A DNA stretch of 64,000 nt, from the NCBI RefSeq assembly GCF_026013545.1, contig NZ_JAPDOG010000003.1:248001-312000 (forward strand), written 5' to 3'. The stretch comes from Defluviimonas salinarum. Lineage in GTDB: Bacteria > Pseudomonadota > Alphaproteobacteria > Rhodobacterales > Rhodobacteraceae. The stretch's first letter is position 1, and every line of letters starts with the position of its first letter. Positions 1 through 64,000 of this stretch are shown one piece after another. The translations under genes and the position numbers were made by a program. The notes below the pieces were generated by a model, which was not told where the DNA came from, made no database searches, and saw only the letters and a list, made by a program, of their open reading frames with translations.

Positions 1-699
1 AATGCCGAGGCGCAGCGCTATTTCCGCCGCGCTGTAGAGCTTAACCCGAACTTCGCCGCGGCCTATGCGCGGCTCTCCTACGCGATGGTGATCTCCGCCA
101 TCTATTTCGAGGCGGGAGACGTCGCCGCCCTTCTCGACGAGGCGCTGGAGCTTGCGCGCAAGTCCTGCCGGCTGGATCCCGACGACGCCGTCGGCCGCTT
201 CGCTCTGGGCCGGGTGTACCTCGCGCGCGGGGAATACGACCGCTCACTGGCCGAGCTTCGGACCGCCACGGAACTCAACCCGAACATGGCGCAGGCGCAT
301 TGCGGGCTCGGGGATTCGCTCGCCTATGCCGGCGAGCTCGACCGCGCCATGCCGTGCTTCGACGAGGCGGTGCGGCTCAGCCCCGCGGATCCCTACCGAT
401 GGGCTTTTCTCGCCTATGGCGCGACGGCGCTACTGTTCAAGGAGGATTTCGAGGCCGCCGCCGACTGGGCCGAGCGCGCCGAGGCGGTGCCCAACTCGCA
501 TTACTGGTCGACCGCGATCAAGGCCTCTGCCCTCGGCAATCTGGGCGAGGCGGAGCGCGCGGCGCAGGCGGTGGCGGAGCTCAAGGAACGGCGCCCCGGC
601 ATCACCTGCGCCTTCGTCGCGGAACGGCTGTTCTACCTGCGCGATCCAAAGCAACTGGAGATCTATGTCGGCGGATTGCGCAAGGCGGGGCTGGACTGA
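1..699 (+). CDS. TPR-repeat protein, C-terminal part (5' truncated)
   Basis: The reading frame is open from the first base of the window, so the N-terminus lies outside; 232 residues are visible. They contain tandem tetratricopeptide-like helices, for example a unit ending AVELNPNFAAAYARL and another ending ATELNPNMAQAHCGLG, each with the usual small/aromatic pattern and a closing Pro. TPR arrays are protein-interaction scaffolds. The end of the protein (YVGGLRKAGLD) resembles the tails of alphaproteobacterial adenylate-cyclase-like or winged-helix proteins with C-terminal TPRs, but the domain that would decide this is not in the window. A GC-rich hairpin follows the stop. Function of the whole protein: unknown. 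Confidence 0.8.
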   Translation, partial: NAEAQRYFRRAVELNPNFAAAYARLSYAMVISAIYFEAGDVAALLDEALELARKSCRLDPDDAVGRFALGRVYLARGEYDRSLAELRTATELNPNMAQAHCGLGDSLAYAGELDRAMPCFDEAVRLSPADPYRWAFLAYGATALLFKEDFEAAADWAERAEAVPNSHYWSTAIKASALGNLGEAERAAQAVAELKERRPGITCAFVAERLFYLRDPKQLEIYVGGLRKAGLD

Positions 700-737
700 A
701 CCGGCCGCCGCGCACGTTCCGCCGCAAGGCCCCTGGC

Positions 738-762
738 GCGCCCCGGCCGAGACCGGGGGCGC
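738..762. terminator. Hairpin between convergent TPR and GST genes
   Basis: GCGCCCCGG (738-746) pairs with CCGGGGGCGC (753-762) with one bulged G and a 6-nt loop. It lies between two converging stop codons, so it could serve both. No clear U-run follows, as is common in high-GC alphaproteobacteria. Confidence 0.5.
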
Positions 763-769
763 TACCGCA

Positions 770-1432
770 TCAGGCCATCAGCCCCGCGAGATACGACGGC
801 CGCGCCCTCAGAAACTCCGTCAGCCGCTCGGGATAGTCCGCGGCGACAGCCCCGAGGACCGAGGGCCTTGCCGCGAGCGCCCGGCGCCAGCGGTCGAGCC
901 TCGGCAGCGCCCCGATGCCCGCGAAATCGCCGGTTCGGTCGAGAACGTCGAAATAGCGGAAGACCGGCGCGAAGACCGCGTCAACCAGCGAAAAGCCGCG
1001 CCGGTCAAACAGCTCGCCCTCGCCGAGCCGCGCTTCGATCCGGGCAAACTTCGCGCCGAGCGCCTGCCGCTTCGCCTCGAACGCCTCGGCCGTCGCCGCC
1101 GAGTAGAGCCCGGCGATGTCGTTCAGGACCGCCGATCCGAACTCCATCCATCCGCGGTGCTCGGCGCGCTCGAGCGCCGAGTCCGGGTGTAGCGGCTCAG
1201 GGCCGATTTCCTCGAGATACTCAAGGATCACGGCGGATTCGAAGATCGGCCTGCCATCCACGGTCAGAACCGGAGTCTTGCCGAGCGGCGATAGCTCGAG
1301 GAACCAGTCCGGCTTGTTGGACAGGTCGATGTTGATGCGCTCGAACTCCATCCCCTTCTCGGCAAGGGCGATGGCGACGCGCTGTACATAGGGGCAGAGG
1401 TGATGGCTGATCAGCACGAGTTTCGCAGGCAT
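770..1432 (-). CDS. Glutathione S-transferase family protein
   Basis: 220 residues, the normal length for a soluble GST. The N-terminal thioredoxin-like domain carries CPYVQR at about residues 12-17, a Cys-containing active-site motif like that of omega/beta-type GSTs, followed by the cis-Pro glutathione-binding region (GKTPVL) and the Glu-Ser pair of FESAVILEYL. The C-terminal half is the helical domain. Such enzymes conjugate or reduce electrophiles and disulphides with glutathione in the cytoplasm. I chose the ATG at 1432, where the thioredoxin fold begins, rather than further upstream. The gene is divergent from a MarR-type regulator with palindromic sites between them, so it is probably controlled by that regulator. 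Substrate unknown. Confidence 0.88.
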   Translation of the reverse strand: MPAKLVLISHHLCPYVQRVAIALAEKGMEFERINIDLSNKPDWFLELSPLGKTPVLTVDGRPIFESAVILEYLEEIGPEPLHPDSALERAEHRGWMEFGSAVLNDIAGLYSAATAEAFEAKRQALGAKFARIEARLGEGELFDRRGFSLVDAVFAPVFRYFDVLDRTGDFAGIGALPRLDRWRRALAARPSVLGAVAADYPERLTEFLRARPSYLAGLMA

Positions 1433-1456
1433 GTGAGGATCCTTTCGCGGAAGTAG

Positions 1457-1472
1457 ATGCATGCGCATGCAT
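1457..1472. promoter_or_regulatory. Perfect 16-bp palindrome, probable MarR operator 1
   Basis: ATGCATGCGCATGCAT is a perfect inverted repeat in the 96-bp gap between the divergent GST and MarR-family genes. MarR proteins typically bind 16-20-bp palindromes in such gaps. Confidence 0.6.
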
Positions 1473-1502
1473 ATAATCGGATTCATTCCCTCTTCAATCC
1501 GG

Positions 1503-1518
1503 ATGCATACGCATGTAT
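1503..1518. promoter_or_regulatory. Imperfect copy of the palindrome, probable MarR operator 2
   Basis: ATGCATACGCATGTAT differs from the perfect dyad at 1457-1472 at two positions. Its centre is 46 bp from the centre of the first copy and it lies 10 bp upstream of the regulator start codon, suggesting autoregulation. Confidence 0.5.
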
Positions 1519-1528
1519 ATGTTCGCGG

Positions 1529-1972
1529 ATGCACAGCGATGACACGCGTTCGCGGCCCGGACAGGCGATCTGGATCCGCCTCGCGCGGGCATCCGAAAGG
1601 GCCCGGGACCGGATCGAACGCGATCTGGCCGATGCCGGTCTGCCGTGCCTGCAATGGTACGACGCGCTTCTCGAGATCGAGCGCGCGGGCCCGGACGGCC
1701 TGCGCCAGAACACGTTGCAGCAGCGTCTGCTCCTTCCGCAATACGGGCTGTCGCGGCTCTTGCAGCGGATCGCGGCGGCGGGGCTGATCTCGCGAACCCC
1801 CTGCCCCGAGGACGGGCGCGGTCAGATCCTGACGATCACCGCGAAAGGCCGGCGGACGCGCAGCGCGATGTGGCCGGTATATGCGGCCGCGATGGAGGCT
1901 GCGATCGGCGCAAAGCTCCACCCGCGCGAGGCCGCACGGCTCGCTGAGCTGCTCGACCGGCTCCTCGGTTGA
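1529..1972 (+). CDS. MarR-family winged-helix transcriptional regulator
   Basis: 147 residues, typical of the family. The central part (QNTLQQRLLLPQYGLSRLLQ, then GLISRTPCPEDGRGQILTIT) is a MarR winged helix: recognition helix, then the wing with the conserved D-G-R element. The ATG at 1529 is preferred because an in-frame start at 1457 would place the first operator inside the gene. It is divergent from a GST and probably represses both promoters until a phenolic or electrophilic ligand, or cysteine oxidation, releases it. Ligand unknown. Confidence 0.85.
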   Translation: MHSDDTRSRPGQAIWIRLARASERARDRIERDLADAGLPCLQWYDALLEIERAGPDGLRQNTLQQRLLLPQYGLSRLLQRIAAAGLISRTPCPEDGRGQILTITAKGRRTRSAMWPVYAAAMEAAIGAKLHPREAARLAELLDRLLG

Positions 1973-1987
1973 CGCTGCGGCGGCCGT

Positions 1988-2920
1988 TCAGCCCGGCAGG
2001 GCGAGTCCGTCCATTGCTCGCGCAAGTTCTTCGCGGCACTTGGCGACGATGAAATCGGTGAAGACCCGGATTTTCGGGTCGCGCAGCCTTCGGTGCTGGG
2101 TCAGGCAGGAAAGCTGCACCGGCACCGGCGGCGTCGCGTGCGCGACCGGCACCAGCCGCCCGTCGCGCAGATACTCGGCCACCTCGAAGATCGGCTTCAT
2201 CACGATCCCCCGACCGTCGAGCGCCCAGCCGGTGAGTACATCGCCGTCATCCGTCTCGAACGGCCCGGCGACCTCGTAGCGCCGCGGCCCCTCGGGAGTG
2301 ACCAGCGTCCACTGGAACTCCGGCGCGCCGGGAAAGCGCAGGTTCAGGCAATCGTGGCGCCCCTGCACCAGCGCCTCGCCATCGGCCGGATCACCCCGGG
2401 CCGCGACATAGGCGGGCGCGGCGCAGAGGATGCGCGGGCATTCCGCCACGAGCCGCATCTTAAGGGTCGAATCCTCCAGAAGCCCGAGGTGGAACGCCAT
2501 ATCGAGCCCCTCGCCGATCACGTCGATCTTGCGGTCCGAGAGCCGCAGCCGGACATCGATCTGGGGGTACTCGTCCTTGAACTCCGGCACGTGCGGGGCG
2601 ATGAAGCGTCGCCCGACGCCGAGGGGGGCGGCGACGAAGACCGTGCCGCGCAGGTTCCGGGTGGAGGCCATGACCGCCGCCTCTGCATCGTCGATCGCTT
2701 CCAGCACCTTGCGGGCGCCTTCATAGAAAAGCCGCCCGTTCTCGGTCGGCTGCAGCCGTCGCGTCGTGCGGTTGAAGAGCCTGACGCCGAGATGCTTCTC
2801 AAGCTCGGCGATCCGCGCCGAGGCGACCGCGGGCGAGGTGCGCTGATCGCGCGCCGCCGCCGACATCGAGCCAAGCTCGAAGACCCGCACGAACATCTTG
2901 ATATTGTTCACATAGGCCAT
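1988..2920 (-). CDS. LysR-family transcriptional regulator
   Basis: 310 residues. The N-terminal HTH is visible (MSAAARDQRTSPAVASARIA), followed by the LysR linker helix and a periplasmic-binding-like effector domain starting near residue 90. The end of the effector domain (GIVMKPIFEVAEYLRDGRLV) matches the subgroup related to DsdC/AaeR-like regulators that often act on a neighbouring gene. The start at 2920 puts the HTH at its usual distance from the N-terminus; an upstream in-frame ATG at 2977 would overlap the divergent promoter. It is divergent from puuD with a 122-bp gap, so puuD is a plausible target; the effector is not evident. Confidence 0.88.
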   Translation of the reverse strand: MAYVNNIKMFVRVFELGSMSAAARDQRTSPAVASARIAELEKHLGVRLFNRTTRRLQPTENGRLFYEGARKVLEAIDDAEAAVMASTRNLRGTVFVAAPLGVGRRFIAPHVPEFKDEYPQIDVRLRLSDRKIDVIGEGLDMAFHLGLLEDSTLKMRLVAECPRILCAAPAYVAARGDPADGEALVQGRHDCLNLRFPGAPEFQWTLVTPEGPRRYEVAGPFETDDGDVLTGWALDGRGIVMKPIFEVAEYLRDGRLVPVAHATPPVPVQLSCLTQHRRLRDPKIRVFTDFIVAKCREELARAMDGLALPG

Positions 2921-2950
2921 TGCCGCGCCCCAGCCAGGTATTATTCGGCA

Positions 2951-2959
2951 TTCATTGAA
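2951..2959. promoter_or_regulatory. Short dyad in the LysR/puuD divergent promoter
   Basis: TTCA-T-TGAA lies in the AT-richer part of the 2921-3042 gap. It is a candidate core of the LysR binding site, but short dyads are common by chance. Confidence 0.3.
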
Positions 2960-3042
2960 AGTTCTGAGATATTCCAAGGATTATCAGGAAGATGAACTTC
3001 GGTATAGCGTCATTCGCAAGACAATCCTGAAGGAGGAGCCGA

Positions 3043-4278
3043 ATGTACGACTTCATCGTGCTGGCCGACTGGCTGGAATTCGCGGTGCGCTGGTTGCATG
3101 TGATCACCGCGATCGCCTGGATCGGCTCATCCTTTTACTTCATCGCGCTCGACCTCGGGCTGCACCGCGACCGCAATCTCGCGAGCGGGGCGGATGGCGA
3201 GGAATGGCAGGTCCACGGCGGCGGCTTCTACCACATCCAGAAATACCTCGTGGCGCCGGAAAAGATGCCGGACGACCTCGTCTGGTTCAAATGGGAGAGC
3301 TACGCGACCTGGCTGTCGGGTGCAGCGCTGCTGGCGCTCGTCTACTATCTTGGCGCCGATCTCTATCTCGTCGATCCGCAGGTGCTCGACATCTCCGTCT
3401 GGCTGGCGATCGTCATCTCCGTCGCCTCGCTCGGGCTCGGCTGGCTTCTCTACGACAACATCTGCAAATCGAAGTTCGGCGACGACAACACGCGCCTCAT
3501 GATCGCGCTCTATGTGATCCTGGTCATCATGGCCTGGGGCTACACGCAGGTCTTCTCGGGGCGCGCCGCCCTCCTGCATCTCGGCGCCTTCACCGCGACC
3601 GTGATGAGCGCGAACGTGTTCTTCGTCATCATCCCGAACCAGAAGGTCGTCGTCGCCGACCTCGTGGCCGGCCGTACTCCTGACCCGAAATACGGCAAGA
3701 TCGCCAAGCAGCGCTCGACCCACAACAACTACCTGACGCTGCCCGTGCTCTTCATGATGCTGTCGAACCACTACCCGCTGGCCTTCGCCACCGAGTACAA
3801 CTGGATCATCGCCAGCCTCGTCTTCCTGATGGGGGTCACGATCCGGCACTACTTCAACACGGTCCACGCCCGGAAGGGCAACCCGACTTGGACCTGGGCC
3901 GTGACCGCGCTGCTGTTCCTCGTCATCGCCTGGCTCTCGACCGCGCCGATGTTCCGCGCCGAGGAGCCGACCGAGGCCCGGCTCACCCCCGCCGCGACGC
4001 GCTTCGCGGCGGCGGCCGATTTCGAGGACGTCGAGAACATCGTCCTTGGCCGCTGCTCGATGTGCCACGCCTCCGAGCCGTTCTTCGAGGGCATTCCCTA
4101 CGCACCGAAGGGGGTCATTCTCGAAACACGCGAGCAGGTCGCCTCCTGGGCGCGCGAGATCTACCTGCAGGCCGGCGTGAGCCACGCGATGCCGCCCGCC
4201 AACACCTCGTTCATGGAACCCGAGGAACGGTCGAAGATCGTCAGCTGGTATCGCGGCGTGACACGGGGAGAGGGCTGA
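3043..4278 (+). CDS. puuD: Membrane urate hydroxylase with C-terminal cytochrome c domain
   Basis: 411 residues. The N-terminal ~300 residues form a multi-helix membrane domain (about eight hydrophobic segments) with several conserved His and the sequence HVITAIAWIGSSFYFIALD. A soluble cytochrome c domain follows, with CSMCH near residue 340 and a downstream Met in AMPP. This is the PuuD architecture: it oxidises urate to 5-hydroxyisourate and passes electrons to the respiratory chain rather than directly to O2. A strong ribosome binding site (AAGGAGGA) sits 7-10 bases upstream of the ATG. No other purine-degradation gene is adjacent. A divergent LysR gene precedes it and two hairpins follow it. 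Confidence 0.93.
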   Translation: MYDFIVLADWLEFAVRWLHVITAIAWIGSSFYFIALDLGLHRDRNLASGADGEEWQVHGGGFYHIQKYLVAPEKMPDDLVWFKWESYATWLSGAALLALVYYLGADLYLVDPQVLDISVWLAIVISVASLGLGWLLYDNICKSKFGDDNTRLMIALYVILVIMAWGYTQVFSGRAALLHLGAFTATVMSANVFFVIIPNQKVVVADLVAGRTPDPKYGKIAKQRSTHNNYLTLPVLFMMLSNHYPLAFATEYNWIIASLVFLMGVTIRHYFNTVHARKGNPTWTWAVTALLFLVIAWLSTAPMFRAEEPTEARLTPAATRFAAAADFEDVENIVLGRCSMCHASEPFFEGIPYAPKGVILETREQVASWAREIYLQAGVSHAMPPANTSFMEPEERSKIVSWYRGVTRGEG

Positions 4279-4294
4279 TTCGCAGGGCAGGTAA

Positions 4295-4312
4295 GGTGGG
4301 TTCCAACCCACC
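4295..4312 (+). terminator. Hairpin downstream of puuD
   Basis: GGTGGGTT-CC-AACCCACC, a fully self-complementary element starting 17 bp after the puuD stop codon. It may be an mRNA-stabilising or terminating stem. Confidence 0.45.
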
Positions 4313-4328
4313 GACCGCACGGGCGTTG

Positions 4329-4355
4329 CGTAAGGGGGGGCTTATCCCCCTTACG
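4329..4355 (+). terminator. Second, stronger hairpin downstream of puuD
   Basis: CGTAAGGGGG (4329-4338) pairs perfectly with CCCCCTTACG (4346-4355) across a 7-nt loop. With the preceding hairpin it fills most of the 177-bp gap between converging puuD and galM; nothing else is seen there. Confidence 0.5.
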
Positions 4356-4455
4356 ATCGATCCGGCCCCGAGAACCGCCATTCGGTGACTTGTTCGCACG
4401 CCTTCCCCGGCATGAGCTCAATCGACGGAAATCCGGGATGGTTCGGCGCATCGGG

Positions 4456-5337
4456 TCAGCCCTGTGTCTCGATGGCCAGCCCCTCATAGCCGACCCGTCC
4501 CGGCCGGATCGCATCCCGCCCGTCATAGACCTGAACACCGGGTTCCGTCGTCGCGACCTCCATCGTCACGCCGGATCGGCCGCGAAGCCGCAGCACGGGC
4601 CGGAGCGGCCGTCGATCATCGGAGAGGCAGAAACAGCTGTCGAGCGCCGGATCGCCGGGCGCGATCTCGCGGTCCGTGCGGAAATCGAATGTCGCTCCGG
4701 TCACCTCCCTGATCTCACCGGTTGGCACGACATCATCGGTGACCGCGAGCATCCGGGCGGCGTCGATCCGCAGCCGGTGGCCCGTCCAGCTTTCCGACCC
4801 GTCGAGGTTCCAGTAACTGTGATTGGTCGCGTTGAAGAGTGTCGGACGATCGGTCCGCGCCTTCACCGCCAGCCGCAGCGACGTGGGCGTCACCGAATAC
4901 TCCGCCCGGATGTTGCGCCGGCCCGGAAACCCGCCCTCGCCATGCGCCAGATTCACGGCAAGCGTGACGCGGTCCGGCGCGAGATCCTCGATCCGCCACA
5001 GCCTGGCATGGGTGCCTGCGGCCCCGGAATGCAGAAGATGATTCTCTTGCGCCGCCCGTTCCAGAACGATCTCGCGTCCCTGCAGCCACGCCCGCCCCGC
5101 GCCCAGCCGATTGGCCACCGGCGCGATCAGCGCGCCATGCCAACACATCGCGCCTTCGTAGTCCGCCAGCCGGTCGGAACCGAGCGTCAGGCTATGTGGA
5201 ACGCCACCGAACCGGACATCCTGCAGGATGGCCCCATAGGTCAGGACCGAGGCCCGCAAACCGCCCGCCGACAGCTCCACCCTTTCGACGGCATCGCCCG
5301 CCCGGGTGGTGCCGAACGGTGTGCGGACGCCGCTCAC
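4456..5337 (-). CDS. Aldose 1-epimerase (mutarotase) family protein
   Basis: 293 residues. The galactose-mutarotase beta-sandwich signatures are present: APVANRLG, the substrate His in NHLLHSG, the catalytic His in NATNHSYWNLDG, an Asp in DSCF, and the catalytic Glu in TTEPGVQVYDG. These enzymes interconvert alpha and beta anomers of aldoses in the cytoplasm. I chose the GTG at 5337, which overlaps the upstream dioxygenase stop (GTGA), implying translational coupling. Which sugar is used cannot be told; the pairing with a phytanoyl-CoA-dioxygenase-type enzyme suggests a dedicated sugar-derivative pathway rather than the Leloir pathway. Confidence 0.85.
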   Translation of the reverse strand: MSGVRTPFGTTRAGDAVERVELSAGGLRASVLTYGAILQDVRFGGVPHSLTLGSDRLADYEGAMCWHGALIAPVANRLGAGRAWLQGREIVLERAAQENHLLHSGAAGTHARLWRIEDLAPDRVTLAVNLAHGEGGFPGRRNIRAEYSVTPTSLRLAVKARTDRPTLFNATNHSYWNLDGSESWTGHRLRIDAARMLAVTDDVVPTGEIREVTGATFDFRTDREIAPGDPALDSCFCLSDDRRPLRPVLRLRGRSGVTMEVATTEPGVQVYDGRDAIRPGRVGYEGLAIETQG

Positions 5338-6137
5338 ACCGCGCCGCGCTTCAGGTACGGGAACCAGTCCTCCCTGAGCCGCGCGCCCGGCTGCATCCCG
5401 TGCCCCGGAAAGGGCGGCGAGGTGCGGCCCGGGCGTTCGACGTAGCGGGCGTCCGCGCCGACGAGCCGGAGCGAAAAGGCCCGCCGACGGGTCGACGTCA
5501 GGTTGCCGCGCGCACCGTGCAGCGTGCGGAAATCGAAGGCCACCGCGTCGCCCGGTTCCATCGCCCATTCGAGGATCCGCATTCCCTCGGCATCGGGATC
5601 GGGCACCGGCATGTAGGTCTCGGGATCGGGATAGAAATTCTCCTCCGACAACCAGCGCGTCGGCAGCACCTCCTTTTCCCAGAGGTGCGAGCCCGCGACG
5701 CAGCGCAGGGAAGCCTCGCGCACCGGATCGACCGGCGACCAGAAACTGACCGTTTGGCGCCCCTCTACGAAGTAGTAGGGGCCATCCTGATGCCAGGGCG
5801 TGGGCTTTGAGGTGCCCGGCTCCTTCACCAGCACATGGTCGTGGAAGACCTGAACCGTATCGCTGCCCATCAGCCGCGCCGCCACCTCGGCCACGTCCGA
5901 GTTCCGAATCACCTCGGAAAACTCCGGGATCCGGCTCCAGTTGCAGTAATCGTCGAAGAACCGCCCGCCCTCGCCGGGCTTGAGGTTCTCGGCCGCGTAA
6001 GGCCCGGGCTCGGCCATGTTGCGCTCGATGCCCGCCCGGATCACGTCGACCCAGTCCTTCCACAGGCCTTTGACCAGCACGACCCCGTCGCGCTGATAGG
6101 CCTCCGCCATTTCCGTCGTCACGAGGGGCGTTTCCAT
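5334..6137 (-). CDS. Phytanoyl-CoA dioxygenase (PhyH) family Fe(II)/2-oxoglutarate oxygenase
   Basis: 267 residues. The iron-binding facial triad is visible: H116 and D118 in WHQDG and H207 in TLHGARGN, followed by an Arg-rich stretch ending in RAFSLRL that would bind 2-oxoglutarate. Family members hydroxylate small molecules, lipids or halogenated compounds, so the substrate cannot be named from sequence. The gene is the first of a two-gene unit with the aldose epimerase (4-bp overlap) and is divergent from a LysR regulator. It begins with a well-spaced ribosome binding site (GGAGAA). Confidence 0.87.
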   Translation of the reverse strand: METPLVTTEMAEAYQRDGVVLVKGLWKDWVDVIRAGIERNMAEPGPYAAENLKPGEGGRFFDDYCNWSRIPEFSEVIRNSDVAEVAARLMGSDTVQVFHDHVLVKEPGTSKPTPWHQDGPYYFVEGRQTVSFWSPVDPVREASLRCVAGSHLWEKEVLPTRWLSEENFYPDPETYMPVPDPDAEGMRILEWAMEPGDAVAFDFRTLHGARGNLTSTRRRAFSLRLVGADARYVERPGRTSPPFPGHGMQPGARLREDWFPYLKRGAV

Positions 6138-6183
6138 GCTTTCTCCTTCCGTTCGCTTGCGCCGACCCTGCCGTCACGCCATC

Positions 6184-6198
6184 ATTAACTCAAATAAT
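6184..6198. promoter_or_regulatory. LysR-type box (ATTA-N7-TAAT)
   Basis: A 15-bp inverted repeat that contains the T-N11-A signature of LysR binding sites, centred between the divergent dioxygenase gene (start 6137) and the LysR gene (start 6224). It is the most AT-rich spot in this gap. Confidence 0.55.
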
Positions 6199-6223
6199 AA
6201 TTCGAAATCGAAGCCATAATCCC

Positions 6224-7117
6224 ATGCTATCCATTACGCTCCGCCAGCTCGAATATGCCACCGCTGTCGCCCGCGCCGGCGGCATGACCTCGGCGGCCGA
6301 GGCGCTGAACGTCTCCCAGCCGGCGCTCTCGGTCGCGCTGACCCAGCTCGAGGCGCAACTCGGCAACGCACTGTTCCTGCGCCGGCCCGGCGGGCCGGTG
6401 ACGCCGACCTCGTTCGGACGTGACTTCCTTGACGAGGCCGAGCGCATCCTCGCCGATCTGCGCCGGCTGACCCGCGGCGAGACCCGCCGCGCCGCGCCTG
6501 TGGCGCTCGGCCTCTTCGAGGATCTGGCCTCGCTGATGCTCGCGCCGCTGCTCGCCGGATTGGCGGCGGAGCGTCCCGACCTGACGGTAACGCCTCGCAT
6601 CGGCGGCTTCGAAGCGCTCGCCGACGATCTGGCCCATGGCCGGATCGACCTCGCGATCACCTACGACCTCGGCCTCGATGCAGGTTTCGAGCGGCGCGAA
6701 ATCGCCCGGCTGCAGCCCCATGCGATCCTCGCGGCCGCGCATCCTCTTGCCGCCCTGCCCGACCTGAGCCTCGCAGCGCTGGCGGCCGAGCCGCTGATCC
6801 TCGCCGACCAGGGTCTGAGCCTCAGCCACATGAGGGCGCTCTTCACCCGCGCCGGGTTTGACCCGCGGATCGCTCATCGCGCGCATTCGCTGGAAACCAT
6901 GCGCAGCCTCGCTGCAAACGGGTTCGGAATCGGCCTCAGCTATACCTGTCCGCGGACCGGGCACAGCCATGATGGCAGACCACTCGTCGCCCGCCCGCTC
7001 ACCGACGCCGGGCCGGGCGAGCCCATTGTTCTCGTGCGCCATGCCGCCAACCCGCTCTCGGCCGCCGCCGAGGCGCTTGCCGAGATCGTTGCCGCGACGC
7101 GCATCCTCGCTCAGTAA
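6224..7117 (+). CDS. LysR-family transcriptional regulator
   Basis: 297 residues. The HTH lies at about residues 18-40 (MTSAAEALNVSQPALSVALT), with the effector-binding fold behind it; the spacing is typical of the CynR/OxyR-like half of the family. It is divergent from the PhyH-type dioxygenase/epimerase pair with an 86-bp gap holding a LysR box, so it very likely controls that pair. The final bases overlap the 3' end of the converging hutC gene (7111-7117). Confidence 0.88.
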   Translation: MLSITLRQLEYATAVARAGGMTSAAEALNVSQPALSVALTQLEAQLGNALFLRRPGGPVTPTSFGRDFLDEAERILADLRRLTRGETRRAAPVALGLFEDLASLMLAPLLAGLAAERPDLTVTPRIGGFEALADDLAHGRIDLAITYDLGLDAGFERREIARLQPHAILAAAHPLAALPDLSLAALAAEPLILADQGLSLSHMRALFTRAGFDPRIAHRAHSLETMRSLAANGFGIGLSYTCPRTGHSHDGRPLVARPLTDAGPGEPIVLVRHAANPLSAAAEALAEIVAATRILAQ

Positions 7118-7821
7118 CGCGTCGTCATCCGGTGACCGCGCGCGAAATAGAGCCGGACATGGGTGATCCCCCTGCCCTCCCACCAGGTCGTGCGCTCGGC
7201 GGTGAAGACCGGCTCGCCCGGATCCATCGACAGGTAGCCGGCGATCCGCGGGTCCGCCGCCGTGGCGAGGAAGCTGATTTCGACCTCCGAATAGGGGACG
7301 GCCTTGACCAGCCATTCGTTGGGGCCCGACGCGGCGAAGTCGGCCTCCTCGGCCGCCGGCAGTGCCGTAAGGCTGATCCAGCGGTCCTCGAACTGGTAGG
7401 GCGCGCCGTCCGCACTGTGCAGGCAGGCCAGATGCAGCGCCCGCGCGCCCTTTGCGAGCCCGAGCCGCGCGCGTAGCCAATCCGGTGCCTGCCGCGCGTC
7501 CCGCGACAGGAGCGCGTAGCGGTAAACCGCGCCGGTCGCCTCGATCTCTGCCCGCACCAAAGGGATCTCGAACCGGGCGGAGCGCAGCGGCATCGGCCGC
7601 ACCCGCGTGCCGGCCTTGCGCCGACGCTCCAGAAGCCCTTCGTCGGTCAACTCCCGCATCGCCCGGTTGACCGTCGCCCGTGCCACGCCGAAGCTTTCGG
7701 CAAGCTCCACCTCGCCCGGCAGCAGCGTCCCCGGCGCCCAGTGGCCCTCGGTGATCCGGCGCAGGATATCCGCCTTCACGTCGCGGTAGCTGCTTATGTC
7801 GGCGCTCGGGTCATCATTCAT
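7111..7821 (-). CDS. hutC: GntR-family histidine utilisation repressor HutC
   Basis: 236 residues. An N-terminal GntR winged helix (ESFGVARATVNRAMRELTDE, then GLLERRRKAGTRV) is followed by a UTRA ligand-binding domain. In characterised Hut systems HutC is released from DNA by urocanate. I started at the ATG at 7821, which gives the standard HutC N-terminus; an in-frame start at 7920 would run through the divergent hutD. The position beside hutD, hutF and hutI supports the name. The perfect dyad at 9809-9822 is the likely operator. Confidence 0.9.
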   Translation of the reverse strand: MNDDPSADISSYRDVKADILRRITEGHWAPGTLLPGEVELAESFGVARATVNRAMRELTDEGLLERRRKAGTRVRPMPLRSARFEIPLVRAEIEATGAVYRYALLSRDARQAPDWLRARLGLAKGARALHLACLHSADGAPYQFEDRWISLTALPAAEEADFAASGPNEWLVKAVPYSEVEISFLATAADPRIAGYLSMDPGEPVFTAERTTWWEGRGITHVRLYFARGHRMTTRY

Positions 7822-7849
7822 GGACAGAAACCGTCTTTGTGCTATTTGT

Positions 7850-7862
7850 CCGATCATATCGG
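7850..7862. promoter_or_regulatory. Dyad in the hutC/hutD divergent gap
   Basis: CCGAT-CAT-ATCGG, a 5-bp inverted repeat. It does not match the 14-bp dyad at hutF/hutI, so it may not be a HutC site. Confidence 0.3.
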
Positions 7863-7889
7863 CTTTTTGACTGAGGAAAAGCGCAAGCA

Positions 7890-8432
7890 ATGCAGGTGAT
7901 CCCCCCCTTCGGTTTCGCAACGCAGCCGTGGAAGAACGGCGGCGGCATCACGCATGAGATCGCCCGGAGCGAAGAGCAGGACGCGCTTCTCTGGCGGCTG
8001 TCGATCGCCGAGGTCGGCACCGACGGCCCGTTCTCGGCCTTTCCGGGTCTGGCGCGGATCCTCACCGTGATCGACGGCAAGGGTCTCATCCTCGACACGC
8101 CGGAAGGCCGGCTGTCGGCGCTGCCGTTCGCGCCGCTGGCCTTTCCGGGCGACCTGCCGGCGGAGTGCTCGCGGATCGCCGGCGCGGTCCGCGACTTCAA
8201 CGTGATCTACGATCCCGCGCGGATCCGGGCCGCCGTGCGCGTGCTCGACGCCGGAACGGAAACCGCGCTCGACGACGCGCCGGGCCGCCTGCACGCGCTG
8301 CTTTCCCTCGGGCCGGACTGCCGCGTGGGCGGCAGCGTGCTACCCGAGGGCGCCGTCGCGCTTCTCGACCGTGCCGCGCGCACAGCGACTGAAGGCGCGC
8401 CGGCCCTTGTTGCGGTGCTCGACCGGGTCTGA
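7890..8432 (+). CDS. hutD: HutD family protein
   Basis: 180 residues of a cupin-like fold: the HutD signature WKNGGGITHEIA occurs near the N-terminus, then WRLSIAEVGTDGPFSAFPG and an IDG-G-L motif. HutD is conserved in Hut clusters and is thought to modulate the pathway, possibly by limiting urocanate or formylglutamate-related intermediates; no enzymatic activity is established. The gene is divergent from hutC and converges on hutF with only 6 bp between their stop codons. Confidence 0.9.
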   Translation: MQVIPPFGFATQPWKNGGGITHEIARSEEQDALLWRLSIAEVGTDGPFSAFPGLARILTVIDGKGLILDTPEGRLSALPFAPLAFPGDLPAECSRIAGAVRDFNVIYDPARIRAAVRVLDAGTETALDDAPGRLHALLSLGPDCRVGGSVLPEGAVALLDRAARTATEGAPALVAVLDRV

Positions 8433-8438
8433 GCCGAC

Positions 8439-9797
8439 CTACAGACGTGCCACGAGGCCAGCCACAGTCTTGCGGTAGGCATCCGTGACGGACGCGCGCG
8501 CGACATGCCGGCCCTCCCGAACCCGGTGCCGCCCGGCCGACCAGAGGTCGGTGACCACCGCGTCCGAGGCCGCGAAGCAGAGCCCGTCGAGAAGCTGTTC
8601 GTCGCCCAGACCGCAGAGCGCCGGGTGGCCGGCGTCGATCGCGACGAGATCGGCCCAGAGCCCCGCCTCGATCGCCCCGGCCGAACGGCCGAGTGCCTGC
8701 GCGCCGCCTCGCGCAGCTTCGGTGTAGAGGAACCCTCCGACGGACCCCGCGCCCGGCACCATCACGTTGCGTTCCAGATCGCGCAGGCGCTGCGAATACT
8801 CGAGCGTCCGGAGCTCCTCGGTCAGCGATATCCGCACGTTGGAATCCGATCCGAGACCAAAAAGCCCGCCCGCAGCGATCCATCCCGGCCCGTTAAACGG
8901 CCCGTCGCCGAGATTGGCCTCGGTGATCGGGCAGAGCCCCGCCACGGCCCCGCTCCGTGCCAGAGCCTCCGTCTCGACGGCGGTCATGTGGGTCGCATGC
9001 ACCGCGCACCAATTGGCGCCGACCGGCGCGTTCGCCATGAGCCACTCGACCGGACGGGCGCCGAGCCAGCCGGAGATATCGGCCACTTCCTTCGGCTGTT
9101 CGGCGATGTGGATGTGGATCGGCGCGCCCCCGGCGAGTGCCGGAACCTCGGCCAGATCTTCCGGGCAGGTCGCGCGCAGCGAATGCGGCGCGACACCGAC
9201 GCTTGTGTCGGCCGACGCCCCGCCCGCCACGCGGCGCACCGCGGCCAAAAGGCCCGCGTACCCGTCGAGATCGTTACCGAAACGAAGCTGGCCGCCACCG
9301 AGCGCCTGCCGCCCCGCGCCGCCATAGGTGTAGAGGACCGGCAGATGCGTGAGCCCGATGCCGGTCGCCTCCGCCGCGGCGAGGATCCGCGCCGACAGTT
9401 CCGCCGGATCGGCGTAGCGCGCCCCGCCGGGCTGGTGATGGACATAGTGGAACTCGCCCACCGCGGCATAGCCCGCCTCCTGCATCTCGACGAACGTCAT
9501 CGCCGCGATCGCCTCGACATCCTCGGGCGTGAGCCGGTCGAGGAAACGGTACATCAGCTCGCGCCAGGTCCAGAAACTCTCGCGCCCCTCGGCGCGGTAC
9601 TCGGTCATCCCGGCCATCGCGCGCTGGAACGTGTGCGAATGCAGGTTCGAAAGCGCGGGCAGGAGCGTGTCGACGACGGCATCGCCGGGCTCGGCCTGCC
9701 GCCCTGCCGCGACACCGGCAATCCGCCCCTCCCCCACCGTCACCCGGACATCCCGCGTCCATCCTTGGGCCAAGAGCGCACGTTTCGCAAAGATCAT
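8439..9797 (-). CDS. hutF: Formimidoylglutamate deiminase HutF
   Basis: 452 residues of the amidohydrolase superfamily. The metal-binding HxH is in NLHSHTFQRAMAGM, a further His is in IHIAEQPKE, and the catalytic Asp region is GLGSDSNVRISL. HutF converts N-formimidoyl-L-glutamate to N-formyl-L-glutamate and ammonia, the step that precedes HutG in the five-step histidine pathway. I start at the ATG at 9797; an upstream in-frame ATG at 9821 falls inside the HutC operator. It is divergent from hutI. Confidence 0.93.
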   Translation of the reverse strand: MIFAKRALLAQGWTRDVRVTVGEGRIAGVAAGRQAEPGDAVVDTLLPALSNLHSHTFQRAMAGMTEYRAEGRESFWTWRELMYRFLDRLTPEDVEAIAAMTFVEMQEAGYAAVGEFHYVHHQPGGARYADPAELSARILAAAEATGIGLTHLPVLYTYGGAGRQALGGGQLRFGNDLDGYAGLLAAVRRVAGGASADTSVGVAPHSLRATCPEDLAEVPALAGGAPIHIHIAEQPKEVADISGWLGARPVEWLMANAPVGANWCAVHATHMTAVETEALARSGAVAGLCPITEANLGDGPFNGPGWIAAGGLFGLGSDSNVRISLTEELRTLEYSQRLRDLERNVMVPGAGSVGGFLYTEAARGGAQALGRSAGAIEAGLWADLVAIDAGHPALCGLGDEQLLDGLCFAASDAVVTDLWSAGRHRVREGRHVARASVTDAYRKTVAGLVARL

Positions 9798-9808
9798 GTC
9801 GGCCCCTT

Positions 9809-9822
9809 TATGTCTAGACATA
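9809..9822. promoter_or_regulatory. Perfect 14-bp palindrome, probable HutC operator
   Basis: TATGTCTAGACATA is fully self-complementary and lies 12 bp upstream of the hutF start and about 60 bp upstream of hutI, in their divergent promoter. Its size and symmetry fit a GntR-family operator. Assignment to HutC rests on position. Confidence 0.7.
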
Positions 9823-9883
9823 TTACCTATACTGGCCTAGAACATGAGTCGGCAACCGAATTCGCCCAACACCGGTCCCTTCC

Positions 9884-11107
9884 ATGCGACAGCCCAACGC
9901 CCTTTTCGTGAACTGCCGTGCCGCGACGCTGACTGGCGACGCGCCTTACGGTTTGATCGAGGACGCCGCGACCGCGGTGACCCCCGACGGAATCCTCTGG
10001 ACCGGCAAGGCCGACGAGATCCCCGCCGCCGTCGCGCACTATCCGCGCCACGATCTCGGCGGCAGGCTGGTCACGCCGGCGCTGATCGACTGCCACACTC
10101 ACCTCGTCCACGGCGGCAACCGCGCGAACGAATTCGAGATGCGGCTCAACGGCGCGAGCTACGAGGAGGTGGCGCGCGCCGGCGGTGGCATCGTCTCCAC
10201 CGTCCGCGCGACCCGTGCCGCGAGCGAGGAGGATCTGATCGCCGCCGCCCTGCCCCGGATCGACGCGCTGATCGCCGAGGGCGTCTCGACCGTCGAGATC
10301 AAGTCTGGCTACGGACTCGATATCGACACCGAACTCAGGATGCTGCGCGCCGCGCGCCGGCTTGCCGCCCTGCGGCCGGTTGAGGTTCATACGAGCTTTC
10401 TTGGCGCCCATGCGATCCCGCCCGACTACAAGGGCCGCGCCGACGCCTATCTCGACGAGGTCTGCCTGCCCGCGCTCAAGGCCGCGCACGCAGAGGGGCT
10501 GGTCGATGCGGTCGATGGTTTCTGCGAGGGCATCGCCTTTGCGCCGCAGGAAATCGCCCGCGTCTTCGACGCGGCCAGGGCGCTCGGCCTGCCAGTGAAA
10601 CTCCACGCCGAGCAGCTCTCCAACCTCGGCGGCGCGGCGATGGCGGCGGGCTACGGCGCGCTTTCGGCCGATCACCTCGAGTATCTCGACGAGGCCGGCG
10701 TCAACGCGATGGCGGAGGCCGGCACCGTTGCCGTGATCCTGCCGGGCGCCTTCTACGCGCTGCGCGAAACCAAAGTCCCGCCCATCGACCTCTTGCGCAA
10801 GCATGGTGTCCCGATGGCGGTCGCGACCGATCTCAATCCCGGCTCCTCGCCGATGAACTCGCTTCTGCTGGCGATGAACATGGCCTGCACGCTCTTCCGC
10901 ATGACGCCGGAAGAGGCGCTGGCCGGGACCACCTGCAACGCCGCGAAAGCCCTTGGCCTGAGCGACCGGGGCAGGATCGCCCCGGGCCTGCGCGCCGATT
11001 TCGCAGTCTGGAACGCCGAGCATCCGGCCGAACTCAGCTACCGTTTCGGCTTCAACCCTCTCCATCAGTGCATCATCGGAGGCTGGATTGACATCCCTCT
11101 CGCTTAA
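9884..11107 (+). CDS. hutI: Imidazolonepropionase HutI
   Basis: 407 residues, the usual length. Amidohydrolase metal ligands are visible in [10 protein letters not shown] near residue 68, a further His in LHAEQLS, and an Asp in TDLNPGSSP. It hydrolyses 4-imidazolone-5-propanoate to N-formimidoyl-L-glutamate, the third step of histidine degradation. It is the first gene of hutI-hutH-hutG-hutU; its last 20 bases overlap the start of hutH, so the two are probably translationally coupled. The promoter region carries the probable HutC operator. Confidence 0.95.
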
Positions 11108-12626
11108 GCCCGGCGCCGTCACCCTCGCGGAACTCGCAAGGCTCTATTTCGAGGAACTGCCCGCCCGCCTCCACCGCGACGCGAAAGGGGCGGTGGACCG
11201 CGCGGCGGCCGCCATCGCCGCTGCCGCCGCCGGCGACGTACCGGTCTACGGCGTCAACACCGGCTTTGGAAAGCTCGCCTCGGTCCGTGTCGCGCCCAAG
11301 GACACAGCGACGCTCCAGCGCAACCTGATCCTGTCGCATTGCTGCGGCGTGGGTGCGCCGATCCCGCGCGCCCATGCCCGGCTGATGATGGCGCTGAAGC
11401 TGCTCTCACTGGGCCGCGGCGCCTCGGGTGTGCGCTGGGAGTTGATCGAGCTACTCGAAGAGATGCTCGCCCGCGGCGTGACACCGGTCATCCCAGCGCA
11501 GGGCTCGGTCGGCGCCTCCGGCGATCTCGCCCCCCTCGCCCATATGACCGCGGTGATGATCGGCGAAGGTGAGGCCGAGTTCGAGGGCCGCGTGCTGCCC
11601 GGCGCCGAGGCGCTGGCGGCGGCGGGCCTCTCCCCGATCCCGCCCGGGCCGAAGGAAGGGCTCGCCTTCATCAACGGCACCCAGTTCTCCACCGCCTTCG
11701 CGCTCGCAGGCCTCTTTGAGGCCTGGCGCGCGGCGCAAGCCGCGCTCGTGACCTCGGCGCTGTCGACCGACGCGATCATGGGCTCCACCGCGCCGCTGCA
11801 GCCCGAGATCCACAGCCTGCGCGGCCATGCCGGCCAGATCGAATCCGCCGCCTTCCTGCGCACCCTTCTCGACGGCTCGGAGATCCGCGAAAGCCACCGC
11901 GACGGCGACACCCGCGTGCAGGACCCCTACTGCATCCGCTGCCAGCCGCAGGTCACGGGTGCAGCAATGGACGTCCTGCGCATGGCCGCACGGACGCTCG
12001 AGATCGAGGCAAATGCCGCCACCGACAACCCGCTTGTCCTCACCGAGGCCGGGATGATCGTCTCCGGCGGCAATTTCCACGCCGAACCCGTGGGCTTCGC
12101 CGCCGACATGATCGCGCTGGCGCTGGCCGAGATCGGCGCCATCGCCCAGCGCCGCGTGGCGCTGATGGTGGATCCGACACTGTCCCATGACCTGCCGCCC
12201 TTCCTGACCCCCGACCCCGGCCTGAACTCTGGCTACATGATCGCCGAGGTCACGACGGCCGCGCTGATGAGCGAGAACAAGCACCTCGCCCATCCGACGG
12301 TGACGGATTCCACACCCACCTCCGCCAACCAGGAGGATCACGTCTCGATGGCCGCCCATGGCGCCCGGCGCCTCCGCCGCATGGTCGAGAACCTCGACCG
12401 CATCCTCGGCGTGGAGCTTCTCTGCGCCGTGCAGGGCATCGAGTTCCGCGCGCCGCTGAGAACCTCTGGGCCGCTGCAGGACGTTATCGCCCGGCTGCGC
12501 CGCGACGTCGCCCCCCTTGCCGAGGACCGTTACCTCGCGCCCGACCTCGAGACCGCCGCCCGGCTCGTCGCGACCGGCGACATCGCCGCCGCCGCCGGCC
12601 TCGCCCTGCCGGAGCTCGTCACATGA
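11088..12626 (+). CDS. hutH: Histidine ammonia-lyase HutH
   Basis: 512 residues. The Ala-Ser-Gly triad that cyclises to the MIO prosthetic group is in [15 protein letters not shown], and GVNTGFG and FINGTQ are the other family signatures. It deaminates L-histidine to urocanate, the committed step. The start is a TTG at 11088 inside hutI; a GGAGG ribosome binding site at 11078-11082, five bases upstream, supports it. The stop overlaps the hutG ATG (ATGA). The weak start codon may set HutH below HutI in amount. Confidence 0.93.
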
Positions 12627-13426
12627 ACATCTTCGAGGTGGAACGGGGCGACAGCCCGATCGTGCTCGGCCAGCCCCACGGTGGGACCTGGCTTCCCGAC
12701 GAGCTCACCGGCCGGCTCAACGCGAACGGCCGCGCGCTCGCCGACACCGACTGGCATATCGGCCGCCTCTACGACGGGCTGCTCGACGGCGCGACGGTGG
12801 TGCGTATGAACGTCCACCGCTACGCGATCGACGCCAACCGCGACCCCGACGGCATCTCGCTCTATCCCGGACAGAACACGACCGCGCTCTGCCCGGTCAC
12901 GGATTTCGATGGCGAGCCGATCTGGGAAGACGGGCAAACCCCGTCCGAAGACGAGATCCTCGCCCGCCGCGACAGCTACCACGCGCCCTACCACGCCGCG
13001 CTCGCCGAGGAGATCGCCCGCGTCAAGGCCCGGCATGGCGTGGCGGTGCTCTACGACTGCCATTCGATCCGCTCGACCATCCCGTTCCTGTTCGAGGGCA
13101 GGCTCCCGGTCTTCTCGATCGGCACCAACGGCGGCGAGACCTGCGCCGCGCGGATGCAATGCGCGACCGCCGATCCCTGCCTGAAGACCGAGGGCGCGGA
13201 CACCGTCATCAACGGCCGCTTCAAGGGCGGCTGGACCACACGCCATTACGGCCGTCCGGAAACCGGCGTCCACGCGATCCAGATGGAGCTCGCCCAGCGC
13301 GCCTATCTCGCCGCCGAGGCCGCACCGTGGAGCTACTGCATCAATACCGCCCAACCCACCCGCGCCACCCTGCGCCGGGTTCTCACCAATCTCGACCGCC
13401 TCGCCCGCTCCGGCGCGCTGAACTGA
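12623..13426 (+). CDS. hutG: N-formylglutamate deformylase HutG
   Basis: 267 residues of the FGase family. Probable zinc ligands and signature segments include [20 protein letters not shown] and LYDCHSIRS. It hydrolyses N-formyl-L-glutamate to formate and glutamate, the last step of the HutF/HutG branch used instead of direct formiminoglutamate hydrolysis. Its ATG overlaps the hutH stop codon by four bases, showing coupling, and hutU follows after 11 bp. Confidence 0.93.
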
Positions 13427-13437
13427 CGGAGACCCAG

Positions 13438-15126
13438 ATGCTCGACCTCGACCGCAAGAACACCCGCGACATTTACCCGCCCACCGGTACGGAACTGAAT
13501 GCGAAAAGCTGGCTCACCGAGGCCCCGCTTCGGATGCTGATGAACAACCTCCATCCCGACGTTGCCGAGAACCCGCACGAGCTCGTCGTCTACGGCGGCA
13601 TCGGCCGGGCGGCGCGCAGCTGGGGCGATTTCGACCGCATCGTCGCGACGCTGAAGGACCTCGAGGCCGACGAGACCCTCCTCGTCCAGTCCGGCCGCCC
13701 CGTGGCGGTCGTCAAGACCCATCCCGACGCCCCACGCGTGCTCATCGCCAATTCGAACCTCGTGCCGCACTGGGCCACCTGGGAGCATTTCAACGAGCTC
13801 GACCGCAAGGGCCTCATGATGTACGGTCAGATGACGGCCGGATCGTGGATTTACATTGGAACCCAAGGCATTGTGCAGGGAACCTATGAAACTTTCGCCG
13901 AGGCCGGCCGCCAGCACTACGGCGGCGACCTCACGGGCAAGTGGATCCTGACCGCGGGCCTCGGCGGCATGGGCGGGGCCCAGCCGCTCGCCGCGGTCTT
14001 CGCGGGCGCCTGCTGCCTCGCCGTGGAATGCGACGAGACGCGGATCGATTTTCGCTTGCGCACCAGGTACCTCGACGAGAAAGCGAAGACGCTCGATGAA
14101 GCGCTCGCCCTCATCGACAAATGGACCAAGGCCGGCGAGGCCAAGTCCGTCGGCCTCCTCGGCAACGCCGCCGAGATCGTCCCCGAACTCGCGCGCCGCA
14201 TGAGGGCGGGCGGACCCCGCCCCGACATCGTCACCGACCAGACCTCGGCCCATGACCCTGTCCACGGCTACCTGCCGCTCGGCTGGAGCGTCGCCGAATG
14301 GCGCGCGGCGCAGGAAAGCGACCCGAAACGGGTGGAAGCCGAGGCCCGCGCCTCGATGAAGCGCCATGTCGCCGCGATGGTCGCGTTCCACGAGGCGGGC
14401 GTGCCCACGGTCGATTACGGCAACAACATCCGCCAGGTCGCGAAGGACGAAGGGCTCGAGAATGCCTTCGCCTTCCCCGGCTTCGTCCCGGCCTACATCC
14501 GCCCCTTGTTCTGCAAGGGCATCGGCCCCTTCCGCTGGTGCGCGCTCTCGGGCGATCCCGAGGACATCGCCAAGACCGACGCGGCAATGAAGAAGCTCTT
14601 CTCGGAGAACCAGCACCTCCACCGCTGGCTCGACATGGCGGCCGAGCGCATCGCCTTCCAGGGGCTCCCCGCCCGCATCTGCTGGATCGGCCTCGGCGAC
14701 CGCCACCGCGCCGGGCTCATGTTCAACGAAATGGTCGCTTCCGGTGAACTGAAGGCACCGGTCGTCATCGGCCGCGACCACCTCGACAGCGGCTCCGTCG
14801 CCTCGCCCAACCGCGAGACCGAAGCGATGAAGGACGGCTCCGACGCCGTCTCCGACTGGCCGCTCCTCAACGCGCTCGTCAACACCGCCTCGGGCGCGAC
14901 CTGGGTGAGCCTCCATCACGGCGGCGGCGTCGGCATGGGCTTCAGTCAGCATTCCGGCGTCGTGATCGTCGCCGACGGCACGCCGGAGGCCGCGAAACGC
15001 CTCGAACGCGTCCTGTGGAACGATCCCGCCTCGGGCGTCTGGCGCCACGCCGACGCAGGCTACGACATTGCCAGGGACTGCGCCCGCGACCACGGTCTGA
15101 GACTGCCGACCATCCTCGGCAACTGA
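13438..15126 (+). CDS. hutU: Urocanate hydratase HutU
   Basis: 562 residues, the standard length. The NAD-binding glycine-rich loop is [14 protein letters not shown], and [17 protein letters not shown] and [10 protein letters not shown] are family signatures. It hydrates urocanate to 4-imidazolone-5-propanoate using tightly bound NAD+. It is the last gene of the unit, although it acts second in the pathway. A dispersed hairpin repeat begins 2 bp after the stop codon and probably terminates the operon. Confidence 0.95.
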
Positions 15127-15127
15127 C

Positions 15128-15182
15128 CTTCTTCATTGCAGAAATACCCCGGGAGGGTCCGGGAGGGCAGCGCCCTCCCGGC
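15128..15182 (+). repeat. Dispersed intergenic hairpin repeat, copy A
   Basis: Begins CTTCTTCATTG, continues GAAATACCCCGGGAGGGTCC and ends in a stem. Copies B (47073-47139) and C (61634-61685, opposite strand) share the same order: CTTC-rich start, AAATACCCCGGG core, then a GC-rich stem around AG(C). It directly follows hutU. Confidence 0.75.
15159..15181 (+). terminator. Hairpin inside repeat copy A, hut operon terminator
   Basis: CCGGGAGGGC (15159-15168) and GCCCTCCCGG (15172-15181) form a perfect 10-bp stem with loop AGC. Confidence 0.6.
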
Positions 15183-15205
15183 TCCCGCCGGGGCCCGCAC
15201 ACCCC

Positions 15206-15234
15206 TTGCCATGCCCCGCCGCGGCTGGTCTAGT
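15206..15234 (+). promoter_or_regulatory. Promoter of the Kdo transferase gene
   Basis: TTGCCA (15206-15211), 17-bp spacer, TCTAGT (15229-15234). A start site near 15241 rules out the in-frame ATG at 15211 and supports the GTG at 15265. Confidence 0.5.
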
Positions 15235-15264
15235 CCGACCCGACCGCAACAAGGCCGGCCCGTC

Positions 15265-16527
15265 GTGCTCCTCTACCGCCTCCTCGCCCAGATCGCCTTC
15301 CGGCTTTACGCGCTCCGACTGCAGATCGCGGTGGCGATGGGCCGCCTCGCACACGAGAGCTTCGACGAAAGGCTCGGGCGCGGGCCGAAGCGCGATGGCG
15401 CGGCCCCGCTCGTCTGGATCCATGGCGCCTCGAACGGTGAACTGGCCTCGGCCCGGCCGGTGATCGACACCCTCATCGCCCGCGCACCGGGCCTGTCGAT
15501 CCTCGTCACCGCGAATACCGAGACCGGGCGCGACCTCGCGCGAAGCTGGCAGCAGACACGCCTGCACGCCGACCTCGCGCCCCTCGATTATCCCGGCGCG
15601 GTCCGCCGCTTCCTTGACCGCTGGCGGCCCGCCGCGCTCGTCGTCATCGAGAACGAGCTCTGGCCCGAACGCCTCGCCGCCTGCGCCGCGCGTGGTATCC
15701 CGGTCCTCGTGATCGGCGCCCGGATGTCGGCGCGTAGTTATCGCAACTGGACCCGCCTGCGCTCGCTCACCGCCCGGATCCTCGGCGCGATCCGCTACCT
15801 GTCGGCACAGGATTCCGGCTCCGAAGGCCGGTTCCGCGACCTCGGCCTCGTCTCCGCCCGGTTCGGCCCGGTCGTGAATCTCAAATCCGCAACAACCGCC
15901 CGCAACACCTCTGAATCGCTTCCATTTCCTCGTGAAACCACGCTCCTCGCCGCCTCGACCCACGAGGGCGAGGAGGCGGCGGTCCTCGACGCCTTCGCCA
16001 GGGCGCGCCTGAAGATCCCCGGCCTCCGGCTGATCCTCGCCCCGCGTCATCCGCGGCGCCGCGACGCCATCGAGGCGCTGATCCGCGCGAGCGGCCTTGC
16101 CTTCGCCACCCGCTCGCGCGGCGCGCGACCCGACCCGGACACGACCGTCTACCTCGCCGACACGATGGGCGAGATGGACCTCTGGTACCGGGCCGCCGGG
16201 ATGACCTTCGTCGGCGGATCGCTCGTCGACCGCGGCGGCCACACGCCGTTCGAGCCCGCCGCCCACGGCTCGGCGATCCTGCACGGCCCGCACATTTCCA
16301 ACTCCGCCCCCGCCTACACCGCGCTCGCCGAAGCCAAGGCCGCGATCGACGTCGCAAGCGCCGCCGAGCTCGCGGCCGGAATCGTCGCGCTTGCCGACGG
16401 GGAGGCCGGGGCGCGGCTCGCCGCCGCCGCCACCGCGGCCCTCGCCCCCCTTGCCGCCGGTGCGGCACTCGACCCCTTCTACACGGCACTCGGGGAGGCA
16501 ACCGGCCTGCCCGCGCTCGCCTCCTGA
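15265..16527 (+). CDS. waaA: 3-deoxy-D-manno-octulosonic acid (Kdo) transferase
   Basis: 420 residues from the GTG at 15265, matching the usual WaaA length of about 425. An N-terminal hydrophobic anchor (LLYRLLAQIAFRLYALRL) is followed by a GT-B fold: WIHGASNGELASARPV, ENELWPERL, and a C-terminal donor-binding segment with FVGGSLVDRGGHTPFEPA. It transfers Kdo from CMP-Kdo to lipid A precursor on the inner face of the cytoplasmic membrane, which shows a lipopolysaccharide-making organism. The downstream dehydratase starts 14 bp after the stop and may be co-transcribed. Confidence 0.92.
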   Translation: MLLYRLLAQIAFRLYALRLQIAVAMGRLAHESFDERLGRGPKRDGAAPLVWIHGASNGELASARPVIDTLIARAPGLSILVTANTETGRDLARSWQQTRLHADLAPLDYPGAVRRFLDRWRPAALVVIENELWPERLAACAARGIPVLVIGARMSARSYRNWTRLRSLTARILGAIRYLSAQDSGSEGRFRDLGLVSARFGPVVNLKSATTARNTSESLPFPRETTLLAASTHEGEEAAVLDAFARARLKIPGLRLILAPRHPRRRDAIEALIRASGLAFATRSRGARPDPDTTVYLADTMGEMDLWYRAAGMTFVGGSLVDRGGHTPFEPAAHGSAILHGPHISNSAPAYTALAEAKAAIDVASAAELAAGIVALADGEAGARLAAAATAALAPLAAGAALDPFYTALGEATGLPALAS

Positions 16528-16541
16528 AACCTGAAAGACCG

Positions 16542-17513
16542 ATGCTCTTCACGCTCCCTGAGATCGAGGACGCTGCCCGCCTCGTCCACCGCCACATGCC
16601 GCCGACGCCGCAATATGCCTGGCCCCAGCTCGCCGCGCGGACCGGCGCCGAGGTCTGGGTCAAGCACGAGAACCACGGCCCCACCGGCGCCTTCAAGGCC
16701 CGCGGCGCGATCACCTTCATCGACTGGCTGAGGCGTACCCACCCCGACTGCCCCGGCATCATCACCGCGACGCGCGGCAACCACGGCCAGGCCCAGGCCC
16801 GCGCCGCCCGCGCCGTCGGCCTACGCGCCGTCGTCTATGTGCCCCACGGTAACTCGGTCGAGAAGAACGCCGCGATGCGCGCCTTCGGCGCCGAACTGCG
16901 CGAGTTCGGCGAGGATTTCGACACCGCCCGCGAGGAGGCGATGCGCACCGCCGCGGCCGAGGGTCTCTTCCCCGTGCCGCCCTACCACACCGAGCTGGTG
17001 CGCGGCGTGGCAAGCTACGGGCTCGAGTTCTTCCGCGCCGCCCCGCCGCTCGACGCCGTCTACGTGCCGATCGGCTGCGGCTCGGGCATCTGCGGCGTGA
17101 TCGCGGCGCGCGACGCGCTCGGGCTCTCGACCGAGGTAATCGGCGTGGTCTCGACCGAGGCCGCCGGCGCGAAGCTCTCGGCCGAGGCCGGGCAGCCGGT
17201 GGAGACCGCGAGCGCCCGCACCTTCGCCGACGGGATGGCGGTCCGGGTTCCCGTGCAGTCCGCGCTCGACGTCTACGGACCGGGCGCGGCCCGGATCCTC
17301 GCGGTGAGCGAGGATGAGGTCGCCGCCGCGGTCAGAATCCTCTTCGCCGATACCCATAATGTCGCCGAGGGTGCCGGGGCGGCGGCGCTCGCCGCGCTCC
17401 TGCAGGAAGGCGCGCGGATGCGCGGCCGTCGGGTCGGCGTGATCCTGTCGGGCGGCAATATCGACACCGGTCCTTTCGCCGCGATCCTCGGCGGGACCAC
17501 GCCCGCCCCGTGA
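16542..17513 (+). CDS. Threonine/serine dehydratase-like PLP enzyme
   Basis: 323 residues of fold-type II. The PLP lysine is in GAFKARGA near residue 50, ATRGNHGQ is the substrate/cofactor loop, GCGSG binds the phosphate, and SGGNID closes the domain. It lacks the C-terminal ACT-like regulatory domain of biosynthetic IlvA, so it resembles catabolic threonine dehydratase or serine/threo-3-hydroxyaspartate ammonia-lyases. Expected reaction: L-threonine to 2-oxobutanoate and ammonia. It follows waaA closely; no pathway partner is adjacent. Confidence 0.85.
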   Translation: MLFTLPEIEDAARLVHRHMPPTPQYAWPQLAARTGAEVWVKHENHGPTGAFKARGAITFIDWLRRTHPDCPGIITATRGNHGQAQARAARAVGLRAVVYVPHGNSVEKNAAMRAFGAELREFGEDFDTAREEAMRTAAAEGLFPVPPYHTELVRGVASYGLEFFRAAPPLDAVYVPIGCGSGICGVIAARDALGLSTEVIGVVSTEAAGAKLSAEAGQPVETASARTFADGMAVRVPVQSALDVYGPGAARILAVSEDEVAAAVRILFADTHNVAEGAGAAALAALLQEGARMRGRRVGVILSGGNIDTGPFAAILGGTTPAP

Positions 17514-17626
17514 CAGTGGCGACGCCCGCGGTTCCGTGCTAGGCTCGTCACATTCCCACGAAAGAACGGGATGCAAAGAGCGGTATCTATTGAGGGACTG
17601 GGGTCTCCGAGGGCCTCGGGCAGCCA

Positions 17627-18103
17627 ATGAAGAAGCATGACGGGAAATCCTCTGCCGCGAGAAAGGCGGCAACGCAGTTCGCAGCCCTGTGCTACCGGCA
17701 GACGAAGAAGAAGGGGGTCGAGATCCTCCTGATCACCAGCCGCGACACCGGGCGCTGGGTCATCCCCAAGGGATGGCCGATGAAAGGCAAGAGCGATGCC
17801 GAAGCGGCTCGCCAGGAGGCGTTCGAGGAAGCCGGCGCCAAGGGCTGGGCCTGCGACCACTGCACCGGGCTCTTCACCTATGACAAGGTCATGGACGACG
17901 GCTCGGTCCAGCCCGTCGTCGTCTCGGTCTTCCCGCTTGAAGTCGAGAAAATGTGCTCCGACTATCCCGAGAAGGGCCAGCGGCGCCGCAAATGGTTCGC
18001 ACCGGCCAAGGCCGCCGCGCGCGTGGACGAGCCCGAATTGAAGGACATGCTCGCGAGTTTCGACCCGTCGAAGCTGAACTGCTGCATCGCCGGAAACGCT
18101 TGA
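17627..18103 (+). CDS. Nudix hydrolase (diphosphoinositol/diadenosine polyphosphate type)
   Basis: 158 residues. The Nudix region is WVIPKGWPMKGKSDAEAA followed by RQEAFEEAGAKG. The core EExG element is intact, but the Arg of the canonical REUXEE stretch is Gln here. The compact N-terminus with ITSRDTGRW resembles DIPP-type enzymes that cleave ApnA or inositol pyrophosphates. Cytoplasmic house-cleaning or signalling role. A 13-bp dyad (CCGAGG-G-CCTCGG, 17607-17619) overlaps the ribosome binding site 7 bp before the ATG. Confidence 0.88.
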   Translation: MKKHDGKSSAARKAATQFAALCYRQTKKKGVEILLITSRDTGRWVIPKGWPMKGKSDAEAARQEAFEEAGAKGWACDHCTGLFTYDKVMDDGSVQPVVVSVFPLEVEKMCSDYPEKGQRRRKWFAPAKAAARVDEPELKDMLASFDPSKLNCCIAGNA

Positions 18104-18153
18104 TTTTTGCGGCGTTCTGCACAAATAGAGCAGTGACTCTTCAGGGTGGGACC

Positions 18154-18582
18154 ATGATCCGCTACGCGCTTTCCTGCGCCGACGACCACAGCTTCGAAAG
18201 CTGGTTCCAGTCCGCCGAGGCCTTCGACCGGCTGCTCGGCGCGGGCATGATTTCCTGCACGGTCTGCGGCTCGACATCGGTCACCAAGACCCTGATGGCC
18301 CCGGCCGTGCGCCCGGCGCGCAAGGCGGCGGCGGTCGAGGCTCCGCTGTCGAAACCCGCGAGCAAGGCCGAGGAGGCGCTTGCCGCGATGCGCCGCCAGA
18401 TCGAGCAGAACTCCGATTATGTCGGCCTCAACTTCGCCGCCGAGGCGCGGGCGATGCACGAGGGCGAGGCGCCGGAACGCTCGATCTACGGCGAGGCGCG
18501 GGTAGAGGATGCCAAGCGCCTGATCGAGGACGGCATCCCGGTCGCGCCCCTGCCCTTCATGCCGGCGCGAAAAACCAACTGA
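18154..18582 (+). CDS. DUF1178 family protein
   Basis: 142 residues. The family pattern is complete: MIRYALSCADDHSFESWF, then ISCTVCGSTSVTKTLMAPAV. The single Cys plus CxxC looks like a zinc ribbon. The C-terminal half is helical with a conserved SDYVG and IYGEA. Function of the family is unknown. The ATG at 18154 gives the conserved N-terminus. It lies 50 bp after the Nudix gene on the same strand; in related genomes these two are often neighbours as far as I recall. Confidence 0.85.
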   Translation: MIRYALSCADDHSFESWFQSAEAFDRLLGAGMISCTVCGSTSVTKTLMAPAVRPARKAAAVEAPLSKPASKAEEALAAMRRQIEQNSDYVGLNFAAEARAMHEGEAPERSIYGEARVEDAKRLIEDGIPVAPLPFMPARKTN

Positions 18583-18621
18583 CGCCCGGCCGTCGTCGGC
18601 GGCGGCGCGATGCCCGCGGGG

Positions 18622-18650
18622 TTTTCCGGCGCCCCGCCTTGGGTTAGGCT
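18622..18650 (+). promoter_or_regulatory. Candidate promoter of the SDR gene
   Basis: TTTTCC (18622-18627), 17-bp spacer, TAGGCT (18645-18650), 57 bp before the SDR start. The same pair of hexamers recurs at 28713-28741. Confidence 0.4.
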
Positions 18651-18707
18651 GAGGCCCAACCCACCTTTCGGCCCGCGCTCGGGGCGGATGATCCAACGGA
18701 AGGGCAG

Positions 18708-19355
18708 ATGCGGATATTGATCACCGGCGCGAACCGGGGCATCGGACGAGCCCTCTTCGACGCCTGCCGGGCGCGCGGTGACGCGGTGATCGGCACGACG
18801 CGCCATGGCGCCGGCGCAGGCTTTCTCACCCTCGACGTGATCGACCCGGCGTCGATCCGGGCGATGGCCGAGGCGTTCGGGGCGGCACCGCTCGACCTGC
18901 TCGTGTGCAATGCCGGGGTCTATCTCGACCGGGGCGAGCACCTCGCGGACGGTTATCCGGCCTCGATCTGGGCCGAGAGCTTCGCCGCCAATGTCACCGG
19001 CGTCTTTTTGACCGTCCAGGCGCTCCTGCCCAATCTCCGCGCCGCGCAGGGCAAGATCGCGATCATCCCCTCGGTGATGGGTTCACAGGCCCGTGCGCCC
19101 GGCGGCAGCTATGTCTACCGCGCCTCCAAGGCCGCCGCCGTCAACCTTGGCCGCAACCTCGCGGCCGATCTCGCGCTCGATAGCATCGCCGTCGGCATCT
19201 ATCACCCGGGCTGGGTCCAGACCGAAATGGGCGGCACCGACGCGGATATCGACGTCGCGACCTCGGTCGACGGGCTGCTGAACCGGTTCGACGCGCTCGG
19301 CGTCGCGACGACCGGCTGCTACGAGGATTACGCCGGACGACCCATTCCCCTGTGA
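18708..19355 (+). CDS. Short-chain dehydrogenase/reductase (SDR)
   Basis: 215 residues. Rossmann NAD(P) loop ITGANRGIG at the N-terminus, NAG in LLVCNAGVYL, and the catalytic Ser...Tyr-xxx-Lys pattern in SVMGSQ...SYVYRASKAAA. Reduces or oxidises an unknown alcohol/carbonyl; similar to C-factor-like SDRs. The stop overlaps a GTG of the next gene (19352), so the two are coupled. Confidence 0.88.
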   Translation: MRILITGANRGIGRALFDACRARGDAVIGTTRHGAGAGFLTLDVIDPASIRAMAEAFGAAPLDLLVCNAGVYLDRGEHLADGYPASIWAESFAANVTGVFLTVQALLPNLRAAQGKIAIIPSVMGSQARAPGGSYVYRASKAAAVNLGRNLAADLALDSIAVGIYHPGWVQTEMGGTDADIDVATSVDGLLNRFDALGVATTGCYEDYAGRPIPL

Positions 19356-19747
19356 CGCGGACAGAACCGACCATGACATTCCGGGACGAGGCGCAAGCCC
19401 TCTTCGACCGCATGGTGACCGCCTATCGCGCCGGCGACGCCAGGGGCTGCGCGGCGCTCTTCACATTGGACGCGGTTCTCCTGTCACCTTACGCGCCCGA
19501 AACGAAGGGACGCGCCGCGATCGAGGCGCTGCACCGCGACTGGACCGCGCCTGGCGGCGCCAAGACGCTGACCGTGATCGAGGCAGGATCGGCCGGCGAC
19601 CTCGGCTGGTGCCTCGTGGCCTATTCCGAGGGCGACGGCTCGGATGACGGCAAGTCGCTGAACCTGCTCAGGCGGCAGGAGGACGGCAGCTGGCTCATCA
19701 GCCATTGCTCGCTGACGAGCGACGATCCGCCGCTGCTCGGGGCTTGA
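19352..19747 (+). CDS. SnoaL/DUF4440-like (NTF2-fold) protein
   Basis: 131 residues from the GTG at 19352, or 124 from the ATG at 19373; the GTG overlaps the SDR stop (GTGA) but neither has a strong ribosome binding site. The sequence has the NTF2-like pattern: FDRMVTAYRAGDARGCAALF, then AVLLSPYAPETKGRAAIEAL, and a C-terminal WLISHCSLTSD strand. Such small cone-shaped proteins act as isomerases, cyclases or ligand binders. Probably co-expressed with the SDR. Confidence 0.8.
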   Translation: MTRTEPTMTFRDEAQALFDRMVTAYRAGDARGCAALFTLDAVLLSPYAPETKGRAAIEALHRDWTAPGGAKTLTVIEAGSAGDLGWCLVAYSEGDGSDDGKSLNLLRRQEDGSWLISHCSLTSDDPPLLGA

Positions 19748-19765
19748 CGCGACGTCGGTCGCCCC

Positions 19766-19794
19766 TTGCCCTTCGCCCAACGCCCGCATAAGAA
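19766..19794 (+). promoter_or_regulatory. Promoter of lysC
   Basis: TTGCCC (19766-19771), 17-bp spacer, TAAGAA (19789-19794), 37 bp upstream of the lysC ATG. Confidence 0.5.
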
Positions 19795-19830
19795 GCGCGC
19801 GACTTGACTCGGGGCGACAGGGGGGCCGGA

Positions 19831-21087
19831 ATGCCGCTTCTCGTGATGAAATTCGGCGGCACCTCGGTGGCCGATCTCGACCGCATCGCCAACGCCGCCG
19901 AAAAGGTCAAGCGCGAGGTCGAGCGCGGCTATGACGTGATCGTCATCGTCTCGGCCATGTCGGGCAAGACCAACGAACTCGTGGGCTGGGTCGAGACGAC
20001 CTCGCATCTCTACGACGCGCGCGAATATGACGCGGTCGTGGCGAGCGGCGAGAACGTGACCGCCGGGCTCATGGCGCTCCGCCTGCAGGAGATGGGCGTC
20101 CCGGCGCGCAGCTGGCAGGGCTGGCAGGTGCCGATCAACACCACCTCGGCCCATTCCTCGGCGCGCTTCGTGTCGATCCCGCGCGAGAACATCGACGCCA
20201 AGTTCGAGGAAGGCTTCAAGGTCGCCGTCGTCGCCGGCTTCCAAGGCCTCAGCGAAGAAGGCCGGATCACCACGCTCGGCCGTGGCGGCTCCGACACCAC
20301 TGCCGTCGCCTTCGCCGCCGCCTTCGGGGCGGAACGCTGCGACATCTATACTGACGTGGACGGGGTCTACACCACCGACCCGCGCATCACCTCGAAGGCC
20401 CGCAAGCTCGACAAGATCGCCTTCGAGGAGATGCTGGAACTGGCCTCGCTCGGCGCCAAGGTCCTGCAGACCCGCTCGGTCGAGCTGGCGATGCGCTACA
20501 AGGTGCGCCTCAGGGTGCTCTCCTCGTTCGAGGAAACCGACGAAAACTCCGGAACCCTGGTCTGTGACGAGGAGGATATCATGGAATCGAAAGCCGTCTC
20601 GGGCGTCGCCTACAGCCGCGACGAAGCCAAGATCACGCTCGTCACGGTCGAGGACCGGCCGGGCATCGCCGCCGGCATCTTCGGCCCCCTCGCCGAAGCC
20701 GGGATCAACGTGGACATGATCGTCCAGAACATCTCGGAGAAGAACTACGAGGGTCACACGATGGCGGTGACCGACATGACCTTCTCCTGCCCGACCAACC
20801 AGGTCGCGCGGGCCCGGAAGGCGCTCGAGGATGCCCGCGCCGCCGGCACCATCGTCTATGACGATCTCGTGGTGGACACCGAGGTCGCCAAGGTCTCGGT
20901 CGTCGGCATCGGCATGCGCTCGCAGTCGGGCGTGGCCTCGCGGATGTTCGCGGCCCTCGCGGCCGAGAACATCAACATCAAGGTCATCGCGACCTCCGAG
21001 ATCAAGGTCTCGGTGCTGATCGACCGCAAGTACATGGAACTTGCGGTGCAGGCGCTGCACGACGCCTTCGCGCTCGAGAAGGCCTGA
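19831..21087 (+). CDS. lysC: Aspartate kinase LysC
   Basis: 418 residues. The kinase domain begins VMKFGGTSVAD and contains the GRGGSDTTAVA nucleotide site; two ACT domains follow from about residue 262. It phosphorylates L-aspartate, the first step to lysine, threonine, methionine and isoleucine, and is normally feedback-inhibited through the ACT domains. The ATG at 19831 has a GGGGG-rich ribosome binding site. An internal ATG at codon 251 (20581) is preceded by GAGGAGG, suggesting a separately made beta subunit. A hairpin follows the stop. Confidence 0.95.
   Translation: MPLLVMKFGGTSVADLDRIANAAEKVKREVERGYDVIVIVSAMSGKTNELVGWVETTSHLYDAREYDAVVASGENVTAGLMALRLQEMGVPARSWQGWQVPINTTSAHSSARFVSIPRENIDAKFEEGFKVAVVAGFQGLSEEGRITTLGRGGSDTTAVAFAAAFGAERCDIYTDVDGVYTTDPRITSKARKLDKIAFEEMLELASLGAKVLQTRSVELAMRYKVRLRVLSSFEETDENSGTLVCDEEDIMESKAVSGVAYSRDEAKITLVTVEDRPGIAAGIFGPLAEAGINVDMIVQNISEKNYEGHTMAVTDMTFSCPTNQVARARKALEDARAAGTIVYDDLVVDTEVAKVSVVGIGMRSQSGVASRMFAALAAENINIKVIATSEIKVSVLIDRKYMELAVQALHDAFALEKA
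20569..20583 (+). promoter_or_regulatory. Internal ribosome binding site and start codon in lysC (beta subunit)
   Basis: GAGGAGG at 20569-20575, five bases before an in-frame ATG at 20581. Translation from here would give a 168-residue product consisting of the two ACT domains, as in alpha2-beta2 aspartokinases of Bacillus and Corynebacterium. Confidence 0.6.
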
Positions 21088-21093
21088 GCGGTC

Positions 21094-21116
21094 CGGCGGC
21101 CCCGGACGGGCCGCCG
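21094..21116 (+). terminator. lysC terminator hairpin
   Basis: CGGCGGCCC (21094-21102) and GGGCCGCCG (21108-21116) form a perfect 9-bp stem with a 5-nt loop, followed by CTTCTCTC. It lies between converging lysC and the cyclase gene. Confidence 0.65.
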
Positions 21117-21143
21117 CTTCTCTCGGCAACCGGACTCCGGCCG

Positions 21144-21632
21144 CTAGAGCCCGAGCTGCTCCATCATCGTCGCGGAATCCATCACGCCCCAATGTTCGGC
21201 GATGCGGCCGTCTTCGATGCGCAGGATGTCGACCGCCTCGATGTTGAAGGTCTTGCCGGTCGCCGGCGCCCCCATGAACGATCCGAGCTGGGACCCGCTG
21301 ACCGCGAAGCGCCAGGTGACCATGTTGCCCTGGGCCACCGTCTGCAGCACCTCGACCCGGAAGTCGGGAAAGGCCTCGGTCATCTCCGCGAGCCCCGCGG
21401 TGAAGCCCGCCGCGTCGGGGGTATGGCCCGGCCAGGGCGCGTGATCGACGAAGCCGGGGCTGAAGAGATCCGTGGCAAGTGCGGCGTCATGCCCGTTCAC
21501 GGCGGTTTCGAACCGGGCGACGAGATCGGTGAGCTGGGTATCGGTCATGGCGGATTCCTCTGCTGGGGATGGCTGGGCGGTAACGAGCGTCACGGCAAGA
21601 ATGCATGACGCGGCGGTTCGATGCACACGCAT
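21144..21632 (-). CDS. Exported SnoaL-like ester cyclase
   Basis: 162 residues. A signal peptide is visible (MRVHRTAASCILAVTLVTAQPSPAEE), so the protein is probably periplasmic, which is unusual for this family. The mature part has the SnoaL/ester-cyclase pattern FSPGFVDHAPWPGHTPDAAGF, FPDFRVEV and EHWGVMD. Family members catalyse aldol cyclisations in polyketide synthesis, but most genomic copies are of unknown role. AGGAGGA lies just upstream of the chosen ATG. Divergent from a LysR gene. Confidence 0.82.
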   Translation of the reverse strand: MRVHRTAASCILAVTLVTAQPSPAEESAMTDTQLTDLVARFETAVNGHDAALATDLFSPGFVDHAPWPGHTPDAAGFTAGLAEMTEAFPDFRVEVLQTVAQGNMVTWRFAVSGSQLGSFMGAPATGKTFNIEAVDILRIEDGRIAEHWGVMDSATMMEQLGL

Positions 21633-21756
21633 CGTTTCCTCCTTTCTCAGGCGGTATCCTGTTGTATCGTTGAGTTTTCTTGTGACCTCTTGGCCTGTGG
21701 TCGAGTATCGCCGACGACGGCACCCGTCGAAAACAAGTGATTTCACCGTTTCGGCA

Positions 21757-21768
21757 TGCAAAAATGCA
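21757..21768. promoter_or_regulatory. TGCA-AAAA-TGCA dyad ahead of a LysR gene
   Basis: An inverted repeat just upstream of the LysR ATG at 21772. It may be an autoregulatory site; low specificity. Confidence 0.25.
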
Positions 21769-21771
21769 GCC

Positions 21772-22647
21772 ATGAACTGGGACGATCTGAAATACGTTCT
21801 CGCGGTGGCCCGCGAAGGCACCCTCGCGGCGGCCGGGCGCAGCCTGCAGGTCGATCCCACCACCGTCGGACGGCGGGTTCTCGCGCTCGAGTCCCAGCTC
21901 GCGACGCGGCTCTTCGACCGGCTCACAGACGGCTACCGGCCGACCGCCGCGGGCGAGATCGCCGTCGCCCAGGCCGAGCAGATGGAGGAAATGGCGCTGT
22001 CGGCCGAGGGCCGGATCCAGGGCCACGACACCCGGGTCGAGGGGCCGGTGCGGCTGACTGCACTCGACGCGATGATCGACGCGCTGATCGTGCCCAACCT
22101 GCCGCGCCTCCTGGCGAAGCATCCGGGGCTCGAACTGACGCTCGCCTCTGGCTTCGACGTCCTGCGCCTGTCGCGCCGTGATGCCGACATCGCGCTGCGC
22201 GTCATGCAGCCAACCGAGCCCGACGCGGTGGGCATCAGGATCGGGCCGACGGCGATGTCGCTCTATTGCGCGGCCGAGAGCGATTTCGGCCCGGCCCCGC
22301 CGGTCATCGGCCTGCCCCGCGAACGCGAGGCGCTCGGGTTCATGCAACTGCTCGCGCGGCACCTGCCGGAGAGCCGGGTGGCGCTGCGCGGCAACACCGA
22401 AGGCCACCTGATCGCGGCGGTGCGCGCGGGGCTCGGCGTGGGGTTCATAGATTGCGTCGTCGCCGATGCCGATCCGAGGCTGCGACGGTGGCGGCCGGAT
22501 ATCGTCGAACGCAGCACGCTCTGGGCGGTGACCCATATCGACATCCACCGGGCGCCCCGCGTTCGCGCGGTGATCGATTTCCTGACCGAACTGCACAATG
22601 AAAAGGCAGACCTCTTCGACGGACGCTGCCCGTTTCCGTCCTGCTAA
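21772..22647 (+). CDS. LysR-family transcriptional regulator
   Basis: 291 residues. N-terminal HTH begins MNWDDLKYVLAVAREGTLAA and continues GRSLQVDPTTVGRRV; the LysR effector domain follows with the typical DADIALRVMQP and GLGVGFIDC segments. The subgroup with MNWDDLKYFL N-termini acts widely in proteobacteria. It is divergent from the exported cyclase across 139 bp and is the likely regulator of it. Confidence 0.87.
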   Translation: MNWDDLKYVLAVAREGTLAAAGRSLQVDPTTVGRRVLALESQLATRLFDRLTDGYRPTAAGEIAVAQAEQMEEMALSAEGRIQGHDTRVEGPVRLTALDAMIDALIVPNLPRLLAKHPGLELTLASGFDVLRLSRRDADIALRVMQPTEPDAVGIRIGPTAMSLYCAAESDFGPAPPVIGLPREREALGFMQLLARHLPESRVALRGNTEGHLIAAVRAGLGVGFIDCVVADADPRLRRWRPDIVERSTLWAVTHIDIHRAPRVRAVIDFLTELHNEKADLFDGRCPFPSC

Positions 22648-22742
22648 CAGTCCCTTGTCCGGCACATCATCAGGTTGTTTCGTTTTCGCTCACGCTGTGC
22701 TCTAACCGGGGCAGGCGCCGCGCAGGGCGTTGAGGAAAGACG

Positions 22743-24989
22743 ATGCCTGACCGTACCGAAAGCGAAAGCCGAAAGCTGCTACGCCGTCTGCGCGACACGC
22801 TCGCCGAGCCCGGCGCCGGGCAGGAAAGGCTCGACCGCATCACCCACCTGATCGCCGATTCGATGCGATCCGAGGTCTGCTCGATCTACCTTTTCCGCGA
22901 TGACGAGACGCTGGAGCTGTGCGCCACCGAAGGCCTGAAGCCGGAATCGGTTCACAAGACCCGGATGCGGCTCGGCGAGGGTCTGGTCGGCCGCGTCGCC
23001 AAGTCCTCGGTGCCGGTCAACACCGCCAACGCGCCCGCAGAGAAGGGTTTCCGCTACATGCCCGAGACCGGCGAGGAGATCTATTCCTCGTTCCTCGGCG
23101 TTCCGATCCAGCGTCTCGGCGAGAAGCTCGGCGTGCTCGTCGTGCAGTCGAAGCAGGCCCGGCTCTTTTCCGACGACGAGATCTACGCGCTCGAGGTCGT
23201 CGCGATGGTGCTGGCCGAGATGACCGAGCTCGGCGCCTTCGTCGGCGAGGGCGAGGCGTTGTCGGCGCTGCACCAGCAGCCGGTGCTCTACAAGGGCGCA
23301 ACCGGCCAGGAGGGCGCGGCCGAGGGAAAGGTCTGGCTGCACGAGCCCCGGGTCGTGATCACCAACCCGGTCGGCGACGATCCGAAGAAGGAACGCGCGC
23401 GCCTCAAGGAGGCGGTCGAGCAGCTCCGGTTCTCGGTCGACGCGATGCTGACCATGACCGACGGTCAGGACAAGGAGCAGAGCCAGGTCCTCGAAGCCTA
23501 CCGGATGTTCGCCAATTCCCGCGGCTGGATGCGGCGGATGGAAGAGGACATCGCCCGCGGCCTCTCGGCCGAGGCAGCGGTGGAGAAGGAGCAGTCGGCG
23601 GCGCGGGCGCGGCTCGAGTCGGTGCCCGACCCCTACCTGCGCGACCGGCTCCATGACCTCGACGACCTGTCGAACCGGCTTCTCAGGATCCTGACCGGAC
23701 AGGGCGCCGATACCGGTGCCGAGATGCCGGAGAACCCGATCCTCGTCGCGCGCAACATCGGCCCGGCCGAGCTTCTCGACTACGGCCGCAAGCTGTCGGG
23801 GATCGTGCTCGAGGAGGGTTCCGTCGGCTCCCACGCCGCCGTGGTCGCCCGCGCGCTCGCGATCCCTCTGGTGATCCATGCCGAACGGATCACCACCGAG
23901 GCGCTGAATGGCGACGCGATCCTCGTCGACGGCGACCAGGGCGTCGTCCACCTGCGCCCAGAGGACACCGTCGCCGCCGCCTTCCGCGACAAGATCGCGA
24001 TGCAGGCCGAGGCGCAGAGCCGCTACGCCTCCTTGCGCGACCTGCCCGCGACCGCGAAATGCGGCACGACGGTCGCGCTGCACATGAACGCGGGGCTGAT
24101 GGCCGACCTGCCCTCGCTCGCCGGTTCCGGCGCCGAGGGGGTGGGCCTCTTCCGCACCGAGCTGCAGTTCCTGATCCGCGCCCATGTGCCGAAGCGGGGC
24201 GAGCTGGCCGACATCTATTCCGGCGTTCTCGATGCCGCGAAGGGCAAGCGCGTGGTGTTCCGCACCCTCGACATCGGCTCGGACAAGGTGCTGCCCTACA
24301 TGAAGCGCGTCGAGGAGCCCAACCCGGCGATGGGCTGGCGCGCGATCCGCGTCGCGCTCGACAAGCCGGGCGTAATGCGGATGCAGCTCCAGGCGCTCCT
24401 GCGCGCGGCCAAGGGCCGGCCGCTCTCGGTCATGTTCCCCTTCATCGCGGAGTTCGACGAGTTCCGCACCGCCCGCCAGATGCTGCTCGACGAGGTCAAG
24501 CGCGAGCGCCAGTTCGGCCACCAGCTGCCCGGCGCGCTCGAGATCGGCGCTATGCTGGAGACGCCGTCGCTCGCCTTCGCGCCGAAGGAGTTCTTCGAGC
24601 TTGCCGATTTCATCTCGATCGGCGGCAACGACCTCAAACAGTTCTTCTTCGCCGCCGACCGCGAGAACGAGCAGGTCCGGCGCCGCTACGACATGCTGAA
24701 CGCGAGCTTCCTTTCGTTCATCCGCCAGATTGTCGCCCGCTGCGAGGAAGCCCGCACCGAGCTGTCGTTCTGCGGCGAGGATGCCGGCCGGCCGATCGAG
24801 GCGCTATGCCTCGCCGCGCTCGGCCTCAGGACGCTGTCGATGCGGCCGGCATCAATCGGTCCGGTCAAGCACCTGATCCGGCGGGTCGACCTCACCGAAC
24901 TGCGCGAGGTGATCGACCGCGAATGCGCGAGCGGCGTCACGAACATCCGCGCCGGCGTGATGAACTGGCTGTCGACGCAGGACATCTGA
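22743..24989 (+). CDS. ptsP: PTS enzyme I-Ntr, phosphoenolpyruvate-protein phosphotransferase PtsP
   Basis: 748 residues. Domains in order: GAF sensor (about residues 1-170), EI N-terminal helices with the phosphorylated His364 in GSVGSHAAVVARAL, and the PEP-binding TIM-barrel with GAEGVGLFRTELQFL, SIGGNDLKQFF and the C-terminal Cys in SFCGEDAGRP. It phosphorylates NPr in the regulatory PTS-Ntr branch that links nitrogen and carbon status to gene control and potassium handling. It lies 1.7 kb downstream of lysC with the cyclase/LysR pair between. Confidence 0.95.
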   Translation: MPDRTESESRKLLRRLRDTLAEPGAGQERLDRITHLIADSMRSEVCSIYLFRDDETLELCATEGLKPESVHKTRMRLGEGLVGRVAKSSVPVNTANAPAEKGFRYMPETGEEIYSSFLGVPIQRLGEKLGVLVVQSKQARLFSDDEIYALEVVAMVLAEMTELGAFVGEGEALSALHQQPVLYKGATGQEGAAEGKVWLHEPRVVITNPVGDDPKKERARLKEAVEQLRFSVDAMLTMTDGQDKEQSQVLEAYRMFANSRGWMRRMEEDIARGLSAEAAVEKEQSAARARLESVPDPYLRDRLHDLDDLSNRLLRILTGQGADTGAEMPENPILVARNIGPAELLDYGRKLSGIVLEEGSVGSHAAVVARALAIPLVIHAERITTEALNGDAILVDGDQGVVHLRPEDTVAAAFRDKIAMQAEAQSRYASLRDLPATAKCGTTVALHMNAGLMADLPSLAGSGAEGVGLFRTELQFLIRAHVPKRGELADIYSGVLDAAKGKRVVFRTLDIGSDKVLPYMKRVEEPNPAMGWRAIRVALDKPGVMRMQLQALLRAAKGRPLSVMFPFIAEFDEFRTARQMLLDEVKRERQFGHQLPGALEIGAMLETPSLAFAPKEFFELADFISIGGNDLKQFFFAADRENEQVRRRYDMLNASFLSFIRQIVARCEEARTELSFCGEDAGRPIEALCLAALGLRTLSMRPASIGPVKHLIRRVDLTELREVIDRECASGVTNIRAGVMNWLSTQDI

Positions 24990-24997
24990 CAACCGAG

Positions 24998-25016
24998 GCG
25001 CGGACCTAACCCGCGC
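24998..25016. terminator. Bidirectional hairpin between ptsP and ecsC-like gene
   Basis: GCGCGG-ACCTAAC-CCGCGC, overlapping the stop codon of the converging minus-strand gene. Confidence 0.45.
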
Positions 25017-25803
25017 GGAGGCGTCTCACGTCCTCGCGGAACGCGGTATCGACCGGCGCGGCCCCGTACCGATCGGCAAGCCGTTTCAGGCCGAACCGGA
25101 CATGCGCCATCTCCTGGTAGTAGGACAGGAAGGCGAGGTTGAGACCCGCGCCTGCCGCCGCCCCGATCACCGGAACCGCCTGGGTTGCGAGCTTGCGCCC
25201 GATCACCGCCGCGAGCGTCGGCGCCACCTGCTGGATGAGCGCCTGCACCGCGCGGCCATTGACCGCGAGCCGCGTGCCGAGAAAGCTCGTGTTGACACCG
25301 TCATCCTCCGCGAGCGGCCCGCCGGCGCCGAAGACCTCGATGCAGACCGCCCGCGTCTCGGCCGAGGCCGGGTCGAAGCCATATTGCCCGGCGACCTTCT
25401 GCATCGCCCCGAAAAACAACGCGATGGTGGCCGGAAGCTCCACCAGCGCCGTACCGAGCCCGCCGACCCCACCGAGCGCCCCGCCCGTCGCGACGGCGGC
25501 GCGGTGGCCCCAGTTGCCCGTGTCCGGCAACGCCCGGTGCGCTCCTACCCGGCCGGCGACCTCGTAGGCACCGGCAAGGATCTCGACCATCCCGGTCTCG
25601 ATCAGGCGGCGCAGGTTCTCCGGCAGGCCGGTCATCCGCGCCTCGATCCGCCCCCCGAAGGCGTTCAGAGCCCGCATCACCGGCCCGTTCGCGCGCTGGA
25701 GCCTGAGCGCCAGCACCGAAATCTCGGCCAGCGCGTCAGGTGGCAGCGCTGTAACCGGCAGTTGCGGCGGCACCGGCTCGGGAAGGGCGGCATCGTTCTT
25801 CAT
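25006..25803 (-). CDS. EcsC family protein
   Basis: 265 residues. The central region has the EcsC pattern: a Gly/Ala-rich hydrophobic stretch (ATGGALGGVGGLGTALVELP) followed by ATIALFFGAMQKVAGQYGFD and AVCIEVF, and a second Gly/Ala stretch (GRKLATQAVPVIGAAAGAG). Named after B. subtilis EcsC, which is encoded with an ABC exporter; the molecular function is unknown. Probably membrane associated through amphipathic segments. Followed upstream by a GNAT gene on the same strand 31 bp away, so the two may be co-transcribed. Confidence 0.82.
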   Translation of the reverse strand: MKNDAALPEPVPPQLPVTALPPDALAEISVLALRLQRANGPVMRALNAFGGRIEARMTGLPENLRRLIETGMVEILAGAYEVAGRVGAHRALPDTGNWGHRAAVATGGALGGVGGLGTALVELPATIALFFGAMQKVAGQYGFDPASAETRAVCIEVFGAGGPLAEDDGVNTSFLGTRLAVNGRAVQALIQQVAPTLAAVIGRKLATQAVPVIGAAAGAGLNLAFLSYYQEMAHVRFGLKRLADRYGAAPVDTAFREDVRRLRAG

Positions 25804-25834
25804 CTTCCAGAGATATGCACCGCTCCGCGCCGCT

Positions 25835-26377
25835 TCAATCGGGCCGCGTCTCCTGGAACTTGGTGACCGTGCCCCTCACCCCGTCCCATGCGCCGGGCTT
25901 GAGTGCCCGGCCGAGCACCCGGTCCGGGTTGGTCGGCGGCGGCATCTCGACACCCTCCAACCTGGCAAAACCGAACCTGCGATAATAGGGCAGATCGCCG
26001 ACGAGAAGCACCCGCTCCCAGCCGAGCCGCGCCGCCTCGGCGAGGCTCTCGTGGATGAGAATGCCGCCCAGCCCCTCGCCCTGGCGGGTCGGGTGGACCG
26101 CGACCGGCCCGAGGAGCAGCACCCGCCGCCCGCCGACGAGGACCGGCCAGTACCGGATCACCGCTGCGAGCGTGCCGTCAACGTCGCGCAGGACGAGGCA
26201 CAGCTCCGCCACCTTCGCGACGCCGTCGCGCAGGCGATAGGAGGACAGCGCCGTCCGCCCAGGCGCGAAGCAGAGGTCGTAAAGCGCCTCCACTTCCCAC
26301 CAGTCCGCCTCGGTCTCCTCCTCGAGCCTGTACAAGCCGCGCCACTCCCCGAATCCGCTGGAAATCGCCCCTAACAT
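25835..26377 (-). CDS. GNAT-family N-acetyltransferase
   Basis: 180 residues. The acetyl-CoA-binding motif is VHPTRQGEGLGGILIHESL (about residues 93-111), with LLLGPVAV before and the LVGDLPYYRRFGF motif after. The latter fits the YhbS-like subgroup. Acetylates an unknown small molecule or protein amine. The start codon at 26377 lies 37 bp from the divergent flavin reductase gene, so the promoters overlap. Confidence 0.86.
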   Translation of the reverse strand: MLGAISSGFGEWRGLYRLEEETEADWWEVEALYDLCFAPGRTALSSYRLRDGVAKVAELCLVLRDVDGTLAAVIRYWPVLVGGRRVLLLGPVAVHPTRQGEGLGGILIHESLAEAARLGWERVLLVGDLPYYRRFGFARLEGVEMPPPTNPDRVLGRALKPGAWDGVRGTVTKFQETRPD

Positions 26378-26413
26378 GCGGGCAGGATCGGTTCAAACCC
26401 TATGAGGTCCGCA

Positions 26414-26998
26414 ATGTTCTACCGCCCGGCCGACGGCCACGGACTGCCGCACAACCCGTTCAACGCGATCATCACGCCCAGGCCGATCGGCTGGATCTCC
26501 TCGCGCGGGACGACGGGCGACAACCTCGCGCCCTATTCCTTCTTCAACGGCATCGCCTACACACCGCCGCAGGTCATGTTCGCCTCGACCGGTCGCAAGG
26601 ACAGCCTTCGAAACATCGAGGAGAGCGGCGTCTTCGCGGTCAACATCGTCGAATACGCGGCCCGAGAGCGCATGAACCTGACCTCAGGCACCTACCCGCC
26701 CGACACCGACGAGTTCACCCTCGCCGGGGTCGAGCGCGACGACTGCGTGACCATCCCCTGCCCGCATGTCCGTGGCGCGCCGGCGGTGCTCGAATGCCGG
26801 ATCAACCGGATCGTGGAGCTGCTCGGCCGCGACAATTTCCTCGTCCTCGGAGAGGTCACCGGGATCCACCTCCGCGACGACTGCCTCGTCGACGGACGCT
26901 TCGACGTGACCCGGTTCCAGCCGCTCGCGCGCGGCGGGTACCGCGATTACTCGGTGGTGACCGAGGTCTTCGAGATGCTGCGACCCGGTCAGGAGTAA
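26414..26998 (+). CDS. Flavin reductase-like (FMN-binding split-barrel) protein
   Basis: 194 residues from the ATG at 26414, which has GAGG six bases upstream (26404-26407); an in-frame ATG at 26402 is less well placed. Sequence features: ITPRPIGWISS, NLAPYSFFNGIAYTPP and FASTGRKDS, typical of the flavin-reductase/DIM6-NTAB group that binds FMN and often supplies reduced flavin to a monooxygenase. No monooxygenase is next to it. Confidence 0.87.
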   Translation: MFYRPADGHGLPHNPFNAIITPRPIGWISSRGTTGDNLAPYSFFNGIAYTPPQVMFASTGRKDSLRNIEESGVFAVNIVEYAARERMNLTSGTYPPDTDEFTLAGVERDDCVTIPCPHVRGAPAVLECRINRIVELLGRDNFLVLGEVTGIHLRDDCLVDGRFDVTRFQPLARGGYRDYSVVTEVFEMLRPGQE

Positions 26999-27011
26999 GC
27001 GCCTCAAGCGG

Positions 27012-28613
27012 TCAATGCGCCGCGCCGAACGCCCCGGCCTTCACGTCGTAATCGACCGCGATCCCGTATTCGGGGTCGTCGTCGCTGTCGATCATCAGCT
27101 GGCCGGCACGATTGAGAAGCCGGTGGCAGTCGCGGCTGAGATGGCGCAGTGACAGCGTTTTCCCAAAGGCCTCGTAGCGCGCCGCCAGCGCCTCGATCGC
27201 GGCCAGCGCCGACTGGTCGGCAACCCTACTCGCGGCGAAGTCGACGATCACCCGGTCGGGATCGGCCTCGGGCGTGAAAAGCTCGCCAAACCCGTCGGTC
27301 GAACCGAAGAAGAGCGGCCCCTCGACCGCGTAAACCTTCGCCCCGTCCTCGGTCTCGCGGATCGTCGCATGGATGCGCTTGGCGTTCTGCCAGGCATAGG
27401 CGAGTGCCGAGACGATGACTCCGGCGACGACAGCGGTGGCGAGGTCGGTCGCCACCGTGATCGCGGTGACGAGGACGATCACCACGGCGTCGGTCGCTGG
27501 CACCTTCATCAGGACGCGGAAGCTCTGCCAGGCGAAGGTGCCGATCACCACCATGAACATCACGCCAACGAGCGCGGCGAGCGGGATCTCCTCGATCAAC
27601 GGCGCGGCGAAGAGGATGAATGAGAGAAGGAACAGCGCCGCGGCGACGGCAGCGAGCCGGGTGCGCCCGCCCGAGGTGACGTTGATCATCGACTGGCCGA
27701 TCATCGCGCAGCCGCCCATGCCGCCGAAGAAGCCGGTGACCGTGTTGGCCACGCCCTGCGCCACGCATTCCTGGCTCGCCCCGCCGCGCTTGCCGGTGAT
27801 CTCGCCGACGAGGTTGAGGGTCAGGAGGCTCTCGATGAGGCCGATCGCGGCGAGGATGACGGAATAGGGCAGGATGATCTCGAACGTCTGCCAGTTCAAC
27901 GGCACGGCGGGGATGTGGAAGGACGGCAGCCCGCCCTGGATCGAGGCGAGGTCGCCGACCCGCGGCACCTCGATGCCGAAGCCAATCACCAGCGCGGCGA
28001 CGATACCGATTCCGGCCAGCGGCGCGGGAATGGCGCGGGTGAGCCGCGGCATCACCCAGATGATCGCCATCGTGGCGATGACGAGCGCCAGCATCGTCGC
28101 GAGTGGCCCGCCGCTCAGCCACGCATGCCCGCCCTGCCCGTCCGGCAGGCGGAAATGTTCGAGTTGTGCGAGGCCGATGACGATCGCTAGGCCGTTGACG
28201 AAGCCGAGCATTACCGGATGCGGCACGAGCCGGATGAACTTGCCGAGCTTCAGGAGACCCGCAGCGATCTGGATCAGCCCCATCAGGACGACGGTGGCGA
28301 AGAGGTACTCGACCCCATGCGCGGCGACGAGGCTGACCATGACCACCGCGAGCGCGCCGGTAGCGCCCGAGATCATGCCGGGCCGGCCGCCGATCAGCGC
28401 CGTGATCAGCCCGACGAGGAAGGCCGCATAGAGCCCGACGAGAGGATGGACACCGGCCACGAAGGCGAAGGCCACCGCCTCGGGCACCAGAGCGAGCGCC
28501 ACGGTGAGGCCCGACAGCACCTCGGTCCGGATCCCTGCGGCGGAAAGCGGGAAGGCCGGCGCATGGGACGGCGAGACGGCAGCGGCAAAAGCCGCAAGCG
28601 CGGATCGGGGCAT
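27012..28613 (-). CDS. SulP-family anion transporter with STAS domain
   Basis: 533 residues. The N-terminal SulP motif (GLTVALALVPEAVAFAFVAG) and about 11-12 membrane segments cover residues 28-400, with the conserved GFFGGMGGCAMIGQSMIN. A soluble STAS domain follows from about residue 430 (DRVIVDFAASRVADQSALAAI). SulP proteins move sulfate, bicarbonate or dicarboxylates across the inner membrane; the substrate is not decidable here. It converges with the flavin reductase and is divergent from the epimerase-DoxX gene. Confidence 0.9.
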   Translation of the reverse strand: MPRSALAAFAAAVSPSHAPAFPLSAAGIRTEVLSGLTVALALVPEAVAFAFVAGVHPLVGLYAAFLVGLITALIGGRPGMISGATGALAVVMVSLVAAHGVEYLFATVVLMGLIQIAAGLLKLGKFIRLVPHPVMLGFVNGLAIVIGLAQLEHFRLPDGQGGHAWLSGGPLATMLALVIATMAIIWVMPRLTRAIPAPLAGIGIVAALVIGFGIEVPRVGDLASIQGGLPSFHIPAVPLNWQTFEIILPYSVILAAIGLIESLLTLNLVGEITGKRGGASQECVAQGVANTVTGFFGGMGGCAMIGQSMINVTSGGRTRLAAVAAALFLLSFILFAAPLIEEIPLAALVGVMFMVVIGTFAWQSFRVLMKVPATDAVVIVLVTAITVATDLATAVVAGVIVSALAYAWQNAKRIHATIRETEDGAKVYAVEGPLFFGSTDGFGELFTPEADPDRVIVDFAASRVADQSALAAIEALAARYEAFGKTLSLRHLSRDCHRLLNRAGQLMIDSDDDPEYGIAVDYDVKAGAFGAAH

Positions 28614-28712
28614 CGTGGACCTCGGGGATTTTCTGTTCGCGACGCCCCGTCTAGCGGCAAACGGCCGCGAAATAAACCCTCAAGCGGCATGCCCCCGGAG
28701 CACCGGGCACCC

Positions 28713-28741
28713 TTTTCACCGCCCGGCCCCGCATCTAGGCT
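28713..28741 (+). promoter_or_regulatory. Candidate promoter of the epimerase-DoxX gene
   Basis: TTTTCA (28713-28718), 17-bp spacer, TAGGCT (28736-28741), 53 bp before the ATG at 28794. It is almost the same as the element at 18622-18650. The rest of the 180-bp gap 28614-28793 shows no gene. Confidence 0.45.
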
Positions 28742-28793
28742 GCGGCCAAGAAAACGAACGGGCAGGCTTCGGCATGGCGACGGGCGGATCACG

Positions 28794-30077
28794 ATGGTGA
28801 GCCGGGTTCTTGTCCTCGGCGCGGACGGGTTTATCGGCCGTCACATCGCGTTTGCGCTGCGAGCGGGGGGGCACGCGGTCGTGGCCGTGGCGCGGCGGCC
28901 GGAGCGGCTAGCGGCCATGGGGTTCGCCGTGCTCCGCGTCGATCTTTGCGATCCCGCCTGTCACACTCCGGCCTTCTGGACGCCGCATCTGGCCGACGGC
29001 ACGCATCTCGTCATCGCAGCGGGGCTGCTGACCGGCGCGGACGCGGCCTTTGCCGCGGTCCACGAGGCCGCGCCACGCGCGGCCTACGCGGCGCGGGACG
29101 GGGGCCGGGCGGTGCTGATCTCGGCGGTAGGGATCACGGCCGACACGCCTTTCGCCGCTTGGCGTCGGCGCGGCGAGGCGGTGGCGCGCGCCGCAGGAAA
29201 TGTGACGATCCTCCGGCCCGGCCTGGTTCTGGCCGACACGTCCTACGGCGGCTCCTCGCTTCTCCGCGCGCTCGCGGCACTGCCCGTGCGCCGCGTCGTC
29301 GTCGGCACGGGCGCGGAGCCCTGCAACCCGATCCACGCGGATGACCTCGCCTCCGTCGTTTCCGACTGCCTCGCCGCCCCGCCGGGCGCCGGACCGGCCG
29401 AAGGCGCCTGGGAGATCGGCGGCCCCGAGCACCTGAGCCAGGATGCGCTCTCCGCACTATTGCGGAGCTGGCTCGGCCTCGCGCCGGCGCCGGTCCTGAG
29501 GGTGCCGTACCGGTTCGCGAGGGTCGCGGGCCGGGTCGGCGATGCATTGCGGCTTGGCCCCGTTTCGACCACGGCGGTGGCGCAGCTCAGGCAGGGTATA
29601 GCGGCCGATCCCGCGCCGCTGCTCGCGCGGATCGCGGCGCGGCCAGAACCGGTCTCGCGCTTCCTCTGCCGCCGCCCGGCCGGAACCCAGGACCTGTGGC
29701 AGGCGCGGCTCTACCTTCTGAAACCGCTGCTCCGGCTGGTTTTGGCCGCGATGTGGCTGGTCTCGGGCCTTCTCGGGCTCCTGCTGCCACCGGCCGCGTT
29801 CACGCCCGTCCTCGCCGCCGCGCCCTTGCCCGAGGCCGCGCTCGTCATGCTGGCGCGGGCCGGCGGGCTCCTCGACCTCGCGCTGGCCGCGGCGCTCCTG
29901 CGGGACTGGCGGCCGCGCCAAGTGGGCTGGGCGCAGCTCGCGCTCGTGGCCGCATACACTTCGGGGCTGAGCATCCTCGCGCCGGATCTGTGGCTCGCGC
30001 CCTTTGGCGAGCTTCTCAAGAACCTGCCGGTGATGGCCCTGATCCTCGTACACCTCGCCTTGGCGGAGGAACGCTGA
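28794..30077 (+). CDS. NAD-dependent epimerase/SDR fused to a DoxX-like membrane domain
   Basis: 427 residues. The N-terminal half is an atypical SDR (LVLGADGFIGRHIAFALRAG nucleotide loop, then ISAVGITAD and RPGLVLADTSYGGSSLL), resembling complex-I-NDUFA9-like and nucleoside-diphosphate-sugar epimerase proteins. It lacks an obvious YxxxK. From about residue 310 a four-helix hydrophobic domain of the DoxX type follows (LLRLVLAAMWLVSGLLGLLL, then ALVMLARAGGLLDLALAAAL). The ATG at 28794 gives the start of the Rossmann fold. Its TGA overlaps the ATG of a DUF2269 gene, so the two products are probably made together at the membrane. Confidence 0.8.
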   Translation: MVSRVLVLGADGFIGRHIAFALRAGGHAVVAVARRPERLAAMGFAVLRVDLCDPACHTPAFWTPHLADGTHLVIAAGLLTGADAAFAAVHEAAPRAAYAARDGGRAVLISAVGITADTPFAAWRRRGEAVARAAGNVTILRPGLVLADTSYGGSSLLRALAALPVRRVVVGTGAEPCNPIHADDLASVVSDCLAAPPGAGPAEGAWEIGGPEHLSQDALSALLRSWLGLAPAPVLRVPYRFARVAGRVGDALRLGPVSTTAVAQLRQGIAADPAPLLARIAARPEPVSRFLCRRPAGTQDLWQARLYLLKPLLRLVLAAMWLVSGLLGLLLPPAAFTPVLAAAPLPEAALVMLARAGGLLDLALAAALLRDWRPRQVGWAQLALVAAYTSGLSILAPDLWLAPFGELLKNLPVMALILVHLALAEER

Positions 30078-30553
30078 TGGATCCCTACCTCGCCGTGAAG
30101 TGGCTGCACATCCTGTCCTCGACCGTCCTTTTCGGCACTGGGATCGGCACCGCCTTCCAGATGGTCTGGGCAATGCGGCGCGGCGAGCCCCGCATCGTGC
30201 ATGGCGTGGCCACGGGTGTCGTCGTCGCGGATTGGATATTCACGACACCGGCGGGCTTCATTCAGCCGATAACGGGCGCAATTCTTGTCCATTTCAGTGG
30301 ATTTTCCTTTTTCGAACCCTGGCTGGTCGCGACCTATGGCCTCTATCTCCTCGCGCTGGCCTGCTGGCTGCCGGTGGTCGCGCTGCAGATCCGGATCCGC
30401 GACCTCGCGGGCGCCGCAGCGTCCGGCGGTGAGGCGCTGCCGGACGAAGCCCGGCGCCTCTACCGGATATGGTTCGCACTTGGCTGGCCCGCCTTCGGCG
30501 CGCTGGTCGCAGTTTTCTGGCTGATGGTGGCGCGGCCCGATCTCGGGTTCTGA
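30077..30553 (+). CDS. DUF2269 family integral membrane protein
   Basis: 158 residues with four predicted membrane segments; starts MDPYLAVKWLHILSSTVLFG and includes the conserved His and a Trp-rich FHFSGF-like region. The family is of unknown function. It is translationally coupled (TGATG) to the upstream epimerase-DoxX protein, suggesting a two-protein membrane complex. Confidence 0.82.
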   Translation: MDPYLAVKWLHILSSTVLFGTGIGTAFQMVWAMRRGEPRIVHGVATGVVVADWIFTTPAGFIQPITGAILVHFSGFSFFEPWLVATYGLYLLALACWLPVVALQIRIRDLAGAAASGGEALPDEARRLYRIWFALGWPAFGALVAVFWLMVARPDLGF

Positions 30554-30585
30554 GGCTTGCCGAAGTTCGCGCCCGACGCGCGGAA

Positions 30586-30600
30586 TTAACCATTCGGTAA
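30586..30600. promoter_or_regulatory. CtrA-like box in a convergent gap
   Basis: TTAA-CCATTCG-GTAA followed by C matches the TTAA-N7-TTAA consensus of CtrA at seven of eight fixed bases. It lies between two converging genes, with GCTAGC (30611-30616) at a -10-like distance downstream. Confidence 0.4.
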
Positions 30601-30619
30601 CGGATTGCCTGCTAGCGTC

Positions 30620-30710
30620 GGGTCAGCCGGCGCGAGCCGGTCGAAGCTTGCAGCTCATGTGACTTCAAATCGCCCGGGCCCCGTCGGTCGCTCCACCGGC
30701 GGGGCTTCGC
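30620..30710 (+). ncRNA. Candidate small RNA in the convergent gap 30554-30713
   Basis: The 160-bp gap holds a CtrA-like box, a -10-like GCTAGC and a strong hairpin in that order, with no coding frame. A transcript from about 30622 to the hairpin end would be about 85 nt. Inference only. Confidence 0.22.
30678..30705. terminator. Hairpin in the convergent gap
   Basis: GCCCCGTCGGT (30678-30688) and ACCGGCGGGGC (30695-30705) form an 11-bp stem with one G-U pair and a 6-nt loop, followed by TTCGC. It can end transcripts from either side. Confidence 0.55.
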
Positions 30711-30713
30711 GCC

Positions 30714-32126
30714 TCAGGGGGCGAGGACCGCGCCCGGATTCATGATCCCGGCCGGATCGAGCGCCGCCTTGATCGCCCGCATCGCGGCGAGCTTCGCGGG
30801 ATCGCCATAGGCCTCAAGGTCACGCGTCTTGAGCCGCCCGATCCCGTGCTCGGCGCTGACCGAGCCGCCGAGCGCGTGGACGAGGTCATGCACCGCGCGC
30901 TGGATCGAACCGGCCTTGTCGCGATGATCGGCGGCACGCCCGCCCTTCGGCGGGAAGACATTGTAATGCAGGTTGCCGTCGCCGAGATGGCCGAAGCAGT
31001 TGACCCGGAACGGACCGATCGCGGCGATCACCGGCCCGGCGCGGCGCAGGAACTCCGCGATTTCCGAGAGCGGCAGCGAGATGTCGTGCGAGACCACCGC
31101 GCCGATCCGGCGGTTACCCTCCGGCAGCGCCTCGCGCAGGTCCCAGAGCGCCCGCGCCTGCGCGCCGCTCTGCGCGATGACACCGTCGCGGACAAGGCTT
31201 CCAGCCTCGGCCGCCTCGTAGAGGCCGGTCATCACCGCCTCGGGGTCGAGGCCGGGCGCGAGGCCGATCTCGATCAGCACCGACCAGTCGGGGCGATCCG
31301 CGAAGGGTTGGCGCAGCTCGGGCATGGCCTCGTCGAGGAAAAGAAGCCCCTGGGCATGGATCAGCTCGAAGGTCGTGACCGCGCCGCCGGTCCGGATCTG
31401 CGCGAGCGTCAGGAGCTCAAGCGCCGCCTCCGGCCCGATCACCGCGAGAAGCGCGGTGGCGGTCGCCGCCGGTTGCGGAAAGAGCCGCAGCGTGGCGGCG
31501 GTGATCACGCCGAGCGTGCCTTCCGAGCCGATGAGAAGGTCCTTCAGGTCATAGCCGGTATTGTCCTTGCGGAGCCGCGTCAGCCCGTTCAGCACCGAGC
31601 CGTCGGGCAGGACCGCCTCGACCCCGAGGCAAAGCTCGCGCGCATTGCCGTAGCGCAGGACGGCGGTGCCGCCGGCATTGGTGGCAAGGTTGCCGCCGAT
31701 CCGCGCCGTCCCCTCGGAGGCGAGCGACAGCGGGAAGAGCCGCCCCGCCCCGTCCGCCGCCGCCTGCACCTCGGCGAGCGTCATGCCGGCCTCGACGATC
31801 ATCAGGTTCTCCTCGGGCCAGAGCCCGCGCAGCCGGTTCATCCACTCCAGCGACAGGATCACCGGCGCCGGCCCCTCCGGCTGGACCTGACCGAGCACGA
31901 GCCCGGTGCCGCCGCCCCAGGGAATGAGGCCGACCCGCGCCTGTGCGCAGGCGGAAACGATGCGGGCCACCTCCGCCGTCTCGCGCGGACGGGCGAGGAG
32001 GGCCTGCGGCGTCACCGCGCGGCGCCGCGGCTCCTCGAGATAGCGCGGCTCCGCCGGCGCGAGCGTGCCCTCCGGCAGGAGCGTGGCGAGGCGTTGGGCG
32101 AAGGCAGCGTCGGCGGGGTTCAGCAT
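30714..32126 (-). CDS. FAD-linked oxidase, D-2-hydroxyacid dehydrogenase type (GlcD/D2HGDH-like)
   Basis: 470 residues. N-terminal PCMH-type FAD-binding domain (IPWGGGTGLVLGQ, GGNLATNAGGTAVLRYGNA, GSEGTLGVITAATLRL) and a C-terminal FAD-oxidase domain with FGHLGDGNLHYNV and SAEHGIGRLK, which carry the metal-binding His residues. It oxidises a D-2-hydroxyacid such as D-lactate, D-2-hydroxyglutarate or glycolate and passes electrons to an acceptor; which one cannot be said. Stands alone, followed upstream by a minus-strand MBL-fold gene. Confidence 0.88.
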   Translation of the reverse strand: MLNPADAAFAQRLATLLPEGTLAPAEPRYLEEPRRRAVTPQALLARPRETAEVARIVSACAQARVGLIPWGGGTGLVLGQVQPEGPAPVILSLEWMNRLRGLWPEENLMIVEAGMTLAEVQAAADGAGRLFPLSLASEGTARIGGNLATNAGGTAVLRYGNARELCLGVEAVLPDGSVLNGLTRLRKDNTGYDLKDLLIGSEGTLGVITAATLRLFPQPAATATALLAVIGPEAALELLTLAQIRTGGAVTTFELIHAQGLLFLDEAMPELRQPFADRPDWSVLIEIGLAPGLDPEAVMTGLYEAAEAGSLVRDGVIAQSGAQARALWDLREALPEGNRRIGAVVSHDISLPLSEIAEFLRRAGPVIAAIGPFRVNCFGHLGDGNLHYNVFPPKGGRAADHRDKAGSIQRAVHDLVHALGGSVSAEHGIGRLKTRDLEAYGDPAKLAAMRAIKAALDPAGIMNPGAVLAP

Positions 32127-32168
32127 GATCCCTGATCAAGCACGCCCGGCGGCATCCGGCAAGGGCGC

Positions 32169-32990
32169 TCAGTCGAGAAGCCGCGGCATCAGCACGATCA
32201 CCGTCGGCCGCGCGGGCAGCGTGGCGAGCGAAACCTCGAGCACGGTCTCCTCGCGCAGCTCGACCGCGAACGCGTCCTCCATGCCGGAGAGGAACCGGAC
32301 GAGCGTCACCGGGCCGAACCAGTGCATCGGCAGCACGATCGAGGCGCGGAGCCGCTTCAGCACCTTGATCATCGTCGGCAGGTCGAGCGTCATGCCGCCA
32401 TCGACCGGCGCCATCACCACGTCGAGCCTGCCGAGGGCGGCATATTGCGCCTCGTCCGGCTCGTGGTGGAGATGGCCGAGATGGCCGATGCAGATCCCCG
32501 CGACCTCGAAGACGAAGATCGAGTTGCCGTAGGGCTCCACCCCGCCGCCCGGGCGGCGGATGTCGGTGGGCACGTTCCTCACCAGCATCTCGCCGAGGTC
32601 GAGATGGTGGTCGGCGGGTTCCCCGGTCCAGTCCCAGCCCTGGAGCACATGCGGGATGCGTTCGTCGGGCTCGGAGGTCCAGTGCGAGCTGTGGGCGCGG
32701 TTCATCGTGACGACATCGGGAACCACGTCGGCGGGACCAAGCATCCCTGTGTAGTCGGTGGCGAGGGACAGCCCGCCGTGGGTCTCAAGAAAGTAGGTCG
32801 AATGGCCGACATAGGACAGCCGCACCGTGTCGGCCGGCAGCGGGTCGCCGTAGCGGGCACGGTGGAGGTATTCGATGCCGGGAGCCGCGTCGGCAATGGC
32901 GATGCAATGGCTCGGGCGGCGGCTCTGGGCGGCGGCGGGCAAGGCCGCCGTCACAGCCAGCAAAACAACAAGAAGCCGGATGAGGGTCAT
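32169..32990 (-). CDS. Exported MBL-fold protein with divergent metal motif
   Basis: 273 residues from the ATG at 32990, preceded by GGAGG at the right distance. A signal peptide is clear (MTLIRLLVVLLAVTAALPAAAQ), so it is periplasmic. The mature part has metallo-beta-lactamase elements: LSYVGHSTYFLETHGG, GHLGHLHHEPDEAQY and LPMHWFGP. The usual HxHxDH is replaced by AHSSHW, keeping only two His, so metal binding or catalysis may differ from UlaG-like lactonases. Substrate unknown. Confidence 0.82.
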   Translation of the reverse strand: MTLIRLLVVLLAVTAALPAAAQSRRPSHCIAIADAAPGIEYLHRARYGDPLPADTVRLSYVGHSTYFLETHGGLSLATDYTGMLGPADVVPDVVTMNRAHSSHWTSEPDERIPHVLQGWDWTGEPADHHLDLGEMLVRNVPTDIRRPGGGVEPYGNSIFVFEVAGICIGHLGHLHHEPDEAQYAALGRLDVVMAPVDGGMTLDLPTMIKVLKRLRASIVLPMHWFGPVTLVRFLSGMEDAFAVELREETVLEVSLATLPARPTVIVLMPRLLD

Positions 32991-33067
32991 GGAAGCCTCC
33001 GGCGACAGCATAGCGCGTTTTGCCGCCGGATGCCGCGTCTTTGCCCCTCACCCGCTGCCGGGCGCCG

Positions 33068-34210
33068 TCAGATCCCGGATTTCACCTCGGTCCAGAGCCG
33101 GGTCCGGCTGCGCAGCGGCCGGGCGTCGAGGCTGCGGTCCGGGAACAGGCGCGCCAGCGTTTCGGGCGGCGGATAGAAGCCGGGATCGGCGAGGATCGCC
33201 GGATCGACATGGGCATCCGCCGCGGCGTTGGCATTGGCGAAGAAGACCGTGTTGGTGACGTCGGCGATGACATCCGGTCTGAGCATGTAGTCGATGAAGG
33301 CATAGGCCTCGTCGACGCGCCGGGAATCCGCCGGGATCGCCATCAGGTCGATCCACATCAGCGTGCCCTCGCGGGGGATCGCATAGGCGACCTCGACGCC
33401 GCTGCCCGCTTCCTCGGCGCGCATCTGCGCGATGCCGGCGTCGCCGCTGTAGACGAGCGCGGCGCAGATATTGCCGGAGGCAAGGTCGGCCGTGGCCTTC
33501 TGGTTGCTGAAGTAGCGGACGGACGCCGTCGCCGCGGCGAGAAGATCGCGAGCACGCGCCAGCTCGCCCGGATCCTCCGAATAGGGGTCGGCACCGAGAT
33601 AGTTCAGCGCGACCGACACGACCTCGACCGGGGAATCGAGCATGGCGATGCCGCAATCCGCGAGCCGGCCCGCGAGGTCCGGCTTGAAGATGAGGTCGAG
33701 CGTGTCCACCGGCTGATCGCCGATGCGCTCGGCCACCAGGGCGGGATTGTAGGCGATGCCGATCGTGCCCCAGGTATAGGGCACGCCGAGCTGTCGGCCG
33801 CCGGGCACGGCGTCGAGTGCGGCGAGGATGTCGGGGTTGAGATTGCCGTAGTTTTCCAGCCGCGCCGGGTCGACGGGCAGGAGCCCGCCGGCCTTGAACT
33901 CGCGCTCCGCGTTCACGGCCGCGGGGAAGACGACGTCATAGCCGCTTCCACCCGCGAGGAGCTTGGTTTCCAGCACCTCGTTCGAATCGTAGTAATCCAG
34001 CGCGACCTCGACGCCGGTCTCGGCCTGGTAGTTCGCGATCGTGTCGGCGGCGAAATAGTCGGCCCAGTTGTAGATGGCGAGTTCCCCGGCCCCGGCGCCG
34101 CTCGCGGCGAGGACGGCGCACCCGAGGATGACGGCTCCCTGTAGCGTGGTCTTTGGCGTTGCCACCTTGGTGGCTCCTGTCCCTGAATTGGCGCGAGTGG
34201 CTTTGGCCAT
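33068..34210 (-). CDS. Periplasmic polyamine-type substrate-binding protein (PotD/PotF-like), orphan
   Basis: 380 residues. A long N-terminal n-region precedes a hydrophobic signal sequence (TLQGAVILGCAVLAASGAGA); the mature protein starts ELAIYNWADYFAADTIANYQ, the spermidine/putrescine-binding protein signature, and contains VPYTWGTIGIAYN. AGGAGGG lies five bases before the ATG. No permease or ATPase gene is nearby, so it is an orphan receptor that may work with a distant transporter or act as a sensor. It is divergent from a LuxR regulator with dyads between them. Confidence 0.88.
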   Translation of the reverse strand: MAKATRANSGTGATKVATPKTTLQGAVILGCAVLAASGAGAGELAIYNWADYFAADTIANYQAETGVEVALDYYDSNEVLETKLLAGGSGYDVVFPAAVNAEREFKAGGLLPVDPARLENYGNLNPDILAALDAVPGGRQLGVPYTWGTIGIAYNPALVAERIGDQPVDTLDLIFKPDLAGRLADCGIAMLDSPVEVVSVALNYLGADPYSEDPGELARARDLLAAATASVRYFSNQKATADLASGNICAALVYSGDAGIAQMRAEEAGSGVEVAYAIPREGTLMWIDLMAIPADSRRVDEAYAFIDYMLRPDVIADVTNTVFFANANAAADAHVDPAILADPGFYPPPETLARLFPDRSLDARPLRSRTRLWTEVKSGI

Positions 34211-34252
34211 GCTTCCCTCCTGACAGCCGGTTCGGATCGGGAAAGCCTACAC

Positions 34253-34299
34253 GTTATGGCGTAACACCGTAAATTCAGCTACAGACATATACCTATAGG
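34253..34299. promoter_or_regulatory. Two dyads in the binding-protein/LuxR divergent gap
   Basis: GTTA-TGGCG-TAAC (34253-34265) and the palindrome CCTATAGG (34292-34299) lie in the 114-bp AT-rich gap. Either may be the LuxR-protein site. Confidence 0.35.
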
Positions 34300-34324
34300 G
34301 GCATATAGCATCTGAAGTGTCGAG

Positions 34325-35116
34325 ATGATGCAAGGCGTATCTTTTCCGGCCGAATGGAGCACCGCTCTGGCCGAATTGATCGGAGCGTTGGGAAGCCCGC
34401 GGTTTCCCGCCGCACTCCGCCGCGTGCTGGCACTGTGCTGCAGCTTCGACTCGCTCGTGGTGACACGCTATGACGGCGGCGCCCCGCCGCAGGCGCTGTT
34501 TCACGATCTCGACGACGTGCAGGCAGCGATTACCGTCGCCTTCTACGCGACCGGCCCCTACCTTCTCGATCCCTTCTACAAGGCCTGCCGTACCCGTCAG
34601 GAACCGGGCGCCTACCGCCTGCGCGACCTCGCCCCTGACGCGTTCTTCCGCTCGGAATACTACCGCAACTTCTACCGCAAGATCCGCATCGGCGACGAAA
34701 TCGGCGTGCTGATCCCGGACGGAGCGGAACGCTGGCTGGTCCTGTCGCTCGCCCGCCGCCTGCGCCGGCCCGTCTTCACCCCCGAGGACAATGCGGCCCT
34801 CGCCGCGGCGTTCCCGCTGATCCGCGCCGCCGTTCTGCAACAATGGGGTGCGGAGGGGACCGTCGAGGCTGTCGCGGCCGAGGTCATCGACGACCGGCTG
34901 GTGGGTTTCGGGGCCGATGTCCTCAGTCCGCGCGAGGCCGAAGTCGTCCAGCTGATCCTGAGAGGTCATTCGACGCCAACGGCGGCCGATGTGCTGGGCA
35001 TCTCGCCAGGAACCGTGAAGGTGCATCGCCGCCACGCCTATGCGAAGCTCGGCATCGCCTCGCAATCGGAGCTGTTCTCGATGGCGACACGGTTCCTGAT
35101 GACACAGGAGGCGTGA
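34325..35116 (+). CDS. LuxR-family helix-turn-helix regulator
   Basis: 263 residues. The C-terminal LuxR HTH is complete: LSPREAEVVQLILRGHSTPT, then AADVLGISPGTVKVHRRHAY and AKLGIASQSELF. The N-terminal ~190 residues form a ligand-sensing domain that does not show the usual acyl-homoserine-lactone-binding Trp/Tyr/Asp pattern. Divergent from an orphan polyamine-type binding protein, which it probably controls, perhaps in response to the same ligand. Confidence 0.86.
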   Translation: MMQGVSFPAEWSTALAELIGALGSPRFPAALRRVLALCCSFDSLVVTRYDGGAPPQALFHDLDDVQAAITVAFYATGPYLLDPFYKACRTRQEPGAYRLRDLAPDAFFRSEYYRNFYRKIRIGDEIGVLIPDGAERWLVLSLARRLRRPVFTPEDNAALAAAFPLIRAAVLQQWGAEGTVEAVAAEVIDDRLVGFGADVLSPREAEVVQLILRGHSTPTAADVLGISPGTVKVHRRHAYAKLGIASQSELFSMATRFLMTQEA

Positions 35117-35146
35117 CGCGCCGCAGAAGCTCCGGCAACCGGGGGG

Positions 35147-35311
35147 TCAGGCCAGCGGCGGCCGGTGCCGGAGGGCCGCGAACCACCCGGCGCGGCGGGT
35201 CTTGCGCTCATGCGGAGGCTCCTCGGGAACTGGCCGGTCGACGCGGGCGCCGGGCTCGCGAGACGACAGGAACAGCAGATCGGCGGAGATGGGGGAAATG
35301 CGGTGGGTCAT
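35147..35311 (-). CDS. Small hypothetical protein, 54 aa
   Basis: 54 residues beginning MTHRISPISADLLFLSSREP, with a basic, Trp-containing C-terminus (ERKTRRAGWFAALRHR). The ATG at 35311 is preceded by AAGGA at eight bases. It sits between a LuxR gene and an XRE gene and its start faces the XRE gene across 174 bp. No homologue recognised; it could be a small membrane-associated or regulatory peptide. Confidence 0.45.
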   Translation of the reverse strand: MTHRISPISADLLFLSSREPGARVDRPVPEEPPHERKTRRAGWFAALRHRPPLA

Positions 35312-35400
35312 CGGATCATTCCTTGGCTTCAGAACCTGATCCAAGACTGCCCGAGCGCCCCGCGCCCCACCACCGACGCGATCCGGCGGAGGCGGAAGAA

Positions 35401-35417
35401 CCCGTAACCACCCGTAA
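35401..35417. promoter_or_regulatory. Direct repeat CCCGTAA x2 at one helical turn
   Basis: CCCGTAA at 35401-35407 and again at 35411-35417, exactly 10 bp apart, in the divergent gap between the 54-aa ORF and the XRE gene. Ten-base spacing places both copies on one face of the helix, as for response regulator or activator dimers. Confidence 0.35.
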
Positions 35418-35485
35418 GTCCCTTGGCAGACCACCCCTCATGGGGTCATTCTAGGAGCCCTCCGGCCGCCAACGACCGAGGCACG

Positions 35486-36382
35486 ATGACCGATGGCTGC
35501 TCCCTCTTCGCTACCAAGCTGCGCGCCTGGCGCGCGCATGCCGGCGCGCATGGCCGTGTGACCCAGGAAATGCTCGCCGACATGCTCGGTGTCAGCGTCG
35601 ATGCCATCGGCAAGTACGAACGCTCGCTCTCCTTCATCCGCGGCGACCTCGAACACCGGCTCTCCGAGGCGCTTGGCTGGAGCCACGACGAGATCGTCGC
35701 CTGCCGCGAGGACTGGGAAGCGCGGCGCGCGGCGCCAGCCCGGGGCGCCTACCGGCTCCTTGACGATGAGGTCGTCGACGCGGTCTACAATGGCTCCTGG
35801 CGGGACGCCGCACTGGCCTCGATCGCCCTCGCCATCGAGGAGTTCGATGCCCTGCCGGAAGAGCTTGCCGCCAATGAACGGGTGTTCCTGCCGATCTACG
35901 ACGCCTTCCGCGATCACTGGGCGGTGGTGATGCGGGGCGACCGCATGGTGGCGAAATGGACGCTGCCGTTTCTCAACCCCGAGGACGAGGAACTGTTCCG
36001 CACCGGCCGGCTGATCGAGGCGGACCTGTCGCTCGAGCGGATGCGCCGGCCGATCCTGCCCGGCACCTATTTCGGCTACAGCCCCGCCGTGGTCATTCGC
36101 CGTGGCCACGAAGCGGTCGGTCCGCTTCTCTTGTCCTCCTTCGTGAGCTTCCTCGAGACGCTGGCGCGGCGCGAGGTCTACCTTCACGGGATGGGTTCGA
36201 TATCGGTGTCCCTCGGGGGCGCCCAGATCTGCCGCGATCTCGGGATGACGCGGCTCGGCACGCACTGCCTCGATCCCGGCTACGAGCTCTGGGAGCTGCC
36301 GGGCTCCGCGATCCCCGCCTCGATCTTCGGACGCCGCAGCCCGTTCCTGCGCCGCTGTTACCAGGACGTGTTCGGAAGCTGA
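35486..36382 (+). CDS. XRE-family HTH regulator with a GNAT-like C-terminal domain
   Basis: 298 residues from the ATG at 35486. An N-terminal XRE domain (FATKLRAWRAHAGAHGRVTQ, EMLADMLGVSVDAIGKYERS) is followed, after residue ~105, by about 190 residues that look like an acyltransferase fold: FRDHWAVVMRGDRMVAKWTL strands, an LLSSFVSFLETLARREVYLH helix and ICRDLGMTRLG near the end. I cannot see a complete acetyl-CoA loop, so it may be a ligand-binding relic. Possible role: regulator of the neighbouring 54-aa ORF or of the LuxR/binding-protein pair. Confidence 0.75.
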   Translation: MTDGCSLFATKLRAWRAHAGAHGRVTQEMLADMLGVSVDAIGKYERSLSFIRGDLEHRLSEALGWSHDEIVACREDWEARRAAPARGAYRLLDDEVVDAVYNGSWRDAALASIALAIEEFDALPEELAANERVFLPIYDAFRDHWAVVMRGDRMVAKWTLPFLNPEDEELFRTGRLIEADLSLERMRRPILPGTYFGYSPAVVIRRGHEAVGPLLLSSFVSFLETLARREVYLHGMGSISVSLGGAQICRDLGMTRLGTHCLDPGYELWELPGSAIPASIFGRRSPFLRRCYQDVFGS

Positions 36383-36389
36383 ACGCGGC

Positions 36390-36974
36390 TCAGCCTGCCT
36401 CGGTCCGCCCGCGCCGGTCGCCGCGCAGGTTGGCGTAGAGCACATGGTTGCGCCAGCGGCCGTTGATCTGCAGGTAGCTCTGCGCCACGCCCTCGTACTT
36501 GTAGCCGCATTTCTCCAGCACCCCGCGCGAGGCGAGATTCTCCGGCAGGCAGGCGCTTTCGAGCCGCGAAAGGTCGAGCTCGGTGAAGCAATGGTGGATC
36601 ACCGCGCGCAAAGCCTCGGCCATGTAGCCCTGCCGCGCATGGGCGGCGCCGATCCAGTAGCCGATCGTCGCCGCCTGCGCCGGCCCGCGGCGGATGTTGT
36701 CGACCGTCACCGCGCCGAGGAGGGTCTCGTCGTCGCGGCGGACCAGGAACAGCGGCAGCGCGGTGCCGCCGGACTGGGCGCGCTGCGCCCAGTAGACGCG
36801 GTTGGTGAAGGCCTTGCGCGTAAGGTGGTCGGGCGACCAGGACGGCTCCCACGGCGTCAGGAATGCGCGGCTCTGTTCGCGCAGGGACACCCAGTCGCGA
36901 TAGTCGGAATGCGCAGGCAGGCGCAGGCTCATCCGTTCGGTCTCGATCCGGACCCTGCGCCGCCCGAAGAACAT
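36390..36974 (-). CDS. RimJ/RimL-type GNAT N-acetyltransferase
   Basis: 194 residues. Starts with the RimJ-like IETERMSLRLP, has GYWIGAAHARQGYMAEALRA (acetyl-CoA loop) and ESACLPENLASRGVLEKCGY near the end, which match ribosomal-protein N-terminal acetyltransferases. It is the last gene of the minus-strand run that starts with coxB; its ATG overlaps the stop of the peptidase gene (TGATG). Confidence 0.87.
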   Translation of the reverse strand: MFFGRRRVRIETERMSLRLPAHSDYRDWVSLREQSRAFLTPWEPSWSPDHLTRKAFTNRVYWAQRAQSGGTALPLFLVRRDDETLLGAVTVDNIRRGPAQAATIGYWIGAAHARQGYMAEALRAVIHHCFTELDLSRLESACLPENLASRGVLEKCGYKYEGVAQSYLQINGRWRNHVLYANLRGDRRGRTEAG

Positions 36975-38236
36975 CAGGCGGCGAGCCTTTCACGAAGCTG
37001 GCCGAGCGCCGGCGCCGCCTCCACCGGGCCGTAGAGCGCGAGCGCCGTGGTCGCCCCTCCGGCGAGACGCTCGGCGAAGGCGCGCACGGCGCCGCAGCTC
37101 ACCGCGTCGATCTCGGCCGTGGTCTCGGCCACGCTCTGGACCCGGCCCCAGATCGAGACATGCCGCGCCATCCGCTCGGCCCGGCCCGAGGGGCTTTCGA
37201 GCCCCATCAGGAGCCCCGCCTTCATCTGCGCCCGGGCCCGCAGGATCTCCGCCTCGCTCATGTCGTCGGCGGCGCGCTTCAATTCGTCCATCGTCAGCCC
37301 GCAGAGATCGCCGATCTCCTCGGCCGAGGTGCCGGCATAGATCGTCATCATGCCGGTGTCGTCATAGGCCCCGGCCTGGGCATAGATCGAGTAGCAGAGC
37401 CCCCGCTCCTCGCGGATCTTCTGGAAGAGCCGCGAGGACATGCCGCCGCCGAGCGCGGTCGTGTAGACCTGCGCGGTGTAGAAATCGGCGTCGCGCACCG
37501 AGGGCGACTCAAAGCCCATCGCGAAATGGACCTGCTCCAGTTCCTTGACCTCGCGCCGCTCGCCCACCGACCAGCGCGCGGGCTGGATCAGCCCGCTACC
37601 GACCGGCTTCAGCCCGCCGAAGATCGCCTCGGCCGCCTTGACGATGGCATCGTGATCGACCGCCCCGGCGGCGGAAAGGATCATCTGGTCAGGCCCGTAA
37701 TGCTCGCCCACGAAAGTCGTCAGATCCCCGCGTCCGAAGGTCGAGACCCGCTCGGCCGGGCCGAGGATCGTGCGCCCCATCGCCTGGTCCGGGAAGGCCG
37801 CCTCCTGCAGCCAGTCGAAGATGATGTCGTCGGGCGTGTCGAGCGCCTGGCCGATCTCCTGCAGGATCACATGCCGCTCGACCTCGATCTCCTTCGGATC
37901 GAAGACCGGATTGAGCACGATGTCGGAGATGACGTCGAGTGCCAAGGGCACGTCGGCCTCCAGCACCCGCGCGTAATAGGCGGTCATCTCGCGCGAGGTA
38001 TAGGCGTTGATGTAGCCGCCCACGTCCTCGATCTCCTCGGCGATCTGCAGCGCCGAACGCCGCTTCGTCCCCTTGAAGGCCATGTGTTCGAGGAAATGCG
38101 CGATGCCGTTCTGCTCGGGCCGTTCATGCCGCCCGCCCGCCGTCAGCCAGAGGCCGGTGGCCGCCGAGGCGAGCCCCGGCATCCGCTCGGTCACGATCCT
38201 GAGGCCGTTGGGCAGCGTCGTCAGTTGGGTCGTCAA
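36974..38236 (-). CDS. M16 family (pitrilysin-type) zinc peptidase
   Basis: 420 residues. The inverted zinc motif HFLEH is near residue 47, with the downstream Glu in the E-x6-E region (EIEVERHVILQE). GGGMSSRLFQKIREERGLCY is the C-terminal half signature. Similar to mitochondrial processing peptidase beta and bacterial single-chain M16 peptidases. Its ATG overlaps the thrC stop (ATGA). Substrate unknown; in alphaproteobacteria it commonly sits next to thrC. Confidence 0.93.
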   Translation of the reverse strand: MTTQLTTLPNGLRIVTERMPGLASAATGLWLTAGGRHERPEQNGIAHFLEHMAFKGTKRRSALQIAEEIEDVGGYINAYTSREMTAYYARVLEADVPLALDVISDIVLNPVFDPKEIEVERHVILQEIGQALDTPDDIIFDWLQEAAFPDQAMGRTILGPAERVSTFGRGDLTTFVGEHYGPDQMILSAAGAVDHDAIVKAAEAIFGGLKPVGSGLIQPARWSVGERREVKELEQVHFAMGFESPSVRDADFYTAQVYTTALGGGMSSRLFQKIREERGLCYSIYAQAGAYDDTGMMTIYAGTSAEEIGDLCGLTMDELKRAADDMSEAEILRARAQMKAGLLMGLESPSGRAERMARHVSIWGRVQSVAETTAEIDAVSCGAVRAFAERLAGGATTALALYGPVEAAPALGQLRERLAA

Positions 38237-39624
38237 ACCTTGCGCCTTTCATGGACCATCGCCTCCAGCCGGGCGAGGTCGTTCGGCACAGATGTAACAC
38301 GTTCGGGGCGCGAGAAAAGGTCGGCCATGCGTTCGGGCAGCCCCGGGCGCTGACCCGTGGCTTTTTCGACCGCATCGGGGAACTTCGCCGGATGCGCGGT
38401 CGAGAGCGTGATCATCGGCACGGCTTCGTCCCGGTGGGCCTCCGCCACCGCGACGCCGACAGCCGTATGCGGGCAGAGAAGTTCGCCAGTCGCCTTGTGC
38501 ATCGCCGCGATTGTGGCGAGCGTCTCCTCTTCCGACACGCGGCCCGAGGCGAAAAGCTCGCGCAGGGTCTCAAGCGCACCCTGGCTCACGGTAAAGCCGC
38601 CCGTCTCCTTCATCTCGGCCATGAGCTTCGCCACCGCCCCGCCGTCGCGGCCATAGGCGTCGAAGAGCGCGCGTTCGAAATTAGAGGAGATCTGGATGTC
38701 CATCGAGGGCGAGATCGAAGGCTTCACTCCGTCCATCTCGTAGCGCCCGGTGGTCAGGCAGCGGTGCAGGATGTCGTTCTGGTTGGTGGCAATCACCAGC
38801 CGGTCGATCGGCAGGCCCATGCGCTTGGCGATGTAGCCCGCGAAGATGTCGCCGAAATTACCGGTGGGGACGGTGAAGCTCACCTTGCGGTCAGGCGCGC
38901 CCAAGGACACCGCCGAGGTGAAGTAGTAGACGACCTGCGCCAGCACCCGCGCCCAATTGATCGAGTTGACGCCGGCAAGCCCCACCGCGTCGCGGAACTC
39001 GAAATGGTTGAACATGTCCTTGAGCCGCGCCTGGCAATCGTCGAAATCGCCCTTCAGCGCGAGCGCGTGGACATTTGCCTCGGCCGGCGTTGTCATCTGC
39101 CGGCGCTGCACTTCCGAGACGCGGCCCTCGGGAAAGAGGATGAAGACATCGACATTGTCGAGGCCGCGGAACGCCTCGATCGCCGCCGAGCCGGTATCGC
39201 CGGAGGTCGCGCCGACGATGGTCACCCGCCTGCCCTCGCGCCCCAGCGCGATCTGGAAGAGCTGGCCGATGAGCTGCATCGCGAAATCCTTGAACGCGAG
39301 CGTGGGCCCGTGGAACAGCTCCAGCAGGAAATGGTTGGGCGCGAGCTGCACGAGCGGCGCGCGCGCGCTGTGGCCGAAGCCCGCGTAGGCCCTGGCGATG
39401 GCGCTCTTGAACTCATCGTCGGTGAAGGCGTCGCCGACGAAGGGCCGCATCACCCGGAACGCGGCCTCCTCGTAGGAGAGCCCGCCGAGCGCCCGGATCT
39501 CGTCAGCCGAAAGCGTCGGGATCGTCTCGGGCACATAGAGCCCGCCGTCACGGGCGAGCCCGGTCAGCATCGCCTCGCCAAAGCCAAGAACCGGGGCCTC
39601 TCCCCGCGTCGAGATGTAGCGCAT
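38233..39624 (-). CDS. thrC: Threonine synthase ThrC
   Basis: 463 residues, the longer enterobacterial/fungal-type subgroup. Starts MRYISTRGEAPVLGFGEAML; the PLP lysine is in LAFKDFAMQL, and ATSGDTGSAAIEAFRG and TVPTGNFGDIFAGY are cofactor signatures. It converts O-phospho-L-homoserine to L-threonine. Start lies 9 bp after the SURF1 stop and its stop overlaps the peptidase start, so it belongs to the cox transcription run. Confidence 0.94.
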   Translation of the reverse strand: MRYISTRGEAPVLGFGEAMLTGLARDGGLYVPETIPTLSADEIRALGGLSYEEAAFRVMRPFVGDAFTDDEFKSAIARAYAGFGHSARAPLVQLAPNHFLLELFHGPTLAFKDFAMQLIGQLFQIALGREGRRVTIVGATSGDTGSAAIEAFRGLDNVDVFILFPEGRVSEVQRRQMTTPAEANVHALALKGDFDDCQARLKDMFNHFEFRDAVGLAGVNSINWARVLAQVVYYFTSAVSLGAPDRKVSFTVPTGNFGDIFAGYIAKRMGLPIDRLVIATNQNDILHRCLTTGRYEMDGVKPSISPSMDIQISSNFERALFDAYGRDGGAVAKLMAEMKETGGFTVSQGALETLRELFASGRVSEEETLATIAAMHKATGELLCPHTAVGVAVAEAHRDEAVPMITLSTAHPAKFPDAVEKATGQRPGLPERMADLFSRPERVTSVPNDLARLEAMVHERRKV

Positions 39625-39633
39625 GTCAGTTCC

Positions 39634-40314
39634 TCAATCGGTCCGCTGCCTGATACGCCAGAGAAGAAACCCTGTCATCCCCGCCCAGACGCCTGCCAGC
39701 GAAAACCAGGTGATCGCGTACTGGCGGTGGTCGTTCGGGATGGAGGAGGTGTCGACCGGCACCGGGACGATACCTTGGGCATCGCCGGTCACTTTGCGGG
39801 CAACGACAAGAAGCGGCATAGTGTTGACGTTTTCAGACATCGCCGCCACATCGCGGGCAAACCAGAGCCCGGTGGCGGCGTCGGGCGGAGGGGTGTAGCT
39901 GTCGGCCTCCCTGGGCCAGTGCAGGTTGCCGGTGACCTCGAGCGCCACCGCTGGGCGGGCATCGTCCCGCGCCGCCTCGGGAACGAAGCCGCGGTCGAGC
40001 AGCACGCGCTTGCCGTCGTCGGTCTCGAAAACCGCGATCACCTCGAACCCCGCGCCCTCGCCCTTCCGGCCGGAGAGAACCAGAAGTTCCTCGCCCGTGG
40101 TGCGCCCAGAAACCGTGACCGGCCGATAGAGATCGGCCGCCGGATCCGGCGCGGCGATCGTCGAGAGCCGAACCGGATCCGCACCGATCTGCGCCTCGAT
40201 GGCGGCGATCACGCCCTCCTTCCAGGCAAGCCGTCGGAGCTGCCAGACGCCGAGCGACAGCAGAACGGCGATGCCCAGGGCACCGAGGATCAGGGCGGAG
40301 AGAGCGCGGTTCAT
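39634..40314 (-). CDS. SURF1-family cytochrome oxidase assembly protein
   Basis: 226 residues. Two terminal membrane helices (LILGALGIAVLLSLGVWQLRR at the N-terminus and ITWFSLAGVWAGMTGFLLW at the C-terminus) flank a periplasmic domain with LLDRGFVP and LYRPVTVSG, the SURF1 layout. SURF1 helps insert haem a into subunit I of the aa3-type oxidase. Located directly downstream of ctaE with a hairpin between. Confidence 0.9.
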   Translation of the reverse strand: MNRALSALILGALGIAVLLSLGVWQLRRLAWKEGVIAAIEAQIGADPVRLSTIAAPDPAADLYRPVTVSGRTTGEELLVLSGRKGEGAGFEVIAVFETDDGKRVLLDRGFVPEAARDDARPAVALEVTGNLHWPREADSYTPPPDAATGLWFARDVAAMSENVNTMPLLVVARKVTGDAQGIVPVPVDTSSIPNDHRQYAITWFSLAGVWAGMTGFLLWRIRQRTD

Positions 40315-40331
40315 GGGGTCCTCAAAGCGAA

Positions 40332-40357
40332 ACGCGGGGAGCGTTTGCCCCCCGCGT
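40332..40357 (-). terminator. Hairpin between ctaE and SURF1
   Basis: ACGCGGGG and CCCCGCGT form a perfect 8-bp stem with a 10-nt loop; on the minus strand it is followed by TTTCGCTTT. It may partly terminate transcription or protect upstream oxidase mRNA. Confidence 0.5.
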
Positions 40358-40383
40358 CCGTGATTTCCGTCAGGGCTGCCGGA

Positions 40384-41184
40384 TCAGGCGCCCCAGATGT
40401 AGATCGCGGCGAAGAGGAACAGCCAGACCACGTCGACGAAGTGCCAGTACCAGGCGGCGGCTTCGAAGCCGACATGCTGCTCGGGCGTGAAGTCGCCCTT
40501 CATCGCGCGGATCATGCAGACCAGGAGGAAGATCGTCCCGATGATCACGTGCGCGCCGTGGAAGCCGGTCGCCATGAAGAACGACGCACCATAGATGTTG
40601 CCGGCGAAGCCGAAGGCGGCGTGGCTGTATTCGAAGGCCTGGAAGAAGGTGAAGAGCGCGCCGAGGCCGCAGGCCAGCGCGAGGCCCCAGATCATGTCCT
40701 TGCGGTTGTTCTCATGCGCGATCGCATGGTGCGCCCAGGTCGCCGCCGCCCCCGAGCAGAGCAGGATCAGCGTGTTGATAAGGGGCAGGTGCCAGGGGTC
40801 GAAGGTCTCGATCCCGGCCGGCGGCCAGACACCGTCGATCGCGGGCGAGCCCTCGGTCATCGGGTAGAGCGCGTGCTTGAAGAAGGTCCAGAACCACGCC
40901 GAGAAGAACATCACCTCGGACATGATGAACAGGATGAAGCCGTAGCGCAGGCCGATGCGGACGACCGGGGTGTGGTCACCGGTGTTGCCCTCGTGCACGA
41001 CTTCGGCCCACCAGCCGTACATGACATAGAGGACCAGCACGAGGCCGGCGAGGAACATGAACGGCGTGATGCCCTTCATCCACAGGACCGCGCCGAACAG
41101 CATGACGAAGGCACCGACGGCGCCCAGGAGCGGCCAGAGCGAGGGCTTGAGGATGTGGTAGTCGTGATTCTTAGCGTGCGCCAT
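40384..41184 (-). CDS. ctaE: Cytochrome c oxidase subunit III
   Basis: 266 residues with seven membrane segments. Starts [20 protein letters not shown]; conserved pieces include [28 protein letters not shown] and the C-terminal [14 protein letters not shown]. Subunit III stabilises the catalytic core of aa3-type oxidase and helps proton uptake. AGGGA precedes the start. It follows ctaG by 21 bp. Subunit I (ctaD) is not in this window, as is usual for this group. Confidence 0.96.
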
Positions 41185-41205
41185 GTCGGTTTCCCTGATT
41201 GGGCC

Positions 41206-41784
41206 TCAGTTATAGTTTTCACCCCCGGCGGGCGACAAAGCCGCCTGCGCCTCGGGCAATTCGGTCTTGAAGAAGGTGTAGCTCAGCGTGATGTTGCGGA
41301 TCGAGCCCGCGTCGCGGTCCTTCACCAGCTCCGGATCGACATAGAAGACGACCGGCATCTCGATCCGCTCGCCGGGCTGCAACACCTGTTCGGTGAAGCA
41401 GAAGCACTGGATCTTGGAGAAGTAGTAGCCCGCGAGGTCGGGGGCGACATTGTAGCTCGCCGTGCCCGCGACCGGCTTGTCGGTCGGGTTGTAGGCCTCG
41501 TAGAAGGCCATCCCGGTCTCGCCGATCTTGAGTTTCATCTCGGTCTGCTTGGGGTGGAACTCCCACGGCATGTCCGGCGCGGTATTGGCGTCGAAGCGCA
41601 CCGTCACGATCTCGTCGAGCACGTCGCCCGCGTTCCCGGCCCGCACGCTCGGCGTGCCGCCGTAACCGGTGACCTGGCAGAACCAGGAATAGAACGGCAC
41701 CGCCGCCCAGGCCAGAACGCCCATCGTCAGGACGACGCCCGCAAGCATCGCCGCGATGCGGCCATTGCTCCGGGGCACGCTCAT
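41206..41784 (-). CDS. ctaG: Cytochrome c oxidase assembly protein CtaG/Cox11
   Basis: 192 residues. A single N-terminal membrane helix ([20 protein letters not shown]) is followed by [13 protein letters not shown] and the copper-binding FCFTEQ motif ([10 protein letters not shown]), the Cox11 signature. It delivers copper to the CuB site of subunit I. Its ATG overlaps the stop of a small upstream gene (ATGA). Confidence 0.95.
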
Positions 41785-41945
41785 TGCGAGGCCTCCGCGG
41801 CGGGCAGCTTGCCTTCCTTCAGATGCGAGATCTTGACCACCGTCAGCCCGAAGACGAGCGCTACGAAGACGGCGAGCACCAACCCGAGGCCGAGGTTCCG
41901 GCCAAGGCGGCGACCGTGGATCTCATGTGCCTGACGGATCGCCAT
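41781..41945 (-). CDS. Small single-span membrane protein of the cta cluster (54 aa)
   Basis: 54 residues, [20 protein letters not shown] at the start, then one hydrophobic helix ([20 protein letters not shown]) and a short soluble tail. Its ATG overlaps the ctaB stop (TGATG) and its stop overlaps the ctaG ATG, so it is firmly embedded in the operon. Small ORFs at this place are known in other Rhodobacterales cta clusters; the role is not established but assembly or stability of the oxidase is likely. Confidence 0.85.
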
Positions 41946-42877
41946 CACCAGCCTCCTAGCCCGAAGGGCGCAAGGCTCGCCTCGACGAGGAGCGCGCCGA
42001 AATGCAGGAAAAGATAGGCGAGCGAGAACCTGAAGAACGCCTTCTCGGCCCGGTAGCCATCGGCCTCAGCCGCCGCGTCGTCGCGCCGGGAGATGCGGAG
42101 AGCCCCCCGGATGAAGAGCGCGTTGAGCACGAGCGCCGTGACCAGCGTCACCGGCCCGCCGATCGAGGTGAGCGCGAGCGCCACCGGGAACGGGGCGAGC
42201 AGCAGCGTGTAGACGAGGATGTGCTTGCGCGTGGCGGCGCGGCCGTGGGTCACGGTCAGCATCGGCACGCCGGCGCGGGAATAGTCGTCCTTCATGAACA
42301 GCGCCAACGCCCAGAAATGCGGCGGCGTCCACATGAAGATCAGCGCGAACATCAGCACGCTCTCGACGCTGACACCGCCGGTGGCCACGGCCCAGCCGAT
42401 CATCGGCGGGAAGGCCCCCGCCGCACCGCCGATCACGATGTTCTGCGGCGTCCGCCGCTTCAGCCACATCGTGTAGACGACGACGTAGAAGAAGATCGTG
42501 AAGGCGAGGAACGCGCCCGCGAACCAGTTCGCCGCCAAGCCCAGCATCAGGCAGGAGAGGACCGAGAGCGCGAGCCCGAGACCGAGCGCCTCGCCAGCGC
42601 CGACCCGTCCGGCCGGGACCGGGCGGCTCTGGGTGCGCCGCATCACGCGGTCGATGTCGGCGTCGTACCACATGTTGAGGGCACCCGAGGCGCCCCCGCC
42701 GAGCGCGATGAAGAGGATCGCGGTGAAGGCGACGAAGGGATGCACCGACACCGGCGCCACGATCAGCCCGACCATAGCGGTGAAGACGACGAGCGACATC
42801 ACACGCGGCTTCAGGAGCTGGACGTAATCGCCGAAGCCCGCCTCCTGCCCGTGGTCAACGGCGCTCAGATCGCTCAT
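41945..42877 (-). CDS. ctaB: Protohaem IX farnesyltransferase (haem O synthase)
   Basis: 310 residues of the UbiA superfamily with about nine membrane helices. The Asp-rich allylic-diphosphate motif is [21 protein letters not shown] (N-x3-D-x3-D) and [12 protein letters not shown] is the second signature. It adds a farnesyl group to haem b to make haem O, the precursor of haem a in the aa3 oxidase. A hairpin separates it from coxB. Confidence 0.95.
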
Positions 42878-42895
42878 CGCTCCCCTCCCCTTGGC

Positions 42896-42915
42896 GGCGC
42901 GCGTCTCCGCGCGCC
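42896..42915 (-). terminator. Intercistronic hairpin between coxB and ctaB
   Basis: GGCGCGCG-TCTC-CGCGCGCC, a perfect 8-bp stem 6 bp beyond the coxB stop. It may set the coxB-to-ctaB ratio by partial termination or by 3'-end protection. Confidence 0.45.
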
Positions 42916-42921
42916 TCTCCG

Positions 42922-43785
42922 TCAGTTGGCCGAAGCCACCTCGACCGGCGCCGAGGTGCCGAGACCCGCGGTCTTGGTCCGCGCCACCCAGTCGTCATAG
43001 ACCTCCTGGCTCACCACCTTGACGGTGATCGGCATGTAGGTGTGGTCCTTGCCGCAAAGCTCCGAGCACTGGCCGAAATAGATGCCCTCACGGTCGGCGT
43101 TGAACCAGAGCTCCGCGATCCGGCCCGGCACGCCGTCCTGCTTCACCGCGAAGGCCGGGATCGTCCAGGCATGGATCACGTCGGCGGCGGTGACCTGAAC
43201 CACGATGTCCTTGCCGACCGGCACCACGACCGCGGTATCGGTCGCGAGGAGGTATTCGTCCTGGCTGTAGCCGGCCGCCTCGAGCCCGTCGCGGCCGAGC
43301 ATGAAGCTGTCGAAGGCAATGCCCTCGTCGGGGTATTCGTAGGACCAGAACCACTGGTTACCGATGGCCTTGATCACCACGTCGCCTTCCGGGATCTCCT
43401 GCTGCTTGAAGAGGATCGGCAGCGAGAACGCGCCCAAGACCACGAGGATCAGGACCGGGATCAGCGTCCAGACGATTTCCAGCGGCGTGTTGTGGGTGAA
43501 CCGGGCCGGTGTCGGGTTGGCGCGGCTGTTGTAGCGCAGGATGACCGCCAGCAAGAGCCCCATCACCAGCGCGACGACTCCGATGCAGAGCCAAAGCAGC
43601 ATCCCGTCGAGCCATTGCTGGTCGCGCGCGAGCTCGGTCGCCGCCGGCTGGAAGCCGGTGCCGTCGGCGACCGGCTTGCCGACGATCTCGAGCCCGGTGA
43701 TCCCGTCCTGGGCCCGGACCACGGTGGCCGCGAATGTGGCGGTGAGGGCGGCCCCGAGGCCGGAAAGATTGGTCGCAAAGCGCAT
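42922..43785 (-). CDS. coxB: Cytochrome c oxidase subunit II
   Basis: 287 residues from the ATG at 43785. A signal peptide, two membrane helices ([20 protein letters not shown] and [20 protein letters not shown]) and a periplasmic cupredoxin domain. The CuA centre is complete: HAWTIPAF His, then [12 protein letters not shown] with two Cys, Glu, His and Met. It takes electrons from cytochrome c. First gene of a ten-gene minus-strand run. A perfect FNR box lies about 160 bp upstream. Confidence 0.96.
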
Positions 43786-43940
43786 ATCGTGTTCCCGTTC
43801 CTGCCGCGGCTTGTCCTGCCGCTTCCAGTGCCGGTACGATCCCCGAGTAAACCGCGGGCCGGACCGGTTGTATCCGGGCTTCGTCAAATCATATTAGTGA
43901 CAATGCGACAAGTGAAACCATCGCGGCCAAGCGCCGCTTT

Positions 43941-43954
43941 TTGATCGAAATCAA
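43941..43954. promoter_or_regulatory. Perfect FNR/FnrL box between coxB and tldD
   Basis: TTGAT-CGAA-ATCAA matches the FNR consensus TTGAT-N4-ATCAA at all ten fixed bases. It is 20 bp upstream of the tldD start and about 156 bp upstream of coxB. Confidence 0.7.
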
Positions 43955-43974
43955 GGACAGCGACGGAAGTGACA

Positions 43975-45396
43975 ATGTCAGACACCCGGTTTTCCCCGTT
44001 CGAGACCCATCTCGACCCCGACCGCGCGCTGGCGATTCTGCGAGAGGCGACGCAGGGCGCCGAGGATGGCGAGCTCTTCCTCGAACGCCGCCGCTCCGAG
44101 GCCCTGGTCTTCGACGACGGCCGCCTGCGCAACGCGAGCTACGACGCGTCCGAGGGTTTCGGACTGCGCGCGGTGAACGGCGAGGTCGCGGGATACGCTC
44201 ATTCCACCGAGGTTTCCGAATCGGCGCTGAAGCGCGCCGCCGAGACCGCGCGGCTTGCCGTCGGCGACGGCGGCGGCGTGATGGCGCCGCCGCCCGCGGG
44301 CACCAACGTGAAGCTCTACACCGACGCCGACCCGATGGCCGACGCGGGCTTCGGGCTCAAGGTCGAGACCCTGCGCGAGATCGACGCCTTCGCCCGCGCC
44401 CTCGATCCCCGCGTGGTGCAGGTCTCGGCGACGATCGCGGCGTCCTTGCAAGAGGTCTTCATCCTCCGGCCCGAGGGCGGCCTCGTCTTCGACATCCGCC
44501 CGATGACGCGGCTCAACGTCTCGGTCATCGTCGAGGAAAACGGCCGCCGCGAATCCGGCGGCCACGGCAGCGGCGGGCGCTCCGGCCTGACCGGCCTGAT
44601 GACCGCCGAGCACTGGCAGGCGACAGCGCGCGAGGCGCTCCGGATCGCGCTCGTCAACCTGCGCGCGGTGGCAGCGCCGGCCGGCGTGATGGACGTGGCG
44701 CTCGGCGCCGGCTGGCCCGGCATTCTCCTCCACGAGGCGGTCGGCCACGGGCTCGAGGGCGATTTCAACCGCAAGAAGACGTCCGCTTTTGCCGGTCTCA
44801 TGGGGCAGCAGGTGGCCGCGAAGGGCGTGACCGTGCTCGACGACGGCACCATCCCCGACCGCCGCGGCTCGATCAGCGTCGATGACGAGGGCACCCCCTC
44901 GGGCAAGAACGTGCTGATCGAGGACGGCGTGCTCGTGGGCTACATGCAGGACCGCCAGAACGCCCGGCTGATGGGCGTGGCGCCGACCGGCAACGGCCGG
45001 CGCGAGAGCTTCGCCCATATTCCGATGCCGCGGATGACGAACACCTACATGCTCGGCGGCGCGGCCCGCCCCGAAGACGTCGTGGCCGAGGTCACGGACG
45101 GCATCTACGCGGTCGGCTTCGGCGGCGGCCAGGTCGACATCACCAACGGCAAGTTCGTCTTTTCCTGCACCGAGGCCTACCGGGTGAAGAACGGCGTCGT
45201 CGGCGAGCCGGTCAAAGGCGCGACCCTGATCGGCGACGGCGCGACCGCTATGAAGAACATCCGCGCGATCGGCAACGACATGAAGCTCGATCCCGGCGTC
45301 GGCAATTGTGGCAAGGCCGGGCAATGGGTGCCGGTCGGCGTCGGCCAGCCGACGCTCCTGATCGGCGGGCTCACGGTCGGCGGCTCGGCGGCCTGA
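43975..45396 (+). CDS. tldD: Metalloprotease TldD
   Basis: 473 residues. The metal-binding site HEAVGHGLEGD (HExxxH type) is near residue 250, with DDEGTPSGKNVLIEDGVLVGY and NTYMLGG downstream. TldD pairs with TldE/PmbA in a heterodimeric protease acting on peptides and RiPP precursors; no pmbA is in the window. The ATG at 43975 has GGAAG five bases upstream; an in-frame GTG at 43969 is possible. Divergent from coxB with an FNR box in the gap. Confidence 0.93.
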   Translation: MSDTRFSPFETHLDPDRALAILREATQGAEDGELFLERRRSEALVFDDGRLRNASYDASEGFGLRAVNGEVAGYAHSTEVSESALKRAAETARLAVGDGGGVMAPPPAGTNVKLYTDADPMADAGFGLKVETLREIDAFARALDPRVVQVSATIAASLQEVFILRPEGGLVFDIRPMTRLNVSVIVEENGRRESGGHGSGGRSGLTGLMTAEHWQATAREALRIALVNLRAVAAPAGVMDVALGAGWPGILLHEAVGHGLEGDFNRKKTSAFAGLMGQQVAAKGVTVLDDGTIPDRRGSISVDDEGTPSGKNVLIEDGVLVGYMQDRQNARLMGVAPTGNGRRESFAHIPMPRMTNTYMLGGAARPEDVVAEVTDGIYAVGFGGGQVDITNGKFVFSCTEAYRVKNGVVGEPVKGATLIGDGATAMKNIRAIGNDMKLDPGVGNCGKAGQWVPVGVGQPTLLIGGLTVGGSAA

Positions 45397-45406
45397 GCCG
45401 CGCCCG

Positions 45407-45772
45407 TCACTCGAGCTGGACGATCGCCAGCCGCACCTCCTCGTCGCCGAGCACGGCGGTCGTGTGGCCGCTGCCGGCGACGTCCTCCATGCGCCATATG
45501 CCGCCCGGGCCGATCTCCCGGACCTCGCCGTCGCCGGCCTCGACCCTGAGCCTGCCGCTCAGGCAGAACGCGACCTGGCGGCGCGGAGAGCGGTGCTTCG
45601 CCCCGTCCCAGCCGGCCGGAAGCGTCAGGTAGACAAGCGCGCGTGCCACCTCCGCTTCCGACAGAAGGAGCGGCGGAGCCGGCGGCGCGAAGTCGCCCAT
45701 GGCCAGAGCGATTCCGGCATCGCCGAAATGCGACACGCCGTTCTCGTCCTCGGTGAGATGAAGCAGTTGCAT
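45407..45772 (-). CDS. Small cupin-domain protein
   Basis: 121 residues (from the ATG at 45772; 127 from an upstream start). Cupin features: HRSPRRQVAFCLSGRLRVEA (first motif), GDGEVREIGPGGIWRMEDVA and GSGHTTAVLGDEEVRLAI (second motif). Metal-binding His is reduced to H in GHTT. Single-domain cupins may bind ligands or act as dioxygenases or anti-sigma sensors; function unknown. It converges with tldD. Confidence 0.8.
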   Translation of the reverse strand: MQLLHLTEDENGVSHFGDAGIALAMGDFAPPAPPLLLSEAEVARALVYLTLPAGWDGAKHRSPRRQVAFCLSGRLRVEAGDGEVREIGPGGIWRMEDVAGSGHTTAVLGDEEVRLAIVQLE

Positions 45773-45855
45773 CGTGAAACCCTTTCCCAATGCGTGATCG
45801 TATCGGCCCGCTCTAGGAGAACTTTTTTCGCATCTTCCGCAAATCGTCGCGAATC

Positions 45856-45870
45856 GTAACCGATGATTAA
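45856..45870. promoter_or_regulatory. CtrA-like box upstream of dprA
   Basis: GTAA-CCGATGA-TTAA followed by CC; seven of eight fixed bases of TTAA-N7-TTAA. TTGAGC (45873-45878) directly follows and could be a -35 element. It lies about 55-70 bp upstream of the dprA start. Confidence 0.5.
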
Positions 45871-45925
45871 CCTTGAGCCCGCATAGTGGCCTTGCGAATG
45901 AGGCGAAGGCACGAGGGATAAAGGT

Positions 45926-47050
45926 TTGTTATCTTACCCCACCCCCTTCACCCCACCCACCAAGGAAGACGACAGGCTGTCGTGGCTCCGCCTCATTCGC
46001 TCCCGCCGGGTCGGCGCCGTGACCTTCTGGCGGCTGATCGGCGAATACGGCTCCGCCGAGGCGGCCCTCCACGCCCTGCCCGGGATCGCTAAGGCGGCGG
46101 GCGTCCAGGGCTACGAACCCTGCCCCGAACCCGTCATCCTCAAGGAATATCAGGCCGGCACGGCCGCCGGCGCGCGGCTCCTCTGCCGCCACGACCCCGC
46201 CTATCCCCCCGCCCTCGCCGAGCTTGCCGACGCGCCTCCGGTGCTGTGGTGCCTCGGCGACCCCGCGCTTCTCTCCCGCCCGATGGTGGCACTCGTCGGC
46301 GCCCGCAACGCGTCCTCTCTCGGGCTGCGGATGGCGCGGAAGCTCGCCGAGGGGCTTGGCGCGGCAGGCGTCACCGTCGTCTCCGGCCTTGCCCGCGGCG
46401 TCGACACCGCTGCCCATGCGGCGGCGCTGCCCACGGGCACCGTCGCGGTGATGGCGGGCGGCGTCGACGCGACCTACCCGGCCGAAAACGCCGCCCTCGC
46501 CTCCGAGATTGCACTCAGGGGCCTGCGGCTCTCCGAACAGCCCATCGGGCTCGAACCGCAGGCCCGGCACTTTCCCCTGCGCAACCGCATCATTTCCGGC
46601 CTCGCCCGTGCCGTGGTGGTGGTGGAAGCCGCGGCGCGCTCGGGCAGCCTGATCACCGCCCGGCTGGCGCTCGACCAGGGCCGCGACGTGCTCGCCGTGC
46701 CGGGCCATCCCTTCGACGGCCGCGCCGCGGGCTGCAACCTGCTGCTCCGCGACGGCGCGACACTGGTGCGCGGCGCCGAGGACGTGCTCGCCGCGCTGGC
46801 CCCCGTCACCGCCGCCCCCGAACACGCCGCCGCACGCGCGCCCGAACCGGAGCCGCAGCGCACATGGCGCGACATGGCGACGCTCCACCGCCAGATCCTC
46901 GACCGCCTCGGGCCGAGCCCGATGGCCGAGGACCAGCTCATCCGCGACCTCGCCCTGCCGAGCGCCACCATCGCCCCCGAACTCCTGACTCTGGAACTCG
47001 AAGGCCGCATCCAGCGCCAGCCCGGCGGCCTCCTGTCGCGCCTCGACTGA
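45926..47050 (+). CDS. dprA: DNA-processing protein DprA
   Basis: 374 residues. The Rossmann-like DprA core is complete: VALVGARNASSLGLRMARKL, VVSGLARGVDTAAHAAAL and RNRIISGLARAVVVVEAA, with a C-terminal winged helix (LHRQILDRLGPSPMAEDQLI). DprA loads RecA on incoming single-stranded DNA in transformation and in gene-transfer-agent reception. The start is a TTG at 45926 with GAGGG upstream. A CtrA-like box precedes it; CtrA control of dprA is known in Rhodobacter capsulatus. Repeat copy B follows. Confidence 0.93.
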   Translation: MLSYPTPFTPPTKEDDRLSWLRLIRSRRVGAVTFWRLIGEYGSAEAALHALPGIAKAAGVQGYEPCPEPVILKEYQAGTAAGARLLCRHDPAYPPALAELADAPPVLWCLGDPALLSRPMVALVGARNASSLGLRMARKLAEGLGAAGVTVVSGLARGVDTAAHAAALPTGTVAVMAGGVDATYPAENAALASEIALRGLRLSEQPIGLEPQARHFPLRNRIISGLARAVVVVEAAARSGSLITARLALDQGRDVLAVPGHPFDGRAAGCNLLLRDGATLVRGAEDVLAALAPVTAAPEHAAARAPEPEPQRTWRDMATLHRQILDRLGPSPMAEDQLIRDLALPSATIAPELLTLELEGRIQRQPGGLLSRLD

Positions 47051-47072
47051 ACCGCCGCATCCGCCCCGCACC

Positions 47073-47139
47073 CTTCATCTTGCCAAAAATACCCCGGGGG
47101 AGCCCCGGACCTGGTCCGGGGCGGGGGCAGCGCCCCCGA
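47073..47139 (+). repeat. Dispersed intergenic hairpin repeat, copy B
   Basis: Starts CTTCATCTTGCC, then AAAAATACCCCGGGGG, and holds two stems: CCCCGGACC/GGTCCGGGG (47103-47121) and CGGGGGC-AGC-GCCCCCG (47122-47138). It is 22 bp after the dprA stop and probably terminates it. Confidence 0.7.
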
Positions 47140-47251
47140 CGCCCTCCCCACCCCCGGCGCAGCGCCGCCAAGCGGCCGGTCATTGACAAGCCCCGCCCTT
47201 GCCGCCCATGTAACGCGCCCAGAGCAGACAATCCGTTTACAAGAGGAAGTC

Positions 47252-49840
47252 ATGGCCGTCGTCGTCGTAGAATCCCCCGCCAAGGCCAAGACAATCAACA
47301 AGTATCTCGGTTCCGACTACACCGTTCTCGCTTCCTATGGCCATGTCCGCGACCTGCCGCCAAAGGACGGATCGGTCGATCCCGACGAGGGATTCGACAT
47401 GAAATGGGAGGTCGCGAGCGACAGCCGGAAACATGTCCGCGCCATCGCCGAGGCGCTGAAATCCGACGACACGCTGATCCTCGCCACCGACCCCGACCGC
47501 GAGGGCGAAGCGATCTCGTGGCACCTGAAGGAGGCGCTCGCCTCGAGCCTCAAGAAGGGCAAGACCGTCCGCCGCGTCACCTTCAACGCGATCACCAAGG
47601 CCGCCGTGACCGAGGCGATGGCCAAGCCGCGCGATGTCGACGGGGCGCTGGTCGAGGCCTATCTCGCCCGCCGCGCGCTCGACTACCTCGTCGGCTTCAA
47701 CCTCTCGCCCGTGCTCTGGCGCAAGCTCCCCGGCGCTAAGTCGGCCGGCCGCGTCCAGTCGGTGTGCCTCCGCCTCATCGTCGAGCGCGAGCTCGAGATC
47801 GAAGCCTTCAAGGCGCGCGAATACTGGACCGTCACCGCGACGCTCGCCACCCCGCGCGGGCAGGAGTTCCAGGCCCGCCTGACCGTCCTCGGCGGCAAGA
47901 AGCTCGACAAGTTCGACCTCGCCAACGAGACCGCCGCCGAGCTTGCCGTGCAGGCGATCACCTCGCGCGACCTCACGGTGAAATCGGTGGAGGCGAAACC
48001 CGCGAGCCGCAATCCCTACGCACCCTTCATGACCTCGACCCTGCAGCAGGAGGCCTCCCGCAAGTTCGGCATGGGCGCCAAGGCGACGATGGCCGCCGCG
48101 CAGCGGCTCTACGAGGCCGGCCACATCACCTACATGCGGACCGACGGCATCGACATGGCGCCCGAGGCGGTGATGGCCGCGCGCGACGAGATCAAGCGTC
48201 GCTTCGGCGCGGATTACGTCCCCGACAGCCCGCGGATGTACAAGAACAAGGCCAAGAACGCGCAGGAAGCGCATGAATGCATCCGGCCGACCGACATGGG
48301 CCTCTCGCCCGACAAGCTCAAGGTCGAGGGCGAGCAGAGGAAGCTCTACGACCTGATCTGGAAGCGCACCATCGCGAGCCAGATGGCCGCCGCCCGGCTC
48401 GAACGCACCACCGTCGACGTCGCCAGCCAGGACGGCGAGGTCGTGCTGCGCGCCACCGGCCAGGTCGTGAAATTCGACGGCTTCCTCAAGGTCTATGACG
48501 AGGGCCGCGACGAGGAGGGCGACGAGGACGGCGCCCGCCTGCCGCAGATCATGGAAGGTGAGAAGGCCGACAAACGCAGCATCGCCCCCGAGCAGCATTT
48601 CACCCAGCCGCCGCCGCGCTACACGGAGGCCACGCTCGTCAAAAGGATGGAGGAGCTTGGCATCGGCCGGCCCTCCACCTATGCCTCGATCGTCACCACG
48701 ATCCAGGACCGCGACTATGTGCGGAAAGACAAGAACCGGCTCATCCCCGAGGACAAGGGCCGGCTCGTCACCGCGTTCCTGACGAACTTCTTCCGCCGCT
48801 ACGTCGAATACGACTTCACCGCCGATCTCGAGAACGAGCTTGACGAGATCTCGGCCGGAGACCGCGATTACAAGGAGGTGCTTGCCCGCTTCTGGCGCGA
48901 CTTCACCGCCGCCATCGCAGAGACCGCCGATCTCAGGATCGGCGAGGTGCTCGAGAAGATCGACGAGTTCCTCGCCCCGCATCTCTATCCCCCGCGCGCC
49001 GATGGATCGGACCCGCGCGTCTGCCCGACCTGCGGCGAGGGGCGGCTCAACCTCAAGACCGCGCGCTCCGGCGGCGCCTTCATCGGCTGCTCGAACTACC
49101 CGAACTGCCGCTACACCCGCGCGCTTTCGGCGGTGAACGGCGAGGCCGAGGCGGGCGGCGACCGGGTACTCGGCGAGGACGTGAACGGCGAACCGGTCTC
49201 GCTCCGCACCGGCCGCTTCGGACCTTATGTCCAGCGCGGCGAGGCGACCGAGGAGACACCGAAACCGCCGCGCGCGAGCCTGCCGAAGGGCTGGTCGGCC
49301 GAAACGCTCGACCTCGAGCGGGCGCTGATGCTTCTTGACCTGCCGCGCCCGATCGGACCGCATCCCGAGGACGGCGAACTGGTCGAGGCCGGGATCGGCC
49401 GCTACGGGCCTTACGTCAAGCACGGCAAGGTCTATGCCAACCTGCCCGATGTCGAGGAGGTCTTCACCGTCGGCATGAACCGCGCGGTGGAAGTTCTGGC
49501 CCAGAAGGCCAGCCGCGGCCGCGGAAGCTCCGCCCCCGCCCCGCTGCGCGAGCTTGGCGACCACCCCGACGGCGGCGCGATCCAGGTCATGTCGGGCCGC
49601 TACGGGCCTTACGTGAAATGGGAGAAGGTCAACGCCACCCTGCCGAAGGAGATGGTGCCTGAAGCCGTCACCTTCGACGAGGCGCTAGCGCTGATCGCCG
49701 AGAAGGCCGCCAAGAAGGGCGGCGGGCGCAAGAAGGCGGCACCGAAGAAGGCGGCGACGGCGCGAAAAGCACCCGCGAAGAAGTCCTCCGCCAAGGCGAC
49801 GACCACGAAGAAGAAGGCGGGCGCGGCGAAAGCCGGCTGA
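47252..49840 (+). CDS. topA: DNA topoisomerase I
   Basis: 862 residues. TOPRIM domain at the N-terminus (VVVESPAKAKTINKYLG, then DPDREGEAISWHL), active-site Tyr in TYMRTDGID near residue 300, and a central GRPSTYASIV. One Cys4 zinc element remains (CPTCGEGRLNLK...GCSNYPNCRY), then topo-C repeats of the GRYGPYVK type and a Lys/Ala-rich tail of about 45 residues. It relaxes negative supercoils. AGAGGAAG precedes the chosen ATG. Confidence 0.96.
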   Translation: MAVVVVESPAKAKTINKYLGSDYTVLASYGHVRDLPPKDGSVDPDEGFDMKWEVASDSRKHVRAIAEALKSDDTLILATDPDREGEAISWHLKEALASSLKKGKTVRRVTFNAITKAAVTEAMAKPRDVDGALVEAYLARRALDYLVGFNLSPVLWRKLPGAKSAGRVQSVCLRLIVERELEIEAFKAREYWTVTATLATPRGQEFQARLTVLGGKKLDKFDLANETAAELAVQAITSRDLTVKSVEAKPASRNPYAPFMTSTLQQEASRKFGMGAKATMAAAQRLYEAGHITYMRTDGIDMAPEAVMAARDEIKRRFGADYVPDSPRMYKNKAKNAQEAHECIRPTDMGLSPDKLKVEGEQRKLYDLIWKRTIASQMAAARLERTTVDVASQDGEVVLRATGQVVKFDGFLKVYDEGRDEEGDEDGARLPQIMEGEKADKRSIAPEQHFTQPPPRYTEATLVKRMEELGIGRPSTYASIVTTIQDRDYVRKDKNRLIPEDKGRLVTAFLTNFFRRYVEYDFTADLENELDEISAGDRDYKEVLARFWRDFTAAIAETADLRIGEVLEKIDEFLAPHLYPPRADGSDPRVCPTCGEGRLNLKTARSGGAFIGCSNYPNCRYTRALSAVNGEAEAGGDRVLGEDVNGEPVSLRTGRFGPYVQRGEATEETPKPPRASLPKGWSAETLDLERALMLLDLPRPIGPHPEDGELVEAGIGRYGPYVKHGKVYANLPDVEEVFTVGMNRAVEVLAQKASRGRGSSAPAPLRELGDHPDGGAIQVMSGRYGPYVKWEKVNATLPKEMVPEAVTFDEALALIAEKAAKKGGGRKKAAPKKAATARKAPAKKSSAKATTTKKKAGAAKAG

Positions 49841-49978
49841 GGCCCGGCTCGCGCCGTCCGCGCCACCGCGCGTCCGGGCGACCGGCGACCCCGTATCGAT
49901 TCAAGACTATGTGATTTGTCGAACCTGCCCGGCTCTGGCACCAAGTCGCCGGAGCAGGCCATCGGGAAAGACAAACAC

Positions 49979-50533
49979 ATGACAACAAAGACGATTTCGC
50001 GGCGCCAGCTTCTCGGTTGCGCTGGCGCCGCCCTGATCGTTCCGGCCGTGGCAAGAGCCGAGCCGGACAGCGCCCGGCGCAACGTCTCGAGCTTCGTGCG
50101 GCAGGACTGGCGCGACCATTTCGACGATCTTGGGAAAGCGATCATCGTCGCCGACACGGTCTCCCGCAGCCTCCACTTCTGGAGCGGGGACGGCACCGAT
50201 TACCGGATCTATCCGACCTCGGTCCCGCGCAGCGACGAACTGACGCGGCGCGGCTACACGAAGATCGTGCGCAAAAAGGTCGGCCCGGACTGGACCCCGA
50301 CGCCTTCGCAACTCGAACGGTTCCCCGACTGGCGCTACATGCCGCCGGGGCCGGAAAACCCGCTGGGCACGCACGCGATGTATCTCGACTGGCCCGCCTA
50401 TCTGATCCATGGTACGCACGACACCCGCAAGATCGGCCGGCGATCGTCAGACGGTTGCATCGGGCTTTACAACCCGAGCATCGCCGAACTGTTCGAGATC
50501 ACGCCGGTCGGAACCCAGGTGCGTCTGATCTGA
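49979..50533 (+). CDS. L,D-transpeptidase (YkuD family), Tat-type signal
   Basis: 184 residues. The N-terminus SRRQLLGCAGAALIVPAVARA looks like a Tat signal, so the enzyme would be exported folded. The YkuD catalytic region is HGTHDTRKIGRRSSDGCIGL, with the catalytic Cys in SDGC and the His upstream. It makes 3-3 peptidoglycan cross-links or attaches proteins to peptidoglycan in the periplasm. The ATG at 49979 is preferred over 49916 because the twin-Arg motif then sits at the expected distance. Confidence 0.9.
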   Translation: MTTKTISRRQLLGCAGAALIVPAVARAEPDSARRNVSSFVRQDWRDHFDDLGKAIIVADTVSRSLHFWSGDGTDYRIYPTSVPRSDELTRRGYTKIVRKKVGPDWTPTPSQLERFPDWRYMPPGPENPLGTHAMYLDWPAYLIHGTHDTRKIGRRSSDGCIGLYNPSIAELFEITPVGTQVRLI

Positions 50534-50644
50534 GCAATCCGGCGCGGCCAGATCCGCCGCTTCTGCGCCCTTGCTGCGGCGCGGCGATTGACAGCGCCGC
50601 GCCCGCGCGCCACAACTTCGGCAACGAAAGTTCGGGGAGCGACC

Positions 50645-51349
50645 ATGAAGAAAGTCTATGGCACAGCGAAGGAGGCCCTCGACGGGCTTCTCTTCGACGG
50701 CATGTTCATCGCGTCGGGCGGCTTCGGCCTCTGCGGCATTCCGGAGCTTCTGATCGACGCGCTGGTCGAGAGCGGCGTGAAGGACATCACCATCGCCTCG
50801 AACAACTGTGGCGTGGACGGCTTCGGGCTCGGCAAGCTGCTCGAGACGCGGCAGATCAGGAAGATGATCTCGTCCTATGTGGGCGAGAACGCGGAGTTCA
50901 TGCGCCAGTACCTCTCGGGCGAGCTGGAGCTGGAGTTCAACCCGCAAGGCACGCTCGCCGAGCGCATGCGCGCGGGCGGCGCGGGCATTCCGGGCTTCTA
51001 CACCAAGACCGGCGTCGGCACCGTGATCGCCGAGGGCAAGGAGCACAAGGACTTCGACGGCCAGACCTACATCCTCGAGAAGGGCATCGTCGCCGACCTC
51101 TCGATCGTCAAGGCCTGGAAGGCCGACGACACCGGCAACCTCGTCTTCAGGAAGACCGCGCGCAACTTCAACCCGCCGGCGGCGACCTGCGGAAAGATCT
51201 GCGTCGCCGAGGTGGAGGAGATCGTGCCGCGCGGCTCGCTCGACCCCGACTGCATCCACCTGCCGGGCATCTATGTGCACCGGATCATCCAGGGCGAGCA
51301 CGAGAAACGCATTGAACAGCGCACCGTGCGCAAACGGGAGGCCGTGTGA
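50645..51349 (+). CDS. 3-oxoacid CoA-transferase subunit A
   Basis: 234 residues of CoA-transferase family I, alpha type. Visible: [41 protein letters not shown] and the C-terminal [17 protein letters not shown]. With subunit B it moves CoA from succinyl-CoA to acetoacetate or a similar acid, allowing ketone-body or PHB-derived acid use. The ATG at 50645 gives the family N-terminus. Its stop overlaps the subunit B ATG (TGATG). Confidence 0.92.
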
Positions 51350-51978
51350 TGGCTTGGGACCGCAACCAGATGGCCGCCCGGGCGGCGCAGGAGCTGCAGG
51401 ACGGCTGGTACGTCAACCTCGGCATCGGCATTCCGACGCTGGTGTCGAACTACATCCCCGAAGGCGTCGAGGTGACGCTGCAATCGGAGAACGGCATGCT
51501 CGGCATGGGCCCCTTTCCTTTCGAGGGCGAGGAGGATCCCGACCTGATCAATGCCGGCAAGCAGACGATCACCGAGCTCGCCCGCACCTCCTATTTCGAC
51601 AGCGCCCAGAGCTTCGCGATGATCCGCGGCGGCAAGATCGCGATGGCGATCCTCGGCGCGATGGAAGTGGCCGAGAACGGCGATCTCGCGAACTGGATGA
51701 TCCCCGGCAAGCTCGTGAAGGGCATGGGCGGGGCGATGGACCTCGTCGCGGGCGTCGGTCGCGTCGTCGTGGTGATGGACCACACCTCCAAGCACGGCGA
51801 ATCGAAGGTGCTGAAGGCATGCACCCTGCCCCTGACGGGCAAGGGCGTCGTGGACCGGATCATCACCAATCTCGGCGTTCTCGACGTCGTTCCCGGTGGT
51901 CTGAAGATCGTCGAGATGGCCGATGGCGTGAGCGAGGCTGACCTGCGCGCCGCGACCGAGGCGACCATCGTCGGCTGA
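51349..51978 (+). CDS. 3-oxoacid CoA-transferase subunit B
   Basis: 209 residues of CoA-transferase family I, beta type. The catalytic Glu is in LQSENGMLGMGPFP, with GWYVNLGIGIPTLVSNYIP before it and MDHTSKHGESKVLKACTLPL after. It forms the glutamyl-CoA intermediate. Coupled to subunit A by a 1-bp overlap. A strong hairpin follows. Confidence 0.93.
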   Translation: MAWDRNQMAARAAQELQDGWYVNLGIGIPTLVSNYIPEGVEVTLQSENGMLGMGPFPFEGEEDPDLINAGKQTITELARTSYFDSAQSFAMIRGGKIAMAILGAMEVAENGDLANWMIPGKLVKGMGGAMDLVAGVGRVVVVMDHTSKHGESKVLKACTLPLTGKGVVDRIITNLGVLDVVPGGLKIVEMADGVSEADLRAATEATIVG

Positions 51979-51989
51979 GCCCTCATCGC

Positions 51990-52014
51990 ACGGCCGGGCG
52001 CAAGGCCCGGCCGT
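51990..52014. terminator. Bidirectional terminator between scoB and meaB
   Basis: ACGGCCGGGC (51990-51999), loop GCAAG, GCCCGGCCGT (52005-52014): a perfect 10-bp stem between converging genes. Confidence 0.65.
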
Positions 52015-52023
52015 CCGGTTCCG

Positions 52024-53010
52024 TCAGTCCTCCGCCCGGCCCGCGAGGGCCGCGAGCATCGCCTCGGCGGCCTTTGCGGGTGTCGCACGGCCCTCCTCGA
52101 CGGCGCGGCCAAGCTCGGCCATCCGCCCCCGCGCAGCGGGATCGGCGGTCAGCCGCGCAAGAAGCCCCTGCTGCACCTCCTCCTCGAACCAGTGCCGGGC
52201 CTGCTCGGCGCGACGGCGGTCGAAATGGCCATGCAGGCGCCGCCATTCGACGAGCACCTGCATCTCGTCCCAGGCGGCCTCCAGCCCCTCCTCCTCCATC
52301 GCCGAGACGCACATCGCCTTTGGGAAGCCCTCCGGGTCGCGGGCCCGCTTGCGCATGAGCCGGAGCGCCCCGGCATAATCCGCGCAGGTCCGCCGCGCCG
52401 CCGATTTCAGCTCGCCATCGGCCTTGTTCACGAGGATGAGGTCGGCCATCTCCATGATCCCGCGCTTCACGCCCTGCAACTCGTCGCCACCCGCGGGGGC
52501 GAGGAGAAGGATGAAGAGATCGGCCATCTCCGCGACCAGCGTCTCGGACTGGCCGACGCCCACGGTCTCGATCAGCACCACATCGAAGCCCGCCGCCTCG
52601 CAGAGCGCGGCCGCCTCGCGGGTGCGCCGGGCGACGCCGCCGAGATGGGTCTGGCTCGGCGAGGGCCGGATGAAGGCAAGGGGATCGCGCGACAGCCGCT
52701 CCATCCGCGTCTTGTCGCCGAGGATCGAGCCGCCGGAGCGCGACGACGAGGGATCGACCGCCAGAACCGCGACCTTGAGCCCCTGCCCGGTCAGCATCGT
52801 GCCGAACGCCTCGATGAAGCTCGACTTGCCGACGCCCGGCGTGCCCGAAAGCCCGATCCGGAGCGCCTGCCGCCCGCCGCCGAGCGCGTCCAGAAGTGCG
52901 GCCGCCGCGGCGCGGTGATCGGCGCGGCCGCTCTCCACCAGCGTGATCGCGCGCGCCAGCGCCCTCCGGTCGCCCTGGGCCAGCCGGCCCGCAAGTTCGG
53001 TAATGTCCAT
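52024..53010 (-). CDS. meaB: Methylmalonyl-CoA mutase-associated GTPase MeaB/ArgK
   Basis: 328 residues of the G3E GTPase family. Walker A GTPGVGKSS, DPSSSRSGGSILGDKTRM, ETVGVGQSE and the base motif NKAD are all present. It guards cobalamin loading and integrity of methylmalonyl-CoA mutase, or of a related mutase such as ethylmalonyl-CoA mutase. No mutase gene is adjacent. The ATG at 53010 gives the usual short N-terminal helix. Confidence 0.93.
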   Translation of the reverse strand: MDITELAGRLAQGDRRALARAITLVESGRADHRAAAAALLDALGGGRQALRIGLSGTPGVGKSSFIEAFGTMLTGQGLKVAVLAVDPSSSRSGGSILGDKTRMERLSRDPLAFIRPSPSQTHLGGVARRTREAAALCEAAGFDVVLIETVGVGQSETLVAEMADLFILLLAPAGGDELQGVKRGIMEMADLILVNKADGELKSAARRTCADYAGALRLMRKRARDPEGFPKAMCVSAMEEEGLEAAWDEMQVLVEWRRLHGHFDRRRAEQARHWFEEEVQQGLLARLTADPAARGRMAELGRAVEEGRATPAKAAEAMLAALAGRAED

Positions 53011-53134
53011 GTTACGGTTCCGGCGGCCTTTTGCTGATCCAACGCGGTCGTGAATTGACCTCTCGGTGGTTTTCTTGCCTGCTTGGCGGCGCCGATGTCC
53101 AGTGGCTCGGCGCGAAAAAACGACGAGCGGTGCC

Positions 53135-53863
53135 ATGAGGATCCTTCTCCGTTGCCTAGCCGGGGCCGCGCTCGCGGTGGCTCTGGCGCCCGGCCCTGGT
53201 CATGCCGGGCCGAAGGAGAGCGCCATCTTCGACCTCACTCTCCGCGGCCTCCCGGCCGGGTCGCTCTCGGTCAGCGGCACGATCACGGGCGCGCGCTACG
53301 CCGCCTCGGGCGTGCTGCAATCGGGCGGCTTCCTCGCGCTGGTGAAGCGGATGCGCTACGACGCCCGCGCGAAGGGCATGGTGCGCGACGGCGTGTTCAC
53401 GCCCACGCGCTACGAGGAGGATGCCGACACCGGAAAGCGCCAGTCGCAATCGGTGATGCGCTACGAGAACGGCGTGCCGCAGGTGAAGGTCCACAAGCCG
53501 CCGAAACCGCCGCGCCCGGACGACATCGACCCTGCGACCCAAGGCGGCACGGTCGATCCGCTGACCGCGCTCTATGCCGCTTTGCGCGACGTACCGGCGG
53601 CCGAGGCCTGCAAGCTGAAGCTCTTCCTCTTCGACGGGCGCCGGCGCAGCCGGGTCATGCTGACCGATCCCCGTCCCGTCGAAGGCGGCCTCGCCTGCAC
53701 CGGGGAATACCGCCGCCTTGAAGGCTTTTCCGAAAAGGAGCTGGCCGAGAAGGTCCGGTTCCCCTTCACGCTCCACTACGCCCCCCTTGGCAACGGGCAT
53801 CTCCGTGTCGTCGAGATTTCGATGGACACGCTCTATGGCAAAGGCCGGCTGAAACGGCGATAA
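53135..53863 (+). CDS. DUF3108 family exported protein
   Basis: 242 residues. Signal peptide (ILLRCLAGAALAVALAPGPGHA) then a beta-rich region with FDLTLRGLPAGSLSVSG and a C-terminal MDTLYGKGRLKRR. It fits the DUF3108 family (periplasmic, unknown function). Six bases after its stop the hrpB GTG begins, so the two are probably co-transcribed. Confidence 0.8.
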   Translation: MRILLRCLAGAALAVALAPGPGHAGPKESAIFDLTLRGLPAGSLSVSGTITGARYAASGVLQSGGFLALVKRMRYDARAKGMVRDGVFTPTRYEEDADTGKRQSQSVMRYENGVPQVKVHKPPKPPRPDDIDPATQGGTVDPLTALYAALRDVPAAEACKLKLFLFDGRRRSRVMLTDPRPVEGGLACTGEYRRLEGFSEKELAEKVRFPFTLHYAPLGNGHLRVVEISMDTLYGKGRLKRR

Positions 53864-53870
53864 GCGCGAT

Positions 53871-56324
53871 GTGCGCGACCGGCTCCCCATAGACGCGGCC
53901 CTGCCCGGGCTTGTCACCGCCCTTGGGGCGGAGGGCCGCGCCGTGCTGATGGCGCCCCCCGGCGCCGGCAAGACGACGCGGGTACCGCTCGCGCTTCTCG
54001 AGGCCGGTCTGACCGCAGGCCGGATCGTCATGCTGGAGCCGCGCCGGCTCGCCGCCCGCGCCGCTGCCGAGCGCATGGCCGAGACGCTTGGCGAACGCGT
54101 CGGCGAGACCGTGGGCTACCGCATCCGCGGCGAGGCCAAGATTTCCGCCAAGACCCGGATCGAGGTTGTGACCGAGGGCATCCTGACCCGGATGATCCAG
54201 TCCGACCCCGAGCTTGCCGGCATCGGCGCGGTGATCTTCGACGAGTTCCACGAACGCTCGCTCAACGCCGATCTCGGCCTGGCACTCACCTGGGAGGTGC
54301 GCGGCGCGCTCCGGCCCGACCTGATCCTCGTGGTGATGTCGGCGACGCTCGACGCCGGCCCGGTCGCCGCCCTTCTCGACGATGCGCCGACCGTGACCTC
54401 CGAGGGCCGCGCCTTCCCGGTCGAGACGCGCTGGCTCGCCCGCCCGGTGGACAAGTCCATGCGCTTCGAGGCCGCCGTCGCGGGCCTTGTGACGGAAGCC
54501 GCCGCCGAGACCTCGGGCGGCATCCTCGTCTTCCTGCCCGGCGAGGGCGAGATCCGCCGGGTCGAGGCCGCACTCGCGGGCCGCCTGTCGGGCGACTGCG
54601 TGGTGCGGCCGCTCTTCGGCGCGATGGAGTTCGCCGCCCAGCGCGCCGCGATCGCGCCCGCCGCGACAGGCCGCAAGGTGGTGCTCGCGACCGCGATCGC
54701 CGAGACCTCGCTGACGATCGAGGATGTCCGCGCCGTGGTCGATGCCGGCCGCGCGCGGCGGGCGCGGTTCGATCCCGGCTCGGGCATGTCGCGGCTCGTC
54801 ACCGAACGGGTGACCAGGGCCGAGGCCGAGCAGCGCCGCGGCCGCGCCGGCCGGGTCGCCGAGGGCACCTGCTACCGGATGTGGACCAGGGGCGAGGAAG
54901 GCGGCCTCGCCGCCTTCCCGCCAGCCGAGATCGAGGCGGCCGACCTTTCCGCGCTCGCGCTCGAACTGGCGCTCTGGGGTTCGGACGGGGCGGACCTCGC
55001 CTTCCTCACCCCGCCCCCCGCCCCCGCGCTTGCCGAGGCGCGCGCCCTTCTGACGGCCCTCGGCGCGCTCGACGACGCGGGCCGGATCACCGCCCACGGC
55101 CGGGCGCTCGCGGCGCTGCCGCTGCATCCCCGGCTTGGCCACATGCTGATCACCGCCGGGCCCGAGGCGGCGGTGCTCGCCGCCCTTCTCGCCGAGCGCG
55201 ATCCCCTGCGCGGCGCCCCGGCCGATCTTGCCCTGCGACTCGCCGCGATCCGCGATCCGAAGGGCTACGAGGCCGACCACCCGCACCGGGTCGACCGCGG
55301 CACCGTGGAACGCATCCGCGCCGAGGCGAAGCGGCTTGCCCGCATGGTCGCGCCCATCGCGGAAGGCTTCAGCCTGGCCGAGATGGCGGCCCTCGCCTAT
55401 CCCGACCGGATCGGGCTCCGGCGCACGGGCGACCGGCCGCGCTATGTGCTCTCCGGCGGCAAGGGCGCGATCGCAACGGAGGGCGATCCGCTCGGCGCCG
55501 AACGGCTTCTGGTCGCGACCGATCTCGACGGCGACCCGCGCGAGGCGCGGATCCGCCAGGGCATCGCGATCCGCGAGGCCGCTTTGCGCCGCCTCTTCGC
55601 CGAGCGGATCGGCTGGCATGATGTCTGCGAATGGTCCCGCCGCGAGGGCCGCGTCACCGCCCGGCGGCAGGAGCGGATCGGCGCGCTCGTCCTCGACGAC
55701 CGCCACTGGCCCGACGCACCCGCCGAGGCCACCGCCCGCGCCGCACTCGACGGCCTCCGCCAGATCGGGTTGCCGTGGAGCGAACCGGCCCGCCGCTTCC
55801 GCGCGCGGGTGGAGCTTCTGCGCCGCGAGGGCGCCGACCTGCCCGACTTCTCCGACGCGGGCCTCCTTGACCGGGCCGAGGACTGGCTCCTCTCGCATCT
55901 CAAGGGCAAGCGCACCGAAGGCGAGCTGCGCAACCTCGACCTGACGGAGCCGCTGCGCCACGCGCTCGGCTGGGAGGGGTTGCAACTCCTCGACCGGCTC
56001 GCCCCGGCGCAGTTCGAAACCCCGCTCGGCCGGCAGGTGCCCATCGACTACGAGGGCGACCATCCCTCGATCTCGGTCCGGCTTCAGGAGTTGTTCGGCG
56101 TGACCCGGCACCCGACCGTTGGCCCGAAGCGCCTGCCCCTGCGCATCACGCTGCTCTCGCCCGCCCAGCGCCCGGTCCAGACCACGCTCGACCTGCCGGG
56201 CTTCTGGGCCAGCTCCTATGCCGATGTGCGCAAGGACATGCGCGGCCAGTATCCCAAGCATCCCTGGCCCGAGGATCCGACCGAGGCCGAGCCCACGCTT
56301 CGCGCCAAGCCGCGCCGGGGCTGA
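53871..56324 (+). CDS. hrpB: ATP-dependent RNA helicase HrpB
   Basis: 817 residues. DEAH/RHA helicase: Walker A APPGAGKTT, DEFHERSLNADL (DEFH box), and motif VI EQRRGRAGRV; the C-terminal HrpB domain ends GQYPKHPWPEDP, the family signature. Start is a GTG at 53871; an upstream ATG at 53835 is closed by a stop. HrpB has no settled cellular role; RNA helicase activity is inferred. Confidence 0.94.
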   Translation: MRDRLPIDAALPGLVTALGAEGRAVLMAPPGAGKTTRVPLALLEAGLTAGRIVMLEPRRLAARAAAERMAETLGERVGETVGYRIRGEAKISAKTRIEVVTEGILTRMIQSDPELAGIGAVIFDEFHERSLNADLGLALTWEVRGALRPDLILVVMSATLDAGPVAALLDDAPTVTSEGRAFPVETRWLARPVDKSMRFEAAVAGLVTEAAAETSGGILVFLPGEGEIRRVEAALAGRLSGDCVVRPLFGAMEFAAQRAAIAPAATGRKVVLATAIAETSLTIEDVRAVVDAGRARRARFDPGSGMSRLVTERVTRAEAEQRRGRAGRVAEGTCYRMWTRGEEGGLAAFPPAEIEAADLSALALELALWGSDGADLAFLTPPPAPALAEARALLTALGALDDAGRITAHGRALAALPLHPRLGHMLITAGPEAAVLAALLAERDPLRGAPADLALRLAAIRDPKGYEADHPHRVDRGTVERIRAEAKRLARMVAPIAEGFSLAEMAALAYPDRIGLRRTGDRPRYVLSGGKGAIATEGDPLGAERLLVATDLDGDPREARIRQGIAIREAALRRLFAERIGWHDVCEWSRREGRVTARRQERIGALVLDDRHWPDAPAEATARAALDGLRQIGLPWSEPARRFRARVELLRREGADLPDFSDAGLLDRAEDWLLSHLKGKRTEGELRNLDLTEPLRHALGWEGLQLLDRLAPAQFETPLGRQVPIDYEGDHPSISVRLQELFGVTRHPTVGPKRLPLRITLLSPAQRPVQTTLDLPGFWASSYADVRKDMRGQYPKHPWPEDPTEAEPTLRAKPRRG

Positions 56325-56336
56325 CCGCCATCGGGC

Positions 56337-57545
56337 TCAGGCCGGGCCGAACCGCCGCCGGTTCAGCGCGTGCCAGAGAAGACCGAGAAGCACGAGATTG
56401 GCGATCCCGGCGATCGCCGCGTTCGCGAAGGGCACGGTATAGGTGCCGGTGAGGTCGTAGAAGAGCCCGCCCTGATAGCCCCCGACCCCGTGGCCGAGCC
56501 AGGCGAAGGCGAGGATGACGCTCATCGCGGTCGCCCGCCGCGCGGCCGGCGTGAGGAGCCGCGTCGTCGTCAGCACCCCGGTCATCACGCCGCCATAGCC
56601 GAAGCCGTAGACCGGCGCGAAGACGAGGAACGTGTCGAGATCGCCGATCTGGACGAAGCCGAAGACCAGCGCCGTCTGCCAGGCCGAAGCGGCCATATAG
56701 GCGCCGAGCGCGCCGATCATGTCGGCGAGGCGGCCGAAGGCGACCCGGCCCAGGGTCGCCGCCACCAGCGTGAGGAAGAGCACCCCGCCCGCCTCGGGTG
56801 CGGAGATGCCGCAGCCCTGGATATAGGGCACGAGATGCATGAGCGGCACCGACATCAGCGTACAGCAGAAGAGGGCGGCGGCGCTCAGCCACGGCACGAC
56901 GACGGAGAGCGGCAGCGGCATGTTCTCCGCCGCCTCGGCCTGCCCGGGCAACCGGGCGGGCGGCGCGCGCAGGAGCGCCGCGAGCGGGAGGAGGATCGCG
57001 AGCGATATCAGCCCCGAAGCGGCGAGCGCGCCGCGCCAGCCGAGCCCCTCGATCAGGTAGACTGTGAGGAACGGCACCACGCCCTGCCCCACGCCCTGCC
57101 CCGCCGCGACGATGCCGATCGCAAGGCCGGAACCGACCGCGAACCAGTTGCCGGTGAGCGCGACGAGGGGCCCGGCCAGCGCACCACCGCCGAACGCCCC
57201 GGCGAGGAAGAAGACGACGTAAAACTGCCAGAGCGCCGAAGCCTGCGCCGCCAGAAGCATCGCCCCGCCGACCGCCACCGCGCCGACAAGGGCGACCCGC
57301 CGCACGCCGACCCGGTCGGCGAGCGGCCCCATCAGGAGCCCGCCGAGGCCGATCCCCACGACGCAGGCCGAGTTGATCAGCGCGATCGACCCGCGCGCCC
57401 AGCCGAACTCCGTCTCCAGCGGGATGACGAAGACCGAGAGCCCGTTGGCGAGCTGCCCGACGGCGACGGCAAGCATCGCGGCCGAGGCGGCTGCGATCAC
57501 CCAGCGATAGGCGGGCTGCGGCGGCGACTTGGCGGACAAGGGCAT
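56337..57545 (-). CDS. MFS transporter
   Basis: 402 residues with 12 membrane segments. The A-like motif between helices 2 and 3 is GPLADRVGVRRVA, with a second copy GRLADMIG in the second half. Similar to oxalate/formate-antiporter-like MFS proteins, but the substrate is unknown. The ATG at 57545 follows GAGGGAGGA closely; a TTG at 57563 is an alternative. It converges with hrpB and is divergent from the TSUP gene. Confidence 0.87.
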   Translation of the reverse strand: MPLSAKSPPQPAYRWVIAAASAAMLAVAVGQLANGLSVFVIPLETEFGWARGSIALINSACVVGIGLGGLLMGPLADRVGVRRVALVGAVAVGGAMLLAAQASALWQFYVVFFLAGAFGGGALAGPLVALTGNWFAVGSGLAIGIVAAGQGVGQGVVPFLTVYLIEGLGWRGALAASGLISLAILLPLAALLRAPPARLPGQAEAAENMPLPLSVVVPWLSAAALFCCTLMSVPLMHLVPYIQGCGISAPEAGGVLFLTLVAATLGRVAFGRLADMIGALGAYMAASAWQTALVFGFVQIGDLDTFLVFAPVYGFGYGGVMTGVLTTTRLLTPAARRATAMSVILAFAWLGHGVGGYQGGLFYDLTGTYTVPFANAAIAGIANLVLLGLLWHALNRRRFGPA

Positions 57546-57709
57546 TCCTCCCTCGCGACCCAAGGGGCGAAGCTTTCATGCTACCAGCGGACCAGCCGGT
57601 TGTCACAATGCGGCGACGGTTCCACGATGGGCGCGCGCCCAACGGAGCCGTTGAATACGGATTTCAGAATGATAAGTTGGCGTGCCAGGCGATGCGGGCT
57701 CGGGGAATC

Positions 57710-58627
57710 ATGCAACTCTATCTGCCGATCGCCGAAGTCTCGGTGAACTCGTTCCTTCTCTTCTCGATCGGCGGAGTCGTCGGGCTTCTCTCGGGCATGT
57801 TCGGCGTCGGGGGCGGCTTTCTAATCACGCCGCTTCTCTTTTTCATCGGCGTGCCGCCGGCGGTCGCGGTGGCGACCTCGGCCAACCAGATCGTCGCCTC
57901 CTCTGTCTCGGCGATCCTCGCCCATATCCGGCGCAAGACCGTCGACTTCCGTATGGGCTGGACGCTGCTCGTCGGCGGCCTCGCGGGCTCGGGCCTCGGC
58001 ATGGTGGTGTTCAACCACCTGAAGGCCCTCGGTCAGGTCGATCTTCTGGTGCGGATCTTCTACGTCGTGTTCCTTGGCGCCATCGGCGCGCTGATGTTTG
58101 TCGAGAGCCTGCGGGCCATCCGCCGCGCGAGCAAGCCGGGCGCGGTGCCGGCGCGCAAGAAGCACAACTGGGTCCACAACCTGCCCCTGAAGATCAAGTA
58201 CCGCACCTCGGGCCTCTACATCTCGGTGATCCCGCCGCTCGGCGTCGGCGCGGCGGTGGGCTTTCTCGCCGCGATCATGGGGGTGGGCGGCGGCTTCATC
58301 ATGGTGCCGGCGATGATCTACCTTCTGAACATGCCGACGCGGGTCGTGGTCGGCACCTCGCTTCTGCAGATCATCTTCGTCTCGGCCTTCACCGCCCTCA
58401 TGCACGCGACGACGAACCACACCGTCGACATGGTGCTCGCGGTGATCCTCCTCGTCGGCGGCGTGATCGGCGCGCAGATCGGCGCCGGGATCGGGCTGAA
58501 GCTGAAGGCCGAGCAGCTCAGGATCCTGCTCGCGGTTCTGGTGCTCGCGGTCTGCGTCAAGATCGGGCTCGAACTCGTGATGAGACCCGACGAGCTCTAT
58601 TCGATGACCTGGAGCGCGAGCGACTGA
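57710..58627 (+). CDS. TSUP (TauE/SafE) family membrane transporter
   Basis: 305 residues. Two repeats of the TSUP motif are seen: LLSGMFGVGGGFLITPLLFF near the start and AAIMGVGGGFIMVPAMIYLL in the second half, each followed by a conserved NQIV/SLLQ. Eight or so membrane helices. TSUP proteins export sulfite, sulfoacetate or related organosulfur anions. The chosen ATG (57710) has CGGGGA a few bases before it. Confidence 0.86.
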   Translation: MQLYLPIAEVSVNSFLLFSIGGVVGLLSGMFGVGGGFLITPLLFFIGVPPAVAVATSANQIVASSVSAILAHIRRKTVDFRMGWTLLVGGLAGSGLGMVVFNHLKALGQVDLLVRIFYVVFLGAIGALMFVESLRAIRRASKPGAVPARKKHNWVHNLPLKIKYRTSGLYISVIPPLGVGAAVGFLAAIMGVGGGFIMVPAMIYLLNMPTRVVVGTSLLQIIFVSAFTALMHATTNHTVDMVLAVILLVGGVIGAQIGAGIGLKLKAEQLRILLAVLVLAVCVKIGLELVMRPDELYSMTWSASD

Positions 58628-58647
58628 GCCTTCCGCCGGAACCGCGT

Positions 58648-59643
58648 TCAGCGTCCGAGTTTTTGCCGCCGGATCTTCATCCTCTCATGCGCTTCGGATG
58701 TGCCGTCGTGGAACGAGCCGAACCACTTGTCCCACGGCATCTCAAGATTGCCGTAGTTCACCTCGAAATAGCGGTGGTGCATCTGATGGTGAAACGTCCC
58801 GAGCGCAAGACGCTTGCGGTCCCTGACGAGCAGGTTCTCGAATCCGGTATGAGAGGTCGCCGCCGTCAGCGACTGGTGCTGCATGTGAAACAGGATGTGC
58901 AGAGGATGCGCCGGGATCAGGAAATGGATCAGGATCGAAGAAAAGAAGATCAGATGCTCGACCGGGTGCATCGACAGGCCCGACCAGGGGCCGACATTGA
59001 CATTGCGGTGATGCAAGCTGTGGGCGATCCGGTAGAGCGGTCCCCAGTGCAACGCCCGGTGGACCCAGTAGAAGTGAAACGAGATCCAGACCGGGGTCAG
59101 GAGAAAGAGCGCAACGAACCACAAGGGATGCGCTGACCAGGCCAGCACCGGCGCCCAGCCGTTGGCCATCGCCCAGAACATCAGCACCTCGTAGGCGGTC
59201 CAGAAGCCGACGCCGCTCGTCAGGGTCCAGAACATGTTGTCGCGGACCTGCCCGCCGAAGCTGAACTGCCGCCCGGACCGAGCAAGCTCGCGCGGGTCGA
59301 ACTTCAGGCGATCGCCCTGCCGACGGAGGGTGAAGAAGAACAGGTGAAGGCCTCCCGCCACGAGCGCGATCAGGACGAAGTTGCGCAGCCAGATTCCGGC
59401 GATCCAACCCGGTGCCAGCGTCCGCGCGACCTCGAGCGACGGCTGGAACCAGGCCCAGGAGACCAGCGCCACGCCGATAAGGATCGAGTTTTCGGCAAGC
59501 GCCAGCCAGCGCACCGCAAGCCAGCGCAGCATCCGCCCCGGATCGGGCGGCAAGGTGAAGAACGGCGAGACCCGGATCGGCACTTCGGGCACATGGTGCC
59601 AGCCCTTGAGGGCGGATCCGGAAGGATCTGTTCGCTCTGACAT
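58648..59643 (-). CDS. Sterol desaturase/fatty acid hydroxylase superfamily protein
   Basis: 331 residues, integral membrane. The di-iron His clusters are complete: HFYWVHRALHW, HSLHHRNVN and HHQMHHRYFE, plus an HPVEH. It hydroxylates or desaturates a lipid or carotenoid; substrate unknown. The ATG at 59643 has GGGAG at seven bases. Divergent from a LysR gene with a dyad between. Confidence 0.88.
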   Translation of the reverse strand: MSERTDPSGSALKGWHHVPEVPIRVSPFFTLPPDPGRMLRWLAVRWLALAENSILIGVALVSWAWFQPSLEVARTLAPGWIAGIWLRNFVLIALVAGGLHLFFFTLRRQGDRLKFDPRELARSGRQFSFGGQVRDNMFWTLTSGVGFWTAYEVLMFWAMANGWAPVLAWSAHPLWFVALFLLTPVWISFHFYWVHRALHWGPLYRIAHSLHHRNVNVGPWSGLSMHPVEHLIFFSSILIHFLIPAHPLHILFHMQHQSLTAATSHTGFENLLVRDRKRLALGTFHHQMHHRYFEVNYGNLEMPWDKWFGSFHDGTSEAHERMKIRRQKLGR

Positions 59644-59720
59644 CGGCAACTCCCTGTTACGCGGACCGATCATGCGTCCAAACGATTCCCTTTAAAAACA
59701 GCTTTAATCTGCCATATAAT

Positions 59721-59733
59721 TCTGAAAATCAGA
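59721..59733. promoter_or_regulatory. Dyad TCTGA-AAA-TCAGA in the desaturase/LysR gap
   Basis: A perfect 5-bp inverted repeat 9 bp before the LysR start at 59743, in the AT-rich part of the gap. Candidate LysR site. Confidence 0.4.
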
Positions 59734-59742
59734 GGATACGGC

Positions 59743-60702
59743 ATGCAAGGAGACCTTCGGCTGTCGCTGCGCCTGCTGCGCGCCTATCTCGCCGCGACTG
59801 AGCATGGCAGCATCACCGGGGCAGCGGCGGCGCTGCATGTCGCGCCCTCGGCGGTCGCGACCGCCATCGACAAGGTCGAAGCCGAGTTCGGCACGGTTCT
59901 CGTCACCCGCAACCGTGCGAAGGGCATCGCGCCGACCACCGCCGGGCGGGCGCTGGCGGCGCGGATCAAGGCGCTTCTGGACGAATACGACGCAGTGATG
60001 TCGGAGGGTCACGCGCTCGGCGCCTCGCTCGCGGGCGACCTCCGGATCGGCTACTACGCCCCGGTCGCCCCAGCGTTCCTGCCGGAAATCCTTCAGCCGC
60101 TCATGGCCGCGAGCTCCGGCCTCAGGGTCGATCTGCGGGATTGCGACAATGACAGCGCGCAAGCCGGGCTGATCGAGGGACGGCTCGACGTGATCCTGTT
60201 CGCCGGTGGCGAGGTCCGGCCCGGCATCGAGACCGAGGCGCTTCTCGACATACCGCCCTACATCCTCGCGCCGGTCGCTCATCCGCTGGCGCTGCGGGGC
60301 GAGGCGACGCTTGCCGACCTGAACGGCGCGGATCTGGTGCTGCTCGACCTGCCGCTTGCCGGAGCATATACGCGGCGGCTCCTCGAGACGGGCGGGATTG
60401 CCCCCCGGATCGTCGCGACGTCATCCTCGACGGAAATGATCCGCAGCCTTGTCGGCGCGGGGACCGGACTCGCGGTTCTCAACATGCGGCCGAGGACAAG
60501 GTCCAGCTATGGCGGCGCCGAGCTCGCGGAGGTGCCGTTGCGGCCGCCGCTGCCGGGTCTGACGCTGATGGCGGGGCGGCTGGCAGGCCGCCCGCGCCGC
60601 GCCGTCACCGTGTTCCTGGACGCCGTCCGCGCCTGGTTCGCCGGTCCGCAGGCGGCAGAGCTCGTGGTGCGCGAGACCGGCGCTCAGGCCCCGAGGCAGT
60701 AG
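59743..60702 (+). CDS. LysR-family transcriptional regulator
   Basis: 319 residues. HTH at about residues 20-42 ([20 protein letters not shown]), then a LysR effector domain with [17 protein letters not shown] and [10 protein letters not shown]. It likely controls the divergent sterol-desaturase-type gene. The 3' end overlaps argF on the other strand by 19 bp (60684-60702). Confidence 0.87.
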
Positions 60703-61610
60703 CGCAGGATCGCCTTCTGGGCGTGAAGCCGGTTCTCGCTCTCGTCGAAGATCACCGATTGCGGGCCGTCCATCACCTCGCTCGTCGCCTCCTCGTTGCG
60801 GTGCGCCGGCAGGCAATGCATGAAGAGCGCGTCGGGCTTGCCCTCTCCCATCATCTGCGCGTTGACCTGGTAGGGGCGAAGCTGGTTGTGCCGCCGCTCC
60901 CGGGCGCTTTCGGGATCGTGCATCGAGACCCACGTATCGGTGACGATCGCATCGGCACCCTCGGCCGCGACAAGCGGGTCGCGGTGGATCTCGACGGTCG
61001 AGCCCCTGGAGCGGGCGAAGGCGACCGCCTTCGGATCGGGATCGAGCGTCTCGGGGCCGGTGAAGGTGAGGTCGAAGCCGAACTGGCCGGCGGCGTGGAG
61101 CCAGCTCGAGCAGACGTTGTTGCCGTCGCCCGACCAGACGAACTTGCGGCCCGCGATCGGCCCGCGATGCTCCTCGTAGGTGACGATGTCGGCCATGATC
61201 TGGCAGGGATGCGACGAGTCGGTGAGCCCGTTGATCACCGGCACGGTCGCGTGTTCGGCCATCTCCAGAAGCGTCGCCTCCTCGAAGGTGCGCAGCATGA
61301 TCAGGTCGACATAGCGTGACAGGACCCGCGCGGTATCGGCGATCGATTCGCCGTGGCCGAGCTGCATCTCCTTGCCCGAGAGCACCATCGTCTCGGCCCC
61401 CATCTGGCGGGCGCCGACATCGAAGGAAACGCGGGTCCGGGTCGAGGGCTTCTCGAAGATCAGCGCGATCATGCGCCCCGAAAGCGGCGTCGCGTCATCG
61501 GCCATGCCCTTGGGGCGGTTGTTGCGCGCGTCCTTCATCGCGCGGGCCTGGTCGATCATCGCCCGCAAGTCGGATGGCGAGGTCTTGTGGATGTCGAGGA
61601 AATGGTTCAT
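60684..61610 (-). CDS. argF: Ornithine carbamoyltransferase ArgF
   Basis: 308 residues. Carbamoyl phosphate site STRTR in [15 protein letters not shown], then HPCQIMAD, and the ornithine-binding HCLP in [12 protein letters not shown]. It makes citrulline from ornithine and carbamoyl phosphate. It follows argD on the same strand with repeat copy C in the 61-bp gap, so the two are probably one operon with partial termination between. Confidence 0.96.
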
Positions 61611-61633
61611 CGGCGTCGTCCTTTGTGGCGAGC

Positions 61634-61685
61634 GCCGGGGGCTGCCTGCCCCCGGACCCCCGGGGGTATTTTCACAATGAAGAAG
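61634..61685 (-). repeat. Dispersed intergenic hairpin repeat, copy C (overlaps argD stop)
   Basis: On the minus strand: CTTCTTCATTG, then GAAAATACCCCGGGGGTCC, then a stem GCCCCCGG/CCGGGGGC with a 5-nt loop. The argD stop codon and its last codons lie inside the element. Confidence 0.75.
61635..61655 (-). terminator. Hairpin inside repeat copy C, between argD and argF
   Basis: CCGGGGGC (61635-61642) and GCCCCCGG (61648-61655) with loop TGCCT form a perfect 8-bp stem. Confidence 0.45.
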
Positions 61686-62862
61686 CGGCAGGCGCGGTTT
61701 CCAGTTCCGCCGCCGCGGCGTCGAGGCGGGTGACGGCCTCGGCGATCTCCTCGTCGGTGATCGTCAGCGGCGGCAGGAGCCGCAGCGTCTCGTCGGCGGC
61801 GGGCACGGTCAGGATCTGCCTTGCGTAGCCCGCCTTGACCACCTCGGCCGGGGCGACCTTGCACTTGAGGCCGAGCATGAGGCCCTGGCCGCGCACCCCT
61901 TCGAAGATGCCGGGATGGGCGGCGACGAGTCCTTCGAGCTTCTGGCGCAGGAGTGCCGCCTTGCGGTTGACCTCGGCGAGGAAGCCGGGGTCGGTCACGA
62001 TCTCCATGACCTTGGCCCCGACCGCGCAGGCGAGCGGGTTGCCGCCGTAGGTCGAGCCGTGGGTGCCCGCGGTCATGCCGCTGGCGGCGGCCTCGGTGGC
62101 GAGCACCGCGCCCAGGGGGAAGCCGCCGCCTATGCCCTTGGCGACCATCATGATGTCCGGGGTCACCCCCGACCATTCGTGGGCGAAGAGCCGGCCGGTG
62201 CGGGCGACGCCGCACTGCACCTCGTCAAAGATGAGAATCGCGCCGGTCTCGTCGCAGAGCTGGCGGATCGTCTTCATGTCGGCGTCCGAGAGCGGGCGGA
62301 TGCCGCCCTCGCCCTGGATCGGCTCGACCATCACGGCGCAGGTCCTGTCGCTGATCGCGGCTTTCAGCGCCGCCATGTCGGCCCAGGGCAGCTGCCGGAA
62401 GCCCGGCATCAGGGCGCCGTAGCCCTTTACCATCTTCTCCGACCCGGCGGCAGCGATGGCCCCGGTGGAGCGGCCGTGGAAGGCGCCCTCGAAGGTCAGG
62501 ATCTCCTCGCGGGGGGCACCCTTCTCGTACCAGTACTTGCGCGCCATCTTGATCGCGAGTTCCGCCGCCTCGGTGCCGGAATTGGTGAAGAAGGCGGTGT
62601 CGGCGAAGGTGTTTTCCACCAGAAGGTCGGCCAGCCTTTGCTGTTCGGGGATCTGGTAGAGGTTCGAGACATGCCAGAGCCTGCCCGCCTGTTCGGTCAG
62701 CGCCGCGACGAGGTCGGGATTGGCATGGCCGAGCGCGTTGACCGCGATCCCGGCGCCGAGGTCGAGGTATCGCGTCCCGTCGGCCTCGATGAGCCAGCTG
62801 CCCTCGCCCTTCTCGAAGGAGAGGGGCGCGCGGTTGTAGGTGGGAAGGATCGACGGGATCAT
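61672..62862 (-). CDS. argD: Acetylornithine aminotransferase ArgD
   Basis: 396 residues of PLP fold type I. The Schiff-base Lys is in [10 protein letters not shown] near residue 240, with [13 protein letters not shown] before it and [12 protein letters not shown] earlier. It converts N-acetylglutamate semialdehyde to N-acetylornithine and probably also serves lysine synthesis (succinyl-DAP). GGAG precedes the start at seven bases. The last residues (SSL) and stop are encoded by a dispersed repeat. An arginine-rich peptide is encoded about 100 bp upstream. Confidence 0.95.
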
Positions 62863-62932
62863 GGATGGACTCCGGATGGGAAGGTCAATGGGTGCCTGAG
62901 CGGGGGGCCCGAGTCAACGATGTGAAGGAGGT

Positions 62933-62945
62933 GTGGCGAGGCCAC
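62933..62945 (-). promoter_or_regulatory. Hairpin between the arginine leader and argD
   Basis: GTGGC-CTC-GCCAC (minus strand), 13 bp after the leader-peptide stop codon, followed by the pyrimidine-rich ACCTCCTTC. A candidate part of an attenuator; no long U-run follows. Confidence 0.4.
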
Positions 62946-62958
62946 CGGGTGACGGACG

Positions 62959-63015
62959 TCAGGCGCGGGTGCGGCGGCGTCGGGGACGGGCAAAGGCTTG
63001 GGTCCGGTGCGTCAT
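62959..63015 (-). CDS. Arginine-rich leader peptide upstream of argD-argF
   Basis: An 18-codon frame, MTHRTQAFARPRRRRTRA then TGA. Seven of 18 codons are Arg, in order CGG, CGT, CGA, CGC, CGC, CGC, CGC. It ends 96 bp before the argD start. A promoter (TGGACA-N17-TATGCG) is positioned so that transcription would begin at or within a few bases of this ATG, giving a leaderless message, as known for the trpL leader of Sinorhizobium. Ribosome stalling at Arg codons when Arg-tRNA is scarce is the expected sensor. An ATG four codons upstream (63027) overlaps the -10 hexamer and is less likely. Confidence 0.62.
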   Translation of the reverse strand: MTHRTQAFARPRRRRTRA

Positions 63016-63022
63016 GGCCCGC

Positions 63023-63051
63023 CGCATAGCGGCTAAACCCGCGCCTGTCCA
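63023..63051 (-). promoter_or_regulatory. Promoter of the arginine leader/argD transcript
   Basis: Minus strand TGGACA (63051-63046), 17-bp spacer, TATGCG (63028-63023). The predicted start site, 5-8 nt further, includes the A of the leader ATG at 63015. Confidence 0.5.
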
Positions 63052-63121
63052 CCGAAACCTTCGGCCGCCGCGTTCCGCCCCCGTTTGTGCTACCATCGCC
63101 CGATCAAGGGGAGAGGAACGC

Positions 63122-64000
63122 ATGAAGGTCAGCATCGTCCAGGAGCCGCCGGTCTATCTCGATATTGAGCGATCGCTCGAGCGGGCCGTTTCGCTGATCG
63201 GCGCGGCCGCGGCCGGCGGGGCGGAGATGGTGGTCTTTCCCGAGGTCTGGCTGCCGGGCTACCCGACCTTCGTCTGGCGGCTCCTGCCCGGGCGCGGCAT
63301 GGCGGCGACGGATGCGCTTTTCCGCCTGTCGCAGGCCAATTCGGTCGATCTGTCGCGCGACGGGCTGCGCCCCGTCCGAGAGGCCGCCCGCGAGCACGGC
63401 GTCGTGGTCGTGATGGGCCACCAGGAGATCGACGGCCGGTTCAGCGGCAGCACGCTCTTCAACAGCTGCGCCATCATCGACGCCGACGGCACGCTTCGCA
63501 ACAACCACCGCAAGCTGATGCCGACCAATCCCGAGCGCATGGTCTGGGGCAGCGGCGACGGCCAGGGCCTGCGGGTGGTGCCGACCGCCGTCGGCCGCGT
63601 CGGCGCGCTGATCTGCTGGGAGAACTACATGCCGCTCGCGCGGTTCGCGCTCTATGCCCAGAACCTCGACATCTATGTCGCGCCGACCTGGGACAGCGGG
63701 CCGACCTGGCTGGCCACGATGCAGCACATCGCGCGCGAGGGCGGCGTCTGGGTCATCGGCTGCGCCACCGCCATCGAGGCGGCGGACATCCCCGCCGATC
63801 TGCCCCACCGCGACGAGATCTTTCCCGACCCCGGCGAGTGGATCAATCCCGGTGATGCGGTCGTCTACCAGCCCTTCGGCGGCGTGGAGGCCGGCCCGAT
63901 GCATGCCGAGAAGGGCCTCCTCTCGGCCGAGATCGACGTCGCGCGCGCCCGCGCGTCACGGCGCAAGTTCGACGTGGCGGGCCATTACGCGCGTCCCGAC
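63122..64000 (+). CDS. Nitrilase family carbon-nitrogen hydrolase (3' truncated)
   Basis: 293 residues are visible and the frame is open at the window end. The catalytic triad is E41 (VVFPEVWLPGYP), K131 (NNHRKLMPTNPE) and C165 (ALICWENYMP). The CWEN context is that of true nitrilases, which turn nitriles into carboxylic acids and ammonia, rather than amidases. GGGAGAGG precedes the ATG. Divergent from argD; the 259-bp gap between them contains the arginine leader. Substrate unknown. Confidence 0.9.
   Translation, partial: MKVSIVQEPPVYLDIERSLERAVSLIGAAAAGGAEMVVFPEVWLPGYPTFVWRLLPGRGMAATDALFRLSQANSVDLSRDGLRPVREAAREHGVVVVMGHQEIDGRFSGSTLFNSCAIIDADGTLRNNHRKLMPTNPERMVWGSGDGQGLRVVPTAVGRVGALICWENYMPLARFALYAQNLDIYVAPTWDSGPTWLATMQHIAREGGVWVIGCATAIEAADIPADLPHRDEIFPDPGEWINPGDAVVYQPFGGVEAGPMHAEKGLLSAEIDVARARASRRKFDVAGHYARPD

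Follow-up and report, generated by a model that had tools for sequence, protein, structure and literature searches.

A short arginine-rich leader frame conserved ahead of argD-argF in Rhodobacteraceae, a candidate arginine-responsive attenuator

The argD and argF genes of Defluviimonas salinarum are preceded by a very short arginine-rich frame that recurs in most of the relatives examined, and we read this frame, with a probability of roughly 0.6, as the leader of an arginine-responsive, ribosome-mediated attenuator. That the leader senses arginine-tRNA is, as a separate claim, highly probable. If the reading is correct, a tiny arginine-rich gene senses arginine shortage through its translation and switches on argD-argF, which would reveal control of these genes at the RNA level in Rhodobacteraceae. 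In the open literature that was searched, outside of which most subscription papers lie, we found no arginine attenuator placed before an alphaproteobacterial arginine biosynthesis operon.

The frame (hereafter the uORF) lies on the minus strand of the window, the whole 64,000-nucleotide stretch of DNA that was analysed, where it reads MTHRTQAFARPRRRRTRA from 63015 to 62959, with its stop after codon 18 and 96 bases between its end and the argD start. Seven of its codons specify arginine, in four kinds (CGG, CGT, CGA and CGC), and six of the seven fall within the last nine codons, including the run CGA CGC CGC CGC (62971-62982). The leader promoter P1 consists of a -35 element TGGACA (63051-63046), a spacer of 17 bases and a -10 element TATGCG (63028-63023), with seven further bases before the ATG. 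Past the uORF on the same strand lie a hairpin H2 (GTGGC-CTC-GCCAC, 62933-62945), identified from the sequence and its fold and followed by no U-run, the argD Shine-Dalgarno sequence GGAG (62870-62873), argD (61672-62862, 396 aa) and argF (60684-61610, 308 aa), the last two named from their sequences as acetylornithine aminotransferase and ornithine carbamoyltransferase. An initial annotation of this DNA had described the 18-codon frame with its seven arginine codons, the promoter and the hairpin, all of which prove exact on re-reading. On the plus strand, a divergent nitrilase-like gene (MKVSIVQEPP..., judged by eye; 62933-64000) starts about 70 bases past the leader promoter, and its longest open frame crosses the uORF in antisense.

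For comparison, argD was taken from 22 genomes of the host's genus and from the best 80 named genome contigs (the first 102 loci), and the sample was extended to 134 loci by two more family members from a class-wide sample and by the 30 members with the most divergent argD. The family is called Rhodobacteraceae on the strength of the titles of the named contigs. Some of these loci come from the same genomes, and identical sequences were counted once. All 292 genomes of an order-wide sample belong to one family; the outgroup comprises 67 argD upstream regions (27 and 40) of other families of the class, taken from 66 out of 104 matching non-family genomes. In 119 of the 134 family loci, and in all 27 outgroup loci tested, argD is followed within 500 bases by an argF relative.

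The initial annotation had made its reading depend on conservation of the frame in relatives, and the arginine-run frame is indeed kept, with synonymous drift, across the 80 distinct uORFs found among the first 102 loci. A uORF with an arginine run near its stop is called in 118 of the 134 loci, nine of these calls being low-scoring, and 16 loci give no call; the 30 members with divergent argD divide into 16 with a call, of which two are doubtful, and 14 without. The doubtful calls overall are L163, L165, L018 and L079. Under a strict test that demands an ATG, 9-25 codons and RRR within the final eight residues, 89 of 126 distinct family regions contain the frame and 73 contain it together with the promoter spacing. 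The corresponding counts are 1 and 0 of 67 in the outgroup, 15 and 1 of 2,520 in dinucleotide shuffles, and 7 and 0 of 1,068 in argD-coding windows. When only the promoter is used to locate the ATG and only the motif CGACGNCG to locate the run, and thus without use of the frame, all 74 qualifying distinct loci have a distance between the two that is divisible by three, across seven lengths. Such agreement would be hard to obtain without selection on the frame, though related genomes are not independent. The preservation of the frame while the spacing varies supports the earlier proposal that argD-argF may be controlled by ribosome-mediated attenuation sensing arginine.

The uORF ranges from 10 to 25 codons and its peptide shows little conservation beyond the run, which makes it very improbable that the product is a small peptide acting in trans, or that the leader is chiefly an sRNA, with arginine incidental. 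Sinorhizobium trpL is reported to yield both an attenuator-derived sRNA and a peptide (PMC10117765), a precedent for such a role. A further point against it is that no recurrent arginine-run uORF is found ahead of argG (21 loci), argC (15), argS (21) or carA (20) in the genus, where only isolated arginine-rich frames occur (L257, L283 and L308). In this survey the gene starts were set by a rough rule, with no usable start in L276 and L328 and at least five that look misplaced (L263, L267, L281, L288 and L289), and seven weaker argC-like loci were omitted.

The position of the promoter suggests that the uORF mRNA is leaderless, with the RNA starting at the A of the AUG. The distance from the uORF ATG to the -35 triad and to the TA of the -10 element is nearly constant across the 80 distinct loci: T is found at -35 in 63 loci, A at -11 in 49 and T at -12 in 42, with a spacing that differs by about one base among loci, and C precedes the A of the ATG at -1 in 65. 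A Shine-Dalgarno-like motif 5-17 bases 5' of the uORF is seen in 12 of 110 distinct loci, as against 105 of 110 ahead of argD. A -10 element without T at -7 is reported to be common in alphaproteobacterial promoters (PMC8407463), and both S. meliloti and R. sphaeroides are reported to have leaderless transcripts (PMC3616915). A variant uORF, MIKFEHILRLRRRR, upstream of argD in L155 has an AAAGGAG Shine-Dalgarno sequence before its ATG and a shifted promoter, and is therefore probably not leaderless.

The choice of codons within the run is strongly biased. The 375 arginine codons in the runs of 107 distinct uORFs comprise 193 CGC, 155 CGA, 24 CGT and 3 CGG, with no AGA or AGG, whereas the arginine codons of the argD genes at the same loci include 26.7% CGG, 6.5% CGA and 4.3% AGG and AGA together. 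The tRNA-Arg genes found in the host assembly carry the anticodons ACG, CCG, TCT and CCT, and none carries TCG (79 matches above the cut-off, of which nine of 81-87 bases were not read). Anticodon ACG, as ICG, decodes CGU, CGC and CGA, and CCG decodes CGG; the run is therefore served almost wholly by one tRNA, tRNA-Arg(ICG), and in the window by this tRNA throughout. In 100 of the 107 distinct uORFs the run opens with CGA, the codon that tRNA-Arg(ICG) reads worst. Base pairing of the run with the segment past the stop (H1, below) does not by itself explain this preference, since the codon is still CGA in 48 of the 51 cases where the best H1 duplex begins later. The bias is absent from the initial annotation and is new here, as are the start-codon pairing P0 and the TTGAC block described below.

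These codons bear directly on the possibility that arginine residues in the exit tunnel, perhaps together with free arginine, stall the ribosome whatever the codons. Fungal arginine attenuator peptides work by nascent-peptide arrest of this sort, and the placement of the run, which in 115 of 117 loci (duplicates included) begins 2-8 codons short of the stop, would suit it. Since CGG (3 of 375) together with AGA and AGG (none) make up about 31% of the arginine codons in argD, selection has acted on codons and not on residues only, and this, with the wide variability of the residues preceding the run, leaves peptide arrest improbable. The bias also offers a clean test of tRNA charging versus peptide arrest, because CGG and CGC/CGA give the same peptide through different tRNAs.

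Two pairings between the uORF and the segment past its stop are supported by covariation across the family. In each comparison the best duplex between two segments of the same leader was scored against duplexes with partners swapped between leaders; the tests of P0 and H1 omit loci with fewer than 25 bases behind the stop, which leaves 108 (117 before removal of duplicates). For P0, which joins uORF nucleotides 1-10 to the 40 bases past the stop, the own score is 12.75 and the swapped score 10.70 (sd 0.19, z 11), or 10.75 when partners are swapped among close relatives (>75% argD identity; 99 of the 108 loci had such relatives), and 77 of the 108 loci have an own score above the swapped median. 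H1, which joins the arginine run to the same 40 bases, scores 13.29 against 12.50 (z 5.3). The control pairings give z 2.0 (uORF nucleotides 11-20 with the post-stop segment), 0.6 (the stretch 5' of the promoter) and 1.5 (uORF nucleotides 1-10 with the rest of the leader). Pruning to 44 representatives of <78% identity leaves P0 at z 6.6 (0 of 2,000 permutations) and H1 at z 3.4 (2 of 2,000). P0 helices of at least 5 bp begin in the first five bases in 76 of 108 loci, and both arms change together, as in GATCAAAC/GTTTGATC, GATCAAT/ATTGATC, GATCGC/GCGATC, ATGACC/GGTCAT, ATGAAC/GTTCAT and ATGAAGATG/CATCTTCAT. Comparison of the leader sequences thus shows family-wide covarying pairs that would link both the start codon (P0) and the arginine codons (H1) to the post-stop segment. 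Both pairings are possible with the H1 arm ahead of the P0 arm in 70 of 110 loci; in 31 of the 70 the two arms lie end to end or almost end to end (gap -1 to 1), an adjacency given without a chance control.

The window can be fitted to this pattern. Its 3' strand, CGUC-CGUCA, can pair with GACG of the arginine run (H1: 62978-62981 with CGUC at 62955-62958, immediately past the stop) and with UGACG overlapping the start codon (P0: 63010-63014 with CGUCA at 62950-62954, abutting the H1 arm). These assignments apply the family pattern to duplexes available in the window, and they differ from its predicted fold: the minimum-energy structure contains H2, and P0, which is short in the window, and H1 as drawn are absent from it. 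Instead, CGUUG of the TTGAC block is the partner of the arginine run, and a local UGAC-GUCC-GUCA hairpin takes up the P0 3' arm; for the first 18 bases the strongest duplex in the window is CACCGG/CCGGUG, whose position overlaps that of H2. Predicted folds of other members contain H1 (for example L005, L064 and L075) or P0 (L102, L106, L110 and L114). Free-energy z-scores from the arginine run to the post-stop segment average about 0 and are thus not unusual, and folds of 16 loci with the 5' part blocked as by a stalled ribosome reveal no common alternative by eye. None of the 4227 Rfam families has a covariance-model match to window positions 62600-63300 up to an E of 5.

The covarying pairs around the uORF would also suit control after transcription, in which translation of the uORF or stalling on it makes the leader RNA more or less stable or the argD start more or less accessible. 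In Salmonella orf34-speF, RNase G and the accessibility of the speF start are reported to account for part of the control (PMC6386406), and the mycobacterial leaderless poly-Cys leaders are described as acting on translation (PMC9031893, PMC13236596). The argD gene has a Shine-Dalgarno-like motif of its own in nearly all loci, however, and pairing of the post-stop segment with the argD Shine-Dalgarno and start region shows no own-pair excess (z -1.7), so that we regard this explanation as rather unlikely.

With regard to how transcription would be stopped, 12 of 110 leaders carry a hairpin followed by a T-run, where mononucleotide shuffles lead one to expect 6.5, and the region of the window is not among the 12. 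A U-run intrinsic terminator was accordingly rejected as the general mechanism. The initial annotation had noted the want of a long U-run and supposed that the switch may act through Rho or translation instead; the missing U-run is borne out, and the composition of the leader fits the guess about Rho. Past the uORF, C exceeds G in all 109 distinct leaders (C 0.41, G 0.23), which in the window marks 62883-62958, running from the uORF stop in the direction of argD, as a proposed Rho loading region. The uORF itself is skewed towards C alike (106 of 107). C exceeds G in 40 of 67 argD upstream regions of other families of the class, more weakly in 12 of the 16 family loci without a uORF, and, within the window, at 8 of 15 gene starts (7 of 14 with argD removed). 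A C-rich, G-poor skew favours Rho loading. Given how few leaders have a U-run terminator, and given their excess of C over G, we infer that Rho is the preferred terminator, a choice held at about even odds; the skew is compatible with Rho and is not proof of it.

A classical attenuator, in which arginine-tRNA sensing chooses between H1/P0 and an intrinsic terminator (H2 or a hairpin near the TTGAC block), with weak U-tracts sufficing in GC-rich genomes, has more in its favour than control after transcription and is still unlikely. Hairpins behind the uORF exceed those of mononucleotide shuffles with a mean z of 0.98 (98 regions; 29 rank in the top few), and the best hairpin begins 13-14 bases past the stop in 32 of the 98, mostly close relatives of the host. 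Some of the 12 hairpins with T-runs, mostly from lower-GC members, look convincing, and those behind the uORF in L145, L164, L102 and L081 resemble intrinsic terminators, so that the type of terminator may differ between lineages. The cysS leader of the same order also has a U-run terminator, as reported (PMC8632094). Against this reading stand the count of hairpins with T-runs given above, which leaves out the window, and the absence of a conserved antiterminator pairing, the arginine run showing no own-pair excess with the rest of the leader (z -1.1).

Attenuation by way of Rho would proceed as follows. RNA polymerase would begin at the A of the uORF AUG, so that a 70S ribosome would load on the bare 5' end and translate as far as the arginine run. 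When tRNA-Arg(ICG), which serves nearly all of the run's codons, is charged, the ribosome would complete the uORF and leave; the C-rich, G-poor leader would then be naked and transcription would terminate, most likely by Rho, giving little argD-argF. When the tRNA is uncharged, the ribosome would remain parked on the run, near the end of the uORF, holding H1 open and covering the middle of the C-rich stretch, and the polymerase would read on. P0, in which the start codon and the bases following it pair with the post-stop segment, would close the leaderless start once that segment has been transcribed, and the decision would therefore fall to the one early-loaded ribosome.

In its full form this proposal is a sensor read by a single ribosome: the post-stop segment pairs with both the arginine codons and the start codon, only a ribosome loaded before that segment is transcribed can read the leader, and each transcript makes one decision, by Rho and without a U-run, on a single isoacceptor, in much of Rhodobacteraceae. 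We put the full combination forward tentatively, as somewhat less probable than Rho termination taken alone. If it holds, P0 represents a testable design principle for leaderless attenuators, in which closing the 5' AUG limits sensing to one early ribosome.

A further conserved element lies between the uORF and argD. The sequence TTGAC is present there in 65 of 80 distinct loci, mostly 55 bases 5' of argD (62913-62917 on the minus strand of the window), and is followed about 17 bases on by GGCAC; the 15 loci that lack it are mostly Paracoccus. By eye, a similarly placed TTGAC is visible in family members that lack the uORF (L151, L154, L160, L161 and L166) and in some outgroup regions, and in some of these an ordinary -10 element comes after it (uncounted). 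Relatives that lack the uORF may have it as their sole argD promoter. The block is thus probably the -35 element of an ancestral argD promoter, retained as a weak internal one (P2). Such a block could supply argD independently of the leader, which counts against the attenuator reading. A sigma-54 reading of the TTGGCAC block was rejected, its spacing being one base short by hand count.

Among known systems, the nearest precedents, by analogy, appear to be the Rhodobacterales cysS leader, the mycobacterial leaderless poly-Cys leaders and Salmonella orf34. Like the trp, his and leu leaders, the argD leader contains a short ORF rich in codons for the end product, as judged from sequence conservation; it is not filed with them as a classical attenuator, because the defining pair of mutually exclusive antiterminator and terminator was sought, in the swap tests and, for terminators, in 110 leaders, and was not found. 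The cysS leader uORFC-8-2 is reported from the same order and predicted, by comparison, to act by ribosome-mediated attenuation, with a conserved AUG of a short uORF and tandem Cys codons within its first stem (PMC8632094). It is described as sensing Cys for a tRNA synthetase, and its consensus ends in a U run resembling an intrinsic terminator (PMC8632094). The argD leader lacks the tandem Cys codons and the cysS gene that define that family and, in the window, its U-run terminator stem as well: it has arginine codons, a biosynthetic operon, mostly no U-run, a start codon paired in P0 and a C-rich leader.

The mycobacterial short ORFs are leaderless and poly-Cys (Canestrari 2020, as cited in PMC9031893 and PMC13236596), and Cys leader peptides predicted in mycobacteria in 2005 are reported to have the run near the stop and no conserved terminator, with Rho suggested (PMC1262725). 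The argD leader resembles them in its probably leaderless uORF, in a run of codons for one amino acid near the stop and in expression that would be tied to that amino acid. They differ in belonging to another phylum, in using Cys instead of Arg and in being described as controls of translation, and the portions of PMC9031893 and PMC13236596 drawn on here do not mention a start-codon helix.

In Salmonella orf34-speF, consecutive arginine codons in a uORF are reported to sense arginine, with Rho and a post-stop hairpin involved (PMC6386406). That system controls ornithine decarboxylase and not arginine synthesis, from a 34-codon ORF in a long leader whose conserved DUF2618 peptide has its RR at codons 12-13, and includes decay by RNase G; rare and frequent arginine codons are reported to have worked alike (PMC6386406). 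The HIRRTxHIMM core of speFL/orf34 and a 34-codon ORF before speF are not found at argD, where both sequence and gene context differ.

Less close parallels come from three other leaders. The Sinorhizobium meliloti duf1127 uORF is likewise alphaproteobacterial and has C-rich codons, masked by the ribosome or by start-region pairing, that form a presumed element of Rho attenuation; it has a ribosome binding site, and the signal proposed for it is the availability of ribosomes and the efficiency of translation (tetracycline) instead of an amino acid (PMC12218461). Sinorhizobium trpL/rnTrpL is reported as a leaderless leader peptide gene whose mRNA begins at the AUG ahead of a biosynthetic gene, with Trp, trpE and 14 codons in place of the features seen here (PMC10117765). 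Pseudomonas aeruginosa carA has a leader peptide before a gene of arginine and pyrimidine synthesis, and attenuation has been suggested for it, although this organism is a gammaproteobacterium and the attenuation is tied to pyrimidines (PMC4997734).

We further note an unusual group of tRNA genes in the host assembly. On contig C6 (L242, 20800-34100) ARAGORN lists 36 tRNA genes within 13 kb, covering most amino acids, along with one unlikely tmRNA, and the GC content is 65% compared with 69% in the window. The array may have come from a plasmid, a phage or a contaminant.
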